A stretch of 64,000 nt of DNA from Flavobacterium piscis (GTDB taxonomy: Bacteria > Bacteroidota > Bacteroidia > Flavobacteriales > Flavobacteriaceae), in contig NZ_LVEN01000010.1 of NCBI RefSeq assembly GCF_001686925.1, positions 248,001 to 312,000 of the forward strand. Reading direction: 5' to 3'. The notes under the pieces were generated by a model. The model did no database searches, was not told where the DNA came from, and worked only from the letters and a program-made list of their open reading frames with translations. Shown in pieces: positions 1-64,000 of the stretch (position 1 is the first letter of the stretch; each line of letters begins with the position of its first letter). A program made the position numbers and the translations under genes.

Positions 1-1948
1 ATACGGTACAAAAAGCGGCAAACATGACTTTCAACTTACTGTAACAGGTGCTCCACAATGGCACAACCAAAGATCTACAATATCTACAATTGCTACTTAC
101 CAACAATACGGACGTAACAATGATCCAAACATCAGATACAATGCTGATAACGGATATTTGAATGGTGAAGAATATAACATCAGAAAAAATTACTACCACA
201 AACCTATTGCTTCGTTCAACTGGGATTATAAAATCAACGAAACTACAAAACTTTCATCTGTTCTTTATGCTTCTATGGGACGTGGTGCAGGAGCTAGTGC
301 AACTGGAGGAATTAAAGGAAAAGGATATAGTGATGCTATAGCTTTTAGAAGACCGGACGGTTTAGTAGATTACGATAAAATCGTAGCATATAACTCTGGT
401 ACACCAGTTACTATTGCAGGTCTTACAGGACCTCAACAAAGACAACAAATTAATGGTGTTTACCAAAATAGTTCTTACTTTAACTCAAGTTCAAATATTG
501 CGGATTACAATCCACAAACTAACATTAATACTACTGGTATCTCACAAACTTCATCTATCAACTCTCATGACTGGTTTGGTGCAGTAATCAACTTGAATAA
601 AAAACTATCTAATACATTAACTTTAGATTTTGGTTTTGACGGAAGAACTTACAAAGGATACCACTATACAGTTTTGAATAACTTATTAGGCGGAGGTGAG
701 TATTATGACAATTTTATTGCTGATCAAAAACCAACCGGTAGACGTTTAACTACAACTTATGATACAGATGTTCAATGGAATGTTTTTAAAAAGCCAGACT
801 ATGAGAAAATTTCTTTCAACAGTACTGGTAATGTAAAATGGTATGGTGTATTTACTCAATTAGAATACTCTAAAGATAATTTAACAGCATTTGTTCAGGG
901 AGCTATATCACAACAAGGTTACAAAAGAGAAGATAATTTTGTATACAAAACAACTGATCCATTATCTTCTACTCCGTACAAAAACGTTACAGGTGGAAAC
1001 GTAAAAGGTGGAGCTAACTACAACATCAACGAGAAACACAATGTTTTTGTGAATGCTGGATACTACTCAAGACAACCGTTCTTTAATTCAGTTTATCCAA
1101 ACAACAAATCTACAGTAAACCCTAACCTTACTAACGAGAAAATCATTGGATTTGAAGCTGGTTATGGTTTCCGTTCTAAATTCTTTAATGCTTCGGTAAA
1201 CCTTTACAACACAACTTGGAATGACAGGTACTTAAAAGGTAATGCACTTAATGCTTCAGCAACTATTCCTGCAAACTCAACTTATACAGAATTCGTAGGT
1301 CTTAACGAGGTTCACTCTGGATTTGAATTTGAAGGTAGCTCAAATATTACTGAAAGATTAAAAATCACAGGTATGTTCTCTTACGGAATCTGGGAATACA
1401 AAGGAAATGCTACTGTAAACGCTTACAACCAGGCAGACAATACACCAGTTGTAGGATATACTGCAGCAACTGTATACATGGACAAAGTAAAAGTAGGTGA
1501 CGCTGCACAACTTACTGCATCTTTAGGAGCTTCTTACGAAGTTGTAACAAGAGTAACTATCGACGCTAACTACAACTTTAATGACAAATTATATGCTGGA
1601 TTAAACCCGGTAAACTTTACATCTGCAACTAACAAAGGAGCTTTAGAATTACCTTCTTACGGTTTAATGGATGCTGGTTTCTCTTATAAAATGTTAGTAG
1701 GTAAGGACAAAGACAAATCGGTAAACTTCAGATTAAACGTAAACAACGTTTTTAATGAAATTTACATTGCTGAAGCAAGAACTAATACTTTTGCTGATGA
1801 TAATCTTCCTGTAGCTTCTGGACAACCAGCTGGCTCAAAAGGAACTTACGCTTCAAACGGAATGCTTTATGATGGAGTTGCTAACGTAAACACTGTATTC
1901 TTCGGATTTGGAAGAACATGGAACTTTACACTACGTTACGATTTCTAA
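1..1948 (+). CDS. TonB-dependent receptor, C-terminal part (5' end outside window)
   Basis: The reading frame is open from base 2, so the gene begins before the window; the TTG at 158 is internal. About 648 residues are visible. They are rich in alternating aromatic and polar strands typical of the outer-membrane beta-barrel, and end in RYDF, a C-terminal aromatic residue as expected for barrel insertion. The plug and any carboxypeptidase-like domain would lie upstream and cannot be checked. The family imports substrates across the outer membrane using TonB energy; no substrate can be inferred because the neighbours downstream are unrelated. A strong intrinsic terminator follows the stop within 30 bp, so this is the last gene of its transcript. 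Confidence 0.85.
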   Translation, partial: YGTKSGKHDFQLTVTGAPQWHNQRSTISTIATYQQYGRNNDPNIRYNADNGYLNGEEYNIRKNYYHKPIASFNWDYKINETTKLSSVLYASMGRGAGASATGGIKGKGYSDAIAFRRPDGLVDYDKIVAYNSGTPVTIAGLTGPQQRQQINGVYQNSSYFNSSSNIADYNPQTNINTTGISQTSSINSHDWFGAVINLNKKLSNTLTLDFGFDGRTYKGYHYTVLNNLLGGGEYYDNFIADQKPTGRRLTTTYDTDVQWNVFKKPDYEKISFNSTGNVKWYGVFTQLEYSKDNLTAFVQGAISQQGYKREDNFVYKTTDPLSSTPYKNVTGGNVKGGANYNINEKHNVFVNAGYYSRQPFFNSVYPNNKSTVNPNLTNEKIIGFEAGYGFRSKFFNASVNLYNTTWNDRYLKGNALNASATIPANSTYTEFVGLNEVHSGFEFEGSSNITERLKITGMFSYGIWEYKGNATVNAYNQADNTPVVGYTAATVYMDKVKVGDAAQLTASLGASYEVVTRVTIDANYNFNDKLYAGLNPVNFTSATNKGALELPSYGLMDAGFSYKMLVGKDKDKSVNFRLNVNNVFNEIYIAEARTNTFADDNLPVASGQPAGSKGTYASNGMLYDGVANVNTVFFGFGRTWNFTLRYDF

Positions 1949-1971
1949 TATTTAGAATCTAAATAAATACC

Positions 1972-2010
1972 AAAAAACGGCATTGACTTTTAGTCTTATG
2001 CCGTTTTTTT
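1972..2010 (+). terminator. Rho-independent terminator of the TonB receptor gene
   Basis: AAAAAACGGCAT and ATGCCGTTTTTT are perfectly complementary arms with a 14-nt loop and a T run. The element lies 23 bp after the receptor stop codon. Confidence 0.85.
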
Positions 2011-2024
2011 TATGCCTTTTTTGC

Positions 2025-2032
2025 TATATTTG
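2025..2032 (+). promoter_or_regulatory. Flavobacterial -7 box (TATATTTG) upstream of the small membrane protein
   Basis: TATATTTG fits TAnnTTTG and sits 21 bp before the ATG at 2054. I see no convincing TTG -33 box at the usual distance, because that position falls in the T tract of the preceding terminator. Confidence 0.5.
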
Positions 2033-2053
2033 TTTTAACAAAAAAATTAATTT

Positions 2054-2476
2054 ATGTACCATTTTCTACAAAAATTCCATTCTGGCTGGGCTTATTTAGC
2101 ACTTTTGCTTTTATTAGTTGCAGTTGTAAACGCTATCATTGGAGTAACGTCTAAGAAAGATTTTACCGCTAAAGACCGTAAAATTGCATTGTTTGCCTTA
2201 ATAGGAACTCACACTCAATTACTGATTGGAATACTACTTTATTTTGTTTCTCCGCTTGGAAAAGCAGCTTTTGGACAAATGTCTAACGCAGAACTAAGAT
2301 TAACTTCATTAGAACATCCATTAATCAATCTTATTGCTATTATTTTGATTACTATTGGATGGTCGAAACATAAAAAATTAATCAATAGCGAAGCTAAATT
2401 TAAAACTTTTGCTATTTATTACGGATTAGGATTATTGCTTATATTAAGTAGAATCCCGTGGAACTTATGGTTCTAA
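2054..2476 (+). CDS. Small four-helix membrane protein, cytochrome-b-like
   Basis: This 140-residue protein has four hydrophobic segments at about 13-32, 44-65, 87-103 and 119-137. Histidines lie at the membrane edges (H9, H53, H87), with an EHPLIN motif before helix 3. Homologues in Flavobacteriia are often labelled cytochrome B or hypothetical; I cannot confirm haem binding from sequence. It appears to be a monocistronic unit: a -7 box lies just upstream and a terminator just downstream. Function unknown. Confidence 0.7.
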   Translation: MYHFLQKFHSGWAYLALLLLLVAVVNAIIGVTSKKDFTAKDRKIALFALIGTHTQLLIGILLYFVSPLGKAAFGQMSNAELRLTSLEHPLINLIAIILITIGWSKHKKLINSEAKFKTFAIYYGLGLLLILSRIPWNLWF

Positions 2477-2487
2477 AAAAACCAATT

Positions 2488-2515
2488 AAAGCCCTAAAAT
2501 AATAGGGCTTTTTTT
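2488..2515 (+). terminator. Rho-independent terminator
   Basis: AAAGCCCTA and TAGGGCTTT are perfect arms around a short AT loop, followed by a T run. It lies 11 bp after the preceding stop codon. Confidence 0.85.
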
Positions 2516-2566
2516 ATCTCGGCATATTATTTGTACAAACTCCCCAAGTCTGAAAAAAAATAAAAA

Positions 2567-3064
2567 ATGAGAAGTAAAAAAAACATTATACTTACCAGCC
2601 TTACACTAACTTTTTTAAGTTGTTTTACCTATGTTATAAGTCAAACAAAACCAGCAACAGAGCCTAAACCTAAAAGTACACAGGATACGGTAAAAATGGT
2701 AAAACCGGACATACTTGCCATTCCAACTGATTCGGTTTTTACTGATAAAGGCTTAAAATTAAAACCTTATAAAAAAAACGCACACGCTTCTTACTACGCT
2801 GATCGTTTTAACGGAAAAAAAACAGCAAGTGGAGCACGATTCAGCAATAGTAAATATACCGCTGCACACAAAAAACTGCCATTTGGTACCAGAATAAAAG
2901 TAACAAATGAAGCTAACGGAAAATTTGTCATCGTAAAAGTAACAGATCGTGGTCCGTTTGTAAGAACAAGAGAACTTGATTTATCGAAAAGAGCTTTTAT
3001 GGAAATCACCAAGCACAAAGGAAGTGGCGCTATGAAAGTAACAATTGAAACTATAGTAGAATAA
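2567..3064 (+). CDS. RlpA-like double-psi beta-barrel protein, exported
   Basis: A signal peptide covers residues 1 to about 25 and is followed by a low-complexity linker. Residues 74-165 form the RlpA-type double-psi beta-barrel: ASYYADRF, TASGARF, AAHKKLPFGT and VTDRGPF are all visible. RlpA proteins bind or cleave glycan strands lacking stem peptides in peptidoglycan. No SPOR domain is present, so septal targeting is not evident. When aligned by spacing to the Pseudomonas RlpA active site (E120, D123, H131, D157 as I recall them), the equivalents here are A90, S93, H101 and D127: two acidic residues are missing. The protein may therefore be a non-cleaving binder. It is a single gene with its own terminator. 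Confidence 0.85.
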   Translation: MRSKKNIILTSLTLTFLSCFTYVISQTKPATEPKPKSTQDTVKMVKPDILAIPTDSVFTDKGLKLKPYKKNAHASYYADRFNGKKTASGARFSNSKYTAAHKKLPFGTRIKVTNEANGKFVIVKVTDRGPFVRTRELDLSKRAFMEITKHKGSGAMKVTIETIVE

Positions 3065-3082
3065 TAAAGACATTCTAAATGT

Positions 3083-3116
3083 AACCCGACAGGTTTTAAA
3101 ATCTATCGGGTTTGTT
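3083..3116 (+). terminator. Terminator-like hairpin of a dispersed repeat family
   Basis: AACCCGA and TCGGGTT arms enclose CAGGTTTTAAAATCTA. The same CCCGACAGGTTTTAAAA sequence recurs at 37012-37044, and a variant occurs at 47944-47977, so this is a repeated hairpin that may also serve as a terminator between convergent genes. Confidence 0.6.
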
Positions 3117-3148
3117 GTTTTATTTAAGTACCTAACAATTAGAAGAGA

Positions 3149-3604
3149 TTAAAGAAACTTTCTGATACTCATAATAATTCCGGTATGAATTCCTTCGTGA
3201 TAATTAACGAAATTTAAAGCATCATCAACATTTTTCAAATCAAAACCCATACTTGTGGTATATGCATTGTAATTAACAAAAATATTGGCTTCAAAATCTT
3301 TTATAGTTTGATTGAGAGTCGAAGATAGTAAGCCTCTTATTTCATCGACTTCTGATTGCGACACATCGCCTTCTGGTTTTGTTCCTTTAGAATATTTCGA
3401 TAAAAATTCATCAGAAACCTGTAAAGGCAAACCTGATAATTTATAAACTAAAACCTGTTGTGAAGCAATGCAATGCGCAATATTCCAAATCAGGTTATTA
3501 TTAAATCCTGACGGGATTTTATTTAATTGTTCTAAGGAATGATGATCTAAAATCTTTAACAGAATTTCTCTAATGGTTTTCTGTACTTCAAAAACTGAGT
3601 TCAT
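3149..3604 (-). CDS. DinB-like family protein
   Basis: This 151-residue helical protein carries the metal-binding histidine triad of the DinB/YfiT four-helix fold: H44 in NIAHCIASQQ, and H136 and H140 in HEGIHTG near the C-terminus. Members are metal-dependent enzymes, including bacillithiol or other thiol transferases, but most are uncharacterised. It is transcribed convergently with the RlpA-like gene and divergently from the ArsC-like gene, and appears monocistronic. The substrate cannot be inferred. Confidence 0.85.
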   Translation of the reverse strand: MNSVFEVQKTIREILLKILDHHSLEQLNKIPSGFNNNLIWNIAHCIASQQVLVYKLSGLPLQVSDEFLSKYSKGTKPEGDVSQSEVDEIRGLLSSTLNQTIKDFEANIFVNYNAYTTSMGFDLKNVDDALNFVNYHEGIHTGIIMSIRKFL

Positions 3605-3681
3605 AATTTTATTTTTTTTCTAAAATTAGTCATTTTTCAGTTTTAAATGGATTTTCTTTGTAGTCTCTTAAATTAAAAAAC

Positions 3682-4035
3682 ATGAATAAAATATACTATT
3701 TGGCTTCTTGCGATACGTGTCGCAAAATCATCAAAAGCTTGCCCAAAGATAATGATCTGGTTTTTCACGATATCAAACAAAATCCCATTACTGAAGCTGA
3801 ACTGGAGGAAATGCACAAACTTGCCGGAAGTTACGAGGCTTTATTTAGCAAGAAAGCGCAATTATATAAATCAATGGATTTGAAAAACAAATCTTTGACT
3901 GAGGACGATTATAAAAAATACATCTTAGAACATTACACGTTTATCAGTCGTCCGGTTTTTATTATTGATGAAAAAATTTACATTGGCAATACGCAACCTG
4001 TGACATTACAGGTGATGAAAGCTTTAGAAAAATAA
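3682..4035 (+). CDS. ArsC/Spx-fold thioredoxin-like protein
   Basis: The 117 residues match the length of the ArsC/YffB family. The N-terminus is MNKIYYLASCDTCRK, with C10 and C13 forming a CxxC motif. The family RPVFIID motif lies near residue 90, followed by IGNTQP. ArsC proteins reduce arsenate with glutathione or glutaredoxin, while Spx-type relatives are regulators and YffB-type relatives bind glutathione. No arsenic resistance genes are adjacent, so arsenate reductase activity is only one possibility. The gene is probably monocistronic, with the start chosen at the only plausible ATG. Confidence 0.85.
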   Translation: MNKIYYLASCDTCRKIIKSLPKDNDLVFHDIKQNPITEAELEEMHKLAGSYEALFSKKAQLYKSMDLKNKSLTEDDYKKYILEHYTFISRPVFIIDEKIYIGNTQPVTLQVMKALEK

Positions 4036-4047
4036 AGTACTAAAATG

Positions 4048-4200
4048 CCCGGGTTTGCGTTAGGGATTACTTCACTATAATTTTATTTTATTTTAGTGTT
4101 CAGTGAACTTCGTTTGAAGCGGAAATCCTTTTTTTGAGCTTTTTCTGCTCAAAAAAAGATTGGGAGCGGATAGCCCGGTCCGCTGCGGCGGAAACGCCCA
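4048..4200. ncRNA. Putative structured RNA or repeat element, copy 1
   Basis: This gene-free stretch has strong potential secondary structure. CGGGTT at 4050 can pair with AGCCCG at 4172. A hairpin with 11-bp arms (TTTTTTTGAGC and GCTCAAAAAAA) covers 4129-4157, and a third hairpin TCCGC/GCGGA lies at 4179-4192. A second copy at 39682-39798 shares three sequence blocks in the same order: TTTGCGTkAGGGAT, GATAGCCCG and ACGCCCA. It may correspond to a known flavobacterial motif such as Flavo-1; I cannot confirm this. The strand of any transcript is unknown. Confidence 0.5.
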
Positions 4201-4227
4201 AGAACTAAAACGCCGGTGGTGAAAAAA

Positions 4228-4343
4228 GTTAGCCACAAATTGCACAAATTTTCACAAATTTCATTCTTTTTTAATTTGAATTCTAAAAATATTTTCAAAG
4301 TTAGCCTGGAAAAAATTTGTGGAAATTTGTGGAATTTACTGTA
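4228..4343. repeat. Dispersed palindromic repeat (GCCACAAATT family)
   Basis: GCCACAAATTgcacaaattt at the left is matched by AAATTTGTGG-type sequence at the right (4312-4336), forming a long imperfect inverted repeat. Relatives occur at 18727-18831, 35926-36071, 47724-47876, 50139-50325 and 52758-52955. Together with the structured element just upstream it fills the 403-bp gap before the YicC gene. Confidence 0.65.
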
Positions 4344-4411
4344 AAAAAACTTTACACAAAGCTGACTTTAACAGATTAGCGATTTAAAACTCAAGACTGC
4401 AAAGTTTTATT

Positions 4412-4419
4412 TATCTTTG
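4412..4419 (+). promoter_or_regulatory. Flavobacterial -7 box (TATCTTTG) of the yicC-gmk group
   Basis: TATCTTTG followed by CGCC matches TAnnTTTG and lies 19 bp before the ATG at 4439. A clear -33 TTG is not seen. Confidence 0.6.
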
Positions 4420-4438
4420 CGCCTTTATACTCAATTAT

Positions 4439-5299
4439 ATGATACAATCTATGACAGGGTTTGGCAAAGCTTCTTTGCAATTGCCTACAAAAAAAATTAC
4501 CGTTGAAGTAAAATCCTTAAATAGTAAAGGTTTAGATTTAAACGTAAGAATGCCGTCGCTTTATCGCGAGATGGAACTTGGTTTAAGAACTCAAATCTCT
4601 ACAAAACTGGAAAGAGGGAAAATTGATTTCGGGATTTACATTGAAAGTACTTCTGAACAAACTTCGACGAAAGTAAATGTACCTGTTGTAAAAAACTACA
4701 TTGCTCAGCTTAGAGAAGTTTATCCTGGCGCTGACGAAACTGAATTGATGAAAATGGCCGTTCGTATGCCAGATACGCTAAAAACGGAACGTGAGGAAAT
4801 CGATGAAAACGATTGGGAACAAATTCAGGTGATTATTGAAGAGGCTTTACAAAACATTTTGACTTTTAGAAAAGATGAAGGTGAATCTCTGGAAAAAGAA
4901 TTCAACTTAAGAATTGGAAATATTCGTCAATACATGAACGATGCTTTGGCTCTTGATCCGGAACGTGTTCAGGCGATAAAAGACCGTTTGCAAACTGCAA
5001 TTTCTGAATTGAAAGTGAATGTGGATGAAAATCGTTTCGAACAGGAATTGATTTATTACCTTGAAAAACTGGATATTACGGAGGAGAAAGTGCGTTTAAC
5101 AAATCATTTGGATTATTTCTTAGAAACGATTAAAGGCACTGAAGCTAATGGTCGTAAATTAGGTTTTATTACTCAGGAAATGGGTCGCGAGATCAATACC
5201 ATGGGTTCTAAATCAAATCACGCTCAAATGCAGAAGTTGGTGGTGATGATGAAGGATGAATTGGAAAAGATTAAAGAACAGGTTTTGAATGTGCTTTAA
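4439..5299 (+). CDS. YicC/YloC family endoribonuclease
   Basis: The 286-residue protein has the family N-terminus MIQSMTGFGKAS and the diagnostic C-terminal block GRKLGFITQEMGREINTMGS followed by the usual MKDELEKIKEQVLNVL end. YicC proteins are manganese-dependent endoribonucleases that clamp RNA, and act in small-RNA turnover in E. coli. It is followed by gmk in the same direction, an order common in Bacteroidota, so the two are probably cotranscribed despite 95 bp of repeat DNA between them. Confidence 0.93.
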   Translation: MIQSMTGFGKASLQLPTKKITVEVKSLNSKGLDLNVRMPSLYREMELGLRTQISTKLERGKIDFGIYIESTSEQTSTKVNVPVVKNYIAQLREVYPGADETELMKMAVRMPDTLKTEREEIDENDWEQIQVIIEEALQNILTFRKDEGESLEKEFNLRIGNIRQYMNDALALDPERVQAIKDRLQTAISELKVNVDENRFEQELIYYLEKLDITEEKVRLTNHLDYFLETIKGTEANGRKLGFITQEMGREINTMGSKSNHAQMQKLVVMMKDELEKIKEQVLNVL

Positions 5300-5391
5300 A
5301 AAAGCAATATGCTTTAAGCTATAGGCTATAAGCAGGAATAAAAGCATCAAATTAAAGCTTAAAGCGTAATGCTTAAAGCCTAAAGCATATA
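5300..5391. repeat. Irregular TAAAGC-rich repeat between yicC and gmk
   Basis: About 90 bp contains many copies of (T)AAAGC and their complement GCTTTA, for example GCTTAAAGCGTAATGCTTAAAGC. The copies can pair with each other. It is a minor intergenic repeat; no gene is visible. Confidence 0.55.
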
Positions 5392-5394
5392 TTA

Positions 5395-5970
5395 ATGAAC
5401 AAAGGAAAATTAATTGTTTTCTCAGCACCGTCTGGATCAGGAAAAACAACTATAGTAAGACACTTACTTGGGAAGGAAGATTTGAATTTAGAATTTTCGA
5501 TCTCGGCAGCTTCACGCGACCCACGCGGAGAAGAAGAACACGGAAAAGATTATTATTTTATTTCGCTGGAAGAATTCAAAAAACACATTAAAGCCGAAAA
5601 TTTCCTGGAATGGGAAGAAGTGTATCGTGATAATTTTTACGGTACTTTGAAAGCCGAAATCGAACGTATCTGGGCTTTGGGCAAAAACGTAATTTTTGAT
5701 ATTGATGTTGCCGGCGGACTACGTATTAAACATAAATTTCCGGAGCAGACTTTGGCTGTTTTTGTAAAACCTCCAAGTGTCGACGAACTAAAACGCAGAT
5801 TGAAGGAACGTTCTACTGAAAGTGATGACAAAATCAATATGCGTATTGCAAAAGCTTCTGTTGAGTTGGCTACTGCACCTCAGTTTGACACGATTATAAA
5901 AAATTACGATTTAGATACTGCCAAAGAAGAGGCGTATCAATTAGTGAAAGCTTTTGTAAATAAAGACTAG
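5395..5970 (+). CDS. gmk: Guanylate kinase
   Basis: Gmk catalyses ATP-dependent phosphorylation of GMP to GDP in the cytoplasm. The P-loop SGSGKTT is at about residues 14-20. The GMP-binding region follows, with SAASRDPRGEEEHGKDYYF (S..TR..R.GE..G.DY of the family) and EWEEVYRDNFYGT. The lid region KRRLKERSTESDDKINMR is also present. Length (191 aa) is normal. It is downstream of the YicC gene and upstream of the DoxX and nadD genes on the same strand. Confidence 0.97.
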   Translation: MNKGKLIVFSAPSGSGKTTIVRHLLGKEDLNLEFSISAASRDPRGEEEHGKDYYFISLEEFKKHIKAENFLEWEEVYRDNFYGTLKAEIERIWALGKNVIFDIDVAGGLRIKHKFPEQTLAVFVKPPSVDELKRRLKERSTESDDKINMRIAKASVELATAPQFDTIIKNYDLDTAKEEAYQLVKAFVNKD

Positions 5971-6045
5971 AAACTTCATAAAATCAATACTTTTTTAGAA
6001 AAACAGCCGTTAGCTTTTGATGTAACCGCTATTAATATCTGTACT

Positions 6046-6468
6046 ATGATTAATTTATTTGAAATAAAAAGAAACGAAAACTATCTAAGCATCATTATTC
6101 TTGTCATTAGAGTATTGATCGCATCATTGATGATTTCACATGGATTATCCAAACTAAATATGCTTTTAGCCGGAGGTGACATTCAGTTTCCTGACCCGCT
6201 TGGAGTAGGAAAAACAGCTTCGTTGACTCTTGCCGTTTTTGCAGAAGTAATTTGTTCATTTTTTATCTTCCTTGGTTTAGCCACAAGACTGGCGACTTTG
6301 CCATTAATAATTACAATGCTCGTTGCTGTATTTGTTATTCATAGTGCCGACCCAATAGATGTAAAAGAAATGGGAATTTTATATTTGCTGTTTTATGTAC
6401 TTCTTTTGGTAACCGGAAGTGGTAAATTCTCTATTGATTATTTGATTTCAAAAAAGAATCGATACTAA
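6046..6468 (+). CDS. DoxX family membrane protein
   Basis: This 140-residue protein has four predicted membrane helices (about 14-37, 55-78, 81-100 and 109-126). The DoxX features R22, SHGLSKL in the first loop and GLATRLATLPL between helices 2 and 3 are present. DoxX proteins are integral membrane proteins, some linked to thiosulfate oxidation or redox control; most are uncharacterised. It sits between gmk and nadD on the same strand. No specific function is inferred. Confidence 0.88.
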   Translation: MINLFEIKRNENYLSIIILVIRVLIASLMISHGLSKLNMLLAGGDIQFPDPLGVGKTASLTLAVFAEVICSFFIFLGLATRLATLPLIITMLVAVFVIHSADPIDVKEMGILYLLFYVLLLVTGSGKFSIDYLISKKNRY

Positions 6469-6535
6469 ATTATTTAATACCACTGCTTAATTTGAATGTA
6501 ATGACTAGCATTTGAATTATGAAAAAACCTCTTTT

Positions 6536-7141
6536 ATGAAGATAGGCCTTTATTTCGGAACGTATAATCCCATTCATGTTGGCCACTTAATTATTGCCAA
6601 TCATATGGCGGAGTTTGCCGATTTAGATCAGATTTGGATGGTTGTAACGCCACATAATCCGTTAAAGAAGAAATCTACTTTATTAGACGATCACCAGCGT
6701 TTAGAAATGGTGCATTTAGCTACAGAGGATTATCCAAAAATTAAACCTTCGGATATTGAGTTTAAATTACCTCAGCCTAATTATACGGTGAATACTTTGG
6801 TTCATTTGCATGAAAAGTACCCAACGCATGATTTCTCCTTAATTATGGGCGAAGACAATCTGAAAACGCTTCATAAATGGAAAAACTACGAAGTACTTTT
6901 AGAGCACTACGAAATTTATGTTTATCCAAGACTGGAAGACAAAACACAAACCGGTGAAACTTTAGAAGAAGAACCTAATACTTTAAAATCGCATCCCAAT
7001 ATTCATATTATTGATGCGCCAATTGTAGAAATTTCGGCTACTTTTATTCGAAAAAGCATAAAAGAAGGAAAGAATATTCAACCGCTTTTACCTCCAAAAG
7101 TTTGGGAATATATTGATCACAATAATTTTTATAAGAAATAA
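6536..7141 (+). CDS. nadD: Nicotinate-nucleotide adenylyltransferase
   Basis: NadD joins nicotinate mononucleotide and ATP to give nicotinate adenine dinucleotide in NAD+ biosynthesis. The nucleotidyltransferase motif GTYNPIHVGHL lies at residues 7-17, giving the (T/H)xGH signature, and the C-terminal ISATFIRKSIKEG motif is present. I chose the ATG at 6536, which places the motif at the usual position; an in-frame TTG at 6512 would add eight unconserved residues. Length is 201 aa. The stop codon is followed directly by the ATG of the next gene. It is a chromosomal housekeeping copy and lies on the opposite strand from the NAD+/ADP-ribose island that starts 1 kb further on. Confidence 0.95.
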   Translation: MKIGLYFGTYNPIHVGHLIIANHMAEFADLDQIWMVVTPHNPLKKKSTLLDDHQRLEMVHLATEDYPKIKPSDIEFKLPQPNYTVNTLVHLHEKYPTHDFSLIMGEDNLKTLHKWKNYEVLLEHYEIYVYPRLEDKTQTGETLEEEPNTLKSHPNIHIIDAPIVEISATFIRKSIKEGKNIQPLLPPKVWEYIDHNNFYKK

Positions 7142-7846
7142 ATGCATTTCTCCGCTTCGATTTTTTATCCAAAGAAATCCAGACAATTTGACTTTACTTT
7201 GTCTGAAAAGCTAACTTACTATTCTTTAACTGCAATTATTTCATATACCTTATTGCTTGTTTTTATTGAAAAATCATTTGGATATGATATTTCAGAATAT
7301 ACATATTCTTTACTTATAATTCCTTTTATAACTTATATCATTGGGGGCGCCATTCGTTTAAACGAATATGAAAATTTAAATGGTCATTTTATAGGAAGTA
7401 TGTCTTTTGAAGATGACTTTTTACTTATGGAATCAAAGGAATATTTATACAATAAAATTGAAGATTTAATTGTATTTGGAAATTCTTACTCTGGCCAAAG
7501 AAATGAAAACACACGATCTGGCCCGATGTACAGTAACGGAGTACATAACTCAATTTCTTTCGTTTATGATGATCAAAAAATTTTCAGAAATTTTAAATTA
7601 GATTCCGAAAGACATATTGATGAATTGCAATCAGCTTTATTGAATATCATTACCAATGAAAAAATCCCATATCAAAGAAAATATCTAAATTTTATAAATT
7701 CAGAATATCGTTCATTCATGAAATTTGAACTTTTTATTGCAAAATTGATTAAAGAAAAAAGGATGGAATGTACAGAAGGATTACTTTTTATAGGATACGA
7801 TTCTGATGAAGAAGCAAAAGAATTGAGAGCAAAATATTGCTGCTAG
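7142..7846 (+). CDS. Unrecognised protein with two membrane helices
   Basis: I do not recognise this 234-residue protein. Two hydrophobic helices lie at about 28-46 and 55-72 and are followed by a soluble domain of about 160 residues, probably cytoplasmic. The ATG begins at the base after the nadD stop codon, implying translational coupling. A terminator closes the group. The ending CC and the charged tail EEAKELRAKYCC are unusual for a membrane protein but suggest no function. Confidence 0.75.
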   Translation: MHFSASIFYPKKSRQFDFTLSEKLTYYSLTAIISYTLLLVFIEKSFGYDISEYTYSLLIIPFITYIIGGAIRLNEYENLNGHFIGSMSFEDDFLLMESKEYLYNKIEDLIVFGNSYSGQRNENTRSGPMYSNGVHNSISFVYDDQKIFRNFKLDSERHIDELQSALLNIITNEKIPYQRKYLNFINSEYRSFMKFELFIAKLIKEKRMECTEGLLFIGYDSDEEAKELRAKYCC

Positions 7847-7861
7847 ATAATTACAAAAACG

Positions 7862-7890
7862 AAAGCCTGAATTTAAATTTCAGGCTTTTT
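7862..7890 (+). terminator. Rho-independent terminator closing the nadD group
   Basis: AAGCCTGAA and TTCAGGCTT are perfect arms with a short AT-rich loop and a T run. It is 16 bp after the preceding stop codon. Confidence 0.88.
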
Positions 7891-7918
7891 CTTTCTGTAA
7901 TAAATTGATTTTTAGAAT

Positions 7919-8085
7919 CAGCTCCAGAGGAGCGTAATATCTATAGCTAAAATATAAAGTTGGAGTTAAAGCTCCAGCGGAGCGATATTCGCTTTATAGG
8001 TTAATTGCCAATATATCACCCCGATGGGGGTTCTCTTAAAACAATCTTTAAAATGCTATAAAGATATCATCCCTCTGGGATTTAT
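7919..8085. repeat. Cluster of short GGAGC/CGGAG palindromic repeats
   Basis: The palindromic cores GCTCCAGAGGAGC, GCTCCAGCGGAGC, CCCCGATGGGG and TCCCTCTGGGA are spaced by AT-rich TATA.. stretches. Relatives lie at 11498-11577 and 36800-36949. This resembles REP-type intergenic repeats. No coding sequence is seen. Confidence 0.7.
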
Positions 8086-8109
8086 TAGTCCAACTTATAA
8101 TCAGATTCT

Positions 8110-9579
8110 TTATGCTTCAATATTAATATCACTTTTAACTCTCGCTCTAACATCACTCAAAGACTGATCAACCAAAAGTTTTCCGTCTCTAAAAACTTCT
8201 TTCAATTCGCCTTGTTTTTCTTCTTCCCATGAAACATTATCTGTTAGATGGTAAACACCGTCGATTAAATCAATTTTCATTAATCCTTTGGCTGATTTTT
8301 TAGTTCCGTCATCTGTGATTGGATCTTTGAATATAGCTCTTCCTTCCCCATCCACTTCTCCGTAAGTAGCTTTCATGGCAAAACCAAAAGTATCTCTGGT
8401 GTTATATTGATACGTAAAAGAACCAATTCCTAAAACAACGTTTGTAGAAGCAAATCCTTTTTCTTTTAATCGTTCTGCAATTTGAGTTGCACGTGCTACT
8501 GTTATACTATCGCCGTAAATAGCTCCAATTTGAGGAATAAGCTCTTTATATCCTTTTGCATTGGTTGTTCCTCCAAAAACATCCCAAAGCAGCTCAATCA
8601 CGCCTTTTTTCTCTTGTTCTGTTTTTCCGTTTGGATTTCCGCAGATAATATCAACCGGATCTCCACTATCAGGACGAATGACCACTTTACCTTCTCTGGC
8701 AACAATATCTTCCTTTAAACGTGGTAAATAATCGGTTAGCACTTTCCATAAATCCCAAGTATCAGAAACGATAGAAACAATTCCTTTTGGATAAACCTCA
8801 GTCACTAATCTTTTAAATGTTTCGCACTCGCCTTCAGTCGTTCCCATACACATTACAGAATGTTCTGTTGCAGCAACTGAACCTGCGATTAATTCGTTAT
8901 CAGAATTGGCATTGTAATAATCTTCAAAGAAATCAATTACCGGAATGGTATCAGATCCTGTAAAACTCAATAAATGTCCGGCTGCAGAAGTTATTGCCGC
9001 TTCGATTCCGCCCATTCCTCTCATAGAGAAATCGTGCGCCTGCCAATCTACAAATTCAGGAACAGATGAAGTTTCACCAGCATATTTGTCTAGTACTTTT
9101 CTGTATTCTTTTGCAATTGTAGCAGAATTACAAGGCAGCCAAATTACGGCTGAAAGTAAAGTCTCGAAATAATTTGTCAGCCAGAAAAATTCCGGAATGG
9201 TATTGTACATCGTAAACATTGGCACTCTCAACGGAACACTTACTCCTTCTGGCAAGGCTTTAAAAACCATTGGGATATAGCCTAAATCGTGTAAATCTTC
9301 GATATGTTTTGTCCCTACCTGATTTTCACCCAAATAATTATTGATTCTTCGTGAGTATTTTTTAATCACTTCTTCTTTTGGCTGTTTGAAGAAATACTCT
9401 TCAAAATCATGAATAATATATTTTTTGATAAAATACTGCAATCCAAAAAACACTACCTCGTCAAGACCTTCTATTCTGGATTTTCTTGGTGTCCAGTTAG
9501 AATATACTAATGTGGTTTTGTCCGGGTATTGTCTTCTGTGGTCAACTTTGTAACCATCTGTTAATAATAGTGGGTTCAT
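8110..9579 (-). CDS. nadV: Nicotinamide phosphoribosyltransferase-like enzyme (NAMPT/NadV family)
   Basis: The 489-residue length and motifs match NAMPT. HDFSMRGM (D183) aligns with the human residue D219 that selects nicotinamide over nicotinate. ATEH (H240) is the catalytic histidine, and VIRPDSGDP (R302, D304) binds the ribose and phosphate. The classical reaction is nicotinamide plus PRPP to NMN. Phage homologues (Namat in the NARP1 pathway) instead join nicotinamide to ADP-ribose pyrophosphate, giving NAD+ directly. Because a PRPP-synthetase-like gene lies in the same operon, either reaction is possible here, and sequence inspection alone cannot decide. It is the last gene of the island, 130 bp after the metallophosphoesterase gene. 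Confidence 0.9.
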   Translation of the reverse strand: MNPLLLTDGYKVDHRRQYPDKTTLVYSNWTPRKSRIEGLDEVVFFGLQYFIKKYIIHDFEEYFFKQPKEEVIKKYSRRINNYLGENQVGTKHIEDLHDLGYIPMVFKALPEGVSVPLRVPMFTMYNTIPEFFWLTNYFETLLSAVIWLPCNSATIAKEYRKVLDKYAGETSSVPEFVDWQAHDFSMRGMGGIEAAITSAAGHLLSFTGSDTIPVIDFFEDYYNANSDNELIAGSVAATEHSVMCMGTTEGECETFKRLVTEVYPKGIVSIVSDTWDLWKVLTDYLPRLKEDIVAREGKVVIRPDSGDPVDIICGNPNGKTEQEKKGVIELLWDVFGGTTNAKGYKELIPQIGAIYGDSITVARATQIAERLKEKGFASTNVVLGIGSFTYQYNTRDTFGFAMKATYGEVDGEGRAIFKDPITDDGTKKSAKGLMKIDLIDGVYHLTDNVSWEEEKQGELKEVFRDGKLLVDQSLSDVRARVKSDINIEA

Positions 9580-9639
9580 ATATTTTAGTTATTTAAATTC
9601 TCGTAAATTTTGGGTTTCATAGAGATAACGAAGTTTATC

Positions 9640-9706
9640 ACAGAGACTCGCCACGTTTTAATTTTCTTTGTGCTTTTTTGTATTTTTCTTTGTGTGTCTT
9701 TGTGTA
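9640..9706. repeat. CTTTGTG-rich short repeats
   Basis: The gap upstream of nadV contains several copies of TTTCTTTGTG or CTTTGTGT, a low-complexity repeat common between flavobacterial genes. I find no operator of the TTTGCGT type and no clear promoter here, so nadV probably depends on readthrough from upstream. Confidence 0.45.
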
Positions 9707-9709
9707 ATA

Positions 9710-10444
9710 TTAAGCTTTATTTCTTCCTTTTTCGTTTGGGTAAAATGATTGCACAACATCGCTTTGCCAAAATACTTTTGTTTCTATATCAATACAACTT
9801 AATTTTCCGTAAAAACCTGCTCCGGTATCTATATTCCAGACATTACATCCTTGCATTGGAATCTCAATATTATAATGAAGCGTTGGTGTGTGGCCAATGT
9901 AAATTTCATTATAAAGCAATAATCTTTTAGGATAGGATAGTGAATCTTTTTTGATTCTTTTGTCCATTGTCAGAGCCATTTCCCAAAGGGTTCTGTCCCA
10001 GGAATAATTTGTTTTGTAATGTTCCTTGTCCGGACCATGCATCGACGAAAATCCTGCGTGAATAAACAAATTATTATTTTCATCTACAAAATAATCTTTC
10101 ATGTTTTCAAAAAAATTACAATGTTTTTCTTTTTCGAAAGAATCAATATTCTGATAACTTTCTATAGTTGATTTTCCTCCGTGCAAAAACCAAATGTCGT
10201 TTACAACATCATTCTTCAGCCATTCGTGACACCAAACATCATGATTTCCTCTTATAAAAATGCATTCTTGTCTTTGGGATAATTCAATCAGAAAGTCAAT
10301 TACTTGTGCCGATTCTCTCCAGCCATCGACATAATCTCCCAGAAAAATAAATCGGTCATTTTCGTTAATTCCAACTTTATCTAATAATTGAATTAAAGCT
10401 TTTAAACCACCGTGAATATCTCCAAAAACTAATGTTCGTTTCAT
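9710..10444 (-). CDS. Calcineurin-like metallophosphoesterase (PPP/ApaH-like)
   Basis: All metal-binding blocks of the PPP-type fold are present in order: GDIHG (8-12), GDYVDG (36-41), RGNHD (65-69), FIHAGF (about 127-132) and IGHTP (about 182-186). Length is 244 aa. Relatives include protein phosphatases, diadenosine tetraphosphatase and nucleotide phosphoesterases. Its ATG overlaps the stop of kptA by 4 bp (ATGA), which indicates coupled translation. I infer, without direct proof, that it acts on a phosphorylated ADP-ribose product of KptA or on an RNA end. Confidence 0.88.
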   Translation of the reverse strand: MKRTLVFGDIHGGLKALIQLLDKVGINENDRFIFLGDYVDGWRESAQVIDFLIELSQRQECIFIRGNHDVWCHEWLKNDVVNDIWFLHGGKSTIESYQNIDSFEKEKHCNFFENMKDYFVDENNNLFIHAGFSSMHGPDKEHYKTNYSWDRTLWEMALTMDKRIKKDSLSYPKRLLLYNEIYIGHTPTLHYNIEIPMQGCNVWNIDTGAGFYGKLSCIDIETKVFWQSDVVQSFYPNEKGRNKA

Positions 10445-10989
10445 GATTTAAACTCTATGTATTTCGCCGGAACTTCATCTGTTAACCAAACATTATTTTC
10501 AGACAAGTAAAATTTAAATCCATCTCTGTGCATCGCACCGCTTCTTACGGTTAGAATCTGAGGAACGCCACGTCTGCTACCTACTTTTATGGCCGTTTCA
10601 CGATCTTTGGAAAGATGCACGTGCTGACGGCTCATTTTTTTCAAACCTTCTTTCTGAATGTTCTCCATAAACTTTCCAACAGTTCCGTGATATAAATATT
10701 CTGAAGGTTCTGTTTCATTCAGGTTTAATTCAACCGAAATAGAATGTCCCTGACTTGCTCTTATTTTCGTTTTATCTTCATTAAAAGCAAAACGTTTTTT
10801 ATCATTGTTTTCTACTACGTAATCTAAAAGAACCGCGTCTAGTTTATTTCCTTTTTGGGAACATTTTAGAATTAATTCCTCAACATCTGCCCAACCGTTT
10901 TCGTCTAATTTTAATCCTATTTTTTCTGGTGAATGTCTAAGTACTAAACTTAGAAATTTGCTCACTGTTTTTGCTATATTTTCATTCAT
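10441..10989 (-). CDS. kptA: RNA 2'-phosphotransferase Tpt1/KptA
   Basis: KptA transfers an internal RNA 2'-phosphate to NAD+, giving nicotinamide and ADP-ribose 1'',2''-cyclic phosphate. The Arg-His-Arg-Arg active site is visible: R18 and H19 in LVLRHSP, R77 in IRASQGHS, and R139/R140 in VGSRRGVP. HGT (101-103) and HVHLS are also family motifs. The 182 aa span is typical. It lies between a macrodomain gene (17 bp gap upstream) and a metallophosphoesterase gene (4 bp overlap downstream). Bacteria lack the tRNA splicing route that makes 2'-phosphates in fungi, so the natural substrate is uncertain; RNA repair or 5'-ADP-ribosylated ends are options. Confidence 0.94.
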   Translation of the reverse strand: MNENIAKTVSKFLSLVLRHSPEKIGLKLDENGWADVEELILKCSQKGNKLDAVLLDYVVENNDKKRFAFNEDKTKIRASQGHSISVELNLNETEPSEYLYHGTVGKFMENIQKEGLKKMSRQHVHLSKDRETAIKVGSRRGVPQILTVRSGAMHRDGFKFYLSENNVWLTDEVPAKYIEFKS

Positions 10990-11006
10990 TATTAATATTT
11001 TTTTTT

Positions 11007-11477
11007 CTAGAAGTCATATACAACGACTTCAACATCATTATTTGAAAGTCTTTGGAGAATAATAGGCTCTATCATCTCCCACTTTCCGCCTGCTAAACCA
11101 CAGCCAATTCTTGGCATATGAACGCTGGCATTACTTTCTTTTGCGAACGAAGCTACTTCTTTCAAGCCATCTTCAATAGCATCATATCGTATTGGAGCAT
11201 TTCCGTTTTCATCTTTATTGATTTTATGCTGACCAATTAAATTTGCTACCCAAAGATCTTCTTCTACCTGAACAAACTGAACTTTACCCAATTCAAAACC
11301 GTCTTTTGATTTAAACCATTCTCTATATTGATTTTCCGGTTTTTTCCATCTTTTAGAAATTGCCATAACAAATCCTTTTCCCCAACCTCCAATATCATTA
11401 CAGATATGCACAATGATTTTATTATTTTCTGATTGAGGAGCCGTTGCATCTCCTTTTCTATATTGAATATCTTTCAT
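11007..11477 (-). CDS. Macrodomain protein, TARG1/Poa1-like
   Basis: This 156-residue stand-alone macrodomain has IVHICNDIGGWGKGFVMAIS (ADP-ribose diphosphate-binding loop) at 22-41 and HMPRIGCGLAGGKW near 119-132. This is the pattern of the ALC1-like class, which includes TARG1, yeast Poa1 and the DarG antitoxin domain. TARG1 has an aspartate after RIGCGL; here the residue is alanine, so lysine-aspartate chemistry of the TARG1 kind may not apply. Poa1 removes the phosphate from ADP-ribose 1''-phosphate, which would suit the KptA gene 17 bp downstream. The exact substrate is undetermined. Confidence 0.88.
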   Translation of the reverse strand: MKDIQYRKGDATAPQSENNKIIVHICNDIGGWGKGFVMAISKRWKKPENQYREWFKSKDGFELGKVQFVQVEEDLWVANLIGQHKINKDENGNAPIRYDAIEDGLKEVASFAKESNASVHMPRIGCGLAGGKWEMIEPIILQRLSNNDVEVVVYDF

Positions 11478-11497
11478 TTATTTCATTATTTTAATCA

Positions 11498-11577
11498 AAC
11501 GTTCCTACGGAACGTAAATACAACACAACACTATTTTTATCTACCGATGAGATGTTCCTATGGAACACCAAAAACTC
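11498..11577. repeat. GTTCC-TAyGGAAC palindromic repeats
   Basis: ACGTTCCTACGGAACGT and GTTCCTATGGAAC are palindromes 45 bp apart in the 152-bp gap between two macrodomain genes. They resemble the CGGAG-type repeats at 7919-8085 and 36800-36949. There is no evident promoter. Confidence 0.6.
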
Positions 11578-11629
11578 GTGTTTACAATTCATTATTTTTG
11601 ATCTATTCTTTCTAAAAATTATAAACTGT

Positions 11630-13090
11630 CTATTTCATTTTTTTTAATTTTAAAGACAGTCTTTCGCACAAATCATCAATATCATTTTTTCTTGCTAATG
11701 CAGTAATCCATTTTTGTGGAATATTGTCAATTCCGTAATACATTCCTGCCAAGCCTCCCGTAATTGCTCCAGTTGTATCTGTATCTCCGCCTAAATTCAC
11801 TGCTTTTAAAACAGTTTCTTCATAAGTATTCGAATTTAAAAAACACCAAAAACTGGCTTCTAAACTGTGAAGAACATAACCTGATGATTCAATTTCATTT
11901 TCAGGATAATCCGCTATATTATTTTTTAAGATTCTATCAAACAATTGAATTTCAATTGGATTAAATTTCTTATCACTTAAAAAATCAGAAACAATCTTTT
12001 GCATGTTTGTATACGCCTGTATTTTATCAATGCCTTTTGAAATTTCTAAACAATACACAACATAGATAAAACAAGCAAATACTGATCTAAAATGAGCATG
12101 GGTAATCGAAGAAACTTCTTTTACTTTTTTATAAATAATTTCGATATCAGTCTCTTTATGAAGATGAAAAACCAAAGGCAGAATTCTCATTAAAGATCCG
12201 TTACCATTATCTTCTTCAAAGAAATTACCCGAAAATCTGGCAGATTCTCCTTTTACAACTCTTGCCAAAGAATACCTTGTAGTTCCTCCAATATCAAATA
12301 CTTTATGATGAGCTCCCCAATATCCTTCCTGCATCCATTTAACAAAAGTTAATGCCATATCTTCTATATCAAAACCTTTGCATAAACTTTCTGCAGTACA
12401 AAAAGCCAATGAACTATCGTCGCTAAATGTCCCGAGAGGTTGATTCCAACACATAAACCCCATCATATCCTGAACAGGACTACTTCTTAAATAATCTCTG
12501 GTTTTAAATTCTACCGGAACGCCCAAGGCATCTCCAATCGCAACTCCAAATAATCCTGATTTCACTTTATATTCAAAGACGTTTTTTATTATATCATTAT
12601 AAATTTTGAAATTTTCATCATCATAACAAACAAAAATGATTTTTTCGAATTGCTCTTTATTTTCAAAAATATCAATTGAATGCAGTGCAATTTCTGCTGC
12701 TAACTCTTTGGGGAATTTATAAATACCTGTACTTATATTAGGGAATGCAATGGTTTTAATATCATTTTCTACCGCCAATTCCAGAACCCTTAAATAACAG
12801 CTTAGCAATAATTCTTCTTCGAGACCTTTACCGTCATTCCAAACCGGACCAACGGTATGAATAACATATTTTGCTGGTAAATTTCCAGCCGTTGTAATCA
12901 CAGCATCTCCAACTTTACAGCCACCTTGCTTATTTCGAATTTTAACGCAATCTTCTAAAATAGCTTTTCCTCCTTTTCTATGGATAGCGCCGTCAACTCC
13001 GCCTCCGCCTAATAAGGAAGTATTGGCGGCGTTTACAATTGCGTCTACTTGAATTTCTGTTATATCGGCTTTAAGGATTTCTATTTTCAT
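11630..13090 (-). CDS. Macrodomain and ADP-ribosylglycohydrolase fusion
   Basis: Two ADP-ribose hydrolase modules are joined in 486 residues. Residues 1 to about 165 form a MacroD-type macrodomain: [20 protein letters not shown], then [15 protein letters not shown] and STGIYKFP. Residues 178-486 are an ADP-ribosylglycohydrolase (ARH/DraG) domain: [10 protein letters not shown], the metal-binding FSDDSSLAF, and [16 protein letters not shown] near 435-450. MacroD enzymes remove ADP-ribose from Asp/Glu and hydrolyse O-acetyl-ADP-ribose, while ARH enzymes act on Arg or Ser linkages. The fusion thus covers more than one linkage chemistry. It follows NADAR with a 7-bp gap. Confidence 0.94.
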
Positions 13091-13097
13091 GACTAAT

Positions 13098-13625
13098 TTA
13101 TTCTAATTCATCCCTAACTTCCATCAAAGCAAAACCTAACAAATTCAAGCCTCTCCACTTTTCAGGATTCAAAATATCTTTGTGATCACCAGCCATCCCG
13201 ATTCCCCAAATGGCATCTACAGGACTTGCTTCTACGATAACTCTCTCTTTTGTGTTGAGTAAAAAAGTTTTTAACTCGGGGTTTTGACTGAATTTATGAT
13301 AATTGCCTTCTTTTACAATATCAAATCTAGCGGCTAACCACAAGGTTTCATTATAATTCTTTACTTCTCTGCCAAACTTTTTGGCTTCGGCAGGAGATTT
13401 AGCCTGAAGGATTTTCTCCAAAATCGCATGGTCTTTAAACAATTCAGCTTTCTTGGCCATCATCCAGTGTTCGGCAGTTTTGTAAATCACTTTATCAACT
13501 TCAAACGAACTCAGCCACCATTGACTAAAGCAGGTTTTAGAAATGCTTCCGTCTTTATTGGGCTGATGTCCCCAGAAGAATAAAAACTTATTTTCTGTGG
13601 CTATATTTTGTATATTGTATTTCAT
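13098..13625 (-). CDS. NADAR family protein (YbiA-like)
   Basis: This 175-residue NADAR domain (formerly DUF1768) has FFWGH near the N-terminus, [29 protein letters not shown] at about 48-63, and [11 protein letters not shown] near 134-144. Family members cleave N-glycosidic bonds of riboside derivatives; some remove ADP-ribose from guanine in nucleic acid, and YbiA acts on riboflavin precursors. The operon context favours an ADP-ribose substrate. Gaps of 7 bp on both sides indicate tight cotranscription with the PurA-like gene and the macro-ARH gene. Confidence 0.93.
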
Positions 13626-13632
13626 TTTTTCT

Positions 13633-14715
13633 TTATTGGAACAAAGAAGTTAACTGTTTGAAATCTTTTGAATCGGGTGAAAATGATCCGTAGATTTCCT
13701 TAAACGCTGTTGTTAAGTTTTCGAACTGATAATCTTTTTCGATCTGATCCATGCAGGTTACCACCAAGTTTCTTTTTGCATTAAAACTGTAAGCGGCATC
13801 CAACTTTAAACTATAATTTAATAGCTCATAATCTAAATCTCCCGTTCTTAACTCTTTCTGAAAATCATTGTAAACACAGGTTTCTTCTTCGTTATTTTTT
13901 AATTTTAATTCTCTTTCATTTGCCATCCAGCCACTTCCGTGTCGGGTAGAATAACTTCTGGTAACATAATAAACCTCAACATCATCTATTTTTAATTTCT
14001 GGCAGATTTCAATTGCATTTTTGGATGTTGTATTGGCATATGTTACATTCGGAAAAACACCATGATCCATGTCGAGAAGAATTCCCTGGCTTCCTTCAAA
14101 AATCAAATTTGAATAGTTTTCTAAAAAACTGTAATCGCTGATATTCCATTTTATTTTATCAATGATTTCCAAATAATGATCTACTTCTGCATCGATTTCA
14201 CTTTCATTTAAAAAACCGTAGTAATAGGCGATTTTTTGCAGTTTCTCTAAGAGCATTTGTCTTGGCGCGATCAAATCTATGGCGAAAAGTTTGTACTGAC
14301 CTTCATTACGTTTCATTGTCGCTCCAACGCCTTTTCCACAAGTTCCGTGATCCAGATTTCTTACGTTGTTTCGGTTTTGCCAAACATCAAACGGAGTTGT
14401 TATTTTGGCTAACGGATGAATATGAAGTGCAATATTTCCTCCTTTTTCTTCGAGTTCTTCTTTTTCATTAAATAAAAAAACGGGATGAATCGTGCAATGT
14501 TCGCTATAATAAGATGGCAAACCGCGAAGTGCTCCGCTGGCAAAACTTGAATGAACGTGCTTTTTGCCCTCAATCATTACGGTATGCGCCGCCTGTTGTC
14601 CTCCTGAAAACCGAATAACTATAGATTCAGGATTTTGCTTCGACAGAAAATCTGTTGTAATTCCTTTTCCTTCATCACCAAATCCTAAACCTATAACTAT
14701 TTGAGCTGTTTTCAT
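13633..14715 (-). CDS. Divergent adenylosuccinate synthetase paralogue (PurA-like)
   Basis: The PurA fold is clear: GFGDEGKG (11-18) with catalytic D14, AHTV with H44, GTCGKGVGAT (124-133), FEGSQGILLDMDHG (206-219) and SYSTRHGSGW (254-263). However, it is only 360 aa against about 425-430 for normal PurA. The arginine-rich GRxRRxGW segment that contacts aspartate and IMP is replaced by QKELRTGDLD (286-295). The guanine-recognition motif TKxD has become TCMD (320-323). PurA joins IMP and aspartate using GTP; these changes suggest a different nucleotide or amino-acid partner. Its position inside the ADP-ribose operon also argues against a housekeeping role. Confidence 0.85.
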   Translation of the reverse strand: MKTAQIVIGLGFGDEGKGITTDFLSKQNPESIVIRFSGGQQAAHTVMIEGKKHVHSSFASGALRGLPSYYSEHCTIHPVFLFNEKEELEEKGGNIALHIHPLAKITTPFDVWQNRNNVRNLDHGTCGKGVGATMKRNEGQYKLFAIDLIAPRQMLLEKLQKIAYYYGFLNESEIDAEVDHYLEIIDKIKWNISDYSFLENYSNLIFEGSQGILLDMDHGVFPNVTYANTTSKNAIEICQKLKIDDVEVYYVTRSYSTRHGSGWMANERELKLKNNEEETCVYNDFQKELRTGDLDYELLNYSLKLDAAYSFNAKRNLVVTCMDQIEKDYQFENLTTAFKEIYGSFSPDSKDFKQLTSLFQ

Positions 14716-14730
14716 TTTTTAAAATATTTT

Positions 14731-14866
14731 TTAAACACATAGAAACATAGCGTTGCAGAATCTAAAAAGGCGTTTCACTCTCATAGCACCATGTGAAATG
14801 CGGTTTCAAAAATTTTTAATTTTTAATTCTCAATTTTTAATTAAATCTACATTTCTATGTGTTTAA
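14731..14866. repeat. Inverted repeat TTAAACACATAGAAA ... TTTCTATGTGTTTAA
   Basis: The 15-bp perfect arms lie at 14731-14745 and 14852-14866 and fill the gap between the vWA and PurA-like genes. The interior holds AATTTTTAATT-type low-complexity sequence. The element ends 2 bp before the vWA stop codon. Confidence 0.7.
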
Positions 14867-14867
14867 T

Positions 14868-15743
14868 TTAAAGCATTTCTATATTATCTAAACCTGTATC
14901 TTTTGTGTCAGAAACTGGTATTGATCCTAAACCTGACCCTGAATTTTTATGTTTTTCACAAATGATTTTCTTGATTACATTCGGGATTTCTTTGTGATCT
15001 TCGATAGACAAACAATTTTGGCCCAGTAATTCTTTCCAGGCCACATTTGCTCTTACCGCCTGATCAGAATGTAATACGCTGATATGATACACTTCGTAAC
15101 GTTTCTGAGCTTCTTTTAATAATTCAAGAGACGTATACGTTTGCTGTCCCTGACCCATAATCTCTTTTATGGCAGATGCCGGAAGCGTTGGTAAATTTGG
15201 TTCATCACCCACGGTAAACAACAATCCTTTTTGACCTCTTTTTTCGAAAGCATCGGTTTTGGTATGAAAAGCGGCAAAATACCACGCCAGAAGATAACTT
15301 TCTCCGGCGTTTCCTCCGCCTCCACCTTCAATATAAGTTCTCGTTAGCCACATATCCAATTCTTCATCGCCAGATTCAAATTGTCCAACCTGAAGCGGAA
15401 ATCTGTCGCATTCGTGATCTCCAATTCCTAAAAACAAAAGTGCCGGATCCGGAACTCCGCCCTGAATAATTCCTCCCATTAATTTTGGCAGTCCTTCTTT
15501 AATCAGTTCATGCGGAATATGTCCCATACTTCCTGTAACATCCAATCCTAAAATAATTGGAACTGTATTGGGATGCACTTCAGAATCTCTGGCTTCTCTA
15601 AACGTAATGCCGTTTGGATTCATAGATTCGTGTGCCATTCCTAATTGATTTTGAACGAAAATCTCACTTGCAGATTTAAATCCGTAACCTGCTTCTTTTG
15701 CTCTGCTCAAACGAGCGCCTAAATCGTATCTTGTACCTCCCAT
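14868..15743 (-). CDS. von Willebrand factor A domain protein
   Basis: Residues 62 to about 250 look like a vWA domain with a MIDAS-type metal site: LDVTGSMG (D68, T70, S72), a Gly-rich GGGGGNAGESY loop, and VGDEPNLP supplying a later acidic residue. The N-terminal 55 residues are unlike known domains to my eye, and the C-terminal tail is polar. vWA proteins mediate metal-dependent protein assembly, often with a chaperone or AAA+ partner. The gene starts 2 bp after the small helical protein gene, suggesting that the two proteins act together. Its link to ADP-ribose metabolism is by operon position only. Confidence 0.82.
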   Translation of the reverse strand: MGGTRYDLGARLSRAKEAGYGFKSASEIFVQNQLGMAHESMNPNGITFREARDSEVHPNTVPIILGLDVTGSMGHIPHELIKEGLPKLMGGIIQGGVPDPALLFLGIGDHECDRFPLQVGQFESGDEELDMWLTRTYIEGGGGGNAGESYLLAWYFAAFHTKTDAFEKRGQKGLLFTVGDEPNLPTLPASAIKEIMGQGQQTYTSLELLKEAQKRYEVYHISVLHSDQAVRANVAWKELLGQNCLSIEDHKEIPNVIKKIICEKHKNSGSGLGSIPVSDTKDTGLDNIEML

Positions 15744-15745
15744 AA

Positions 15746-16081
15746 CTAAAATGTTTTACCAAATAAATATTCGAATCTCTTTTTTGTCACTTCAAACTGA
15801 ATATTTAAATTTCTGATTGTTAATGATAATTCCATATCTTTTTGCACAAATGCTTCCGGTTGAAAGTCGGCAAAAGTCAAACTATTCTTGTCAAGCGGAC
15901 TAATATCGATAAGGCCCTCCTGCTCTCTTTCGAGTCTTTTTATTTTTAGTTCGATATCTTCGACTCTTCTTCTGTATATTAATTCAGAATCTTCACCAAT
16001 GGTTTTGGCTCTGTCTTCTCTAATTTGATCATTGTTTCTTCTTAAAGACTCAATAAATCTTGGTTTTAAATCATCACTCAT
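15746..16081 (-). CDS. Small helical protein of unknown function
   Basis: I do not recognise this 111-residue protein. It is highly charged; residues about 35-60 (RRRVEDIELKIKRLEREQEG) are predicted coiled coil, and a second helix spans about 80-105. It has no signal peptide or membrane segment. It lies 2 bp upstream of the vWA gene, so a heteromeric complex with that protein is plausible but unproven. Confidence 0.7.
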   Translation of the reverse strand: MSDDLKPRFIESLRRNNDQIREDRAKTIGEDSELIYRRRVEDIELKIKRLEREQEGLIDISPLDKNSLTFADFQPEAFVQKDMELSLTIRNLNIQFEVTKKRFEYLFGKTF

Positions 16082-16094
16082 AATGTTTGTGGTT

Positions 16095-16258
16095 AGTTTC
16101 AGGTTTTCTTTGTTTCAGGTTTCAAGTTGCACACTGAACTTGAAATTTGGAATCTTAAACTTGAAACGGTTAATAGCTTTCGTTTTTTGTTTCAGGTTTC
16201 AGGTTTTTCTTGTGTCAGGTTAACGTATAGAACGTGAAACCTGAAACTTGAAACTTTT
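16095..16258. repeat. TTTCAGGTTTCAAGTT repeat cluster
   Basis: The 181-bp gap between the PARG-like gene and the small helical protein gene is filled with copies of GTTTCAGGTTTCA and the inverse TGAAACCTGAAACTTGAAAC. They can fold back on each other. I see no open reading frame with coding character and no promoter box. Confidence 0.65.
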
Positions 16259-16262
16259 CAAC

Positions 16263-17081
16263 TTAATTTAATATTTCTTCAAATTGTTTAAAATTTGATT
16301 TTTTTTCGGAATTGTCAAATACTGCAAAAACTATTTTTTTGAAAGCGCCTGCGTATTTTTCTGCAATAATTTCTTTGAATAATTGTGCTACATCTTTGGG
16401 TTCGTTTCTAAAAACCCCACAACCCCAGGCTCCCAAAATCAATGTTTCACTTTTTTGTTTTAATGCAATTGCCAAAACTTTATCCATTCTGTTTTTTAAG
16501 ACCTTTTCTGTTTCAGCAATTTCTTCTTTTCGGTTATGCTGCAGCATCGCGCCTTTATTTGGTGCAGGTGCTGTAATTACGTCTGCGACAAATGGTTTTT
16601 CAAAATAATCTCCATTATCATCATTCCAAAACAAAACATTCGGACTATAAATCATGTAATCTGAATATAAAAACGAAGACTGATTTCTATTAAAGTCATA
16701 CATCGCTTTGTCTTTGATTTGCGTTTCATACAGGTTTGAAGATCTGGCCAGACTTTCTTCCTGAGCCGAAGCGCCTCCTAAAAATCCACCGCCCGGATTT
16801 TTTGCAGAAGCAAAATTTAAAATACAGATTTTACCGTTTTTCTCTTCAGCAATGGCTTCAATTGTAGAACAGTTTTTGGTGACAATTTCTGTTTCAAACG
16901 TATTTGAAATTGGCGTTTTCAGGATTGCATCCCAATCGTTTGGCGCAATTGTAAACGTATTTTGTATGGATTCTTCGAGTTCTTCTTCTATGTTAATCCT
17001 TTTTCCTTTATAATCATAAAAACCATTTTTTATGATTTCTAAGGTTTTATTCGCTATTTCTACTCTGTAATTTTTATTCAT
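16263..17081 (-). CDS. PARG-signature ADP-ribose hydrolase (TIGR02452-like)
   Basis: This 272-residue macrodomain-fold protein carries the poly(ADP-ribose) glycohydrolase signature: GGG at 97-99, seven residues, then QEE at 107-109 (GGGFLGGASAQEE). ILNFASAKNPGGG precedes it and LILGAWGCGVFRNEP follows, as in the bacterial PARG/TIGR02452 group. Bacterial PARGs with this motif cleave ribose-ribose bonds of poly(ADP-ribose) and release ADP-ribose. No PARP-like gene is visible in the window. Its ATG overlaps the stop of the PRPP-synthetase-like gene by 4 bp (ATGA), so these two proteins are made together, and its product may feed that enzyme. Confidence 0.93.
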   Translation of the reverse strand: MNKNYRVEIANKTLEIIKNGFYDYKGKRINIEEELEESIQNTFTIAPNDWDAILKTPISNTFETEIVTKNCSTIEAIAEEKNGKICILNFASAKNPGGGFLGGASAQEESLARSSNLYETQIKDKAMYDFNRNQSSFLYSDYMIYSPNVLFWNDDNGDYFEKPFVADVITAPAPNKGAMLQHNRKEEIAETEKVLKNRMDKVLAIALKQKSETLILGAWGCGVFRNEPKDVAQLFKEIIAEKYAGAFKKIVFAVFDNSEKKSNFKQFEEILN

Positions 17082-17905
17082 AATTCTAATTTTACAACCT
17101 CAACCTTTTCATTATCAAAATCTTTAAAAGAGTTGGTTGTGAATATTTTGTCGAAACAATCTAAAACTTCAAAACCTTTGTTGAAGATTCCGTGGCTTAC
17201 GGCTAAGTATAATTTTCCGGCATTTTTGTTTTTTAATTCTTCGGCTAAGCCAACAAAAGTTCCGCCGCCGTCGCAAATATCATCTACAATTAAACAATCT
17301 ATGCCGTTTAAGTCATCTTCATACACTTTAAAACCAGATAATCTTCCTGTTTTTACATCTCGGCTTTTGCTGCATTCTACTACATCAACTCCGCCTAAAA
17401 ATTCAGACACTTTGTAGATTTTTTTAAGAGCGCCACCATCCGGAGAAATCAATTTTACGTTTTCGCCTGTAACTTTTAGAACTTGTTGAATAAAAGTATG
17501 ATTCGGAATCACTTCGCAATTGTTTACCAATGCCGGAGTAACTTCAGAATGCGCATCAAAAACAAAAACTTTATTCAATTGAAGTCCGTTGATGATATCT
17601 GCATAAACTTTTACAGAAAGCGGTTCTCCTTTTATCATCACACGATCTTGTCTTGCAGCCGGAAAATACGGAATAAACAAATCGATAATTTTCACATCCA
17701 TTCTGCGTAAAGCATCAACTGTAATACACAATAAACCCAAATCGTTGAATGAATTTAAGCGGTGTGTGATGGTTACTTTTTGAGTTGTATCAAAATCCGG
17801 ATTGATTTTAATGTGAGGTTCTCCGCCAGAAAATGTAAAACTTTGAAATTTAATTTCTTCCTGATTTTGAAATGGAGCGAATTGTGGGTCTAGGTTAAGT
17901 ATCAT
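17078..17905 (-). CDS. PRPP-synthetase-like pyrophosphokinase, candidate ADP-ribose pyrophosphokinase
   Basis: The fold of ribose-phosphate pyrophosphokinase is clear: PYFPAARQDR (79-88, canonical PYFGYARQDR), DAHS (117-120), SPDGGALKK (154-162), SKSRDVKTG in the catalytic flexible loop (179-187), and the ribose-phosphate loop IVDDICDGGGTF (206-217). At 275 aa it is shorter than housekeeping Prs (about 310-320 aa). Prs makes PRPP from ribose 5-phosphate and ATP. A short divergent relative, Adps of phage NARP1, instead makes ADP-ribose pyrophosphate. The pairing with a NAMPT-like gene and a PARG-like gene supports the second role, but this is inference. It is the first gene after the strongest promoter in the island. 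Confidence 0.88.
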   Translation of the reverse strand: MILNLDPQFAPFQNQEEIKFQSFTFSGGEPHIKINPDFDTTQKVTITHRLNSFNDLGLLCITVDALRRMDVKIIDLFIPYFPAARQDRVMIKGEPLSVKVYADIINGLQLNKVFVFDAHSEVTPALVNNCEVIPNHTFIQQVLKVTGENVKLISPDGGALKKIYKVSEFLGGVDVVECSKSRDVKTGRLSGFKVYEDDLNGIDCLIVDDICDGGGTFVGLAEELKNKNAGKLYLAVSHGIFNKGFEVLDCFDKIFTTNSFKDFDNEKVEVVKLEL

Positions 17906-17916
17906 AGTTTTTATAG

Positions 17917-17937
17917 TTTGCGTTAATTATACGCAAA
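17917..17937 (-). promoter_or_regulatory. Operator 1, TTTGCGT-N7-ACGCAAA, over the -7 box
   Basis: This 21-bp palindrome with perfect 7-bp arms has its centre at 17927. One arm overlaps the last four bases of the -7 box, so a bound repressor should block promoter opening. The same pattern recurs at 17969-17989. The likely ligand is the NUDIX-winged-helix protein encoded next door. Confidence 0.75.
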
Positions 17938-17964
17938 TGTAGAATTAAATTTTAAATAAACAAA
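17934..17964 (-). promoter_or_regulatory. Promoter of the PRPP-synthetase-like gene and downstream island
   Basis: On the minus strand TTTG (17961-17964) and TACATTTG (17934-17941) are separated by exactly 19 bp, an ideal flavobacterial -33/-7 promoter. The start codon is 28 bp downstream. Operators lie on both sides. Confidence 0.8.
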
Positions 17965-17968
17965 TTAT

Positions 17969-17989
17969 TTTGTGTAAAAATTACGCAAA
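17969..17989 (-). promoter_or_regulatory. Operator 2, TTTGTGT-N7-ACGCAAA, upstream of the -33 box
   Basis: This copy has one mismatch in one arm relative to operator 1 and the same 7-bp spacer. Its centre at 17979 is 52 bp from that of operator 1, close to five helical turns. It overlaps the last codons of the NUDIX gene. Confidence 0.72.
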
Positions 17990-18673
17990 CTTTATTTCGA
18001 AGTGAAAGCCTTTATCTATTAACTCATTGTATTTCAATTTATTAAATCGAAATAATTTTGCCGGACGTCCGCTTTTTATAGGTGAAAATTTTTCTGTTTC
18101 TTCTAAAAACCCATAACTGAGGATTTTTTTTCTAAAATTTCGTCGGTCGATTTCTTTTTCTAAAATGGTACAATAAAGGTTTTCCAGGTCTGAAAACAGA
18201 AATTCCGCCGGAAGCAAATCGAAACCAATTGGTTCGTAAGTCAGTTTTGCTTTTAATCTTAAAATGGCTTTTTCAATAATTAAATTATGATCGAATGCCA
18301 AAGAAGGAATTTCGTCAATTTTATACCATTGTACTTTATCTGCATCGGTATCGGCTTTAATTTCAAGATTCGAAGCATCAACTAAAGCATAATACGCAAC
18401 CGAAATAACACGATTTCTGGAATCTCTGTGAATATCATCGCCAAAAGTGTACAGCTGCTCCATAAAAGTAAGCTGAACATTGGTTTCTTCGTGCAATTCC
18501 CGAATTACAGCATCACTCAAAGATTCATCGTTTTTCACCAATCCGCCGGGTAAAGCCCAATATTTATCGGCTGAACCAAATTTTTGCTCGATTAAAAGAA
18601 CATATAAACCGTTATTTTTATATCCAAAAACAATGGCATCAACGGCGATTCTAATATTTTGTAAATTTTCCAT
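17981..18673 (-). CDS. NUDIX-winged-helix transcriptional regulator (NrtR-like)
   Basis: Residues 8 to about 140 form a NUDIX domain, and residues about 150-230 a winged-helix domain ending SGRPAKLFRFNKLKY. This is the architecture of NrtR, a repressor of NAD+ metabolism released by ADP-ribose. The Nudix box is almost complete: G44, E50, R58, E59, E62 and E63 are present and only the final glycine is replaced (N65), so hydrolysis of ADP-ribose or a related compound may be retained. Two matching palindromes just downstream of the gene are its probable binding sites. A role like that of Bacteroides AraR, a sugar-responsive member of the same family, is less likely here. Confidence 0.88.
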   Translation of the reverse strand: MENLQNIRIAVDAIVFGYKNNGLYVLLIEQKFGSADKYWALPGGLVKNDESLSDAVIRELHEETNVQLTFMEQLYTFGDDIHRDSRNRVISVAYYALVDASNLEIKADTDADKVQWYKIDEIPSLAFDHNLIIEKAILRLKAKLTYEPIGFDLLPAEFLFSDLENLYCTILEKEIDRRNFRKKILSYGFLEETEKFSPIKSGRPAKLFRFNKLKYNELIDKGFHFEIKFA

Positions 18674-18726
18674 AACTTAAAAAAAGAGTTTGCAACGAAT
18701 TGCACTAATTTATCGAATTATTATTT

Positions 18727-18831
18727 TGCCACAGATTAAAAGATTAAAAATGATTTCGAATCTGTGAGAATCTTTTAATCTGTGGCTAACTTTTTAACCA
18801 CAAAAAATTAGTGCTAATTCGTGGAATTCGT
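18727..18831. repeat. Palindromic GCCACAGATTAAAAGATT repeat
   Basis: GCCACAGATTAAAAGATT and AATCTTTTAATCTGTGGC are inverted arms at 18727-18744 and 18767-18784, flanked by AATTGCACTAATT and AATTAGTGCTAATT arms. It belongs to the family found at 47724, 50139 and 52758. It separates the NUDIX and LysR genes. Confidence 0.75.
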
Positions 18832-18863
18832 GGCCAAAAAAAAAGATTTTGTGGCTAAAAAAA

Positions 18864-19769
18864 TTATAATCTATTACCAAAAAACAACTTCAATTCTTTA
18901 GAAATAATATCAAAAAATGAATTCAGATTATTGTTTTTGGCACTCAGTAAATAAACGTATTCTTCCGGTACGTGAAAACTATTCCACAATAATTGCAGTT
19001 TATTTTCTTTGATATATTTTCTCGCGTTACAATTCCAGGTTATGGCTACTCCTTCATTATCTGCCAGCATTCTGAGCATTTCAGATTCTGACGGAATAAT
19101 GTAATTAGGCACCATTGATGGACGTTTTTTATTAAAGGCATGTAGCCAGAATAATTTTATATGTGGAATTCTCGCATCGTGACTGTACCATTTTTGATCA
19201 TTGAGCCATAACTCTAAGTCCGTAAAATTGTCTGCTTTTAATTTCTGGCGAAATTCTGTTGCATCTAAATTTATCGGCGCGACCATGATCAATTTAATTT
19301 TTCCAACGATTTCATAAATAGTGTCAAACGTATCAAACCTTTTTGTTGTGATCGCAAAATCAAGTTTTTTGGCATCTACAAGCGCAAAAAGTGCATCATT
19401 ATCGGCAAAAGTAAAATCGATTAAATCAAATTTAGCTATTAACAAATTCCCAATACAATTAAAAAGGTCTTTAGAAATTCCCACCGATATTAATCGGTTT
19501 GCATCTTCGGCTTTTGCCCTAAATGTATTCTCTACATTTTCAAGACGATCGAGTGCATCAATGATTAAATTATTCAGTAACTTAGCGTATTCCGTTGGTT
19601 CTACGCCCTTTGACTTTCGGTTAAACAATTTATTACCCACATGAGCTTCCAGCATAGAGATTTGCTGGCTAACTGCAGGCTGGCTCATAAACAACTCTTT
19701 TGCAGCGATAGAAAAATTTCCGTTTTTATAAACCGCTTTAAATGTTCTGTACCATTCGAGATTTACCAT
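18864..19769 (-). CDS. LysR family transcriptional regulator
   Basis: Residues 3-62 are the LysR winged helix-turn-helix (FSIAAKELFMSQPAVSQQISMLEAHVG), and the remaining part to residue 301 is the periplasmic-binding-type effector domain. Length is typical. It is divergent from the exported DJ-1 gene, with an 85-bp shared intergenic region, and probably controls that gene and perhaps the alcohol dehydrogenase gene beyond it. On the minus strand TATGTTTG (19789-19796) is its likely -7 box. The effector is unknown, although the neighbours suggest aldehyde stress. Confidence 0.93.
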   Translation of the reverse strand: MVNLEWYRTFKAVYKNGNFSIAAKELFMSQPAVSQQISMLEAHVGNKLFNRKSKGVEPTEYAKLLNNLIIDALDRLENVENTFRAKAEDANRLISVGISKDLFNCIGNLLIAKFDLIDFTFADNDALFALVDAKKLDFAITTKRFDTFDTIYEIVGKIKLIMVAPINLDATEFRQKLKADNFTDLELWLNDQKWYSHDARIPHIKLFWLHAFNKKRPSMVPNYIIPSESEMLRMLADNEGVAITWNCNARKYIKENKLQLLWNSFHVPEEYVYLLSAKNNNLNSFFDIISKELKLFFGNRL

Positions 19770-19830
19770 GACATAAATTTATTTATAACAAACATAGTTT
19801 ATTTTATTTTTACAAATATCACTTAAGCTG

Positions 19831-19838
19831 TAAATTTG
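19831..19838 (+). promoter_or_regulatory. -7 box (TAAATTTG) of the DJ-1 gene
   Basis: TAAATTTG fits TAnnTTTG and lies 16 bp before the ATG at 19855. No TTG -33 box is evident, which would suit activator dependence on the divergent LysR protein. Confidence 0.55.
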
Positions 19839-19854
19839 ATGAAAATTTAAACTT

Positions 19855-20616
19855 ATGAAAAAAATAGCATTACTCGCAATTATAACCTTAACAGCTTTTA
19901 GCTCAACCGCTATAGCTCAAAAAACAAATAAAAAAAGTATGAAAAAAGTATTATTTGTTGTAACCAGTAACGATAAACTGGGCAATACAGGAGAAAAAAC
20001 TGGATTTTGGTCAGAAGAACTTGCTGCTCCTTATTATGAATTATTAGATAAGGGAGTTGAAATTACCATCGCAACTCCGCTTGGAGGTCAGCCGCCAATT
20101 GACCCAAAAAGCGCCGATCCTGCATCTGCAACTGAAGATACAAAACGTTTTGATGCCGATAAAACATTACAGGAAAAATTAAAACACACGCTTAAACTTT
20201 CGACTATTAATCAAGAAGATTATGATGCCGTTTTTTATCCTGGAGGTCACGGGCCACTTTGGGATTTAGTCGAAGATAAAAACTCGATTGCTTTAATCGA
20301 ATCTTTTTATACACACAAAAAACCTGTAGCATTTGTTTGTCACGCTCCGGCAGTTTTGAAAAACGTAAAAGTAAACGGTGAATTTTTAGTAAAAGGAAAA
20401 AAAGTAACCGGTTTTACCAATGAAGAGGAAGAAGCAGTTGGATTAACTAAAGTTGTTCCGTTTTTATTAGAAGATGCTTTGACTCAAAATGGTGCTAAAT
20501 TCTCGAAAATTGAAAACTGGCAACCATATGCTGTAGAAGATGGTCTTTTGATTACAGGTCAAAACCCAGCTTCGTCTAAGCTTGTTGCAGGTAAATTATT
20601 GGAGAAATTAAAATAA
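19855..20616 (+). CDS. DJ-1/PfpI family protein with signal peptide (Hsp31-like)
   Basis: The DJ-1 fold is indicated by GFWSEELAAPYY (50-61), FYPGGHGPLWD (127-137) and the nucleophile elbow AFVCHAPAVL with C162 and H163. The Hsp31-like subgroup has glyoxalase III or deglycase activity on methylglyoxal. Residues 1-22 form a good signal peptide ending IAQ, so the protein is probably periplasmic, unlike most characterised Hsp31 members. An internal ATG at 19939 (MKKVLFVVTSND) marks the usual cytosolic start and could give a second form. The gene neighbours a LysR regulator and an alcohol dehydrogenase. Confidence 0.9.
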   Translation: MKKIALLAIITLTAFSSTAIAQKTNKKSMKKVLFVVTSNDKLGNTGEKTGFWSEELAAPYYELLDKGVEITIATPLGGQPPIDPKSADPASATEDTKRFDADKTLQEKLKHTLKLSTINQEDYDAVFYPGGHGPLWDLVEDKNSIALIESFYTHKKPVAFVCHAPAVLKNVKVNGEFLVKGKKVTGFTNEEEEAVGLTKVVPFLLEDALTQNGAKFSKIENWQPYAVEDGLLITGQNPASSKLVAGKLLEKLK

Positions 20617-20617
20617 G

Positions 20618-20755
20618 ATGCTAAGGTTCTAAGATTTTAGCAACTTAGCGATTAGTGAATCAAAATTAAAATAATAAAAATTGATGTTGAGATTTTGAAT
20701 ATTAAGTTTGAAAAAAAACTTAGAACCTCAGAAACTTAGCATCTCAGAAACTTAA
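20618..20755. repeat. Inverted repeat GATGCTAAGGTTCTAAG ... CTTAGAACCTCAG
   Basis: The gap between the DJ-1 and alcohol dehydrogenase genes begins GATGCTAAGGTTCTAAGATTTTAG and ends with the inverse CTTAGAACCT and CTTAGCATC. It forms a large imperfect hairpin that encloses a promoter-like sequence. Confidence 0.6.
20681..20710 (+). promoter_or_regulatory. Possible promoter of the alcohol dehydrogenase gene
   Basis: TTG (20681-20683) and TAAGTTTG (20703-20710) are separated by 19 bp, as in flavobacterial promoters. The ATG is 50 bp downstream. The sequence lies within a repeat, so the match could be fortuitous. Confidence 0.5.
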
Positions 20756-20760
20756 AAGAC

Positions 20761-21918
20761 ATGTTAAACTTTGAATTATATAATCCGACGAATTTAATCT
20801 TCGGAAAAGGACAAATAGAAAAACTTTCGACTTTGGTTCCAAAAGATGCTAAAATCTTATTGGCTTATGGTGGCGGAAGTATTTTTCAGAACGGAATTCA
20901 CGAACAGGTAATCAAAAATCTTAAAGGTTTTGATATTGTTGAATTTGGCGGAATTGAACCAAATCCTCATTTTGAGACTTTAATGAAAGCTGTAGAAGTA
21001 ATCAAAAAGGAGAAAATTACTTTTATCCTGGCTGTTGGTGGCGGATCTGTTATTGATGGAGTGAAATTCATTTCGGCAGCCGTAAACTTTGACGGAAATC
21101 CGATTGATATTTTGCAAAAACGTTTGTTGATTAAAGAAAATGCAATGCCTTTTGGAACTGTTTTAACTTTACCGGCAACAGGAAGTGAGATGAATTCAGG
21201 AGCTGTAGTTACCATTACCGAAACTCAGGAAAAACTGGCTTTTGGCGGAAGCGCAATGTTTCCTCAATTTTCTATTTGCGATCCAACCGTGATTGCTTCT
21301 TTACCAAAAAGACAATTGCAAAACGGTGTTGTAGATGCCTACACTCATGTAATGGAGCAATACTTAACGTATCCGCACGAAGGGTATTTACAAGATAGAA
21401 TTGCCGAAGGAATTCTTCAAACATTAATTGAAGTGGGTCCAAAAGTGATGGAGAATCCTACTGATTATGCTTTGGCTTCGAACTTTATGTGGAGTTGTAC
21501 AATGGCGTTAAACGGATTGATCCAGAAAGGTGTTCCGTCTGATTGGGCAACGCACATGATTGGTCACGAATTAACTGCTCTATACGGAATTGATCATGCC
21601 AGAACTTTGGCAATTATTGGCCCAAGTTTATACGAGGTGATGTTTGATACCAAAAAAGAAAAATTAGCGCAATACGGAAGAAGAATTTTCGGTTTAACAG
21701 GTGCTGATGACAAAGTAGCGAAAGAAGCGATCAACAAAACTGTTGAATTTTTCCATACTATGGGAATGGATACTAAACTGTCTCAATACATTGAGGATTA
21801 TGGTAAAACGGCAGATTTTATCGTAAATCGTTTCGATAAAAGAGGCTGGAAAGGTTTAGGCGAAAAACAATTGATTACTCTGGATAAGGTAAAATCGATT
21901 GTTGAGATGAGTTACTAG
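20761..21918 (+). CDS. Iron-containing alcohol dehydrogenase (YqhD/BdhA-like)
   Basis: The 385-residue length and motifs match group III metal alcohol dehydrogenases. The NAD(P)-binding GGGSVIDGVKF is at about 98-108, preceded by YGGGSIFQNG near 38-47. Metal ligands appear in DAYTHVMEQY, GHELTALYGIDHARTLAI. YqhD-type enzymes reduce short-chain aldehydes with NADPH, which would fit aldehyde detoxification together with the DJ-1 protein upstream. The natural substrate is not determined by sequence. A strong terminator follows. Confidence 0.93.
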   Translation: MLNFELYNPTNLIFGKGQIEKLSTLVPKDAKILLAYGGGSIFQNGIHEQVIKNLKGFDIVEFGGIEPNPHFETLMKAVEVIKKEKITFILAVGGGSVIDGVKFISAAVNFDGNPIDILQKRLLIKENAMPFGTVLTLPATGSEMNSGAVVTITETQEKLAFGGSAMFPQFSICDPTVIASLPKRQLQNGVVDAYTHVMEQYLTYPHEGYLQDRIAEGILQTLIEVGPKVMENPTDYALASNFMWSCTMALNGLIQKGVPSDWATHMIGHELTALYGIDHARTLAIIGPSLYEVMFDTKKEKLAQYGRRIFGLTGADDKVAKEAINKTVEFFHTMGMDTKLSQYIEDYGKTADFIVNRFDKRGWKGLGEKQLITLDKVKSIVEMSY

Positions 21919-21971
21919 TCGCAGTGACAGTATTCAGTCGCAGTTCAAACTGTAACTGTAAACTTAAAACT

Positions 21972-22011
21972 AAAAAAAAGGCGTTCTTGAATTTTTCAGG
22001 AACGCCTTTTT
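21972..22011 (+). terminator. Rho-independent terminator
   Basis: AAAAGGCGTTCTTGAA pairs with TTCAGGAACGCCTTTT (one G-U pair) and is followed by T residues. It lies 54 bp after the alcohol dehydrogenase stop codon; a CAGTCGCAGT-type repeat lies between them. Confidence 0.85.
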
Positions 22012-22167
22012 ACAATACTAAAACAAAACTAACTAACTCAATTTTTGCTAAACTCATTAAATTCTAATTTACAAGTAGTTATAACGTAGTGGTTTTATTT
22101 TTATTGTGTATAATTAAAAATAATTTTTTATTTTTTTTAATCATCTTTTAAAATTACAGAAAACAGC

Positions 22168-24654
22168 TTATTTAAAGTCTTCATTCATTTTCTTTTGTAA
22201 CCTTTCATTCAATATTTTAATCTCTGTTTGTACATTTTTAAGGTCAACATTCTTTTTTTCTTCTAAAATTTTTCCTTTCAAAAATAATTGTAAATCATAC
22301 AAATTGTTTTTATTTTTCAGGATCAAAGTTCCTATTTCCGGTTTTTTTGCTTGATTAAGCCTCAGACCAGCGATCATATTTCCTTTTGGTTCATTCCCAA
22401 ATAACAATTCAACATCTTTTTCTGAAGAGATTTTTTCAGCGATCAAATTAAAGTTTTCTTCGATCGTTTTGTTATGGTCCATGTACAAAGTAAAAACAGT
22501 ATTAAAAATCTCAGAATCTCGTCTTTTTTCATCGTTTCCTTCTATTGTCGTAAATAACTTTGCTTCTATTTTATCGTTGGTTTCAAAATACAAAACACTT
22601 CCGGTTTCCAGAGGAGCGACGTCATTAACTTCTAATAAAGAACTAACAACAAGCACCTTATCATCAATACTAAATTTTCCTGTATTTTTATTGCCTGATT
22701 TTTCTAAAACAATTTTTCCTTTTATTTTCTTATTAAATTCTTCAAGTTGAATAGCATTATTTTTTAACTCAAAATGATAGCGATTAAAATAATGCATGGC
22801 AAAAACATCAAAATCAAAACTTTGCAAAACTCCGTTTTTCCAATATTTCGAAATAAACTGGCGGCCTAATTGGATGTATTCAGGTCCGTCGACAATTTTC
22901 CCATCTTTATAAGTCGATTTTATATCGTAATTTGGGTATTGATATTTTTCAAGATTTTCTAAATAATTGTTTGAATACTGGTACTTTTTTGTACCATTTT
23001 CATAATAATCAACATAATTAAACTCTCTTAGATCTGCTGAAAAATATCCCGAATAGGGTTTTTCATCTTTATAAATTCCTTCATAAGAATCCTGAACTTT
23101 TCCTGCAAGCGTAAAAGAGCGATCCTCTATTTTTGCGAGTTTTCCGTTTGTATAATGTTTAGATTTTAAAATATTGTTTTCATCCCCTCTTCCGTATGTA
23201 CTTCTATAAAAGATTTCCTCGGCAATTGCTCCTTTTTTATAGATGATGGCTTTTTCAGCTTCTGCTAATTTCCCTTCATAAGGCAAACCTTTCTTATATT
23301 CCAGTTTTCCGGTAATTTCGCCATCGTTATAAAAAACAGTTTCGCCGTCTATAATATCATTTACAGCGTTGTACGTTTTTACAGGATTATTAATATCATA
23401 ATTAAAAACTTTTTGCAATCCGTTTTTCTTAAAGTCAGTAACACGAATCAACTCATGAAGATCTTCTGCGGTTTTTACAACAAATGTGCCGTTATAAGGT
23501 TTGTTATTTTTGTAAATACCTTTAGCAACAATGCTGTCATTATCCGTTTTTACGACTGCTTCTCCCTCTTTTAAACCTTGTACATAACTTTGGTTAATTA
23601 GCAATCTTCCGGCAAAATTTTCTTCAAAATTTCCCTCAAACGGTGCACCATTTTTATATAATCGTTTTTTCATTATGGTTTCATCTTTATTATAAACGAT
23701 TTCATCGACCACTTTTTCACCATCGGTATATTTAGTCAATTCGTGAATTTTACCATTTGGATAATACTTAATCTCTTCACCAAATTTTTGTCCCTCTTTA
23801 TAACCGGTTTTTGATTTAATGGCAACTGCAAATTTGTTTTGAATATAGTAGTCGTAAACAATACCGTTTGAAATGTCACTCCCATATTGTTCAAAATCAT
23901 TTTGATTGATGGTTTGCAGTACTTTTCCTGTCGCATCATAATTTATCTGTTTAAAAGGATGCATTCGGTCGTACTCAATATCATACCACGTTTCCTGGGC
24001 CAATTGTTTTGAGTTAATCCAGAATATTTTTTTCTTCACTATTTTCGTTATAACCTTTTTTTTAGTTCCAGCCTGATAATCTTCAACCATTACAGGTGCC
24101 GTTTCAACCATAACTTCGGTCTGCTCCTGATAAGCTTCTTCATCCAACTTATTCTCTCTGTAATCATCCCAGTTTCTGACTTCTTCGAAATCTCCTTCAA
24201 CCGGTTTACCGTTAAGATATTTACCTTTCATTAACACAGTTCCGTCCTGATGATATACAATCGAAAATCCGTTTTTTTTACCATTTTTATATTCAGCGGT
24301 TTTACGTTTTTTTCCATTAGGATAATAGTAAGTCAAAACAGGAACGGCAGTCTTATTATAGTATTGATAAACCGATGTATCGAAACCATTTTCATCGTAC
24401 CAGACAATATCTCCAACATAACTATTTTCGTCGCTTTGCAAAGCATAACCTTGAAATTGAGGTGTTTTATTACTATAGAAATCTTCCATTAAAAACAGAT
24501 TACCTATTTTTTTTGATGGTTTAATTCTATAAAAAGAAGCATTTTCTTTAGAAGTCTCTTTCCAGTCTTTATCATAATAAATACGATCTCCATTTTGTGA
24601 AAAAGAAAAGCTGCTTGTCAAAATCAAAATAATGCTGAAAATTTTAGTTGTCAT
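22168..24654 (-). CDS. Exported YwqK/MORN-type repeat protein
   Basis: I chose the ATG at 24654, which gives a clean signal peptide (MTTKIFSIILILTSSFSFSQ); a GTG 18 bp upstream would add six residues. The 828-residue product contains many repeats of the type YYPNGKxxxxxxYKNGKKxG and YKNxKPYxGxF, spread over roughly residues 90-600. These are YwqK/MORN-like beta-hairpin repeats. The C-terminal 200 residues lack the pattern. Databases often label such proteins YwqK family antitoxin, but here there is no LXG toxin next door, so I do not infer a toxin-antitoxin role. It is probably a periplasmic or surface scaffold and appears to be a single gene. Confidence 0.82.
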   Translation of the reverse strand: MTTKIFSIILILTSSFSFSQNGDRIYYDKDWKETSKENASFYRIKPSKKIGNLFLMEDFYSNKTPQFQGYALQSDENSYVGDIVWYDENGFDTSVYQYYNKTAVPVLTYYYPNGKKRKTAEYKNGKKNGFSIVYHQDGTVLMKGKYLNGKPVEGDFEEVRNWDDYRENKLDEEAYQEQTEVMVETAPVMVEDYQAGTKKKVITKIVKKKIFWINSKQLAQETWYDIEYDRMHPFKQINYDATGKVLQTINQNDFEQYGSDISNGIVYDYYIQNKFAVAIKSKTGYKEGQKFGEEIKYYPNGKIHELTKYTDGEKVVDEIVYNKDETIMKKRLYKNGAPFEGNFEENFAGRLLINQSYVQGLKEGEAVVKTDNDSIVAKGIYKNNKPYNGTFVVKTAEDLHELIRVTDFKKNGLQKVFNYDINNPVKTYNAVNDIIDGETVFYNDGEITGKLEYKKGLPYEGKLAEAEKAIIYKKGAIAEEIFYRSTYGRGDENNILKSKHYTNGKLAKIEDRSFTLAGKVQDSYEGIYKDEKPYSGYFSADLREFNYVDYYENGTKKYQYSNNYLENLEKYQYPNYDIKSTYKDGKIVDGPEYIQLGRQFISKYWKNGVLQSFDFDVFAMHYFNRYHFELKNNAIQLEEFNKKIKGKIVLEKSGNKNTGKFSIDDKVLVVSSLLEVNDVAPLETGSVLYFETNDKIEAKLFTTIEGNDEKRRDSEIFNTVFTLYMDHNKTIEENFNLIAEKISSEKDVELLFGNEPKGNMIAGLRLNQAKKPEIGTLILKNKNNLYDLQLFLKGKILEEKKNVDLKNVQTEIKILNERLQKKMNEDFK

Positions 24655-24786
24655 ATTTGAAAGAAATTTCACCGAATGTAAGGCTTTTTTGAATTCATTT
24701 AATTTTTTAAAGATAAAAAATAGTGCACAAAATTCAACTTATGACATTTAGATCTTAACCATCAATTTTAATTTCTTAAATCAGAT

Positions 24787-24819
24787 TTTGTGATATTACT
24801 GCATTATTAAGTACTTTTG
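24787..24819 (+). promoter_or_regulatory. Promoter of gpsA
   Basis: TTTG (24787-24790) and TACTTTTG (24812-24819) are 21 bp apart, slightly longer than the usual 19. The -7 box matches TAnnTTTG and lies 18 bp before the ATG. Confidence 0.6.
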
Positions 24820-24837
24820 TTTTAAATTATTAAAAAA

Positions 24838-25833
24838 ATGAGCGAAAATCTAAAATTTGCAGTAATTGGAGGAGGAAGCTGGGCAACGGCAATTGCAAAG
24901 ATGTTATGTGTAAATCTTTCAGAAATTGCGTGGTATATGCGCAATGATGCTGCGATCGAGCACATTCAGAAATACAAACACAATCCAAATTATTTAAGTT
25001 CGGTTGAATTTGATACCTCAAAACTTAAATTAACGAACAATATAAACGAAGCTGTAGCATACGCCGATTATGTAATTTTTGCTATTCCGTCTGCTTTCTT
25101 AGATGCTGAATTAAAGAATTTAACTGTTTCTTTGTCTGATAAAATCATCTTTTCGGCTATTAAGGGAATTGTTCCTGAGACAAGTTTAATTGTTGGAGAA
25201 CATTTTCATATTCAATACGATATTCCATACTACAATATTGGTGTTATAACTGGTCCTTGTCACGCCGAAGAAGTAGCTTTAGAAAGACTTTCGTACCTGA
25301 CAATTGCTTGTGGCGATCCGGAAAAAGCCAAAGTGGTTGCTAAAACATTATCCGGAAATTATATCAAAGCCAAAATTTCTGATGATATTATTGGTACTGA
25401 ATATGCTGCAATGCTTAAAAACATTTATGCCATTGCCGCCGGAATTGCTCACGGTTTGGGTTACGGAGATAACTTTCAATCGGTTATGATGAGTAACGGA
25501 ATTCGCGAGATGAAAAAATTCATCAAAAAAGTACATAAAATGAAACGTAACATTAATGATTCGGCATATTTAGGCGATTTATTGGTTACGGGATATTCTG
25601 TATTTTCGAGAAACAGAATGTTCGGAAATATGATTGGAAAAGGTTATACCGTAAAAAGTGCCATGATGGAAATGAGTATGGTTGCCGAAGGTTATTATGC
25701 CACCAAAAGTGCTTATAAACTCAATCAGGGCTATGGAGCAAAAACGCCGATTATAGATGCTGTTTACGCTATTTTATATGAAGGAAAAGATGCTAAATCG
25801 GTATTTAAAAAACTGACTGAATCATTAGATTAA
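24838..25833 (+). CDS. gpsA: NAD(P)H-dependent glycerol-3-phosphate dehydrogenase
   Basis: GpsA reduces dihydroxyacetone phosphate to glycerol 3-phosphate for phospholipid synthesis. The Rossmann motif FAVIGGGSWATAIAKML is at residues 7-23. VITGPCHAEEVA and the catalytic lysine region EYAAMLKNIYAIAAGIAHG are present, as is the substrate-binding block LGDLLVTGYSVFSRNRMFG. Length (331 aa) is normal. It is a single gene with its own promoter and terminator. Confidence 0.96.
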   Translation: MSENLKFAVIGGGSWATAIAKMLCVNLSEIAWYMRNDAAIEHIQKYKHNPNYLSSVEFDTSKLKLTNNINEAVAYADYVIFAIPSAFLDAELKNLTVSLSDKIIFSAIKGIVPETSLIVGEHFHIQYDIPYYNIGVITGPCHAEEVALERLSYLTIACGDPEKAKVVAKTLSGNYIKAKISDDIIGTEYAAMLKNIYAIAAGIAHGLGYGDNFQSVMMSNGIREMKKFIKKVHKMKRNINDSAYLGDLLVTGYSVFSRNRMFGNMIGKGYTVKSAMMEMSMVAEGYYATKSAYKLNQGYGAKTPIIDAVYAILYEGKDAKSVFKKLTESLD

Positions 25834-25891
25834 TTTTTCATTCGCAGTAACAGTTTTCAATAGCAGTGTAAAGACTATTTTTTACTATAAT

Positions 25892-25935
25892 AAAAAAAAG
25901 AGTCAGGGAAATATAAAGTTCCTGGCTCTTTTTTT
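25892..25935 (+). terminator. Rho-independent terminator of gpsA
   Basis: AAAAAAAGAGTCAGGGAA and TTCCTGGCTCTTTTTTT form a stem with one G-U pair and an 8-nt loop. After it, 25936-26165 is AT-rich sequence in which I see no gene, repeat or structured element. Confidence 0.85.
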
Positions 25936-26169
25936 GTGCTCCAGTTTTAAAATCTAAAGCTAAACTACAGGAATTAACAAGAAATATTCTGCTTCAGAAT
26001 ACATCAAACCTACATCTTACCAAAAAAAAGTTAAGTCTTTACACTTACAAAACCATCAAAAGATTAATCTATTGTTTATCAATAAGATAAATCAAAATTT
26101 CAGAAACTCAGTGAAGCTATTTTTCTCACAAATGAGACATTTACAATTTTACAATCTTCTTATTTTCCA

Positions 26170-26199
26170 TTGCTTCACAAAGAATTATTGATAGATTTG
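26170..26199 (+). promoter_or_regulatory. Promoter of the TonB receptor-peroxidase operon
   Basis: TTG (26170-26172) and TAGATTTG (26192-26199) are separated by exactly 19 bp. The ATG follows 32 bp later. I see no palindromic Fur-like operator at this site. Confidence 0.7.
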
Positions 26200-26231
26200 C
26201 GCATTATTTTTATTGATTCTAATTAAAGACA

Positions 26232-28922
26232 ATGCGTTTTATTTTATTTTTCCTTCTTATTTCGGGTTCTGTTTTCTCTCAAAGAGTGATTACGGGTAAA
26301 GTTATAGATAAAGAATCCTCAACTTCTTTGTCGGGAGTTTTTATTCGGGATACAAAAACAGATAATTGGACGATTTCTGACAAGGATGGAAATTTTAAAA
26401 TAACACTTGCCTATTATCAGGATATTGAACTCAATTTTTCTATTCTTGGAAAAAAAGATATAAATGTGCTTTTAAAAAATGATCAAAATTCCATGACGGT
26501 CTCTTTGGCAGACAATACGCTTCGTTTGAAAGAAGTTGTGGTTACGGCCGAAAAGAAGCGCAAATATTCTGAATTAACTTTAGGGACCAATGCTATAAAT
26601 AATGTTCAGGCTTTTTCTCTTGATGATGTTTTATCACAACTTCCCGGGCAGACAACTGTAGATTTTAATTTGAACCAATTTAAAAATATTGTATTTCGTA
26701 CAGCATCTGACTTATCCTCTACTAAAGGTGGTAAAGCTTTCGGAACTTCATTTGTAATAAATGATATTCCGATTTCTAACAACGAAAATATGCAGGCCCT
26801 AAATCCAAATGTAACTGGACCATACGGTTATTCGAGCCCGAATAGTTTCGCAGAGTCAAATAGAAATGTTTTCACTAATGCAAATTACGGTGTTGATTTA
26901 AGAGAAATTCCAACTAATACTATCGAAGAAATAAAAGTTATACAGGGAATTCCTTCTGCAAAATACGGTGATTTAACTTCCGGACTTGTATTGATAACAA
27001 CAAAAGTTGGCTATAGCCCGTATCGTGTATCAGCCTCCATACGTGACGCAACTACAGAATTTAACCTTACAAAAGGTGTAAAATTCAATGCCAACAATTC
27101 AATGAATATTGGTTTTAATTATCTGGATTCTAAAGCAGATCCAAGAAATAGTCTTTTAAGTTACCAAAGAGTCAATGGAAGTTTTTCCTGGCAGACTAAG
27201 AATAGTTCATCAAAGATTAAAAACACGTTAAGCGTCACATTTCGAACTAATCTAGATGATGTCAAAAAGGACCCAGATGATATTAGTGATGCCGTAGTTA
27301 AAAATGATAAAAAAGGCTTTTCTATCTCCGATAATTTTATGTGGAAACCTACTAATTTATGGGTTGACGGTATAAATATAAACAGTGGTTTTTCTTATGA
27401 CAAACAGTTCTCCCGAAAAGAGCAATGGATGAATAGATCTGCTTCTGCTGCAACAGCCTCAACAGAAGAGGGAATACACGAAGCTTATATTCTACCTTCA
27501 CAATATACAAGTATAGCCACGGTTGAGGGAATTCCCATTTCTACATTCGTTAGTGGCGAGGTCACAAAAGCACTTACCAGTAAATCGAAATGGTTGCATA
27601 GTTTGGTATTTGGTGTATCTGGAAGGACAAGTTCAAATAAGGGAGCTGGTAGAAAAAGTGGTATTAGTGGATTCCAAAATTTTTACACTTTGGATCAGGG
27701 AGAAGGCAGTCAGATTGGTTATCGAGATTATGATTTTAACAGAACCCGAACGGAGAGCCAGATATCTGCTTACTTTGAAGACCGAATCTATAAAAAATTT
27801 GAAAAAAATAGGATTTTCAATCTTGATTTTGGGTTACGATATGAAAATCAGGCAGGAAATGTAGCGTTGCAACCTCGTATAAACTCTTCTTATTCAATAA
27901 ATAAAACTTTTAGATTTAGAGGTGGATTTGGATCATCATCAAAAGCTCCATCATTGAATCAATTGTACACGGGAGATCGCTATCTCGATCGATTAGTTGG
28001 AAATGGAATTTATACTTATCCTGAAGTTTACCAAAAAGCATGGATTCAAACTATTATCACACCAGGAGATAATTTCAATTTAAAACCTGCAAAATCGTAT
28101 CAAACAGAAGTTGGGCTAGATATCAATCTTTCTTTTGCCGACATTAATTTTACTGGATATTACAACAGACTTTTGGATGGATTTACTGGCCAACAGATTC
28201 CCGTTTACAAAGAAGTGCCAAAAGCTGTTGTCGATATTGTTGGCAGTGAAATTCCAACTTATGAAATTACAGGAACTGAAAAAGTCTATTATTTCACTCA
28301 AAGTATTCAAAACAATACCACTTCTAAAGACATCGGTATAGAATCAGTTATAAATTTTCAAAAAATAAAATCCCTAAATCTTGATGTAAGTATGAATGTT
28401 TCGTATGTCAGATCAAGTGATTTCAGTAAAACACAAGAGTATGAAAAATCAACAAACCTACTCTCTCCTGTAAAATATGGCGTCTATGATTCGAGACCTG
28501 TAAAAAATGAAAATTTTACAGCTAGTTTAAACTTCAATTACCATATTCCAAAAATAGGACTGGTTATGTCTTTAAGAAGTGAACATATTTTAATGCAAAC
28601 CAGTAATTCGCCTACTAGTAATTTCCCAAATGGTTATTTAGACGCTGAATTGGTTTATCATGAAATTCCAGAAGGAGATCGTCATGATGTACAAAAATAC
28701 GGACACATTATTCGTACTAAAAACACTACACAATATAAGCTTGACAATATGCTTCATAATTTTCATTTACGCCTTTCTAAAGATTTTTTAAATGGATTTA
28801 GTGTTTCATTCTATGCTACCAATTTCTTAAATCTTAAACCGTATTACTATATAGATGGCGAAAGATATCCGTCAGATATAGCAAACTTTTCCTTTGGAAC
28901 CAGACTTAATTATCAATTCTAA
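26232..28922 (+). CDS. TonB-dependent receptor with carboxypeptidase-like domain
   Basis: The 896-residue outer-membrane receptor has a signal peptide (1-16), a carboxypeptidase-D-like regulatory domain (about 17-95: VITGKVIDKESSTSLSGVFI), a plug (about 100-260, with IEEIKVIQGIPSAKYGDLTS) and a beta-barrel to the C-terminal LNYQF. It is of the classical receptor type and not a SusC protein, and no SusD gene follows. It is first in a four-gene operon with a DUF4876 lipoprotein, a second barrel protein and a di-haem peroxidase, which points to import of a metal or haem compound, but the ligand is unknown. Confidence 0.93.
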   Translation: MRFILFFLLISGSVFSQRVITGKVIDKESSTSLSGVFIRDTKTDNWTISDKDGNFKITLAYYQDIELNFSILGKKDINVLLKNDQNSMTVSLADNTLRLKEVVVTAEKKRKYSELTLGTNAINNVQAFSLDDVLSQLPGQTTVDFNLNQFKNIVFRTASDLSSTKGGKAFGTSFVINDIPISNNENMQALNPNVTGPYGYSSPNSFAESNRNVFTNANYGVDLREIPTNTIEEIKVIQGIPSAKYGDLTSGLVLITTKVGYSPYRVSASIRDATTEFNLTKGVKFNANNSMNIGFNYLDSKADPRNSLLSYQRVNGSFSWQTKNSSSKIKNTLSVTFRTNLDDVKKDPDDISDAVVKNDKKGFSISDNFMWKPTNLWVDGININSGFSYDKQFSRKEQWMNRSASAATASTEEGIHEAYILPSQYTSIATVEGIPISTFVSGEVTKALTSKSKWLHSLVFGVSGRTSSNKGAGRKSGISGFQNFYTLDQGEGSQIGYRDYDFNRTRTESQISAYFEDRIYKKFEKNRIFNLDFGLRYENQAGNVALQPRINSSYSINKTFRFRGGFGSSSKAPSLNQLYTGDRYLDRLVGNGIYTYPEVYQKAWIQTIITPGDNFNLKPAKSYQTEVGLDINLSFADINFTGYYNRLLDGFTGQQIPVYKEVPKAVVDIVGSEIPTYEITGTEKVYYFTQSIQNNTTSKDIGIESVINFQKIKSLNLDVSMNVSYVRSSDFSKTQEYEKSTNLLSPVKYGVYDSRPVKNENFTASLNFNYHIPKIGLVMSLRSEHILMQTSNSPTSNFPNGYLDAELVYHEIPEGDRHDVQKYGHIIRTKNTTQYKLDNMLHNFHLRLSKDFLNGFSVSFYATNFLNLKPYYYIDGERYPSDIANFSFGTRLNYQF

Positions 28923-28936
28923 ATATATATATACCT

Positions 28937-30244
28937 ATGAAAAAAACACTCTCTATTTTTATAATACTCTTTGGATTAATTATCCAGTCTTGCAGTAATG
29001 ATGATAACGAAAACGAAGCACTAAAACCAGTAGACTTTAGTGTTTCTCTCAAATATGAGGCTGCTTTCAACAGTCTAAATGTTAAAAAAGCAAGTATAAC
29101 TATTGTCAATACAGAAACCGCCAATAAATATACTGTTGAGTCTGACGAAAGCGGTGTTGCCCTTTTTAAGCAAATTTTACCTGGAACATATTCTATTACA
29201 GCTACCAAAGTAATACAATCAGCCGAATTTACTGAGACTTTTGGATATACTCCAACAGAAGTTGAAATAAATTTTAATGGTTCAGCAAGCAGTATTATTG
29301 TAAATGCAACTGCTATTGCAACTAGCATCGAAATGAAAACTTCTAAAGTAGGAGATTTTGTAATTAAACAAATTTATTATGGCGGATCTGATACTAAAAA
29401 AGGAGCTGTTTTTAGAGATCAGTTTATAGAAATTTATAACAATTCTAATACTGTACAATATGCAGATGGCTTATACATGGCACAGCTTACAGGATCTACT
29501 ACAACAACTGTGGCGGCATATTCTTTACCAAACGGACAGTTCGACTGGAGTAAATCTGAAGGAATGACACTTGCCAATGCAAATACAGATTACGTTTATG
29601 CATTAAATATCATTAAAGTTCCAGGAAATGGCACACAATATCCGGTGCAACCAGGTAAAAGCATTGTTATCGCTCAAAATGCCATTAATCATAAAGCTAA
29701 TTATATTGACAATAATGGTAAAGCGGTTAGTATTGTAAGTCCTGAATTGACCGTCGATTTAAGCACCGCAGATTTCGAGTCATTTTTAGGAACTTATTCT
29801 GGTGATACTTATCAGTATGACATTCAAAATCCTGCCGTTCCAGATGTAAACATTGCTTACTGGGGAAACAGTAACAACGATATGATTTTTGATTCATTAG
29901 GAAGACATGGTTATACTATTTTCAAAATGACTGATGCAGAATTTGCAGCATTGAAAAAATATAAAAACCCTAAAGGAGACGCTTCATTGTCTCTTCAAAT
30001 TCCAGTTTCAGTTCTTATTGATGGTGTTGACACAACAAGAGATTTGGGATCACTTTTAGTTCCTAAAAAATTGCCTTCTCAAATTGATGGAGGAAACACA
30101 TATATTCCTTCAGGAGCGTATTCTTCAAAATCAGTAATAAGAAAAACCAAAACTACAATTGCTGGTAGAATTGTTCTTCAGGACACCAATAACTCTACAA
30201 ACGATTTCGTAGAAATAACAGCAAATCCTAGAGGTTTCAACTAA
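28937..30244 (+). CDS. DUF4876 surface or periplasmic lipoprotein
   Basis: The lipobox LIIQSC places the modified cysteine at residue 18. It is followed by the acidic SNDDNENEA stretch of flavobacterial surface-exported lipoproteins. Residues 30-130 look like an Ig-like or carboxypeptidase-like fold, and residues 135-435 form the DUF4876 region with IKQIYYGGSDTKKGAVFRDQ. The function of DUF4876 is unknown; in Bacteroidota it recurs next to TonB receptors. The gap of 14 bp to the receptor gene supports cotranscription, and the protein is a likely receptor partner that captures the ligand. Confidence 0.87.
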   Translation: MKKTLSIFIILFGLIIQSCSNDDNENEALKPVDFSVSLKYEAAFNSLNVKKASITIVNTETANKYTVESDESGVALFKQILPGTYSITATKVIQSAEFTETFGYTPTEVEINFNGSASSIIVNATAIATSIEMKTSKVGDFVIKQIYYGGSDTKKGAVFRDQFIEIYNNSNTVQYADGLYMAQLTGSTTTTVAAYSLPNGQFDWSKSEGMTLANANTDYVYALNIIKVPGNGTQYPVQPGKSIVIAQNAINHKANYIDNNGKAVSIVSPELTVDLSTADFESFLGTYSGDTYQYDIQNPAVPDVNIAYWGNSNNDMIFDSLGRHGYTIFKMTDAEFAALKKYKNPKGDASLSLQIPVSVLIDGVDTTRDLGSLLVPKKLPSQIDGGNTYIPSGAYSSKSVIRKTKTTIAGRIVLQDTNNSTNDFVEITANPRGFN

Positions 30245-30255
30245 AATTTTCTTAA

Positions 30256-31854
30256 ATGAAAATCAATACAATTAAAATAAATAACATTAAAAGTAATGCC
30301 TGGAAAAACTGGGCATTACTTCTTGTGTTATTTTCTTTCGTTTTTCCTGTCAATGCACAAGACACTATAAAAGTGCAAAATCATATTATTGACAATCAGA
30401 TTAAAAATCAAATTTTTAAATACCCAATCGTTTACACCAATCCAAATATTAAAGATTTTACCTTTACTGAAGTTTCTTATGAGCATCAGCAAAATGAATT
30501 TGCCAGAAAACAAGTTGCAAACGAAATCAACACTTATCAATTTTTAGCGCAGGGATATTTTACAACAAAATCGAAATGGAAGTTATTTGGTGATTTATCT
30601 ATCAAAAAAATATTAGAAAAAAATCTAGGCTGGGTACTTTCTGATGATCGTGCCGAAGAGCAGGAAGTTATTACACCGCATTATTTTTATGTTCCCAGAA
30701 AAGCCGATTGGGACAATCAAGTTTATGCATTAACCGGTGGTTTTTCTAAAGACATTACAACTCATTTATCTGTGGCTGTTAAAGCCAATTATGGCGCAGA
30801 AAAATTTAGCAGAATTGCAGATCCAAGGCCTCAAATTACCAACAGAAAATTGGGAGGAGAAATACAAATTGGTTATCAGATAACAGAAAATCACAAAGCA
30901 TTTGTTTTAGGCAGTTATGCCGAAAATCAAAAAGATTACACTTATTCATACAGCAATATCAATTTAAATTTTGAAGCCTATCCTGAAACTTATCTTCGCT
31001 TTAATGCGGGTTATGGAAGAGTTCTAAATTACTTTAAATCTATCGAAAAGACTTCTATTTATAATTATAAAGACATTATAGATAAAGTAGGTTTAGGATA
31101 TGCATTTTCAAATAAAAAAACAATTGTAACTGCTTTATTTTACAAGCAAAACTCAAACAATATTTTTTACCCAAGTTCTTATACTCTTAGCGAAACCGAA
31201 CGATTAAAACTGAAAACCACTTCAAATCATGCAGAATTGTTTGCTTTTCATAAGTGGAGCAAAAAAGAAATTCAATCGACTTTACAATTTGATCAAAGCG
31301 ATGCGCGCAATTTTGATGTGCAAAGTAATGGTTACAATTATACCAATTCATTAAATAAAGTAAACTGGACAACCTCATTTTCTAAAAAAACAGGTTCTAA
31401 AATAGATTATTTATTTGGCTTCAATATGCTTTATCAACAAAACAAATACAACGACATACTGGCAACAACTCATATTGAATTAAATTCATTAAACACCGGA
31501 GTTTATACCAGCAAAGATTTTTCATTCAAAAAAAGCAAACTAAACTCGACTTTAAGTTTCAATATGTATTTCCCGCTTCCATCATCGAAACTGGAATATT
31601 ATGATACTTCAGGCGGCACAAACGCGCGTTTTTTTGATGAAGTCATTATCTACGATTACGTCGTAAGCACAACCAATTATTTTGCTCCGACAATACGTTT
31701 AGAATACAGTTATCCGGTAAAAAACAATAAATCAGTGGTTTTCTTTACCAACTTAAAAGAAAAAATAGCATTAAAAAAACAAAATGACTACAACGCCATT
31801 ATCAATACCAATACTACTTATTGGATTCAATGTGGTGTACAATTAAATTATTAA
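30256..31854 (+). CDS. Outer-membrane beta-barrel protein, DUF6850-like
   Basis: This 532-residue exported protein has an N-terminal signal segment at about 17-34 (WALLLVLFSFVFPVNAQ, after a charged N-terminus) and many alternating amphipathic strands with an aromatic-rich pattern. It ends in CGVQLNY, a barrel-type terminus. I associate it with the DUF6850 barrel family because of its fixed position beside DUF4876; this assignment is less certain than for its neighbours. There are 11 bp to the upstream gene and 2 bp to the downstream peroxidase gene. Confidence 0.75.
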   Translation: MKINTIKINNIKSNAWKNWALLLVLFSFVFPVNAQDTIKVQNHIIDNQIKNQIFKYPIVYTNPNIKDFTFTEVSYEHQQNEFARKQVANEINTYQFLAQGYFTTKSKWKLFGDLSIKKILEKNLGWVLSDDRAEEQEVITPHYFYVPRKADWDNQVYALTGGFSKDITTHLSVAVKANYGAEKFSRIADPRPQITNRKLGGEIQIGYQITENHKAFVLGSYAENQKDYTYSYSNINLNFEAYPETYLRFNAGYGRVLNYFKSIEKTSIYNYKDIIDKVGLGYAFSNKKTIVTALFYKQNSNNIFYPSSYTLSETERLKLKTTSNHAELFAFHKWSKKEIQSTLQFDQSDARNFDVQSNGYNYTNSLNKVNWTTSFSKKTGSKIDYLFGFNMLYQQNKYNDILATTHIELNSLNTGVYTSKDFSFKKSKLNSTLSFNMYFPLPSSKLEYYDTSGGTNARFFDEVIIYDYVVSTTNYFAPTIRLEYSYPVKNNKSVVFFTNLKEKIALKKQNDYNAIINTNTTYWIQCGVQLNY

Positions 31855-31856
31855 AA

Positions 31857-32996
31857 ATGAAAACAAAGTTTATTGCCATTGGGGTAATGGTACTATCACT
31901 TATTATCGTTTCTTATGCTAAGATTAACCCAACGCTTTCTATTTCTGAATTAAAGAGATTATACAGCAGCGGTGATTATCAAAAATGGCCAAAACCAGAA
32001 GTTGATTCGCTTGTTTACGCGCAAGGTTTTGAAGATATAGGAACTCTGGGCCAACCTGAATTTCCTGAAGACAACAAATACACCGAAGAAAAAGCAGCCT
32101 TAGGTAAAGCCCTTTTTTTTGATCCGAGGTTATCCAAATCGGGGCAAATTTCCTGTGCCAATTGCCATGATCCGGAATTAAATTGGGGCGATGCGAGAAG
32201 GGTTTCTTACGGAGAAGGAAGATTACAGGGTATTCGAAATTCTCCGAGTTTGATGAATATCGCTTATGCGAAAGTTTTCTTCTGGGACGGAAGAGCGACA
32301 ACGCTTGAAGACCAGGCAAGCTTTCCTATAAAAGATACCAAAGAGATGAACTTCCATATCGATCTGGCGACCAAAAGGCTGAATAAAATAAAAGGCTACA
32401 AACCTTATTTTCAAAAGGCGTTTGGAAAAGAAAAACTAACTCAGACCGAGATTTTAAAAGCCATTGCTACTTTTGAAAGAACTTTGATAAGCCCGAAAAG
32501 CAGATTCGATAAATTTGTTGCAGGAGATTCTACTCAATTAAACAATAAAGAAGTTGAAGGTTTGCATTTGTTTAGAACCAAAGCACGTTGTATCAATTGC
32601 CATAATACAGCTAATTTCTCTGATAATAAATTCCACAATATTGGTCTAACTTATTACGGAAGAGAATATGAAGATTTAGGCAGATATAACGTAACCGGAA
32701 AAGCAGAAAATGTAGGCGAATTTAAAACGCAATCATTAAGAGGAGTTTCCCAAAACGCGCCTTATATGCACAACGGTTTATTCCCGAATTTGCTTGGTGT
32801 TTTGAATATGTATAATGCAGGAATGCCTCAACCTAAAAGAAAAGAAAGTCAAGCGAACGACACATTATTCCCGACAACTTCCAGATTGATTCAAAAACTA
32901 AAACTGAACCAATCAGAATTAAATGCTTTGGAAGCTTTTATAAGTAGTTTATCAACCGGTGCTTATAAAATGCGCCCGCCGGAATTACCGCAGTAG
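31857..32996 (+). CDS. Di-haem cytochrome c peroxidase (MauG/CcpA family)
   Basis: I chose the ATG at 31857, 2 bp after the preceding stop; it gives a signal or anchor helix (MKTKFIAIGVMVLSLIIVSY). Two CxxCH haem c motifs are present: CANCH at 100-104 and CINCH at 245-249. ALFFDPRLSKSGQISC and SPSLMNIAYAKVFFWDGRA are typical of the family, which reduces hydrogen peroxide or, in MauG relatives, oxidises a protein substrate. Length is 379 aa. Its place in a TonB receptor operon suggests a redox step in uptake, such as changing the state of a metal or freeing it from a carrier. Confidence 0.95.
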   Translation: MKTKFIAIGVMVLSLIIVSYAKINPTLSISELKRLYSSGDYQKWPKPEVDSLVYAQGFEDIGTLGQPEFPEDNKYTEEKAALGKALFFDPRLSKSGQISCANCHDPELNWGDARRVSYGEGRLQGIRNSPSLMNIAYAKVFFWDGRATTLEDQASFPIKDTKEMNFHIDLATKRLNKIKGYKPYFQKAFGKEKLTQTEILKAIATFERTLISPKSRFDKFVAGDSTQLNNKEVEGLHLFRTKARCINCHNTANFSDNKFHNIGLTYYGREYEDLGRYNVTGKAENVGEFKTQSLRGVSQNAPYMHNGLFPNLLGVLNMYNAGMPQPKRKESQANDTLFPTTSRLIQKLKLNQSELNALEAFISSLSTGAYKMRPPELPQ

Positions 32997-33055
32997 TTTT
33001 TTTTAAGAGAAGATAGATAATAGAATAAAGAAAATAGACTTTTATACTTTGAGAT

Positions 33056-33101
33056 AAAAAAAAGAGTCAAGACTAACTTTAATTTCGTCTTGACTCTTTT
33101 T
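33056..33101 (+). terminator. Terminator with flanking inverted repeats
   Basis: AAAAGAGTCAAGAC and GTCTTGACTCTTTT form a perfect stem with a T run. Outside it, AATAGAATAAAGAAAATAGACTTT (33019-33042) and AAAGTCTATTCTCTTTATTC (33117 onward) are inverted arms, extending the structure to about 120 bp. Confidence 0.85.
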
Positions 33102-33151
33102 GTTTATCTATTTTCTAAAGTCTATTCTCTTTATTCTTTATTCTATTCTCT

Positions 33152-33559
33152 TTATTTCACCATCACCCCTTCAACAAACAAAATCGGCACTTCTTCTGTA
33201 TCGTTCTCGTTGATTAAGTTTGATTTGAAAATGAATTTCTTGTCGTACAGTTTATTATCGATAAAGAAAGTTACCATGAATTCGTTGTTTAAAACCAGTA
33301 AACTTTTTTCGACCATTTCGATTTTTACTACCGAAACTGCAGGAACCTCAACAAAGGCGTGACGTAAAACCGAAGTCTTTTTCATTTCGCCATCTATCGT
33401 TCCAAATGCTTTAGAAACGACCATTACGCTGTCTAAATTAAAGTCGCTGTCGTTTACCAAATATGCGTACCACACTTTCTCCATAAAATCGTCGCTCCAT
33501 TCCTGAACAGCGGCAATAAATACGTTTTCTACTTCCGGGATTGTTATATCTGCTTTCAT
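33152..33559 (-). CDS. Conserved-looking protein of unknown function
   Basis: I do not recognise this 135-residue acidic cytoplasmic protein. It has no signal peptide, membrane helix or clear catalytic motif, and predicted strands dominate (KKFIFKSNLI, VPILFVEGVMV). It lies 115 bp downstream of pheS on the same strand and may be cotranscribed with it. Nothing in the sequence suggests a function. Confidence 0.75.
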   Translation of the reverse strand: MKADITIPEVENVFIAAVQEWSDDFMEKVWYAYLVNDSDFNLDSVMVVSKAFGTIDGEMKKTSVLRHAFVEVPAVSVVKIEMVEKSLLVLNNEFMVTFFIDNKLYDKKFIFKSNLINENDTEEVPILFVEGVMVK

Positions 33560-33674
33560 TTTTATTAAATTTTAAAACCTTTGTCAAAGTCTAAACTTCA
33601 ACAAAGGTTTATTGTATTAATGAGAATTATATCTTTCAAAAATTAATCTAAAATCTACAATCTAATATCTAAAA

Positions 33675-34694
33675 TTAAATATTCGCTTTGAATTGCTCTA
33701 AGAAACGAACGTCGTTTTCGTAGAACATACGAATATCGCCAATTTGGTACAATAACATCGCGATACGCTCTACTCCCATTCCGAAAGCAAAACCGTTGAA
33801 TTCGTCCGGATTGATGTCGCAATTTTTAAGAACGTTTGGATCTACCATTCCGCAACCTCCAATTTCTAACCAACCGGTTCCTTTTGTAATACGGTAATCG
33901 GTTTCGGTTTTCAGACCCCAATAGATATCAATTTCGGCACTTGGTTCTGTAAAAGGGAAATACGACGGACGTAAACGAATCTTCGATTTTCCGAACATCT
34001 CTTTGGTGAAATAAAGTAATGTTTGTTTCAAATCGGCAAACGATACGTCTTTGTCAATGTATAAACCTTCAACTTGGTGGAAAATACAGTGCGAACGTGA
34101 CGAAATAGCTTCGTTACGAAATACACGTCCCGGAGAAATCGTACGGATTGGCGGTTTATTGTTTTCCATATAACGCACCTGAACAGATGATGTATGCGTA
34201 CGCAACAACACATCAGGATTGGTCTGAATGAAAAATGTATCCTGCATATCACGCGCCGGATGATATTCCGGTAAGTTCAATGCTGTAAAGTTATGCCAGT
34301 CGTCTTCGATTTCCGGACCTTCGGAAACGTTGAAACCAATATTGGCAAAAATATCTATAATTTGATTTTTAACGATAGAAATCGGGTGACGTGAACCAAT
34401 AATTACCGGTTCTGCAGCACGCGTTAAATCGCCAAACATTCCTTTTACTTCCTGTTTGCTCTCCAGTTCTTCCTGAATAAGACGAACTTTCTCTTCAGCA
34501 ACAGCTTTTAAAGTATTTATTACTTGTCCGAAATCTTTTTTCTGATCGTTTGGAATATTTTTGAACTCTGAAAAAAGTTCTTTCAACAACCCTTTACTAC
34601 CCAAATATTTAATACGGAATTGCTCTAAGGATTCTTTATTTTTATCATTAAAGGCTTTAGCTTCCTCTATATGTTGTTTTATCTTGTCTATCAT
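33675..34694 (-). CDS. pheS: Phenylalanine-tRNA ligase alpha subunit
   Basis: PheS is the catalytic subunit that charges tRNA-Phe with phenylalanine. The N-terminal coiled coil (1 to about 85) is followed by the class II core: motif 2 at [22 protein letters not shown], and motif 3 near the end at [31 protein letters not shown] is characteristic. Length (339 aa) is normal. The beta subunit is not adjacent, as is common in Bacteroidota. A TAAATTTG -7 box lies upstream at 34714-34721. Confidence 0.97.
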
Positions 34695-34713
34695 CGATCT
34701 TACTTTGAAGGTG

Positions 34714-34721
34714 CAAATTTA
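34714..34721 (-). promoter_or_regulatory. -7 box (TAAATTTG) of pheS
   Basis: On the minus strand TAAATTTG followed by CACC matches TAnnTTTG, 19 bp before the pheS ATG. No convincing -33 TTG is visible. Confidence 0.55.
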
Positions 34722-34779
34722 AGGATTTTGTTCTAAGTATGAGTTCTAAAATTTAAAGTTTCCTTTCAAATTCATGAAT

Positions 34780-35307
34780 CTATCTTATCAAACTAATTTT
34801 ATATTCTATTTGTTTCACTTTTTCCAGCCAAAAAGTTATTCCTTCCTCGTTTTTAATAATTTCTTTTTTATGTTTTGATGCTACTTTATCCAGTTCAGCC
34901 CAGCTTTTATTCCATTCTTTATCTTTCTCGATTTTATTTGTTGGTTCTGTTCTGGAACGCCAAAAATCAATATTTTTAAGATAAGTCGTTTTTAAATCTT
35001 CAAAATACTCAATTATCTTTTCTTTAGAATTAGGAATATAACCCGGTCCGCTGCAGCCACAGGAATGAAAAGCGATTCCAACAGAATACAAACTTTTCAT
35101 ATGTTCCCATTTTTTGAGATCGTCTTTTTTGGGCGATTCAAAATCAAGTCCCATACTCGCCATTAAGTCCCCGCATTCCGGACATTTTGCTTCCTGAACT
35201 GATTTTTCCCCTCTTTGTATGTCATTCATCAATCTTCTTTTAAATGTCTTTCGACAATTAAAACAAGCATAATGCGGTTTATAAGAAACCATTGCATATC
35301 TACACAT
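34780..35307 (-). CDS. Zinc-ribbon-like protein of unknown function
   Basis: This 175-residue protein begins with a probable zinc ribbon: CFNCRKTF (C15 and C18) and CPECGDLM (about 42-45) supply four cysteines. A second cysteine cluster, HSCGCSGPGYIP, lies near residue 82. The C-terminal half is charged and helical (EWNKSWAELDKVASKHKKEI). There is no signal peptide. I do not recognise the family. A nucleic-acid or metal-binding role is possible but not shown. It is a single gene between repeats. Confidence 0.75.
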   Translation of the reverse strand: MCRYAMVSYKPHYACFNCRKTFKRRLMNDIQRGEKSVQEAKCPECGDLMASMGLDFESPKKDDLKKWEHMKSLYSVGIAFHSCGCSGPGYIPNSKEKIIEYFEDLKTTYLKNIDFWRSRTEPTNKIEKDKEWNKSWAELDKVASKHKKEIIKNEEGITFWLEKVKQIEYKISLIR

Positions 35308-35317
35308 CTTTTTATCA

Positions 35318-35397
35318 GTTTTCAGTCGCAGTTTTCGGTCTCAGTTTCAGTTTGCAGTTTAATTGGTACTGAAAACTGAAACTGCGACTGAAAACTA
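35318..35397. repeat. Inverted repeat AGTTTTCAGTCGCAGTTTTC
   Basis: A CAGTCGCAGT-type sequence at 35321 is matched by ACTGAAACTGCGACTGAAAACT at the right end. Shorter relatives are at 21919-21960 and 25846-25872. It fills the gap between two small genes. Confidence 0.65.
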
Positions 35398-35402
35398 AAA
35401 AA

Positions 35403-35759
35403 CTATTCAATAAGTTCTCTTTCTAAAAAATAATTCACAATGGCTTCTTTCATCAAAACCGATTGTTCTCCTGCTTTTAGTGCCGGTAATTCTTCTTTTA
35501 CTTTGTAATGCGGCCATCCATCAGCATCAAAAAAATCGAATTCATAAAACCCGTAAGGCTCTAATAATCGGCAAATGGCGATGTGCATCAGGTTTAATTT
35601 TTCATCTTTTTTGAATTCGCGGTGTACTTTTCCGAGTTCCTGAACTCCAATTAGGTAAATTATGGCATCTAAATCTAAGTCTTCTCCTTGCGAAAACTGA
35701 TTAGATAGTATATCGACGAGCTTTTCCCATCGCTCTTTTAGTTGTGTATCTCTGGACAT
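35403..35759 (-). CDS. Conserved-looking flavobacterial protein of unknown function
   Basis: This 118-residue acidic protein is mostly helical in prediction: LKERWEKLVDILSNQFSQG, LDAIIYLIGVQELGK and LMHIAICRLLEPYG. It has no membrane segment or signal peptide. I do not recognise a named domain. It is separated from its neighbours by repeats on both sides and is probably transcribed alone. Confidence 0.78.
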   Translation of the reverse strand: MSRDTQLKERWEKLVDILSNQFSQGEDLDLDAIIYLIGVQELGKVHREFKKDEKLNLMHIAICRLLEPYGFYEFDFFDADGWPHYKVKEELPALKAGEQSVLMKEAIVNYFLERELIE

Positions 35760-36071
35760 TTTTATTTGTGGATTTTAGATTTTAGATTTCAGATTGAAGA
35801 ACGATTTAAAGATTATTTAAACTTAATTCCTACTATCATAGCTCTAAAATTATTAAGGCAAAGATAGGAAGTTCAAATCCAAAGACCTAAAATTAAAGAT
35901 TTCTCATACATTATAATAAATGAGCCATGGATTTAGCGGGTTCAGCAGATTAACGCAGGTTTCTTTTTTTGTGTTGTAAATCCTTTATTACATATAAACA
36001 AAACCTCAGCCTAAATCATTAAACTATTTTTAATCTGTGTTAATCCGTTGAATCCGTATAATCTGTGGGCT
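35760..36071. repeat. Gene-free stretch with AT repeats and a GGATTTAGCGGGTT palindrome
   Basis: The first part (35765-35800) has repeated GATTTTAGATTT sequence. At 35926-35961 ATGGATTTAGCGGGTTCAGC and AGATTAACGCAGG are matched by the inverse at 36030-36071 (AATCTGTGTTAATCCGTTGA, AATCTGTGGGC). This is another member of the dispersed inverted-repeat group. No gene is seen. Confidence 0.6.
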
Positions 36072-36120
36072 ATCAAAACTTACTCAAAAACTTTTGCCCG
36101 CCGGAAGCAGATAATTCTTT

Positions 36121-36128
36121 TATATTTG
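36121..36128 (+). promoter_or_regulatory. -7 box (TATATTTG) of the CvpA-like gene
   Basis: TATATTTG followed by CGCC matches TAnnTTTG, 12 bp before the ATG. The nearest upstream TTTG (36093-36096) is 24 bp away, longer than usual. Confidence 0.55.
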
Positions 36129-36140
36129 CGCCTTAATTAA

Positions 36141-36707
36141 ATGAAAACAGAAACCATGAGTTTTTTTGATATTATTGTTGCTGCTCTTTTGGCTTTTAGT
36201 TTGTATAAAGGAATCCAAAACGGTCTTTTTGTAGAAATCGCTTCGTTTATTTCGTTATTGTTGGGGATTTATATTGCTATTAAATTCTCTTCGTTTATGA
36301 AGGAACTCATCATGAAACATGTTTCGTGGAATCCGAACACGATTCAGGTTACGGCTTTTATCCTGACCTTTATTCTGGTCGTAATTGGCGTTTATTTCTT
36401 AGCCAAAATTCTTACCGGAATTGCTGATTTTGCTTTTCTGGGATGGGCGAACAAACAGGGCGGAGGTTTCTTTAGAATCTTAAAAACGATCCTGATCATG
36501 AGTATTTTTATTGCTCTTTTTGAGAAAATGAACTTCAATGAAACTTTTGCTAAAAAAGAAACTCTCGATAAGTATTATTTTTATAATCCGATAAAAAAAG
36601 TAGCGGCTTTTGTTTATCCTTCAATTGAGAAATGGTACGATACTTTTAAAGAACATGCTAAAAGTTCTGAAGAGAAGTCAAATAAAACTACTACTGAAAA
36701 GGAATAA
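36141..36707 (+). CDS. CvpA family membrane protein
   Basis: This 188-residue protein has four membrane helices at about 8-24, 29-47, 64-88 and 108-126, with the CvpA pattern FFDIIVAALLAFSLYKGIQNG at its start. The tail after residue 165 is highly charged and Ser/Glu/Lys-rich. CvpA was linked to colicin V export and purine operons in E. coli and more recently to bile-salt and envelope stress. It appears to be a single gene here. A start at M6 (36156) is equally possible. Confidence 0.88.
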   Translation: MKTETMSFFDIIVAALLAFSLYKGIQNGLFVEIASFISLLLGIYIAIKFSSFMKELIMKHVSWNPNTIQVTAFILTFILVVIGVYFLAKILTGIADFAFLGWANKQGGGFFRILKTILIMSIFIALFEKMNFNETFAKKETLDKYYFYNPIKKVAAFVYPSIEKWYDTFKEHAKSSEEKSNKTTTEKE

Positions 36708-37011
36708 TTGAATTGTAAGGCTGATCGAAGTCGAAGTCCTTTATATAAAACAAGCCTGCGACTTCGCTCAGGATGACATTAGTTTTCAAAAGAAATTAAG
36801 TCCCAGAGGGACGAAATATTTATAGAAAATTTATAAATGTACCAACATAAAACCCCAGCGGGGTGGAATATAATATGTCGCTCCGATGGAGCTTGATTTA
36901 CCAAACGTAACATTATTTGCTATAAATATACCGCTCCGATGGAGCTTAAAAATGTAAATCTAACAATTCCAATACCGAAAATTTGTAAAAAAGAACAAAC
37001 TCCTTATAGCG
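36708..37011. repeat. Gene-free stretch with CGGAG-type palindromic repeats
   Basis: At 36724-36778 a GAAGTCGAAGTC...GCGACTTCGCTCAGGATGACA repeat occurs. From 36800 to 36949 there are TCCCAGAGGGA, CCCCAGCGGGG, GCTCCGATGGAGC and a second GCTCCGATGGAGC, separated by TATTTATAGAAAA-like spacers. The same layout is seen at 7919-8085. I see no gene. Confidence 0.7.
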
Positions 37012-37044
37012 AAACCCGACAGGTTTTAAAAACATGTCGGGTTT
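37012..37044 (-). terminator. Terminator-like hairpin at the end of the xyloglucan locus
   Basis: AAACCCGACAGGTTTT and ACATGTCGGGTTT are inverted arms; it is a second copy of the hairpin at 3083-3116. It lies 27 bp beyond the GH95 stop codon and probably ends the locus. Confidence 0.6.
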
Positions 37045-37070
37045 GACAAAGATTGCGTTTAGAATATCTT

Positions 37071-39476
37071 TTACCAGTTCACTTCTAGTTTTTCTCCTTT
37101 TTTCAACGTGATATTTTGTTTTTTATCTCCAAAAATCAAAGTCGTTTTTCCTCCTGTTTTAGATGAAACCGTCACTTTTTTCAGGATTTTATTTTCCCAA
37201 TTCATTTCGATTTCAAATCCGCCACGGGCGCAAATTCCTTTTACTGATCCCGTTTCCCAGGCATCCGGTAAAGCGGGTAATAATCTGATTTCGTTTTCGT
37301 TAGATTGAACCAACATTTCGGCAACGGCTGCGGCTCCGCCAAAATTTCCATCAATTTGAAATGGCGGATGCGCGTCGAATAAATTCGGGTACGTTCCTCC
37401 TCCTCTTCTTGGTTTTTCGGTTTTCTTTCCGTCAGGATCTACGTAACGCAATAATTCCCTGAACATTTTATAGGCACGATTTCCGTCCCAAAGTCTTGCC
37501 CAAAGATTGATTCTCCAGCCTTTTGACCAACCTGTGGTTTCGTCGCCTTTTATTTCCAGAGTCTTTTTTGAAGCTGCGGCTAAATCAGGCGTTTTCTCTG
37601 GCGTGATATGATCTCCGGGGAATAGTCCGAACAATTGCGATTGATGACGGTGCTTGGGATCTTTATCTTCCCAATCGAAATACCATTCCTGAAGATTTCC
37701 TTTTTTACCAATTTGATACGGATGCAATTTTGAAAGTGCTGTTTCTAGTTTTCCTCTAAAATCGGCATCAGTATTTAAGGCTTTCGAAGCTTTTATCGTT
37801 TTGTCAAAACATTCTCTTGTCATGGCCAAATCAGCCGTTCCTCCATACAGGGTTGCGCCAACAAAACCATCTGGTGTCAGGTATTGATTTTCGGGTGATG
37901 TGGATGGCGATGTGATTAGATTTCCGTTTTTATCGGTTACCATCCATCCTAAAAGAAATTCAGCTGCACCTTTCATTAACGGATAACCTTCATTTTTTAA
38001 ATAGGCTTTATCCTGTGTAAAAATATAATGCTCCCAAATATGCGTGCTTAACCATGCGCCAGCAAGTGGCCAACATGCCCACATTGGATCTTCTTTCCCG
38101 AATTGCCCCACCGGATTTGTCATGGCCCAGATATCAGAATTGTGCGCTGCTGCCCAGCCTTTATCAACTCCGTAAAAAGTCTTTGCGGTTACTTTTCCGG
38201 TTACCGAAAGATTTTTTATAAATCCTAAAAGTGGCAAATGCATTTCTGAAAGATTAGTGTTTTCGGCCAGCCAATAGTTTTCTTCCAGATTGATATTCAT
38301 GGTATAATTACTACTCCACGGCGGATTTAAATGCGGATTCCAGATTCCTTGCAAATTGGCCGGAACGCCCAAAGTTCTCGAACTGCTTATGAGCAAATAA
38401 CGTCCGAAATTGAAATAGAGAATTTCGAGGTTTTTATCTTCTTTTCCGTCAGCGTAACGCAATAAACGTTCGTCTGTTGGTAAATCCGGAGCGGTTGTTT
38501 TGCCTAAATCTAAAGTGACACGATTGTAGAATTTTTGATAATCTTTTGTATGGTTTTCTTTTAACTGATCGAATGATTTTGCGAATGATTTATTGAGATT
38601 TTGCAACGCAATTGATACATCATCTAAACCTTCGGTAGCTGGATTTTTGTCGAAACCATTAAAACTTGTGGCAACAGCAACATAAATAATGGCTTCTGTG
38701 GCATCTCTTAAACTTAGAGATTCTCTGGAACTTGTAACTTTCCCGTCTGTTTTTTTGATTTGAACTAAAGTTGTAAATCGTGTTCCTCTTTCTTTTGCTT
38801 CAAGATATTTTGGCAAAACAGTATATCCGGCATTTTCATGAATTGGTGCGGAACCTTTCATTACCAGAATATTGCTTCTTACTTCGACATTTGATTTTAA
38901 GAGACTCTTAAAATTAACATCAAAATTTAAAGCTCCTTTGTGATCACTTGTCAATTTGATGATCATAATTTGATCCGGAGCCGAAACAAAATATTCACGG
39001 GTAAATTTCACACCGTTTAACTCGTAACTTACTTTTGATATGGCGTTCGAAAGATCCAGTTCTCTGCAATAATTCAGCGCTTTTCCTTTTTCGGAATTAT
39101 TGATTTCTAATGTTCCTAAAGGCGCAAATGATTCTGAGTTTTTTCCCTGAATTTTTTTATTAAGTTCTTCGGCTAGTTTGTAATTTTCGTTTTTGAGTGC
39201 TTCCCGAATGGCCGGAATGTTTTTGTAAGCTTCGGGATTCATTTTGGCATTTACGGGTTCGCCCGACCAAAGAGTCGCATCGTTCAGATAAATTTTATCT
39301 GAGTTTGCTCCGCCAAAAACGGTTGCTCCCATTTTTCCGTTTCCTAACACTAAACTTTCTTCGAAGAATTCTGCGGGTTGATTGTACCACAAAACATGAC
39401 TGGATTGTGCCGTCATGTTTGTACAGAAAGAAGCTAATAGTACAATGAAGAATATTTTTATGAGGTTTGATTTCAT
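37071..39476 (-). CDS. Glycoside hydrolase family 95 (alpha-L-fucosidase type)
   Basis: After a signal peptide (1-23) the GH95 N-terminal beta-domain starts with SHVLWYNQPAEFFEESLVLG. The (alpha/alpha)6 barrel includes NLEENYWLAENTNLSE, SPSTSPENQY and GWSKGWRINLWARLWDG, and IDGNFGGAAAVAEML near the C-terminus. GH95 enzymes invert alpha-1,2-fucosyl or alpha-L-galactosyl linkages. In a xyloglucan locus this would remove terminal fucose from galactosylated side chains. The 801 aa length is normal. It is the last gene of the locus. Confidence 0.93.
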   Translation of the reverse strand: MKSNLIKIFFIVLLASFCTNMTAQSSHVLWYNQPAEFFEESLVLGNGKMGATVFGGANSDKIYLNDATLWSGEPVNAKMNPEAYKNIPAIREALKNENYKLAEELNKKIQGKNSESFAPLGTLEINNSEKGKALNYCRELDLSNAISKVSYELNGVKFTREYFVSAPDQIMIIKLTSDHKGALNFDVNFKSLLKSNVEVRSNILVMKGSAPIHENAGYTVLPKYLEAKERGTRFTTLVQIKKTDGKVTSSRESLSLRDATEAIIYVAVATSFNGFDKNPATEGLDDVSIALQNLNKSFAKSFDQLKENHTKDYQKFYNRVTLDLGKTTAPDLPTDERLLRYADGKEDKNLEILYFNFGRYLLISSSRTLGVPANLQGIWNPHLNPPWSSNYTMNINLEENYWLAENTNLSEMHLPLLGFIKNLSVTGKVTAKTFYGVDKGWAAAHNSDIWAMTNPVGQFGKEDPMWACWPLAGAWLSTHIWEHYIFTQDKAYLKNEGYPLMKGAAEFLLGWMVTDKNGNLITSPSTSPENQYLTPDGFVGATLYGGTADLAMTRECFDKTIKASKALNTDADFRGKLETALSKLHPYQIGKKGNLQEWYFDWEDKDPKHRHQSQLFGLFPGDHITPEKTPDLAAASKKTLEIKGDETTGWSKGWRINLWARLWDGNRAYKMFRELLRYVDPDGKKTEKPRRGGGTYPNLFDAHPPFQIDGNFGGAAAVAEMLVQSNENEIRLLPALPDAWETGSVKGICARGGFEIEMNWENKILKKVTVSSKTGGKTTLIFGDKKQNITLKKGEKLEVNW

Positions 39477-39675
39477 GTATTCTTTTTTGATTTTGAATTA
39501 ATACGGTTTAAATATGCTAATCTCGCGTACAACGGATTGAAATCCGTTGCTACAATATAGCTCGTTCCTCCGGAAATTTTGAAAGAGCCTTTGGCTTCGA
39601 TTATTTTGTAGGGATGGATTTTAATTCATCTGAATGATAGCAATATCCAAATTTATAAAAATAAACATCTCGTTT
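39477..39675. repeat. Gene-free stretch with ACGGATTGAAATCCGT-type repeats
   Basis: ACGGATTGAAATCCGTTGCTACAA is a partly palindromic repeat at 39530-39553. A related GTAGGGATGGATTTTAATTCAT is at 39610-39631. No gene or promoter is seen. The structured element described separately begins just after. Confidence 0.5.
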
Positions 39676-39798
39676 AACCCTTTTGCGTGAGGGATAGAGC
39701 TAAGCTACCGCAGTAGCAGTGATAGCCCGACCGTATTTGCGAAAGGCGCACATAAGCGGTTTGTTAAGTAGCGCCTTTTGTAAATACGGTCACGCCCA
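39676..39798. ncRNA. Putative structured RNA or repeat element, copy 2
   Basis: It shares TTTGCGTGAGGGAT, GATAGCCCG and ACGCCCA in the same order as copy 1 at 4048-4200. A long hairpin at 39729-39791 pairs GACCGTATTT with AAATACGGTC and AAAGGCGC with GCGCCTTT, across a small internal loop. A smaller hairpin, AGCTA/TAGCT-like with GCTACcgcaGTAGC, lies at 39704-39717. It is between the GH95 and acetylesterase genes. The transcribed strand is unknown. Confidence 0.5.
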
Positions 39799-39802
39799 AA
39801 TA

Positions 39803-41752
39803 TTATTTACTAACCTTATAAACTTCATTTGCCGTAATCATTTCCCAATTGTCGGTTCTGAAAGGCGATGCCGGAAATTTTTCTTTATTGAAAAGATTGA
39901 TTTCGGTATCGTCGTCTGCCCAACCATAGTGGACAGCCACAGGATTTTTTACTTCGTCGCTGGAAACGATGATTTTGTTGTCTTTTATTATCGCTTTCGC
40001 GGAATGAAAAACTTTGTCGGCACCTGCAATTTCGAATCCTTTTACGTTTTCTGACTTGTCCGGAGTTGATAATCCTGAACCAATATTATCGAATGTGAGA
40101 AGGATTTGATTGCCTTTTATTTCCTGAGATTTAAAAGTTGGTCCGCTATAAATTTGTTTTTTACCGTACACATTATTCAGTGCAATTGCTGCCAAACGTA
40201 AGCCGACATCTTGTTTGTTTGTGGGATGAATGTCTTTTGCATTACCAATATCTGTGGTAACGACCATTCCTGTATTTTTTAATTTTAAAGTTTCGGCTTG
40301 TGCTTCACGAAGTTCTGCCCAACGGCTTCCGACTTTACTGTTTCCTTTGAATTCATCAAAAGTGGATAATTGAACGAAGTAGAAAGGAAAATCGCCTTGC
40401 TTGAATTTTGTTCGCCAATCGTTGATCATTAGCGGAAATGCTTTTTTGTATTGTTTTGCGCGCCAAACATTGGCTTCGCCCTGATACCATAAAACGCCCT
40501 GAAACGCATACGGAACCAACGGATTGACCATTGCATTGTACAATAACGATGGATAACTGTTGGGTGAAACGGCAATTTTTACCTGCACAACATTGAATTT
40601 CCAAAGTCCTTCGAGTGGAATATTTTTGTCTGCAAACTGAATTTTAAGATCGGCAGGATCACCATAAATTCCGCCGCCGCCTGAATAATCTGCAATGCGA
40701 ACTGAGATTACATTTTTTCCTTCTTTTAGAGTTCCTGCGGGAATTTTATAAACTCTTAAGGTTTCCCAAATTTTATTGGTTCCAACTTCAACGCCGTTTA
40801 CATAGGTAATATCTTCGTCGTCTACTTTTGAAAGATGTAAAACAGCCTCACTTTTGGCTTGTTCTGCCGTTAAGGTAATTGTTTTTCGCATCCAGACTAC
40901 GCCGTCAATATTGCCTATTTGCTGGTTTTCCCATAAGGACGGTACTTTTATTTCTGGCCAGTTTTTATCATCAAAACTGAATGCTGCAAACTGGTTTTCG
41001 TTTTCCATAGAAACATCAAAACCTTGTATTTTTCTAATATTCTCTAGAAGTGTTCTTTTATAGACTTCAAAAACGGCGTCCATATCCACCTGAGGAACAT
41101 CTGCAATCATGCTTTTAAAATCATCGCTTTTTTCGAATGCTTCACGGCTTGTCCATGTTTCTACATTGGTTCCGCCCCAGGAAGTGTTTATAATACCGAT
41201 TGGGATTTTAAGTTCTGCATATAATTTTTTAGCAAAAAAGAAACCAGCAGCTGTAAAATCGCGAATGTTTTCTTTGTTGGCAACAAGCCATTTTCCTGCT
41301 TTAAGATCTTCTTTTGGGGTTCCGCTTAAATCCTGCGCCACTCCAAAATGACGAATCATGGGATAATCTGAGTCGGCCATTTCTTTATCAGCATTCATGG
41401 TTTTATACATCTGAAATTCCATGTTCGATTGTCCGCTGCAAATCCAGACTTCACCGACCAAAACATTTTTGATGATGATTTTATTTTTTCCTGTAATGGA
41501 TAATTCAAAAGGTCCTCCGGCTTTTTCGGCAGATAATGTAATCATCCATTTTCCGTTTTTATCGGCTTGGATGGTTTTGGTTTGTTTGTTAAAATGAACT
41601 TCTACTTTTTCGTTTGACTCTGCCCAGCCCCAAACCGGAATTTCTTTATTGCGCTGCAACACCATTCCGTCAGAAAACAACAATGGCATTCTAACATTGG
41701 CGTTTGCCAGGATGCTGCACATTATAAAAAGAAAGATTATGTTTTTCTTCAT
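39803..41752 (-). CDS. SGNH-type sialate O-acetylesterase-like carbohydrate esterase
   Basis: This 649-residue exported enzyme (signal peptide 1-18) has the SASA/SGNH blocks: ICSGQSNMEF near 109-118 carrying the serine, VLWYQGEANVW near 423-433, and DIHPTNKQDVG with the Asp-His pair near 522-532. A jelly-roll insert occupies about 265-385. Relatives of this type (family CE20) in xyloglucan loci of other bacteria remove acetyl groups from galactose residues. Here the neighbours support xyloglucan deacetylation, although the sialate esterase name is the usual automatic label. Confidence 0.9.
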   Translation of the reverse strand: MKKNIIFLFIMCSILANANVRMPLLFSDGMVLQRNKEIPVWGWAESNEKVEVHFNKQTKTIQADKNGKWMITLSAEKAGGPFELSITGKNKIIIKNVLVGEVWICSGQSNMEFQMYKTMNADKEMADSDYPMIRHFGVAQDLSGTPKEDLKAGKWLVANKENIRDFTAAGFFFAKKLYAELKIPIGIINTSWGGTNVETWTSREAFEKSDDFKSMIADVPQVDMDAVFEVYKRTLLENIRKIQGFDVSMENENQFAAFSFDDKNWPEIKVPSLWENQQIGNIDGVVWMRKTITLTAEQAKSEAVLHLSKVDDEDITYVNGVEVGTNKIWETLRVYKIPAGTLKEGKNVISVRIADYSGGGGIYGDPADLKIQFADKNIPLEGLWKFNVVQVKIAVSPNSYPSLLYNAMVNPLVPYAFQGVLWYQGEANVWRAKQYKKAFPLMINDWRTKFKQGDFPFYFVQLSTFDEFKGNSKVGSRWAELREAQAETLKLKNTGMVVTTDIGNAKDIHPTNKQDVGLRLAAIALNNVYGKKQIYSGPTFKSQEIKGNQILLTFDNIGSGLSTPDKSENVKGFEIAGADKVFHSAKAIIKDNKIIVSSDEVKNPVAVHYGWADDDTEINLFNKEKFPASPFRTDNWEMITANEVYKVSK

Positions 41753-41770
41753 TGTTTTAATTGTTTAAAC

Positions 41771-41994
41771 CATATAAGTGATATAAGAGAACCTAAGCCT
41801 TAGATGCGGATTGTGCCTATATTTTCTTATATCACTTATATGATGAATCTATTGTTTTTATTTTAATTAAATGCAAAAACGATATAGTTTGTCATTTCGA
41901 CGTAAGGAGAAATCACACAAGAAACTCCGCAAAAATTGGCGACATTCATTGTCGATCACCTAGTGTGATTTCTCCCTTCGGTCGAAATGACAAA
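41771..41994. repeat. Two large inverted repeats between esterase and GH5 genes
   Basis: CATATAAGTGATATAAGA (41771-41788) has a perfect inverse copy ending near 41843. A second palindrome runs from 41888 to 41994 with arms TTTGTCATTTCGAC and GTCGAAATGACAAA, plus GAGAAATCACAC and GTGTGATTTCTC inside. The 324-bp gap holds no gene. Confidence 0.75.
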
Positions 41995-42076
41995 ATTGTG
42001 AATAATCAGAATCTGAACTTGAACTTTTAAATCAAACTTAAATTATCTTTTATCCCTTAGATAGTAAATAGATTTT

Positions 42077-43588
42077 TTACTGTAATCCTTCGATCATTGC
42101 ATTCAAAGCCTGAGTGTCAGAAACTGTATTATTAGCTCTGTTAATGATTCCGAAACTGTTGTCACCAAGACTTCCTTCATCCCAATAAAATGGTAATAGA
42201 CCATTTGCTTTGGCTGTTTTTACCACTGTTTTTAAATAATAAGCCCTTGAAGCCAAATGTAAAGTTAAGGCATCACCGCTTAAAGTCGATCTGCGAATGG
42301 CACCAAATTCTCCTAATAAAACCGGAATTCCTTTATCAACAAACTGGTTTTTCATTAATTTAAAGTTTTTCTCTAAATCTGCTTCCTCACCCCAATTTGC
42401 ATTTCGATCCGTATCTGTCGTTGAGTGATAAGCTGCTCCCCAATAGTAAAACATTTTTCCCCAGGTTTCGTCTTTGGTTAATCCGGCGAAATTCCATGGT
42501 GTATAATAATGTACTTCGACCATCATGCGATTTGCTGCTGCATCTGTTGGCAGGCTGGTCATCAACTTATTTGTTTTTTCGATATCTGTTGTTGGGCCCT
42601 GAACTACTAATGTTCTGTAAGCATTTTTACCTCCAGTTGAACGAACAGCATCAATAAAAGTTTGGTGATAAGATGTTAAAACTGCCATTTGTGCTGCATC
42701 TTCAACCGCCGGCTCATTGGCACTGGCAAAAAGCAAATGCTCATCAAATCCGCGTAATTGCGTTGCAATTTGTTCCCAGAATGCTTTTTGTTTGGCGTTG
42801 TTTTCTACTTTTTTGGATTCGGTAATATTGTTTTCTAACCATCCACCGTCCCAGTGAATGTTTACTACCACATACATATTATTGTCTACACAATACTGCA
42901 CGACTTCTTTTACGCGGTTTAGCCAATCTGCTTTAATTTTGGCTGTAGCCGAATTTTCTAAATACTGATTCCATGAACACGGAATTCTAATGGCATTAAA
43001 TCCGCTTGCTTTTACAGCATCGATTAAGGCTTTTGTCACTTTTGGATTTCCCCACGCGGTTTCTCCGTTAGTCGCTTCTAAAGTGTTTCCAATATTCCAG
43101 CCCAGTTTTATTTTTGCAGCTAATTGCACTGCGGTACTTGACATTCCTGAAGCATCAGCTGCAATTGGGTTGGTGTTGTAACTTGGGTATAAACCTGTAA
43201 CAGGATTTCCTGCTGCTTGCGACACTGCAATCTGAATTGATGGAGCTTCGCCTGAACTTACTGTTAAGGTTGCCGTTCTTGCCTCTGTTGTTGTGTTTTC
43301 TAAAGCCGTTACTTTTACGATAACTGTTCCTTTAACTCCTGATGACTGGCTTAATTGTAGCCAGTTTGCATTAGTACTTGTAATTGTCCAGGCCTGTACA
43401 TTGGCATTAACTTTTACAATAGCTTCACTGCCTTTACCTAAAAAATCAATTTTATTGGTATCTGCACTCAGCATTTTTTCTACAGTTGCCGGATCTGCTG
43501 CGTCTTTGTCTGAACTGCAAGCCCAGATCGTTAAAAACGACAAACTCAACATGGCACTAAACAGGTAACTCTTAATAGTATTTTTCAT
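42077..43588 (-). CDS. GH5 endo-glucanase/xyloglucanase lipoprotein with BACON domain
   Basis: A lipobox (TIWAC) places the lipid cysteine at residue 24. Residues about 40-127 form a BACON domain (ANWLQLSQSSGVKGTVIVKV), and residues about 150-500 form the GH5 barrel. The acid/base is the glutamate of ASANEP near residue 291 and the nucleophile that of LLGEFGA near residue 427; HYYTPW is typical of GH5 subfamily 4. Such enzymes are the surface endo-xyloglucanases of xyloglucan loci: they cut the backbone so that oligosaccharides can enter via SusCD. Subfamily is inferred from context and motif. Confidence 0.92.
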   Translation of the reverse strand: MKNTIKSYLFSAMLSLSFLTIWACSSDKDAADPATVEKMLSADTNKIDFLGKGSEAIVKVNANVQAWTITSTNANWLQLSQSSGVKGTVIVKVTALENTTTEARTATLTVSSGEAPSIQIAVSQAAGNPVTGLYPSYNTNPIAADASGMSSTAVQLAAKIKLGWNIGNTLEATNGETAWGNPKVTKALIDAVKASGFNAIRIPCSWNQYLENSATAKIKADWLNRVKEVVQYCVDNNMYVVVNIHWDGGWLENNITESKKVENNAKQKAFWEQIATQLRGFDEHLLFASANEPAVEDAAQMAVLTSYHQTFIDAVRSTGGKNAYRTLVVQGPTTDIEKTNKLMTSLPTDAAANRMMVEVHYYTPWNFAGLTKDETWGKMFYYWGAAYHSTTDTDRNANWGEEADLEKNFKLMKNQFVDKGIPVLLGEFGAIRRSTLSGDALTLHLASRAYYLKTVVKTAKANGLLPFYWDEGSLGDNSFGIINRANNTVSDTQALNAMIEGLQ

Positions 43589-43745
43589 TTGGTTTGGTTT
43601 AATAGTTAGTTCTAAGTTTTATTCAGTCAACTTCATTTTATTTATTAAAATAACTGTTGTGCGTAATACATAAAAATTTAATTACAACCTACAGATTAAA
43701 ATAATGCTCTTTAATAAAAATTAAAGAGCATTAGTATTTCAAGTA

Positions 43746-45989
43746 TTATTGGATTGTTACCTGAATTTCTTTTTTAATATCTCTAGAAGAAGTTCCCAGT
43801 TTGATCGTATATTTTCCAGGTTCAACTGTCCATTTTTTGGCTGCAACATCGTAGTAAGCCAATTCTTTTACTGGTACTTTGATCGTTACTTTTTCTGAAC
43901 CTCCCGCTTTTACGGCAGCTTTTTTGAAACCTTTTAATTCCTGAGCGGCACGTGTAATTTTAGAATCAGATTTAGAAGTATATAATTGTACCACTTCTTT
44001 TCCGTCTACTTTTCCAGTGTTTTTAACGTCAACTGTAACTTCAATTACATCGTTTTGAGCGTACGATTCTTTATTTGCTTTTGCATTATCAAGCGCAAAA
44101 GTGGTGTACGACAATCCGTAACCAAAAGGATAAAGTGGCGCAACATTTTTAGTATCAAACCAACGGTATCCGATCAAAATTCCTTCTGCATAATTTACCG
44201 TTTTGTCTCCAGGGAAACTGTTTGTTGCATGTGCTGGAGAATCTTTTAGTTGTTTAGGCATTGTCCAAGGTAATTTTCCTGACGGATTTACTTTTCCTAA
44301 AATTACATCAGCCAAAGCATTTCCACCTTCAGAACCATTAAACCAGCTCCAAACTAAAGCTGACGATTTTTGGCTTACTTCATTAATATCAAATGGAGCT
44401 CCTGCAATCATTACTACAATAGTTTTTGGATTGGCTGCCGTTACTTTTCTGATTAATTCTTCTTGTCCAAAAGGCAAATGTAAATCTCTACGGTCTGAAG
44501 CTTCTGTTTCGTAATCACGGTTTGAACCTGCAAAAATGATCGCAACATCTGAATTTTTAGCTGCTTCTACTGCTTCCTGAACTTTAGCGTCATCCAATTT
44601 GTCGATTGTAACTGGTCCTGTAGAAGTAATATTTCCTAAATTTCCTTTGTTTTTTTCGTCGTAACGCTCTAAATAACCTTCTGCGTAATTGATTTTAATT
44701 GAAGAAGGTAATCTGTTTTTAAGACCTTCTAAAGGCGTAACTTCTCTTTTTGTTTTCACTCCAGCTCCAAATCCGCCAAGAGCGTTTTTCTTTGTAGCAT
44801 TGTTTCCAATTACAGCAATCGATTTTACACCGTCTAATTTTAATGGTAAAGCATTGTTATCGTTTTTCAACAATACAATTGCTTCTGCCGCAATTTTGTA
44901 AGCGTCCTGGTAATGTGCTTCTGTTGCGATGCTTCCTTTTGCACGCTCGCCTCCGCCCATTGCTTTAACCTGGAACAAAACTCTTAAAATACGTTTTACA
45001 TGCAGATCAATTTCTTTTTCTGAAACTTCTCCAGATTTAACGGCTGCAATTAATTTATCGGCTAAGAAAAATTCGTTGAATGGTTTTGGTGTTCCCATTT
45101 CAATATCTAAACCATTTTTTAATGCTTTTGCTGTAGAATGCACCGCAGCCCAGTCTGAAACTACTACACCTTTAAATCCCCATTCGTCACGAAGGATTTT
45201 ATTCAGCATATAATCGTTTTCACATAAATATTCGCCTCTAAATTTATTGTAAGCTCCCATAATACTATAGGCTTTTGCTTCTTTTACCGAAGCTTCAAAA
45301 GCGGGAAGATAAATTTCACGAAGTGTACGCTCATCAATTTGTACATCGACAAAATCACGATTCGTTTCCTGATTGTTTGCTGCATAATGTTTTACGCAAG
45401 CCATTACATCTTTTTCTTGTAAACCAACAATCAATGGCACCGAAAGTTTTTTATTCAAAAACGGATCTTCAGACATGTATTCGTAAGTTCTTCCTCCAAG
45501 CGGTGTTCTTACCATATTGATGGCTGGCGAAAGTAACATGTCTTTGTCTCTTGCACGTAATTCTTCTCCTAAACTAGCTCCAAAAGTATGCGCCATTTCT
45601 GCATTCCAAGTTGCAGCCAAAGCGCCTCCTGCCGGATAATACGTTGCAAAGTCGTTTGTTAAACCTGCCGGAGCCCAATTATCTCTTGAGATTTCTTCAC
45701 GAACTCCCAACGGACCGTCGGCCATTTTTAATTCTGGAATTCCTAAACGTTTTACGCCTGCGTTTGCAAACATACTGTTCCCGTGAAGCATTCCAATTTT
45801 TTCTTCTAATGTCATCTGCGAAATCAATTTGTCGATTTCAGCATCATGATCTGTGCTTATTTCTTTTCCTGTGTATTCTTCTGTCTGAGGTGAATCCGAA
45901 TTTGAAGCTTCTGTCTTCGCATCATTTTTACAAGAAGTAAACAATGCAAAAACAACTGCTGCCGAAAGGAATATCATTTTGTTTTTCAT
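43746..45989 (-). CDS. GH3 beta-glucosidase lipoprotein
   Basis: The 747-residue protein has a lipobox ALFTSCKN (C20), the GH3 N-terminal barrel with the nucleophile aspartate in GVVVSDWAAVH near residue 277, a C-terminal alpha/beta domain and a fibronectin-III-like domain from about 650. The acid/base is in the NRDYETEASDR loop. GH3 enzymes release beta-linked glucose from the non-reducing end; here the substrate would be debranched xyloglucan oligosaccharide in the periplasm. Confidence 0.94.
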   Translation of the reverse strand: MKNKMIFLSAAVVFALFTSCKNDAKTEASNSDSPQTEEYTGKEISTDHDAEIDKLISQMTLEEKIGMLHGNSMFANAGVKRLGIPELKMADGPLGVREEISRDNWAPAGLTNDFATYYPAGGALAATWNAEMAHTFGASLGEELRARDKDMLLSPAINMVRTPLGGRTYEYMSEDPFLNKKLSVPLIVGLQEKDVMACVKHYAANNQETNRDFVDVQIDERTLREIYLPAFEASVKEAKAYSIMGAYNKFRGEYLCENDYMLNKILRDEWGFKGVVVSDWAAVHSTAKALKNGLDIEMGTPKPFNEFFLADKLIAAVKSGEVSEKEIDLHVKRILRVLFQVKAMGGGERAKGSIATEAHYQDAYKIAAEAIVLLKNDNNALPLKLDGVKSIAVIGNNATKKNALGGFGAGVKTKREVTPLEGLKNRLPSSIKINYAEGYLERYDEKNKGNLGNITSTGPVTIDKLDDAKVQEAVEAAKNSDVAIIFAGSNRDYETEASDRRDLHLPFGQEELIRKVTAANPKTIVVMIAGAPFDINEVSQKSSALVWSWFNGSEGGNALADVILGKVNPSGKLPWTMPKQLKDSPAHATNSFPGDKTVNYAEGILIGYRWFDTKNVAPLYPFGYGLSYTTFALDNAKANKESYAQNDVIEVTVDVKNTGKVDGKEVVQLYTSKSDSKITRAAQELKGFKKAAVKAGGSEKVTIKVPVKELAYYDVAAKKWTVEPGKYTIKLGTSSRDIKKEIQVTIQ

Positions 45990-46081
45990 AGATAGTTAGG
46001 TGTTTAGATTTAAAGATTCTCAGCCTCACAAATGATCTTTAAATACCGTTAATATTATTTTTTATGTTTGTGGTTTTTTGT

Positions 46082-47647
46082 TTATTGTTTAATCAGATTA
46101 AGAAAAAAAACATCATTTTCATTGATTTTAAATTCTCTGCTGAAAGTTCCTTTTCCGTCAATCGTAATTTTTTCTGTTGCAATTGGTGCGCCGTTGTTTT
46201 TTTCTTTTAATGAATTAACCTGCTGACGCGTTAACTGACTTGGTTTATTCATTGCCAAATAATCTGCATAAACGTCGTTTGATTTATATCCTACTTTGTA
46301 AATTTCTAGCAGATATTTTCCTTTCTGCATTCCGTTGACTTCAACTTTTACTTTTCCTTTTTCTTTTGATGGAAGATCCTGAACATAATAAGTTTGGTTC
46401 CAAACTTTATCGCCCGGATGTGTATTGGTAAAATCCCATAGCAAAACCTGAACATCACCTTTTGCATTTTTAGAAGTCCACGACGCTTTATCTGAATTTT
46501 GAAGTTCTGTTTCTCCTAATTTATTCATTAAATAATAAGAGAAATAGGCCGGCTTTTTAATTCCTTGCGTATTCAACAGTCCAAAACCTCCGTGAAAAGG
46601 TGTAAATCTTGGTCCTGGTTCTTCAAAAATATCAGTAAAAACCCAATATGACATGGAGTTTGCATCATTGCCTACTTGCTTCAATTTCTGCAGAATATAA
46701 GCTGCCGAATGATAACTGTCGTGAATTGGATCGGCTGGCGTGTAAGATGAACTCCATTCTGTATAATGCAATTCTAAATTTGGTTTAGACGAATTGGTGA
46801 TCTGCTTACGCGAATTACTAACATCTCCGTTGACACTATTGATGTCTGGGCTCAAAACTGTTCCAGAAGTTCCGAATTCGTCCAAATATCCTTGATTAAC
46901 ACCATAAGTATGGGTCGAAATAAAATCAAGTGGAACATTATTTTTTTCACAAAAATCAATTGTTTCCGGCACCCATCCTGCTCCAGCCGTTGCGGGTCCA
47001 CCAACTTTGTATGATGGATTTACAGCTTTTATTCCGCGTGCTGCGTATTCGTATAATTTGAAATATTCTGCTTGAGTTCCTGTCCAGAAACCCGGAGTTA
47101 AATTAGGTTCGTTCCAGACTTCAAAATACCATGTTTTTACTTCCTCATCTCCGTAACGTTCCTTAAAATGTGCGGTTAGATTTTTAATTAAATCTTCCCA
47201 TTTTTTATAATCTTTTGGAGGTGTTACATTTCCCTTCCACCAAAAAATAGTTTCTTTTCCACTTGCTAAAGCATTAGGCATAAAACCTAGTTCTACAAAG
47301 GGTTTCATTTTCAAACTCACAATATAATCAAACAAAACGTCTATATATTGGTAATTGTATTCCGGATTTCCTTTGTTATCTTCACGATAAACCGCCATAT
47401 CATCAGACAATAAACCATGAAAACGGATGTATTTAAAATCACATTCTTTTTTAACCAATGCCAATTGCTGCTGCCAGTCGGCTCTCAAACCTTCGTTTGC
47501 TCTTCCGGCACCAATGCATTCTTTAAACATGGTGTTTAATTTTCCTGCTTCTTTTTTATAATAAACTTTTATGATTCGATTTTCATTTTGCCCAAATAAA
47601 TGGATTGAACTAAATAAAAATGTTGCTATGATTAAAAGTTTTTTCAT
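46082..47647 (-). CDS. GH39 glycoside hydrolase (beta-xylosidase type)
   Basis: After the signal peptide (1-19) a (beta/alpha)8 barrel carries the acid/base glutamate in VWNEPNLTPGFW near residue 179 and the nucleophile in HYTEWSSSY near residue 297, as expected for GH39. The C-terminal beta-domain ends FFLNLIKQ. GH39 includes beta-xylosidases and alpha-L-iduronidases. Xyloglucan side chains carry alpha-xylose; beta-xylose occurs only in some plant types, so this enzyme could widen the substrate range of the locus. Confidence 0.9.
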   Translation of the reverse strand: MKKLLIIATFLFSSIHLFGQNENRIIKVYYKKEAGKLNTMFKECIGAGRANEGLRADWQQQLALVKKECDFKYIRFHGLLSDDMAVYREDNKGNPEYNYQYIDVLFDYIVSLKMKPFVELGFMPNALASGKETIFWWKGNVTPPKDYKKWEDLIKNLTAHFKERYGDEEVKTWYFEVWNEPNLTPGFWTGTQAEYFKLYEYAARGIKAVNPSYKVGGPATAGAGWVPETIDFCEKNNVPLDFISTHTYGVNQGYLDEFGTSGTVLSPDINSVNGDVSNSRKQITNSSKPNLELHYTEWSSSYTPADPIHDSYHSAAYILQKLKQVGNDANSMSYWVFTDIFEEPGPRFTPFHGGFGLLNTQGIKKPAYFSYYLMNKLGETELQNSDKASWTSKNAKGDVQVLLWDFTNTHPGDKVWNQTYYVQDLPSKEKGKVKVEVNGMQKGKYLLEIYKVGYKSNDVYADYLAMNKPSQLTRQQVNSLKEKNNGAPIATEKITIDGKGTFSREFKINENDVFFLNLIKQ

Positions 47648-47977
47648 CTGAAATGGTTTTTTTTATTTTTTGCCACTCCCGATAGTTATCGGGATAATAG
47701 GATTCTAAAGGATTTTTTTCTTTTCTCTCGCAGATTTAGCAGATCATGCAGATTTAAATCTTTTTTACTGTGTCTATATTTTATTTATACCGATTGGAAT
47801 AAAAAATCTGCATTATCTGCTAAATCTGCGAGAGAAAAAAAATCATTTTAATCATTTAATCTGTGGCTAAATATTTATTTTCTAATTATATGTTAGACGC
47901 ACTGCAGTGCGTCTCTACAATTATATGTAATTGTTGCGTTACGAAACCAGATAGGTTGTAAAAAACCTGTCTGGTTT
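47648..47977. repeat. Dense palindromic repeats upstream of the GH39 gene
   Basis: The stretch 47724-47835 holds inverted arms TCTCTCGCAGATTTAGCAGA and its complement. AGACGCACTGCAGTGCGTCT at 47895-47914 is a perfect 20-bp palindrome. AAACCAGATAGGTT and AACCTGTCTGGTTT at 47944-47977 form another hairpin. A CCCGATAGTTATCGGG hairpin is at 47677-47692. No gene is present. Confidence 0.8.
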
Positions 47978-48019
47978 ATACCTAACGTTTAACTTTTAAC
48001 ATCTAACCTCTAACTCAAA

Positions 48020-50026
48020 TTACAGCTTTTTAAATCTTACTGCTCCACCGCCTGCTCCGCCTAATTTTAGATTTAGAACATCTGAAGCTTTTACTGTTTT
48101 CTTAGAAATGGCAACTGCTTCTGGATTGTGCGTTTGATCTGTTCCTTCGGCATCCACATAAATTTGTGCTTCGTAAGTTGCTGCTGGATCTAAGAATGAT
48201 AGTGAAACTTCTACATTTCTTGGTTTTTCATTGGTTAAAGTTCCCAAATACCAGTCTGCGCTGTTTCTGTCTTTTCTTGCTGTTGTAATGTATTCACCAA
48301 TTTTTCCTTCTAAGATTTTAGTGTCTTCCCAATCTGTCGGAACATCTTTTAAGAATTGTAAAGCTGGTTTTCCTTCGTAGTTTTCAGGAAGATCGGCCAA
48401 CATCTGGATTGGTGCATAAATCGTAACATACAGTGCCAATTGCTGTCCCACTGTTCCCTGAATTCTTTTTCCCGGATACCCTTGTTTTACCTCAACATCA
48501 AAAATTCCAGGCGTAAAATCCATTGGTCCGGAAAGTAATCTTGTGAATGGAATAATAGTTAAATGGTTTGGCGGATTTCCTTCGCTCCAAGCGTTATATT
48601 CTTGTCCACGCGCTGCCTCTCTCGAAACCATGTTTGGAAAAGTTCTGCGTTCTCCTGTATCTTTTATCGATTCGTGGTATAAAACGGCTAAATCGTATTG
48701 TGCTGCTTTTTCTAAAATGTATCTAAAATAATTCACTCCAAATTGTCCAAAGTGCATTTGTTTCATATTCAATTTGGAACCCACGTGACCGATTTTTACA
48801 GTATGAATTCCTAGTTTCTTGTATAAAGCAAAACCTTCATCAACTTCTTTTAAATAGTTAATTAAGTTCGAACCTGTTTCGTGATATCCAATTAATTCGA
48901 TATTCTTTTTCTTTCCATACTCCACTACTTTTTCAAGGTCGAAATTGTCAGCGCTTTTCGTGAAGCTGAACATGTGCATGCGGTTTTCGTACCAGCCCGG
49001 CGTCCATCCTTTGTTCCATCCTTCGATCAGTAAATGATGAAAGCCTTCTTTTGCTGTAAAATCAATATATTCTTCAGCATGTTTGGTTGTTGCACCTTGT
49101 TTGTCGCTTTCCCAGAACGTATATTTCCCGATGTGCATTCCCCACCAAATTCCTAAATATTTATAAGGTTTGAAATAACTTGCTGTATTTTTTAATTTGT
49201 TTGGTTCGTTTAGGTTTAAAACCAAATAAGAAGTAATTAATTCTCCTGGATTTTCTCCAATTTGAAGTGTTCTCCAAGATGAAGTAAACGTATCTTTTAC
49301 ACGAACTTTTACTCCATCAGGCCACGGCACTAAATCCGATTTTAATTCGGTTCCTTTTGTGTTTACCAAAGTCATACTCGCAAAATCAATCAGATTTGCC
49401 TCGTGAAAACTTAGAGCCAATCCGCTTTTACTTTCAATTGTTAGTGGAGTTAAAACGGTGTCCAAAGTACTTACCGGCGCATCTTTAAAAAGATATTCGT
49501 CGCGGTTTTCTCTGTTTGCCGGAATCCACCATGCTTTTCCATCTTCTTTTAGATTGAAAGTTGTTTTTTCATCCGTAATGAAAATACTGTCTTTTACATT
49601 TTGCTTTGGATACACATATCTAAAAGCAATTCCGTCATCAAACGCACGAAACTGAATTTGTAATTTACGTTTGTTTCCTGTTTTTTGCTGTAAATCAACT
49701 ACAAGCTGATTGTAATTGTTTCTGATGTTTTTCTTTTCCCCCCAAACTTGTTCCCAAGTCTCGTCAAAAGTTGAAGTTTTGGCACCTTTAATTTCAAAAT
49801 TTGAGCTTAAATCTTCATTTCCTTTTAGCAAAAATCCCATATCTGACGGAGAAATCACTTCGGTTTTTCCGTGAGAAACTGCGTATTTTGGAGCATTTTT
49901 TACCAGCTCAAATTTAATTTTGTTTTTTCCGTTTGGCGATGCCAATTCGTAAGCACTTTTGTTTTTCTGACTGTATCCAATCGAAACTGAAAGGATTAAA
50001 GCGGGAAGAAGGAGGTAATTTTTCAT
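48020..50026 (-). CDS. GH97 glycoside hydrolase (SusB-like)
   Basis: The 668-residue protein has a signal peptide (1-19), an N-terminal super-sandwich domain, a central barrel and a C-terminal beta-domain. In the barrel, VLYHESIKDTGERRTFPN and ARGQEYNAWSE retain the glutamates found in inverting SusB-type alpha-glucosidases. The strand TVKIGHVGS has glycine where retaining GH97 alpha-galactosidases carry the nucleophile aspartate. I therefore infer an inverting enzyme acting on alpha-glucosides or a related alpha-linked sugar. This is not a standard xyloglucan activity. Confidence 0.9.
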   Translation of the reverse strand: MKNYLLLPALILSVSIGYSQKNKSAYELASPNGKNKIKFELVKNAPKYAVSHGKTEVISPSDMGFLLKGNEDLSSNFEIKGAKTSTFDETWEQVWGEKKNIRNNYNQLVVDLQQKTGNKRKLQIQFRAFDDGIAFRYVYPKQNVKDSIFITDEKTTFNLKEDGKAWWIPANRENRDEYLFKDAPVSTLDTVLTPLTIESKSGLALSFHEANLIDFASMTLVNTKGTELKSDLVPWPDGVKVRVKDTFTSSWRTLQIGENPGELITSYLVLNLNEPNKLKNTASYFKPYKYLGIWWGMHIGKYTFWESDKQGATTKHAEEYIDFTAKEGFHHLLIEGWNKGWTPGWYENRMHMFSFTKSADNFDLEKVVEYGKKKNIELIGYHETGSNLINYLKEVDEGFALYKKLGIHTVKIGHVGSKLNMKQMHFGQFGVNYFRYILEKAAQYDLAVLYHESIKDTGERRTFPNMVSREAARGQEYNAWSEGNPPNHLTIIPFTRLLSGPMDFTPGIFDVEVKQGYPGKRIQGTVGQQLALYVTIYAPIQMLADLPENYEGKPALQFLKDVPTDWEDTKILEGKIGEYITTARKDRNSADWYLGTLTNEKPRNVEVSLSFLDPAATYEAQIYVDAEGTDQTHNPEAVAISKKTVKASDVLNLKLGGAGGGAVRFKKL

Positions 50027-50138
50027 GATATTTTTCTTAATTCATTTTTAATAAATCGGGTGTTGCTTGTGCTTTCACCCGATTTAGAAACTCAACAAAA
50101 ACTTATTTTTTATCCTTAATTTGGATTATTTTTTTTGC

Positions 50139-50325
50139 CACAGATTAAAGGATTTGAAATGATTTCTTTTTCTGTGTATTTATTTTTTCTCGCAGATTTA
50201 GCAGATCATGCAGATTTTTAATTTTTAATTCTCAATTTTTAATTCTTTAATCTGTGGCTATATTTTTTTGCCACCAATTACACAAATTATCACAAATTTA
50301 ATTCGTGGAAATTCGTGCAATTCGT
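50139..50325. repeat. Palindromic GCCACAGATTAAAGGATT repeat upstream of the GH97 gene
   Basis: GCCACAGATTAAAGGATTT at 50139 has its inverse AATCTGTGGC near 50250-50259. CTCGCAGATTTAGCAGATCA is also present, as are GCCACCAATTACACAAATT and AATTCGTGGAAATTCGTG. It is related to the elements at 47724 and 52758. The 309-bp gap has no gene. Confidence 0.75.
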
Positions 50326-50335
50326 GGCTGACTTT

Positions 50336-52735
50336 TTATTTTATCCACTCTGTTTTAAAAGTGGTTTTTCCGTTTAGTGGATTTGCAGCTACGTCAAAAT
50401 TGTTTCCGTTTTTGGTTACTTTTATTTCTTGTACTGCATCACCGTCCGGTAAAAATACTTTGGCTGTCGCCGAAGTTGTTTTGTCACTTGCATATACTTT
50501 AAGTGTCAATTTACTCCAATCCATGTCTTTTGTAGATTGTGCTAAAGCGATGTGGGGCAAAGCTGTTCCGTCTTTTACTAACACTACAATTGGTATTTCT
50601 CCTGCTTTGATTTTATGCCAACCCGATTGGTATACTTTTTTAGTTTGGTAATCAATCCATGTTCCTTCCGGAAGATAAACATCTCTTTCTGTAACCTCTT
50701 CAAAAAGCGGTGCAACCAGCATGCTTGATCCAAATAAGTATTCGTTGTCTACTAACCATGCTCCGGGATCGTTTGGATATTCTACGAATAATGCACGCAT
50801 CATTGGTAATCCTTTTTGAGAACTTTCTTTGGCCTGAGCGTAGATATACGGCATTAATTCGTAACGCATATTATCGGCTTTTCTAAATCCTTCAAGGAAA
50901 TCTTTGCTGTACAACCAAGGTTCGCGAGGCGGTTCGCCATGGCTTCTTACGTGAGAAGTTAACATTCCGAAAGGTGTCCATCTTCTGTATAAATTCTCCG
51001 GAGATTTAGTTGCAAATCCACCAACATCGTGACTCCAGAAACTGAATCCGCTAAGACCTAAAGAAAGTCCGCCGCGTAATTCTGCAGACATTGCTCCGTT
51101 TGTGGTTTCAGAATCTCCTCCCCAATGTAAAGGATAACGCTGACTTCCTGCCCAAGTACTTCTCGCCCAGATTAAAGTATATCCTTTTTCTTTTTGAGTG
51201 ATTTCTGCAACAGCTTTATTGTATCGTAATGGATATAAGTTGTGTTCGTAGAAACCAGTTCTTCCCGAATGGTAAATTCCTTCCGGTGGTGCCGCTTCTC
51301 CAAAATCTACTTTGAAAACCGCAACTCCTTCATCAAATAATTTTTTCAACTTCGCTTGATACCAAGTCACCGTTTCTGGATTTGAGAAATCTAAAACTGC
51401 ATCTTCATAAGGAAGGTTTCCTTTTCTGTCTCTTACTGCTAAGTTTTTATCCATTATTTCAGGAAACAAAGTATTCTTTGGCGTGAAATAAGGCAATTGC
51501 CATAAACAAACCTGGAAACCATCTTTCTTTAAATCAGACATCATTTTTGTAGCATCCGGGAAACGAGATTTTGCAAACTCATAGTTGTTTCTCCAATCTA
51601 CATCAAACCAGCCTGTATCAAAATGAATAACATCGGTTGGAATTTTATATTTACGCAAATCTTTTGCTACTTCGCGTCCTTCTTTTTCAGAGAAATACGT
51701 AATACGGCTCATCCAGAATCCAAAAGACCAAAGCGGCGGCATGGCAGCTTTTCCGGTTAAATTAGTGTACTGATCTAAAACGTCTTTTGGTTCTCCGATG
51801 AAGAAAAACAAATCGGCTTCGTCATCGCCAATATACATTTCGTTTGCACTTGAGAAATATTTTCCAAAGTCAACCGTAATTGGTGTTGAATGGTGCATGA
51901 AAACTCCGTAACCACGACTGCTCATGTAAAATGGAATCGGTTTGTACATCGTTTCATTTTGGATTCCGTTTGCGTCATCTGCCCATAAAACTACTTTTTG
52001 ACCGCGTTTGTTTAATTGTGTGAATGATTCACCGCAACCAAATATTTTTTCGTCTGGTTCTAAGCTGAAAGCTGCGCCCATACTTCTTGAGTAATCGCTG
52101 TTTCTGCGAACATAAGAAAACGGAAGTGTTGGTGTATACGTGTTTTTAAAATCAGTATCGTGAAGTGTACTGGTCAACAATTTTCCTTTTTCATCGTAGA
52201 TTTTTACGTGCCAGGGTTTTGTCAGGATTTCAACTCTTCCATGTTTACTTGTATAACTGTGACCGCCTTCAATTTTAGAATATTTCCATAATTCAGGATG
52301 GTTTGGCGCAACGCCGTCAATCAGCATTAAAGATTCTTTTTGCGGATGAAATTGCGGTCCAGATGTCGTTTTGATACGAACTGTTCGATCTGAAACAAAC
52401 TGAATTTCGAATGGTAAAACAGGAGATTCTTCGTATTCTGTTGTTGGAAATTCGTTTGCTTTTTCAACGTCTGGCTTCATCATCATGTTGTTGAAAGCCT
52501 GACGCGTTTTATAATTGTATCTCAAATATTTTATAGTTCCTTTTCCTGTTGCAGGATCAAAAGAAGCTAATTCATCGGCAAAATAAAAGGTGTTCAGATA
52601 ATTCTGAAAATCTTTACTGATGTCTATTGGTGCATTTAGTACGTCTGCATTTTGGATTTGAGCACTAGCATTTGGAACTGCCAAAAATCCAAACATAAAC
52701 GCAGAAAGCAATGTGGTTAATTTTGAGTTTTTCAT
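50336..52735 (-). CDS. GH31 alpha-xylosidase-type glycoside hydrolase
   Basis: This 799-residue exported enzyme (signal peptide 1-25) has the GH31 catalytic barrel with nucleophile aspartate in VFKVDFGEAAP near residue 476 and acid/base aspartate in PLHWGGDSETT near residue 540. KVDFGE is shared with YicI-type alpha-xylosidases. In this locus the enzyme would remove alpha-1,6-xylose from the non-reducing end of xyloglucan oligosaccharides, supplying xylose to XylA and XylB encoded at the head of the locus. Confidence 0.94.
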   Translation of the reverse strand: MKNSKLTTLLSAFMFGFLAVPNASAQIQNADVLNAPIDISKDFQNYLNTFYFADELASFDPATGKGTIKYLRYNYKTRQAFNNMMMKPDVEKANEFPTTEYEESPVLPFEIQFVSDRTVRIKTTSGPQFHPQKESLMLIDGVAPNHPELWKYSKIEGGHSYTSKHGRVEILTKPWHVKIYDEKGKLLTSTLHDTDFKNTYTPTLPFSYVRRNSDYSRSMGAAFSLEPDEKIFGCGESFTQLNKRGQKVVLWADDANGIQNETMYKPIPFYMSSRGYGVFMHHSTPITVDFGKYFSSANEMYIGDDEADLFFFIGEPKDVLDQYTNLTGKAAMPPLWSFGFWMSRITYFSEKEGREVAKDLRKYKIPTDVIHFDTGWFDVDWRNNYEFAKSRFPDATKMMSDLKKDGFQVCLWQLPYFTPKNTLFPEIMDKNLAVRDRKGNLPYEDAVLDFSNPETVTWYQAKLKKLFDEGVAVFKVDFGEAAPPEGIYHSGRTGFYEHNLYPLRYNKAVAEITQKEKGYTLIWARSTWAGSQRYPLHWGGDSETTNGAMSAELRGGLSLGLSGFSFWSHDVGGFATKSPENLYRRWTPFGMLTSHVRSHGEPPREPWLYSKDFLEGFRKADNMRYELMPYIYAQAKESSQKGLPMMRALFVEYPNDPGAWLVDNEYLFGSSMLVAPLFEEVTERDVYLPEGTWIDYQTKKVYQSGWHKIKAGEIPIVVLVKDGTALPHIALAQSTKDMDWSKLTLKVYASDKTTSATAKVFLPDGDAVQEIKVTKNGNNFDVAANPLNGKTTFKTEWIK

Positions 52736-52757
52736 TGGTTACTTTTTATTTTTTTTT

Positions 52758-52955
52758 GCCACAGATTAAAAGGATTCGAAAGGATTTTTTTTCTTTTTTC
52801 TTTTCTCTCGCAGATTTAGCAGATTATGCAGATTTAAATCTTTTTAATCATTTTATCTGTTGCTATCTTTTTACAGAGATTTGGAAAAATAAATCTGCAT
52901 GATCTGCTAAATCTGCGAGAGCATAAAAATCTTTTTAATCCTTTTAATCTGTGGC
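52758..52955. repeat. Nested palindrome between GH2 and GH31 genes
   Basis: The outer arms are GCCACAGATTAAAAGGATT (52758) and AATCCTTTTAATCTGTGGC (ending 52955). The inner arms are CTCTCGCAGATTTAGCAG and CTGCTAAATCTGCGAGAG. The whole 198 bp could fold as one long branched hairpin. It is the most complete member of the family seen at 47724 and 50139. Confidence 0.85.
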
Positions 52956-52976
52956 TATATTTAAAATTTCAAAAAT

Positions 52977-55466
52977 TCATTCCGTTGTAATTACAATTGT
53001 TGATTGTTTCAATCCATTCGCTTTAGCGGTTAATTCTAATCTTTCGGCTGAATTACCCGATTGAACGATTACTAAACATTTTCCTGCCAAAGCGGTATGT
53101 TTAGTTCCTTTGTACGGTTCGTGACTTACGGGATCACCGCTGCAAACACCAACTATTTTTCCGTTTCCTTTTAATGAAAAATTGATTTCGTTATTGGCAT
53201 TCGGAACTAAAGTACCTTTATCATCTAAAATATCAACTGTAACAAATGACAAATCATTTTTGTCTGCTTTGATTGTACTTCTGTCTGCGGTTAATTTTAA
53301 CTGCGAAGGATTTCCAGCCGTTTTAATTTCTTTTTCTAAAACCACTTTTCCGTCTTTACGAGAAATGGCTTTTAAAGTTCCCGCTTCAAAAGGAATTCTC
53401 CACATTACATGAAGATCGTCTCCTTTTTTACTTCTTTTTCCAACTGATTTTCCGTTTACGAAAAGTTCCACCTCATCGGCTTTATTGTAATAGGCCCAAA
53501 CATCAACGGTTTGTCCTGCTTTCCAGTTCCAATGCGGAAAAATGTGAAGGACGGTTTTGTCTGTCCATTCGCTTTGGTACATATAATAAACGTCTTTTGG
53601 GAAACCGGCTAGATCTACAATTCCGAAATACGAACTGATCGACGGCCATTCGTATGGAGTTGGTTCTCCGATATAATCAAAACCGGTCCAAATGTACATT
53701 CCGGAAAGGAAATCGTGTTTTTTAATTACTTTCCAGGTTGCTTCGTGCGTTGATCCCCAAGGCGTCTGTACCTGATCGTAAGCTGAAACAGTGTTGTTCG
53801 GATTTCCTCCTTCAAATTTTTTATCCCAACTAACCGGCCATTTTTTTATGGTATCTGAAACGGCATCATAATAGCCTCTTGTTTGCAAACCTGAAGTTGT
53901 TTCTGTTGCTATGAATGGTGTATTTGGAAAGTTTTTTTGATGATGCGCATACGTTTGATGTGCATAATTGTATCCGATTAAGTCTAAAACACCAGATGCG
54001 GCAAGCGGATTAATCGATACATTGTTTTTCTCAAACTGTAACGTCACTTCATCAATATTCATATTTACCGGCGGATTCATCGCTGCAGTCAACGGACGTG
54101 TTTTATCGTACTGACGTGTAATTGCGGCTAATTCTTTGGCAATTACAACACCCGTTTCGTTCCATTGTTCTGGAATTTCATTTCCAATACTCCAAACAAA
54201 AATACTTGGGTGATTACGGTCACGCAGCAATTGATCAATTAGATCTTTTTTGTGCCATTTGTCCCAATCGTTTCCGTAGTCGTATTTGGTTTTGGTTTGT
54301 TTCCACATGTCGAAAGCTTCATCCATGACAATGAAACCCATTTTATCGCATAGATCTAAAAGTTCCGGAGCGGGAGGATTATGAGAAGTTCTGATTCCGT
54401 TTACGCCCATTTCTTTCATAATCTCTAACTGGCGTTCGATAGCGCGCGTATTGATCGCAGCACCTAACGGACCTAAATCATGATGTAAACAAACTCCTTT
54501 TATTTTTACCTGTTTTCCATTCAAAATAAAACCTTTATTCAAATCAAATTTAAAATCTCTGATTCCGAAATTGGTTTTGTATTGATCAATGATTTTATCG
54601 TCAAGCGAAATTTCTGTAACTGCGGTATACAATTCCGGTTTTTCAACCGACCATAAAACAGGGCTTTCTACTTCTGCCGATTGTTTTAAGGTTTGATTGG
54701 CATTGGCACTAATCGTTATATTTTGAGTAACCGATGTTACTTTGGTATCTTCTTTAAAAATAGTAGTGGTTACGGTCGCTTTTTTTGCTGCTGCGTTTTG
54801 ATTTTGAATGGTAGTTTCAAAATGTACCGAAGCTTTTTGAGCCGTAACTTTTGGCGTTGTCACATAAGTTCCCCATTGTGCAACATGCAGTTTATCTGTA
54901 GTTTCGATCCAGACATTTCTAAAAATTCCTGAACCTGAATACCAACGTGAATTAGGTTGTTTTGAATTGTCAACCTTAACAATTATTTCATTGTTTTTGT
55001 CTCCATAATTTAAATATGGCGACATATCATATTGAAAACCAATATATCCGTTTGGACGTTTTCCTAAATAATGTCCGTTTACCCAAACTTCACTGTCTTT
55101 GTAAACGCCGTCAAAAGTAATAGAAGTCACTTTTGTGCTGTCTTCAGCAGGGACTTTGAATGTTTTTTTATACCAGCCTAAACCTCCGTTTAGAGCTCCG
55201 CCTCCATAACCTGCAGGACTTTTTTCGTCAAAATTACCTTCGATACTCCAATCGTGAGGAACGTCTAAGGTTCTCCATTTGGTTGAAGCGCCAATGGTAT
55301 CTTTATCAATTAAGCTATCATTTAAATGAAAACTCCAATCTGAATTAAAAGAAACTTTTCTGTTTGCAAAAGCATCCTCTTTTTTGCTGCAAGAGCCCAA
55401 CAAGATAATTCCGATTAGCATTAATAATGGTAGTCCATTATTGAAGTATTTTCTTTTATTCTTCAT
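52977..55466 (-). CDS. GH2 beta-galactosidase lipoprotein
   Basis: I chose the ATG at 55466, which gives a lipoprotein signal ending LLGSCSKK; an in-frame ATG 93 bp upstream would add an unlikely 31-residue leader. The 829-residue product has GH2 sugar-binding, Ig-like and barrel domains: WRTLDVPHDWSIEG, RTSHNPPAPELLDLCD, the acid/base in SIGNEIPEQWNE, and the nucleophile in FIATETTSG. C-terminal beta domains follow. The expected role is removal of beta-1,2-galactose from xyloglucan side chains. Confidence 0.93.
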   Translation of the reverse strand: MKNKRKYFNNGLPLLMLIGIILLGSCSKKEDAFANRKVSFNSDWSFHLNDSLIDKDTIGASTKWRTLDVPHDWSIEGNFDEKSPAGYGGGALNGGLGWYKKTFKVPAEDSTKVTSITFDGVYKDSEVWVNGHYLGKRPNGYIGFQYDMSPYLNYGDKNNEIIVKVDNSKQPNSRWYSGSGIFRNVWIETTDKLHVAQWGTYVTTPKVTAQKASVHFETTIQNQNAAAKKATVTTTIFKEDTKVTSVTQNITISANANQTLKQSAEVESPVLWSVEKPELYTAVTEISLDDKIIDQYKTNFGIRDFKFDLNKGFILNGKQVKIKGVCLHHDLGPLGAAINTRAIERQLEIMKEMGVNGIRTSHNPPAPELLDLCDKMGFIVMDEAFDMWKQTKTKYDYGNDWDKWHKKDLIDQLLRDRNHPSIFVWSIGNEIPEQWNETGVVIAKELAAITRQYDKTRPLTAAMNPPVNMNIDEVTLQFEKNNVSINPLAASGVLDLIGYNYAHQTYAHHQKNFPNTPFIATETTSGLQTRGYYDAVSDTIKKWPVSWDKKFEGGNPNNTVSAYDQVQTPWGSTHEATWKVIKKHDFLSGMYIWTGFDYIGEPTPYEWPSISSYFGIVDLAGFPKDVYYMYQSEWTDKTVLHIFPHWNWKAGQTVDVWAYYNKADEVELFVNGKSVGKRSKKGDDLHVMWRIPFEAGTLKAISRKDGKVVLEKEIKTAGNPSQLKLTADRSTIKADKNDLSFVTVDILDDKGTLVPNANNEINFSLKGNGKIVGVCSGDPVSHEPYKGTKHTALAGKCLVIVQSGNSAERLELTAKANGLKQSTIVITTE

Positions 55467-55507
55467 TTTTAAAGGATTTTTAATATTTAAAAACAAATAT
55501 AAACATA

Positions 55508-55593
55508 CCGATAGGCGACTTTGTAAATCACCTACCGGTTGTTTTATACTTTTAAACAATTTGGTTTTTATAACTAAAAACCAAATTGTTTAA
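55508..55593 (-). promoter_or_regulatory. Two intra-operon hairpins, one a perfect 19-bp stem
   Basis: TTAAACAATTTGGTTTTTA (55552-55570) and its exact complement (55575-55593) are separated by only TAAC and cover the stop codon of the glycan-binding protein gene. Next to it ACCGATAGG and CCTACCGGT (55508-55539) form a weaker hairpin. In the direction of transcription the structure follows SusCD and the glycan-binding gene and precedes the GH2 gene, a good position for an attenuator, terminator or RNA-stability element. Confidence 0.65.
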
Positions 55594-56960
55594 GGGATGA
55601 TGTAATGGAAAACGAACCACTCATCTTTAGTTGCATCATAAGATGTTCCTAACCAAATACCTTTTTGAAGATAATCTTTATTGTATGCTTTTACTACTTT
55701 AATAACATTTACAGTTGGACTCATCCAGCTATCTGAATTTTGAATCAAGGTATCTGTTCCTAAATTAATTTCGTTGGTTGCTGCATTTATGGTAAATAAA
55801 CCTGTAGTTACTACACCATTTTGACTGCGGGTATAGTTTAATTTACCTCCCCATTGATCAAAACGAATCCATGAATTACCTGCTACTGTAGCCCAACCAG
55901 GGTTCCATCCCCAATCAGAAGAACTGCTGGCATCAACTGTCCATCCTATACCTTTTCCTACCCAGTCCACAGGGTTTCCTCCTGCATCTAATTTCCAAAC
56001 TCTTCCTGCACCAGCACCACCGGTTAACATAGTTACTAATTCTCCAGGGGCAAAAGTTGGATTGTAGCCTTCGTCAAAAACTGGTACTGTAACTGGAGGA
56101 ACGTAGGTATCGGCATGTTCTTTAGAAACAAAATTCCAGATGTACCACCATGGTCCTTCGCTATTGGTTCTCTTAATTGCAATTCGTAACTGATTGTCAG
56201 TAAGTGTTAATACTTTGATTTCACTTGTCCAGTTGCTTGCATTTGCAATATAATTATCCGGTCTTAGGATAGTTGCTCCTGTAGTTGTTAAAGTATGTGC
56301 ATTAACATCTAAGAAATAAGCTCCGCTTTCGATACTAGTTCCGTCAGCTTCATGAGTAGTCATGAATGGTCCACCGTCAAGGCTGAATGTCATATATCTT
56401 CCCCAGTGCATATCTGCATCTGTACTTGAATTTGCATTTCCTGCAGGTTCCCAGTTTGGAGAAAATTTATTCCACTCAACTACTGTATTAGGATCTGCAA
56501 AAGACATTGCTCCCTGAGCCAAACCGTATTTACCATTGTCAAGTACCCAAGATTTTTTGTGTCCAACGCCACCAGATAATGCAGTCCAAAGAGGATCATT
56601 AACATAATTTAGGTTGTCCTCACTTACTGTAATAGTTACAGGATCTAATTCGACAATACCACCATCTGTTACTGCTGAGATTTTAATAGTATAAGAACCT
56701 TTAAAAGCATATTGTACTTTTTGTTCGGCTTTATTCGATTTTCCTGTAACATAATCCCAGTTTAACACCACTCCCGGAGTTGTGTTTTTTAATAATACTG
56801 TATTCCCTCCCGGATCTGTAACTAAATCCTGAGTAATATCAAAATGTATATCCGATTTGTCCATTGCGCTGTCCAGAGCATATGAATCTGGAGAACAAGA
56901 CGAAACCAGCATTAGTGCTAACACCAAAAATGATGTAATTAATAATTTAATATTTTTCAT
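55590..56960 (-). CDS. Surface glycan-binding lipoprotein with PKD-like domain
   Basis: A lipobox (LVSSCSPD, C22) is followed by an acidic stretch. Residues about 36-112 form a PKD-like Ig domain (YAFKGSYTIKISAV). Two related modules follow, one starting LWTALSGGVGHKKSWVLD (about 122) and one LVTMLTGGAGAGRVWKLD (about 310); both end in beta-rich Trp-rich sequence. The position immediately after SusD is that of SusE/SGBP proteins, which bind the polysaccharide at the cell surface. Trp-rich faces suit flat beta-glucan binding. Ligand specificity is inferred from the locus only. Confidence 0.87.
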   Translation of the reverse strand: MKNIKLLITSFLVLALMLVSSCSPDSYALDSAMDKSDIHFDITQDLVTDPGGNTVLLKNTTPGVVLNWDYVTGKSNKAEQKVQYAFKGSYTIKISAVTDGGIVELDPVTITVSEDNLNYVNDPLWTALSGGVGHKKSWVLDNGKYGLAQGAMSFADPNTVVEWNKFSPNWEPAGNANSSTDADMHWGRYMTFSLDGGPFMTTHEADGTSIESGAYFLDVNAHTLTTTGATILRPDNYIANASNWTSEIKVLTLTDNQLRIAIKRTNSEGPWWYIWNFVSKEHADTYVPPVTVPVFDEGYNPTFAPGELVTMLTGGAGAGRVWKLDAGGNPVDWVGKGIGWTVDASSSSDWGWNPGWATVAGNSWIRFDQWGGKLNYTRSQNGVVTTGLFTINAATNEINLGTDTLIQNSDSWMSPTVNVIKVVKAYNKDYLQKGIWLGTSYDATKDEWFVFHYIIP

Positions 56961-56982
56961 TTCTTTGATTTTTTAGTTAAAA

Positions 56983-58554
56983 TTACCAACCAGCATTTTG
57001 TTTCAAAACTCCTCCGGATAATGTAATCTGAGTATTCGGGATTTGGATCAATCCTTTTGTTTCCTGAATTTTACCTGCCGAAATTGTTTTTGTTGTAGGA
57101 ACTCCACCATTTAATAATGTTGTAGATTCTGCAATTGCAGAAGAAGCTTTTCCGATACCCTGACGTAATAAATCATAGTATCTTACTCCTTCAAGAGCAA
57201 ACTCCAGGCGTCTCTCGTTCAAAATATTATCAGCATTTACCGGTAATGAAACAAAATTCTCTTTGTAAGCTCTTTCTCTAACTTCATCAAAGTAACGTTG
57301 CGCATTTCCGCTTCCTAGTTCTGCAGCCATCAATAAAACGTCAGAGTATCTTAACACGACATAATCCTGAAACTGACTGATATCCCAAAACTGGCTTCCC
57401 ATAGCAATTGGAAGATCTACTCCGTCTTTATTTACCATTGGAGAATATTTTTTGTTGTAATATCCAGTGTATTCTCTTTGGCTATTTTTTTTATCAAATG
57501 GTATTTTTTCTTCATCAACTCCAATGATACTTGCAGTACGTCTTGTATCTGTTGCGCTGTACGCATTCCATAATTTTGAGTTTACAGTAACTCCCCAACC
57601 ACGGCCGTATGGATAAGAAGAGAATTCTCTCATACCAAACATTACCATCCATTGGTTACTATCTGTATTTCCGTTATAGTCACTTGTATAAGTGTATTTT
57701 ATTGAAAACACAAACTCTCTATTACCTTCTCCTGCATATTTCTCTACTGAAGCTGCTGGCCAAAGAGTAGAAAAATCAGCAACTAAACCATGACCACTTG
57801 AAGAAATAACATCTTCTAAATGTCCTAAAGCCTGAGTTTTAGTTACGACACCAGCTAAATCAGTTTTTCCGTAATATCCTGTATAGTATAAGTAAACACG
57901 ACCCAATAAAGATTTTGCTGCCCATTTTGTAATGCGTCCGTTTGGTTTTGCATTGTAAGCTTCTGTAGGCAAATTGTTTGATGCAAATACTAAATCATCT
58001 GCTATTACTTTATAAATTGCTTCTGGAGTGGCCTGCGGAACATTCTCAGAAGTTGGTACTGTCAACAAAGGCACACTTCCCCATAAACGGGTCATTTCAA
58101 AATAAAGATAGGCTCTAATAAATCTCGTTTCAGATTCGTATGTATTTCTTAAAGCAGTGTCGCCTTGCCATTCGATCTGATCCATTTTGGATAATAACAT
58201 ATTACAACGATAAATTCCTTTATAATATGCGATCCAATTGGTATTAAGTAAATCAGTATCTCCGGGAGATCTTGAAATATCAAATTCGTCGATAGCGGCA
58301 TAATTGTAACCATCTGAATTTCCTGTACCTCCAAAACAATTGTCAGACATGATTTCGCTTATTACCGGAATTCCCATTCCTGCACCGCCTGTTGCTACCT
58401 GCATTCCGTCATAACAACCTACTAATGCCACATAAGCATCGTCTTTGGTTTTGTAAAAACTTGTATCTATTGGAGTCAAAGGATCTGTTTCTAAACTACA
58501 AGAACCCAGAGACAATAAACTCAAACAGAAAATATATAAATATGTATTTTTCAT
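56983..58554 (-). CDS. SusD/RagB family nutrient-binding lipoprotein
   Basis: The lipobox LSLGSCSLETDP places the lipid at C19. TPIDTSFYKTKDDAYVALVGCYDGM and ARAYLYFEMTRLWGSVPL (TPR-type helices), and RRLEFALEGVRYYDLLRQG near the end, are standard SusD features. SusD forms the lid of the SusC transporter and delivers oligosaccharide. Length is 523 aa. It starts 11 bp after the SusC gene. Confidence 0.96.
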   Translation of the reverse strand: MKNTYLYIFCLSLLSLGSCSLETDPLTPIDTSFYKTKDDAYVALVGCYDGMQVATGGAGMGIPVISEIMSDNCFGGTGNSDGYNYAAIDEFDISRSPGDTDLLNTNWIAYYKGIYRCNMLLSKMDQIEWQGDTALRNTYESETRFIRAYLYFEMTRLWGSVPLLTVPTSENVPQATPEAIYKVIADDLVFASNNLPTEAYNAKPNGRITKWAAKSLLGRVYLYYTGYYGKTDLAGVVTKTQALGHLEDVISSSGHGLVADFSTLWPAASVEKYAGEGNREFVFSIKYTYTSDYNGNTDSNQWMVMFGMREFSSYPYGRGWGVTVNSKLWNAYSATDTRRTASIIGVDEEKIPFDKKNSQREYTGYYNKKYSPMVNKDGVDLPIAMGSQFWDISQFQDYVVLRYSDVLLMAAELGSGNAQRYFDEVRERAYKENFVSLPVNADNILNERRLEFALEGVRYYDLLRQGIGKASSAIAESTTLLNGGVPTTKTISAGKIQETKGLIQIPNTQITLSGGVLKQNAGW

Positions 58555-58565
58555 CTTTTTATTTA

Positions 58566-61500
58566 TTAAAGTTTAACATTTAATCCTAACATGAATGTTC
58601 TTGGTCTTGGATAATATCCAACATCTACACCTGATGAAAATTTCTGGTCATCGTTTGAAGAACCAAATCCAATTTCAGGATCCATACCATTGTATTTCGT
58701 GAAAGTGTAAAGGTTTAATACTGAAAAGTAAACTCTGAACTGACTTGCAAAAAATGGTTTCGATTGTTTCATTTTTGCCAAATCAAATCCTAATGTTACC
58801 GTACTAATTCTTAAGAAATCACCATCCTGAACATATAAGTCAGAAAATTGCGTAAAGTTTCTGTTGTCTTCTGTTACTCTTGGTACTGTGTTAGAAGATC
58901 CTTCTCCGTGCCAACGATCTAATATTGCAGAAGTGTAATTTCCGAAAGCATTAGATTGGTTTCTGTACGATTGTACGATTTGGTTTCCTGCTACTCCATT
59001 TGCCAAAAGCGAAAAATCAAAAGCTTTATAACTCGCAGATAAAGAGAAACCGTAAGTAAAGTCAGGGTTAGGATTTCCTATACTGGTTTTATCTGTAGCA
59101 TCAATCTTATCATCTCCGTTTGTATTTACATAAATAATGTCTCCAGGAGCTGCAGTAGGTTGTAACACTACACCGCTTGCTGATTTATAATTGTCAATTT
59201 GTGCTTGGTTTTGGAAAACACCTCCCGTTTTATATCCCCAGAAATAACCTAATGGATATCCGTTTTGCGCTCTGTAAAATTCACTTGAATTATCATAAAG
59301 TTCATTCGGTAATCCGTGAATCATTCCGTCATTTGTAGGTATTTCGCCAACTGTATTTTTGTTGTAAGCACCATTGGCACTCACACTGTATTTAAAATCT
59401 CCAATACTGTTTTGGTAATTTAAACTCATCTCAACCCCCTTATTTACAACATTTCCTCCGTTGATAAATGGTGCCTCGGCACCCGCAGTTGCCAAAATTG
59501 GCGCCAATATTAACCAGTCTTTGTTGGTTTTCTTATAAAAATCAACAGTAAGATTTAATGCATTGTCTAAAAATCTTGCATCCAGACCAAGGTCAATTTG
59601 TTCTGAAGTTTCCCATTTTAAATTTACATTAGATAATCTGTCAGGGTATGCTCCAGGAGTAAGAACACCTTCTTCGTCTCCGAAATTGTAATTGGTATCT
59701 TTTACTGCTATTGATGATAAGTATTGAAAAGCTCTTGCGTTTTGATTTCCAACCTGACCCCAAGATGCTCTCAATTTAAGAAAATTGATCACTTTTGAAT
59801 CTTTTAAAAATTCTTCGTTTGATGCAATCCAACCTGCTGAAACTGACGGAAAATAACCCCATTCATTTTGCTTAGAAAAAATGGAAGATCCATCGACTCT
59901 ATAAGTCGCGTTTAACAAATAGGTTTCTCTATAATTGTAATTTAACCTACCAAAATAAGACATCCTTTTCGTCTGTTGCTTGATACCATTTAATGTTATT
60001 TTTCCTGCTCCGTCTTTATTGGTTGTATTATCTAACCAGGCGTGCTCTAAATCATCAAAAAATGAATCTACATTTGAAGCCTGTATAGTCGTTCCGTCAA
60101 AATTAATAGATGATGTTCCCACCATTGCTTCAAAATGATGCGCGTCGGCCACATTAAATTTATACGTCAATAAGTTATCCCAGGTAAGTGTTTTACCTTT
60201 GTTCATATTTTGTGTTACTTTATCAGCAAGACTGTTTGCATAAATCGATAAGTTATATTTAGGCAAATAAGAATGTCCTTCACCAGCATAATAATCAAGA
60301 CCTAAAGTAGTTTTGAATGTCAAGTTTTTTATTGGCTCAATTTGCAAATAAACATTACCCAATAATTTTTGGTTATTGTTTTCATTTTGATTGTTATACT
60401 CCATTAATGCATAAGGATTTGCCTGACCCGCTAACCAAGGTTCGCTGTTTTTAGTACTATCATAATAGTTTCCATTTGCATCGTACATTGGTAATAACGG
60501 TGATACCTGGAAAGCACTTCTTAAAGCATTGCTGTACTGATTTCCAACTCCAATTCCGTTTTTATTGATGTAAGCAAAACTTAAGTTCTGACCAAAAGTC
60601 AATACGTCTTTGTATAGTTTATGTTCTGAATTGAATCTGAAATTATAACGCTCATAGTTCGATAAATCTTTACCTCCTACAACTCCTTCTTGTCCTAAAT
60701 AAGATAAAGACGAAGAATAAACTGAAGTATCTGAACCACCGGAAACACCAAATGCGAAGTTTTTAGTCGCTGCGTTATCCACTAACATTTTATCCATCCA
60801 GTTGGTTCCTTTTCCCATTGCAGCAATTTGAGCATTGGTAAAATATGGCGTATTCCCAGAGTTTAGTCTCGCCTCATTTAATATAGTCGCATACTCCGTT
60901 GCATCTAGTAAATCAACTTTTTTGGATACTGATTGTACTCCATAATACTGATCAAAAGTAACTTGTCCTGCAGCACCTCTTTTTCCTTTTTTGGTTGTTA
61001 CCAAAACAACTCCATTAGAAGCTTGCGAACCATAGATTGCAGCAGATGCAGCATCCTTTAATACAGAAATAGATTCTATATCTGAATTACTCAAATAAGA
61101 GATATCACTAGTAAGAATTCCGTCTACAACATATAACGGGCTGCTTCCTGCTGTTGAACCCACACCTCTAATCACCACATTTAATCCTTCTCCCGGTTGT
61201 CCTGAAGTAGAGGTAATCTGAATACCCGCTGCCTGCCCCTGAAGTGCCTGTAGCGCATTTGTTGTATTGGTTTTGGCAAGATTTTCTCCGCTCACCTGAG
61301 TAACAGCATTAGTAACAAGTGTTTTCTTTTGTGAACCGTACCCAATAACAACAACCTCTTTAAGATCTGCCGCTTCTGTTTGTAAAGTAACAGCGATTGT
61401 TTTTTGAGTACCAACGGTGATACGTTGTGTTTTAAATCCCATAAAACTGATTACGATTACGTTACCGGTTTTGGCATCTAATTTAAAATTTCCATCAAAA

Positions 61501-61700
61501 TCTGTAGATGTTGCTGTTTTCGTGCCCTCGATAGCTACGGTAGCACCGGGAACACTCATACCATCATCTCCTGATTTTACATTTCCGGTTATCGATTGGG
61601 ATTGCTCCTGGGCAAAACCGGACTGCATCATAAATACACTAAGCAACAGCGCCATACAAAACGAGAGCGGTGTTGTTTTAATACAATGTTTGCTTTTCAT
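58566..61700 (-). CDS. SusC/RagA family TonB-linked outer-membrane protein
   Basis: The 1044-residue transporter has a signal peptide (1-30), a carboxypeptidase-like domain (about 35-115: ITGNVKSGDDGMSVPGATV), the SusC plug with DAASAAIYGSQASNGVVLVT at about 217-236, and a beta-barrel ending MLGLNVKL. SusC proteins import oligosaccharides with SusD. Placement next to xylA, xylB and xyloglucan-active hydrolases implies xyloglucan oligosaccharides as the cargo. Confidence 0.97.
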   Translation of the reverse strand: MKSKHCIKTTPLSFCMALLLSVFMMQSGFAQEQSQSITGNVKSGDDGMSVPGATVAIEGTKTATSTDFDGNFKLDAKTGNVIVISFMGFKTQRITVGTQKTIAVTLQTEAADLKEVVVIGYGSQKKTLVTNAVTQVSGENLAKTNTTNALQALQGQAAGIQITSTSGQPGEGLNVVIRGVGSTAGSSPLYVVDGILTSDISYLSNSDIESISVLKDAASAAIYGSQASNGVVLVTTKKGKRGAAGQVTFDQYYGVQSVSKKVDLLDATEYATILNEARLNSGNTPYFTNAQIAAMGKGTNWMDKMLVDNAATKNFAFGVSGGSDTSVYSSSLSYLGQEGVVGGKDLSNYERYNFRFNSEHKLYKDVLTFGQNLSFAYINKNGIGVGNQYSNALRSAFQVSPLLPMYDANGNYYDSTKNSEPWLAGQANPYALMEYNNQNENNNQKLLGNVYLQIEPIKNLTFKTTLGLDYYAGEGHSYLPKYNLSIYANSLADKVTQNMNKGKTLTWDNLLTYKFNVADAHHFEAMVGTSSINFDGTTIQASNVDSFFDDLEHAWLDNTTNKDGAGKITLNGIKQQTKRMSYFGRLNYNYRETYLLNATYRVDGSSIFSKQNEWGYFPSVSAGWIASNEEFLKDSKVINFLKLRASWGQVGNQNARAFQYLSSIAVKDTNYNFGDEEGVLTPGAYPDRLSNVNLKWETSEQIDLGLDARFLDNALNLTVDFYKKTNKDWLILAPILATAGAEAPFINGGNVVNKGVEMSLNYQNSIGDFKYSVSANGAYNKNTVGEIPTNDGMIHGLPNELYDNSSEFYRAQNGYPLGYFWGYKTGGVFQNQAQIDNYKSASGVVLQPTAAPGDIIYVNTNGDDKIDATDKTSIGNPNPDFTYGFSLSASYKAFDFSLLANGVAGNQIVQSYRNQSNAFGNYTSAILDRWHGEGSSNTVPRVTEDNRNFTQFSDLYVQDGDFLRISTVTLGFDLAKMKQSKPFFASQFRVYFSVLNLYTFTKYNGMDPEIGFGSSNDDQKFSSGVDVGYYPRPRTFMLGLNVKL

Positions 61701-61744
61701 AATAGTTAAGAATTGGTTTAAATTATAGTTAGTAATTTTTAGTC

Positions 61745-63064
61745 TTAGTACGCATTCGAAATAATCTGTTCGAATAATTCCTGTCTTCCACTTAATGGTT
61801 GAGGTTCTCCACTTGCACGGGCAATTTTGCTAAGATCTTCAAGAGATAATTCTCCGTTTTCGAACTTGGCTCCGTTTCCGCCGTCAAATGAACTGTAACG
61901 CTGTGTGCGTAATTTTCTGTAATCTGTATTTTGTAGTATCTGATCTGCGCAGATTAATCCTCTTGCAAAAACATCCATTCCTGCGATGTGTGCAATGAAT
62001 TTATCTTCTAAATCGATTGAATTTCTTCTCACTTTAGCATCGAAGTTTACACCTCCACCCTGAATTCCGCCACCTTCAAGGATAACCAACATAGCCTGAG
62101 TCACTTCCTGAAGATTAATAGGGAACTGATCTGTATCCCAACCATTTTGGTAATCTCCGCGGTTGGCATCAATGCTTCCTAACATTCCGGCATCAACTGC
62201 AACCTGCAATTCATGCTCAAAAGAGTGTCCGGCAAGTGTTGCGTGGTTTACTTCAAGGTTTAATTTGAAATCGTTTTGAAGTCCGTATTTATTAATGAAA
62301 CCTAGTGAAGTCGCAGCATCATAATCGTATTGATGTTTTGTAGGTTCCATTGGTTTTGGTTCGATAAGGAAGTTTCCTTTAAAACCTTCTTTGCGTGCGT
62401 AATCTTTACAAGTATTTAAGAATCTGCCTAAATGGTCTAATTCTCTTTTCATGTCTGTGTTCAACAAACTCATATAGCCTTCACGACCTCCCCAGAAAAC
62501 ATAATTTTCTCCGCCAAGAGCAATTGTTGCATCAATAGCAATTTTTGCCTGAGCTCCTGCATACGCCAAAACATCAAAGTTTGGGTTGGTTGCTGCACCA
62601 TTCATGTAACGAGGATTACTGAATAAGTTTGAAGTTCCCCACAACAATTTAATTCCAGATTCCTGTTGTTTTTGTTTCGCATATTCAACCATCGTCTGAA
62701 TACGAGTTTCAAATTCTGCCAATGTTGGTGCATCATCTACCACATCTACATCATGAAAACAATAGTAAGGCAAACCTAATTTTGTCATGAATTCAAAAGC
62801 CGCATCCATTTTGTCTTTCGCTCTTAAAATCACATTTTCATTTTTATCCCATGAAAAAGTTTCAGTCGAAGCTCCAAACGGATCTCCACCTGTGTTACAT
62901 AGCGTGTGCCAGTAAGCCATCGAAAAACGTAAATGCTCCTTTAAAGTTTTTCCTGCAACGACACGATTTTCATCGTACCATTTAAATGCCAATGGGTTAG
63001 TACTTTCTCTGCCTTCGAACTTAATAGTATCGATGTTTTTAAAATATTGATTAGTTGTGCTCAT
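61745..63064 (-). CDS. xylA: Xylose isomerase
   Basis: XylA converts D-xylose to D-xylulose in the cytoplasm. The catalytic histidine lies in YCFHDVDVV (about residue 101) and the metal-binding residues in [32 protein letters not shown] and [18 protein letters not shown]. Length (439 aa) is typical of the class II enzymes. It starts 2 bp after the xylB stop and is 44 bp from the SusC gene, so the three may form one transcript. Confidence 0.97.
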
Positions 63065-63066
63065 TA

Positions 63067-64000
63067 TTATTGTTCTATTTTAATTTGACTTTTCCATTCC
63101 TGATAGTAATCCTGATATTGCGATGTCAGGATTTTGTTGGGTTCAATCCGGTCTAAACATTGCAATCCTGCGAAAGCTTCGTCAAGCGAATTGTAAAATC
63201 CTAAACCGTAAGCGGCGCCTCTTGCTGCACCTTCGGCTCCGGATGTATTGTATAATTCTAAAGTTGTTTGGGTTGTATTGGTGAAGATTTCTCTAAAAAC
63301 CGGGCTCAAAAACAGGTTCGAATTTCCGGCACGAACTACAGTTCCTGAAACTCCAACTTCTTTCATCACATCAAAACCATAATTCATGGCAAACACGATT
63401 CCTTCGCAGGCTGCGCGCACCAAATGTGACGGTTGGTGAATATTGAAATTTAAATTCTGAATTCCTGATGTGGCATTTTTATTGTTGAAAATACGTTCAA
63501 CACCATTTCCGAAAGGGTAAAAACGAAGTCCGCTGCTTCCTGCTTCCACTTTTGCAGCTTCTGCATTTAGTTTTTCGTACGCAATTAATTCCGCTCTGTC
63601 GACCGACATGATTTTGCGTAACCATTGGTATAAAATTCCAGAACCGTTTATGCACACCATCACTCCGTTGCGCTTTTCGGCTTCTGTATTATTGACGTGT
63701 AAAAAAGTATTGATTCTGTTTTGTTTGTCGTAAGCATCCTGATCGCTTACGGCATAAACTACTGCCGAAGTTCCGGCTGTTGTAGCAATTTCGCCGGGTT
63801 TTAAAACATTCAATGACAATGCATTGTTGGGTTGATCTCCGGCTCTGTAGGTAATTTTAGCATCGGGATTTAATCCTAATTCCTGAGCAATTTCGGGGTG
63901 AATGGTCGCCTGAATTCCAAAATTGGAAACAATTTCCGGAACTATATCTGAAGACAATCCCATTTTAGAAAGGATTTCTGTAGCCAGTTTTCCTTCAGAG
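63067..64000 (-). CDS. xylB: Xylulokinase, C-terminal part (5' end outside window)
   Basis: The frame is open to the window edge, so only the C-terminal 311 residues are present. FGGY carbohydrate-kinase features are visible: [41 protein letters not shown] and [19 protein letters not shown], plus the family end [15 protein letters not shown]. The last part is normal for XylB, which phosphorylates D-xylulose for the pentose phosphate pathway. The catalytic aspartate would lie before or at the edge and is not assessed. The stop is 2 bp before the xylA ATG. Confidence 0.93.

Follow-up and report, generated by a model that had tools for sequence, protein, structure and literature searches.

Which task could unite a gene cluster in which several families of ADP-ribose-removing enzymes and the RNA 2'-phosphotransferase KptA stand beside a Nudix-type regulator and two genes labelled PRPP-synthetase-like and NAMPT-like? 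The question is raised by an island in the window, that is the whole 64-kb stretch of Flavobacterium DNA analysed here. We consider it likely, with a probability of about 0.72, that the island is an inducible system recycling ADP-ribose and nicotinamide into NAD+, its second and last genes matching Adps and Namat, respectively. Adps and Namat constitute NAD+ reconstitution pathway 1 (NARP1), which converts ADP-ribose and nicotinamide to NAD+ in two steps in phages and in Paenibacillus foliorum (PMC12774641). NARP1 was discovered as a phage counter-defence, and its two enzymes are known chiefly from phages, although bacterial NARP1 has been described as well. Its role in bacteria calls for further investigation according to the January 2026 paper in which NARP1 from a bacterium was tested (PMC12774641). 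Islands of the present type, which are common to many relatives of this Flavobacterium, provide a testable answer: NARP1 may provide the framework for a regulon of ADP-ribose erasers. No papers on these islands or their operator were found in the open literature searched.

Gene content of the island

The island comprises twelve ORFs on the minus strand, running from position 18673 down to 8110, just as the original prediction had it. Gene families were named by Pfam/NCBIfam profile matches.

17981..18673, minus strand: R, NrtR-family regulator with Nudix and winged-helix domains, 230 aa; first gene of the island, with an intact Nudix box
17078..17905, minus strand: A, Adps, ADP-ribose pyrophosphokinase-like, 275 aa, second gene; assigned by motifs and similarity
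16263..17081, minus strand: P, microbial-type PARG, 272 aa; PARG_cat_microb 148 bits
15746..16081, minus strand: s, 111-aa protein that opens the s-v-U unit; no family match
14868..15743, minus strand: v, vWA-like protein, 291 aa, carrying a DVTGS motif; no Pfam match
13633..14715, minus strand: U, PurA paralogue, 360 aa; Adenylsucc_synt 164 bits
13098..13625, minus strand: N, NADAR, 175 aa; NADAR 189 bits
11630..13090, minus strand: M-H, macrodomain-ADP-ribosylglycohydrolase fusion, 486 aa; Macro 161 and ADP_ribosyl_GH 239 bits
11007..11477, minus strand: D, DarG-like macrodomain, 156 aa; both matches below curated cut-offs
10441..10989, minus strand: K, KptA RNA 2'-phosphotransferase, 182 aa; KptA 175 bits
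9710..10444, minus strand: E, calcineurin-like metallophosphoesterase, 244 aa; Metallophos 66 bits, ATGA overlap with K
8110..9579, minus strand: T, Namat, predicted nicotinamide ADP-ribose transferase, 489 aa, last gene; NAPRTase/NAMPT_N and Namat signature
7862..7888, minus strand: terminator-like hairpin 3' of namat; consensus match only

Measurement of the junctions agrees with the overlaps and short gaps claimed earlier: ATGA overlaps of 4 bp link adps to PARG and KptA to the phosphoesterase gene, and at the other junctions there are four gaps of 2-17 bp and five of 75-181 bp. Internal promoters could reside in those of 130-181 bp. Most of the family names proposed at the outset are confirmed by Pfam/NCBIfam matches (R, for instance, matches NUDIX and NrtR_WHD), but three are soft. 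D reaches 18.5 bits to Macro, under the Pfam cut-off of 22, and is best placed by its DarG match (46.6 bits, under the NCBIfam cut-off of 250); v shows weak structural matches to vWA, its AlphaFold model having a mean pLDDT of 50.5; and the 111-aa protein is without a family. P and M-H are the only PARG_cat_microb and ARH genes detected in the genome, respectively, and a second PurA besides U is encoded elsewhere. F. johnsoniae, a tractable model for such islands, carries both its only PARG gene and its only ARH gene in its island, and a PARG and an ARH of this species were active in a published assay (2024 paper). A nadD-like gene lies downstream of namat in the window.

Erasers also occur in stress or toxin-antitoxin operons, namely the PARG operon of Deinococcus radiodurans and the DarT-NADAR and DarTG systems. 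In contrast to these, the present island lacks a ligase and DarT, and NAD+ synthesis appears to be built in. Toxin-antitoxin assignment as DarTG or DarT-NADAR was rejected because a DarT match is lacking among the twelve genes (s and v being without a family match), and a KptA-ligase RNA repair operon was dismissed since the twelve genes gave no ligase match.

The putative NARP1 pair

The original labels PRPP-synthetase-like and NAMPT-like were correct at the family level but missed the more specific identity: the two genes, located in one gene cluster, match Adps and Namat, both enzymes of NARP1. The Namat of the window scores 611 bits to PDB 9w5x as compared to 238 to human NAMPT, its clamp motif GSFTYQYNTRD fits GSX-phi-X-phi-X-phi-TRD, and 19 of the 20 NAD+-contact residues are kept, the single change being Ala to Ser. 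The Namat signature is present in 79/80 namat ORFs. As to Adps, the window protein carries the xHS and CDGGxTF motifs, which all four phage Adps compared share and which the PRPP synthetase (PRPS) of the same genome lacks. Its identity to the four phage proteins is 43, 40, 31 and 28%, as compared to 23% to the own PRPS. VDDICDGGGT was found in 71 of 76 Adps ORFs, and a tree comparing 15 Adps with one PRPS (16 rows) had long branches and too little resolution to lend further support. A canonical NAMPT together with a PRPP synthetase was rejected, as the signatures point to Namat and Adps.

The earlier proposal that ADP-ribose is turned back into NAD+ thus gains support at the sequence level, from the signature residues of Namat and the resemblance of Adps. 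The island shares with NARP1 of phages and P. foliorum both enzymes, including the Namat clamp motif and contact residues, and the predicted two-step route from ADP-ribose to NAD+ is alike. In contrast, the pair is chromosomal here and brackets up to 12 other genes in a regulated island, which has its own regulator and operator (compare PMC12774641). There is also a phage precedent for an ADP-ribose-releasing enzyme that feeds NARP1 from within the same operon: in RyDEP-NARP1 of mycobacteriophage DyoEdafos, such an enzyme is encoded beside Adps and Namat (PMC13232231). However, this is one cyclic-ADP-ribose glycosidase in a virus, whereas the bacterial island combines several families, which are of kinds acting on modified proteins and nucleic acids.

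Only the ends of the island are constant

Conserved synteny, suggested as a check on the original prediction, was found in 56 same-genus islands collected via adps. In every island with namat in view (54/54), namat lies downstream of adps on the same strand, the sequence of the other two adps loci ending before namat (end of stretch or contig). The gene directly before adps is R in 52/56 islands and a helicase gene in four; an island family after namat was seen in 0/54, namat ending the recognised set. In the 50 whole islands, which omit six of the 56 (four helicase-preceded ones with R outside the stretch and two with namat outside), 0-12 exchangeable genes lie between the ends, mostly ADP-ribose erasers. 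An eraser family is present in 44 of these islands and absent in six, and two have no middle gene at all. Among the 308 middle genes, 296 belong to families already named and 12 are unassigned, and 967 of 1027 gene pairs follow the majority order of the pair, a count drawn from related genomes and hence not independent. That is, only the island ends are constant, and the erasers between them are swapped among species. Four genomes of another family keep the erasers, along with R and the boxes wherever the contig extends far enough, with adps and namat not in view and no Namat at 1e-100, which suggests that recycling is one module and not obligatory.

The genus islands share a site: nadD is in the stretch for 47/54 islands with namat in view, while of the remaining seven, six are located elsewhere and one is truncated where its contig stops. 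Island-less species have an empty counterpart of the nadD site; in 11/12 island-less genus genomes, LysR or alcohol dehydrogenase is found within 1.5 kb of nadD. In view of this site and its empty counterpart, a roaming defence element was rejected. The island of one relative is on a plasmid, and a peptidase-helicase pair was seen inserted as foreign genes in an island.

The 75-bp gap between R and adps in the window and its immediate borders contain the candidate control elements.

17969..17989, no strand assigned: operator box 1, palindromic TTTGYGT-N7-ACRCAAA; extends into the end of R
17917..17937, no strand assigned: operator box 2, again palindromic TTTGYGT-N7-ACRCAAA; spaced 52 bp from box 1 and immediately ahead of adps
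17934..17964, minus strand: candidate Bacteroidota-type promoter TTTG-N19-TACATTTG; -7 element overlaps box 2

The promoter assignment follows the Bacteroidota consensus, and a looser pattern is present in 64/65 R-adps gaps (a raw count without shuffled baseline). The exact operator box occurs twice in the 5.9 Mb genome, both times in the island. With one mismatch or less, the rest of the genome is at noise (6 sites vs 9 for the reversed control pattern), and so is the window with two mismatches (4 observed vs 2.5 expected). Two boxes (≤1 mismatch) are found between R and adps in 68/70 loci, and their spacing is 52 bp in 59/76 close pairs (related genomes, counts not independent). A blind scan with the operator returned at least 118 stretches, all Bacteroidota by title among the matches listed; of the 118 listed, 116 carry island genes, with about 0.006 expected by chance. 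As controls, 15 blocks of 8 kb were counted, and 22 blocks of 4 kb were set aside, 10 of which had matched, nine of them to R lying at the ends of fetched stretches. One stretch among the matches listed carries NAD-salvage genes too, and in one MAG the order R-isochorismatase-NAPRTase-NAD synthetase follows operator boxes. The operator may serve as a search handle: genes behind it are candidates for ADP-ribose/NAD+ chemistry, which may help to assign unnamed families.

R itself combines a Nudix domain with the NrtR winged helix (profile match), as does NrtR, a regulator of NAD metabolism. Further links are the 7-bp spacer, shared with the palindrome of mycobacterial NrtR, and the NAD-salvage genes in one relative locus. 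However, the Nudix box G-x5-E-x7-RE-U-x-EE, impaired in classical NrtR, is intact in 70/70 R proteins, and R is accordingly filed as NrtR family rather than classical NrtR; it also differs in the tandem boxes ~52 bp apart and in its predicted target, NARP1 plus erasers. R scores 156 bits to the arabinose regulator AraR vs 89 to Shewanella NrtR; AraR of Bacteroides thetaiotaomicron is the closest solved structure, and tandem sites are reported for AraR. Nonetheless, R has Arg at the nucleotide-binding position where AraR has Gly89, and the Nudix box of AraR is impaired. The position of Arg98, which contacts ADP-ribose in Shewanella NrtR, is kept in 70/70 R proteins, and that of Arg41 (phosphate contact) is Gln in R of the window and of Persicobacter and Arg in four other R proteins. 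AraR-type arabinose control was rejected given the kept Arg98 position, the NAD-salvage genes in one relative locus and the twelve genes, among which no arabinose or other sugar genes were found. ADP-ribose as inducer is supported only indirectly, that is by the operator, the NrtR-family regulator, the kept Arg and the NAD-salvage relative locus.

Proposed mechanism and alternative explanations

How might these components cooperate? R would act as a repressor by occupying the tandem boxes observed at the putative adps promoter. ADP-ribosylating toxins, NADases or KptA-type repair may raise ADP-ribose, whereupon R would let go, as judged from Shewanella and mycobacterial NrtR. Judging by their families, PARG, Macro-ARH, the DarG-like macrodomain and NADAR would be the erasers, releasing ADP-ribose that is attached to protein, DNA or RNA, and KptA and the phosphoesterase would mend RNA ends, a repair that consumes NAD+. 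Adps, using ATP, is predicted from its signature residues to convert ADP-ribose to ADP-ribose pyrophosphate, from which Namat, likewise by its signature, would form NAD+ with nicotinamide, both reactions being published for homologues. If true, this would show how cells using NADases and ADP-ribosylation can regain NAD+, and would offer a testable route by which bacteria overcome toxins and immune reactions that waste NAD+. The s-v-U unit is left unaccounted for by this explanation.

It is conceivable, albeit rather doubtful, that the island instead serves immunity: its erasers would be a rack of antidotes to the ADP-ribosylating toxins that rivals or phages deploy, swapped as toxins change, and NARP1 would restore NAD+ lost in attack or abortive infection. 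The swapping of cargo would fit, as would a SIR2-TPR gene in one island resembling NADase defence proteins, a helicase-nuclease defence candidate preceding adps in other islands, and TIR_2 genes in 27/56 island genomes vs 46/163 others (p 0.008, genome size ignored). However, there is no TIR_2 match in the window's own genome and no cognate toxin gene among the twelve, and the preferred site beside nadD with its empty counterpart is unlike a roaming element, an argument tempered by the six islands elsewhere and the one on a plasmid. We regard as improbable a primarily nucleic-acid repair operon, in which KptA, phosphoesterase, NADAR and macrodomains repair the ends and bases of RNA or DNA while Adps-Namat merely repays NAD+ spent by KptA. 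KptA and phosphoesterase do occur together in 29 islands, as compared to six with KptA alone, one with phosphoesterase alone and 14 with neither (shared descent ignored), and, according to the literature, RNA ends carrying ADP-ribose are substrates of microbial PARG and of some macrodomains. Yet KptA is missing from 15/50 whole islands, neither RNA ligase nor 2H phosphoesterase was detected among the twelve genes, and ARH and PARG, acting on proteins too, are common cargo.

Very little speaks for plain nicotinamide salvage by an ordinary PRPP-using phosphoribosyltransferase with accidental neighbours: phage Namat also accepts PRPP in vitro and a nadD-like gene is downstream, but species without an island likewise have nadD at their empty site, and the clamp motif, the conserved contacts and the constant company of namat and adps (adps being in all 56 islands by selection) argue against it. 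Least credible, to the point of being negligible, is an accumulation of functionally unrelated genes at a chromosomal hot spot. Presence and absence vary and foreign genes such as the peptidase-helicase pair were inserted, but nearly all middle genes fall into named families, on one strand and mostly in one order, and a single operator, retrieved blind from across the phylum, accompanies these same families among the matches listed.

The recycling system preferred here may be part of something broader, which we put forward tentatively: a Bacteroidota-wide NAD+-recovery regulon. Its repressor would sense ADP-ribose or ADP-ribose pyrophosphate and reset itself, the kept catalytic Nudix box destroying the signal; the two steps from ADP-ribose to NAD+ would close the loop; and unassigned cargo families in the eraser rack might represent new ADP-ribose chemistries. 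The unassigned cargo includes a 137-aa protein of ADP-ribosyltransferase-like fold, DUF4291, DUF6939, a 2OG oxygenase and the vWA-PurA pair.

Layout of the island and its frame enzymes

The twelve-gene set is real; many relatives have it too, and a single operator marks it. NAD+ reconstitution pathway 1 (NARP1), in which Adps and Namat form NAD+ from ADP-ribose and nicotinamide, is here rebuilt as the frame of a regulon of erasers, i.e. of families that remove ADP-ribose. The island is best read as recycling ADP-ribose to NAD+, with a probability of roughly 0.7. The ORF coordinates bear out the original prediction of twelve minus-strand genes with two ATGA overlaps and gaps of 2–17 bp (four junctions); the other five gaps measure 75–181 bp.

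18673-8110, minus strand: twelve ORFs, beginning with the regulator gene R and adps and ending with namat
7862-7888: terminator-like hairpin, 3' of namat

Among the predicted terminators, no minus-strand site lies in the four gaps of 130–181 bp. The family names proposed originally agree overall, but they are soft for the small macrodomain protein, which scores under the curated cut-offs, for the vWA-like protein v, whose label relies on a DVTGS motif and weak fold matches only, and for the 111-aa protein s, which has no family match. Protein s (15746-16081) is more conserved in same-genus loci than its neighbours v and the PurA paralogue U, being 95–99% identical in six of the eight loci that have it and 83% in two; on an Agrobacterium plasmid, its counterpart by position is longer and weakly matches DnaJ. 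Elsewhere in the window, 26232-61700 is a polysaccharide-utilisation region, as judged from ten large ORFs that include glycoside hydrolases (families 2, 3, 31, 95 and 97) and TonB receptors.

The earlier labels NAMPT-like and PRPP-synthetase-like capture a real likeness, but the sequences match Namat and Adps. Window Namat scores 611 bits against PDB entries 9w5x and 9w5w, 470 against 9ke8 and 238 against human NAMPT; the three entries are labelled nicotinamide phosphoribosyltransferase, and the residue numbering of 9w5x fits that of phage SPbetaL1 Namat in the available part of PMC12774641. Of the NAD+-contact residues listed in that part, 19/20 are identical in window Namat, the remaining one being Ala to Ser. 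The same source gives GSX-phi-X-phi-X-phi-TRD as the motif separating Namat from NAMPT; the window version is GSFTYQYNTRD, and of the 80 namat ORFs in the islands retrieved, all but a 189-aa fragment (79/80) have the motif. Bit scores, motif and contacts thus point to Namat, and assignment of the last gene as a plain NAMPT was rejected.

Window Adps has 23% identity to the PRPP synthetase of its own genome, and 43, 40, 31 and 28% to four phage proteins whose genes adjoin that of Namat. All four phage proteins carry the x-H-S motif and the CDGGxTF of window Adps, whereas the PRPP synthetase reads DLHA and IDTGGTL at these places; the GEPLSVK stretch of Adps recurs in only one phage protein. Elsewhere, the genome encodes one other PRPP synthetase and one other PurA, and no second NAMPT-like gene was found (E up to 0.001). 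Window Adps and Namat are therefore predicted, by sequence, to act as NARP1 enzymes. For phage and Paenibacillus homologues, the available text of PMC12774641 reports that Adps forms ADP-ribose pyrophosphate, to which Namat joins nicotinamide.

Constant ends and a variable middle

The conserved synteny that the original prediction suggested looking for was found. The closest protein matches are to Flavobacterium, and many of the sister islands belong to that genus as well. Namat occurs in 12/149 genomes of the family (cut-off 1e-30) and in 20/395 of the phylum (1e-100), 16 of the 20 being of the same genus, while Adps occurs in 56/219 genus genomes (1e-60). Directly before adps lies R in 52/56 genus islands and a helicase gene in the other four (L107, L119, L122, L141). 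Downstream of adps, namat follows on the same strand in all 54 islands with namat in view, and beyond it no recognised island family was found in any of these. The 50 islands seen whole have 0 to 12 genes between adps and namat, 308 in total, 12 of them unassigned.

Gene families in the 50 whole islands (number of islands)
NADAR: 43
KptA: 35
Phosphoesterase: 30
ARH: 21 (+3 fused); second ARH: 19
s-v-U: 19
Macro: 16 (+3 fused); second Macro: 5
DUF4291: 14
DarG-like: 13
Deoxyribosyltransferase-like: 13
PARG: 9
2OG oxygenase: 9
137-aa family: 5
DUF2971: 2
SIR2: 1

At least one eraser family, defined as NADAR, Macro, ARH, PARG or DarG-like, is present in 44/50 whole islands. The genes s, v and U go together (all three in 22/56 islands, none in 34/56), and gene order is mostly conserved, with 967/1027 pairs arranged as in the majority of islands for that pair. 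Most islands also occupy one site: nadD lies inside the fetched stretch in 47/54 genus islands, and in 11/12 island-less genus genomes nadD has a LysR (7) or alcohol dehydrogenase gene (4) no more than 1.5 kb away. A minimal R-adps-namat form occurs in 2/50 whole islands and on one Persicobacter plasmid. Two loci from a different sample (L043, L047) have the order R, M48-peptidase-like gene, 1800-aa helicase-nuclease, adps; there, as in L107, L119, L122 and L141, the insertion leaves the operator boxes in front of adps. The helicase-nuclease carries a WGR domain, and its match in PADLOC is the defence candidate PDC-S37. In L016 (6278-8188), a SIR2-TPR protein resembling NADase defence proteins lies between adps and the phosphoesterase.

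KptA and the phosphoesterase are found together in 29 of the 50 islands, KptA alone in 6, the phosphoesterase alone in 1 and neither in 14 (p 5e-7, shared descent ignored). In a scheme consistent with known chemistry, KptA consumes NAD+ and sets free an ADP-ribose phosphate along with nicotinamide. The former would be turned into ADP-ribose by the phosphoesterase and the macrodomains, and from there Adps and Namat would lead back to NAD+, closing the loop. The 137-aa cargo family, absent from the window (example L245:4837-5253), is predicted from its confident model (pLDDT 94.1) to have an ADP-ribosyltransferase-like fold: among solved structures it matches the toxin domain of RhsP2 best (probability 1.00, TM 0.54, E 0.0055) and KptA next, and RhsP2 is an RNA ADP-ribosyltransferase according to the available part of PMC11833690. 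The available text of PMC11541775 reports that microbial PARG and ARH of F. johnsoniae remove ADP-ribose from a tyrosine-modified peptide. In a genome taken as F. johnsoniae (6,096,872 bp), PARG_cat_microb and ARH each have a single match, both inside its island (L115), so that the enzymes in that assay are probably encoded by the island.

The tandem operator and the regulator R

17969-17989: palindrome TTTGYGT-N7-ACRCAAA, in the R-adps gap
17917-17937: second copy of the palindrome, in the same gap

The two boxes are 52 bp apart, about five helical turns, and the gap also contains a Bacteroidota-type promoter whose -7 element overlaps the second box; a looser promoter pattern occurs in 64/65 R-adps gaps, as a raw count with no shuffled comparison. 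The exact box is found only at these two places in the 5.9-Mb genome, and one-mismatch boxes elsewhere are no more numerous than a reversed control pattern yields. R and adps are both visible in 70 of 81 loci; 68 of these carry two boxes (at most one mismatch) between the genes, one carries a single box and one has none within the set bounds. Spacing is 52 bp in 59/76 close pairs and 50–56 bp in the others. When one genome each for 84,980 species was scanned for the exact tandem without regard to gene content, at least 118 stretches were returned, as compared to a chance expectation of ~0.006 in 257 billion bases with a composition like that of the window. By title and genus placement, all 118 among the matches listed are Bacteroidota. 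Among these, pieces of at most 8 kb contain an island family in 116/118, with R in 102, adps in 87 and namat in 58; a control set of 15 blocks, each of 8 kb, had no match. In a Marinilabiliaceae MAG (L263:2453-6214), boxes and R precede genes for an isochorismatase-family protein (by its position a likely nicotinamidase), a nicotinate phosphoribosyltransferase and an NAD synthetase; R is thereby tied to NAD metabolism. A Bacteroidales MAG (L256:3475-6672) has boxes, R, a DKSGSMS-motif protein with no Pfam match, and ARH. Together with L233, L295 and L303, it represents a minimal form of the island, found in Bacteroidales of rumen or gut, with R-like regulator, tandem boxes and ADP-ribosylglycohydrolase-like gene; the DKSGSMS-motif protein intervenes in L256 and L233.

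R combines a Nudix domain with an NrtR winged helix, and the nearest solved structures are AraR of B. thetaiotaomicron (156 bits) and then Shewanella NrtR (89 bits). According to the available part of PMC4666351, Arg98 of Shewanella NrtR contacts ADP-ribose, its equivalent in AraR is Gly89, and both AraR and the NAD-metabolism NrtR regulators have an impaired Nudix box. Residues were mapped by hand on alignments, a numbering offset of 3 fitting Arg34, Arg86, Gly89 and Arg41. Unlike AraR, R keeps the Arg98 position, as RD[SP]R in 70/70 R proteins, and unlike both AraR and those NrtR regulators it has an intact Nudix box (G-x5-E-x7-RE-U-x-EE, 70/70). Since both features are kept, the ligand of R is probably an ADP-ribose compound, which R may hydrolyse too; the Arg41 position, Gln in the window and Persicobacter and Arg in four other R proteins, counts against this. 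In mycobacteria, ADP-ribose releases NrtR from its palindrome, which has a 7-bp spacer like the island boxes (available part of PMC6800001).

Precedents and separability of the modules

In the open-licence literature, by title or abstract start, nothing was found on the islands or the operator. The founding NARP1 paper reportedly appeared in Nature in 2024, and de Souza and Aravind in 2012 are said to have described NAD-utilising gene neighbourhoods, which may include parts of such clusters. Bacterial NARP1 is already known, its bacterial role being left open in the available text of PMC12774641. The accessible parts of further papers describe a phage precedent in which a releasing enzyme feeds NARP1 (PMC13232231), a Deinococcus repair operon containing PARG (PMC11833690) and genomic contexts of NADAR (PMC11125620, PMC9503650).

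NARP1 and eraser modules are separable, and many Bacteroidota unite both under one operator. Four genomes of another family of the same order, perhaps Chryseobacterium-like by homologues, have islands with varying sets of NADAR, oxygenase, s-v-U, DarG-like, DUF4291, PARG, Macro, SIR2, ARH, KptA and phosphoesterase. Three show R together with boxes that mostly have one mismatch, the fourth being cut off by its contig end. In all four, adps and namat are absent from the stretch seen, as they are from the following 12 kb of the three, and none of these genomes is among the Namat-positive phylum genomes (1e-100); erasers under R can thus do without NARP1. The v-U pair also occurs on Acetobacter, Rhodococcus and Agrobacterium plasmids (L061, L062, L063), with no NARP1 annotated in the stretch; it adjoins an NrtR-like regulator on the Agrobacterium vitis and Rhodococcus plasmids (30% and 26% identity to R). 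Conversely, Bacillus, Paenibacillus and Arthrobacter plasmids with Adps-Namat pairs have no annotated eraser alongside. A Curtobacterium plasmid (L313:4308-10297) encodes, by annotation, PRPP synthetase, TerD, a Namat homologue (50.6% identity) and NADAR, with a NUDIX gene further on, and thus links NARP1-like genes to an eraser outside Bacteroidota, in Actinomycetota.
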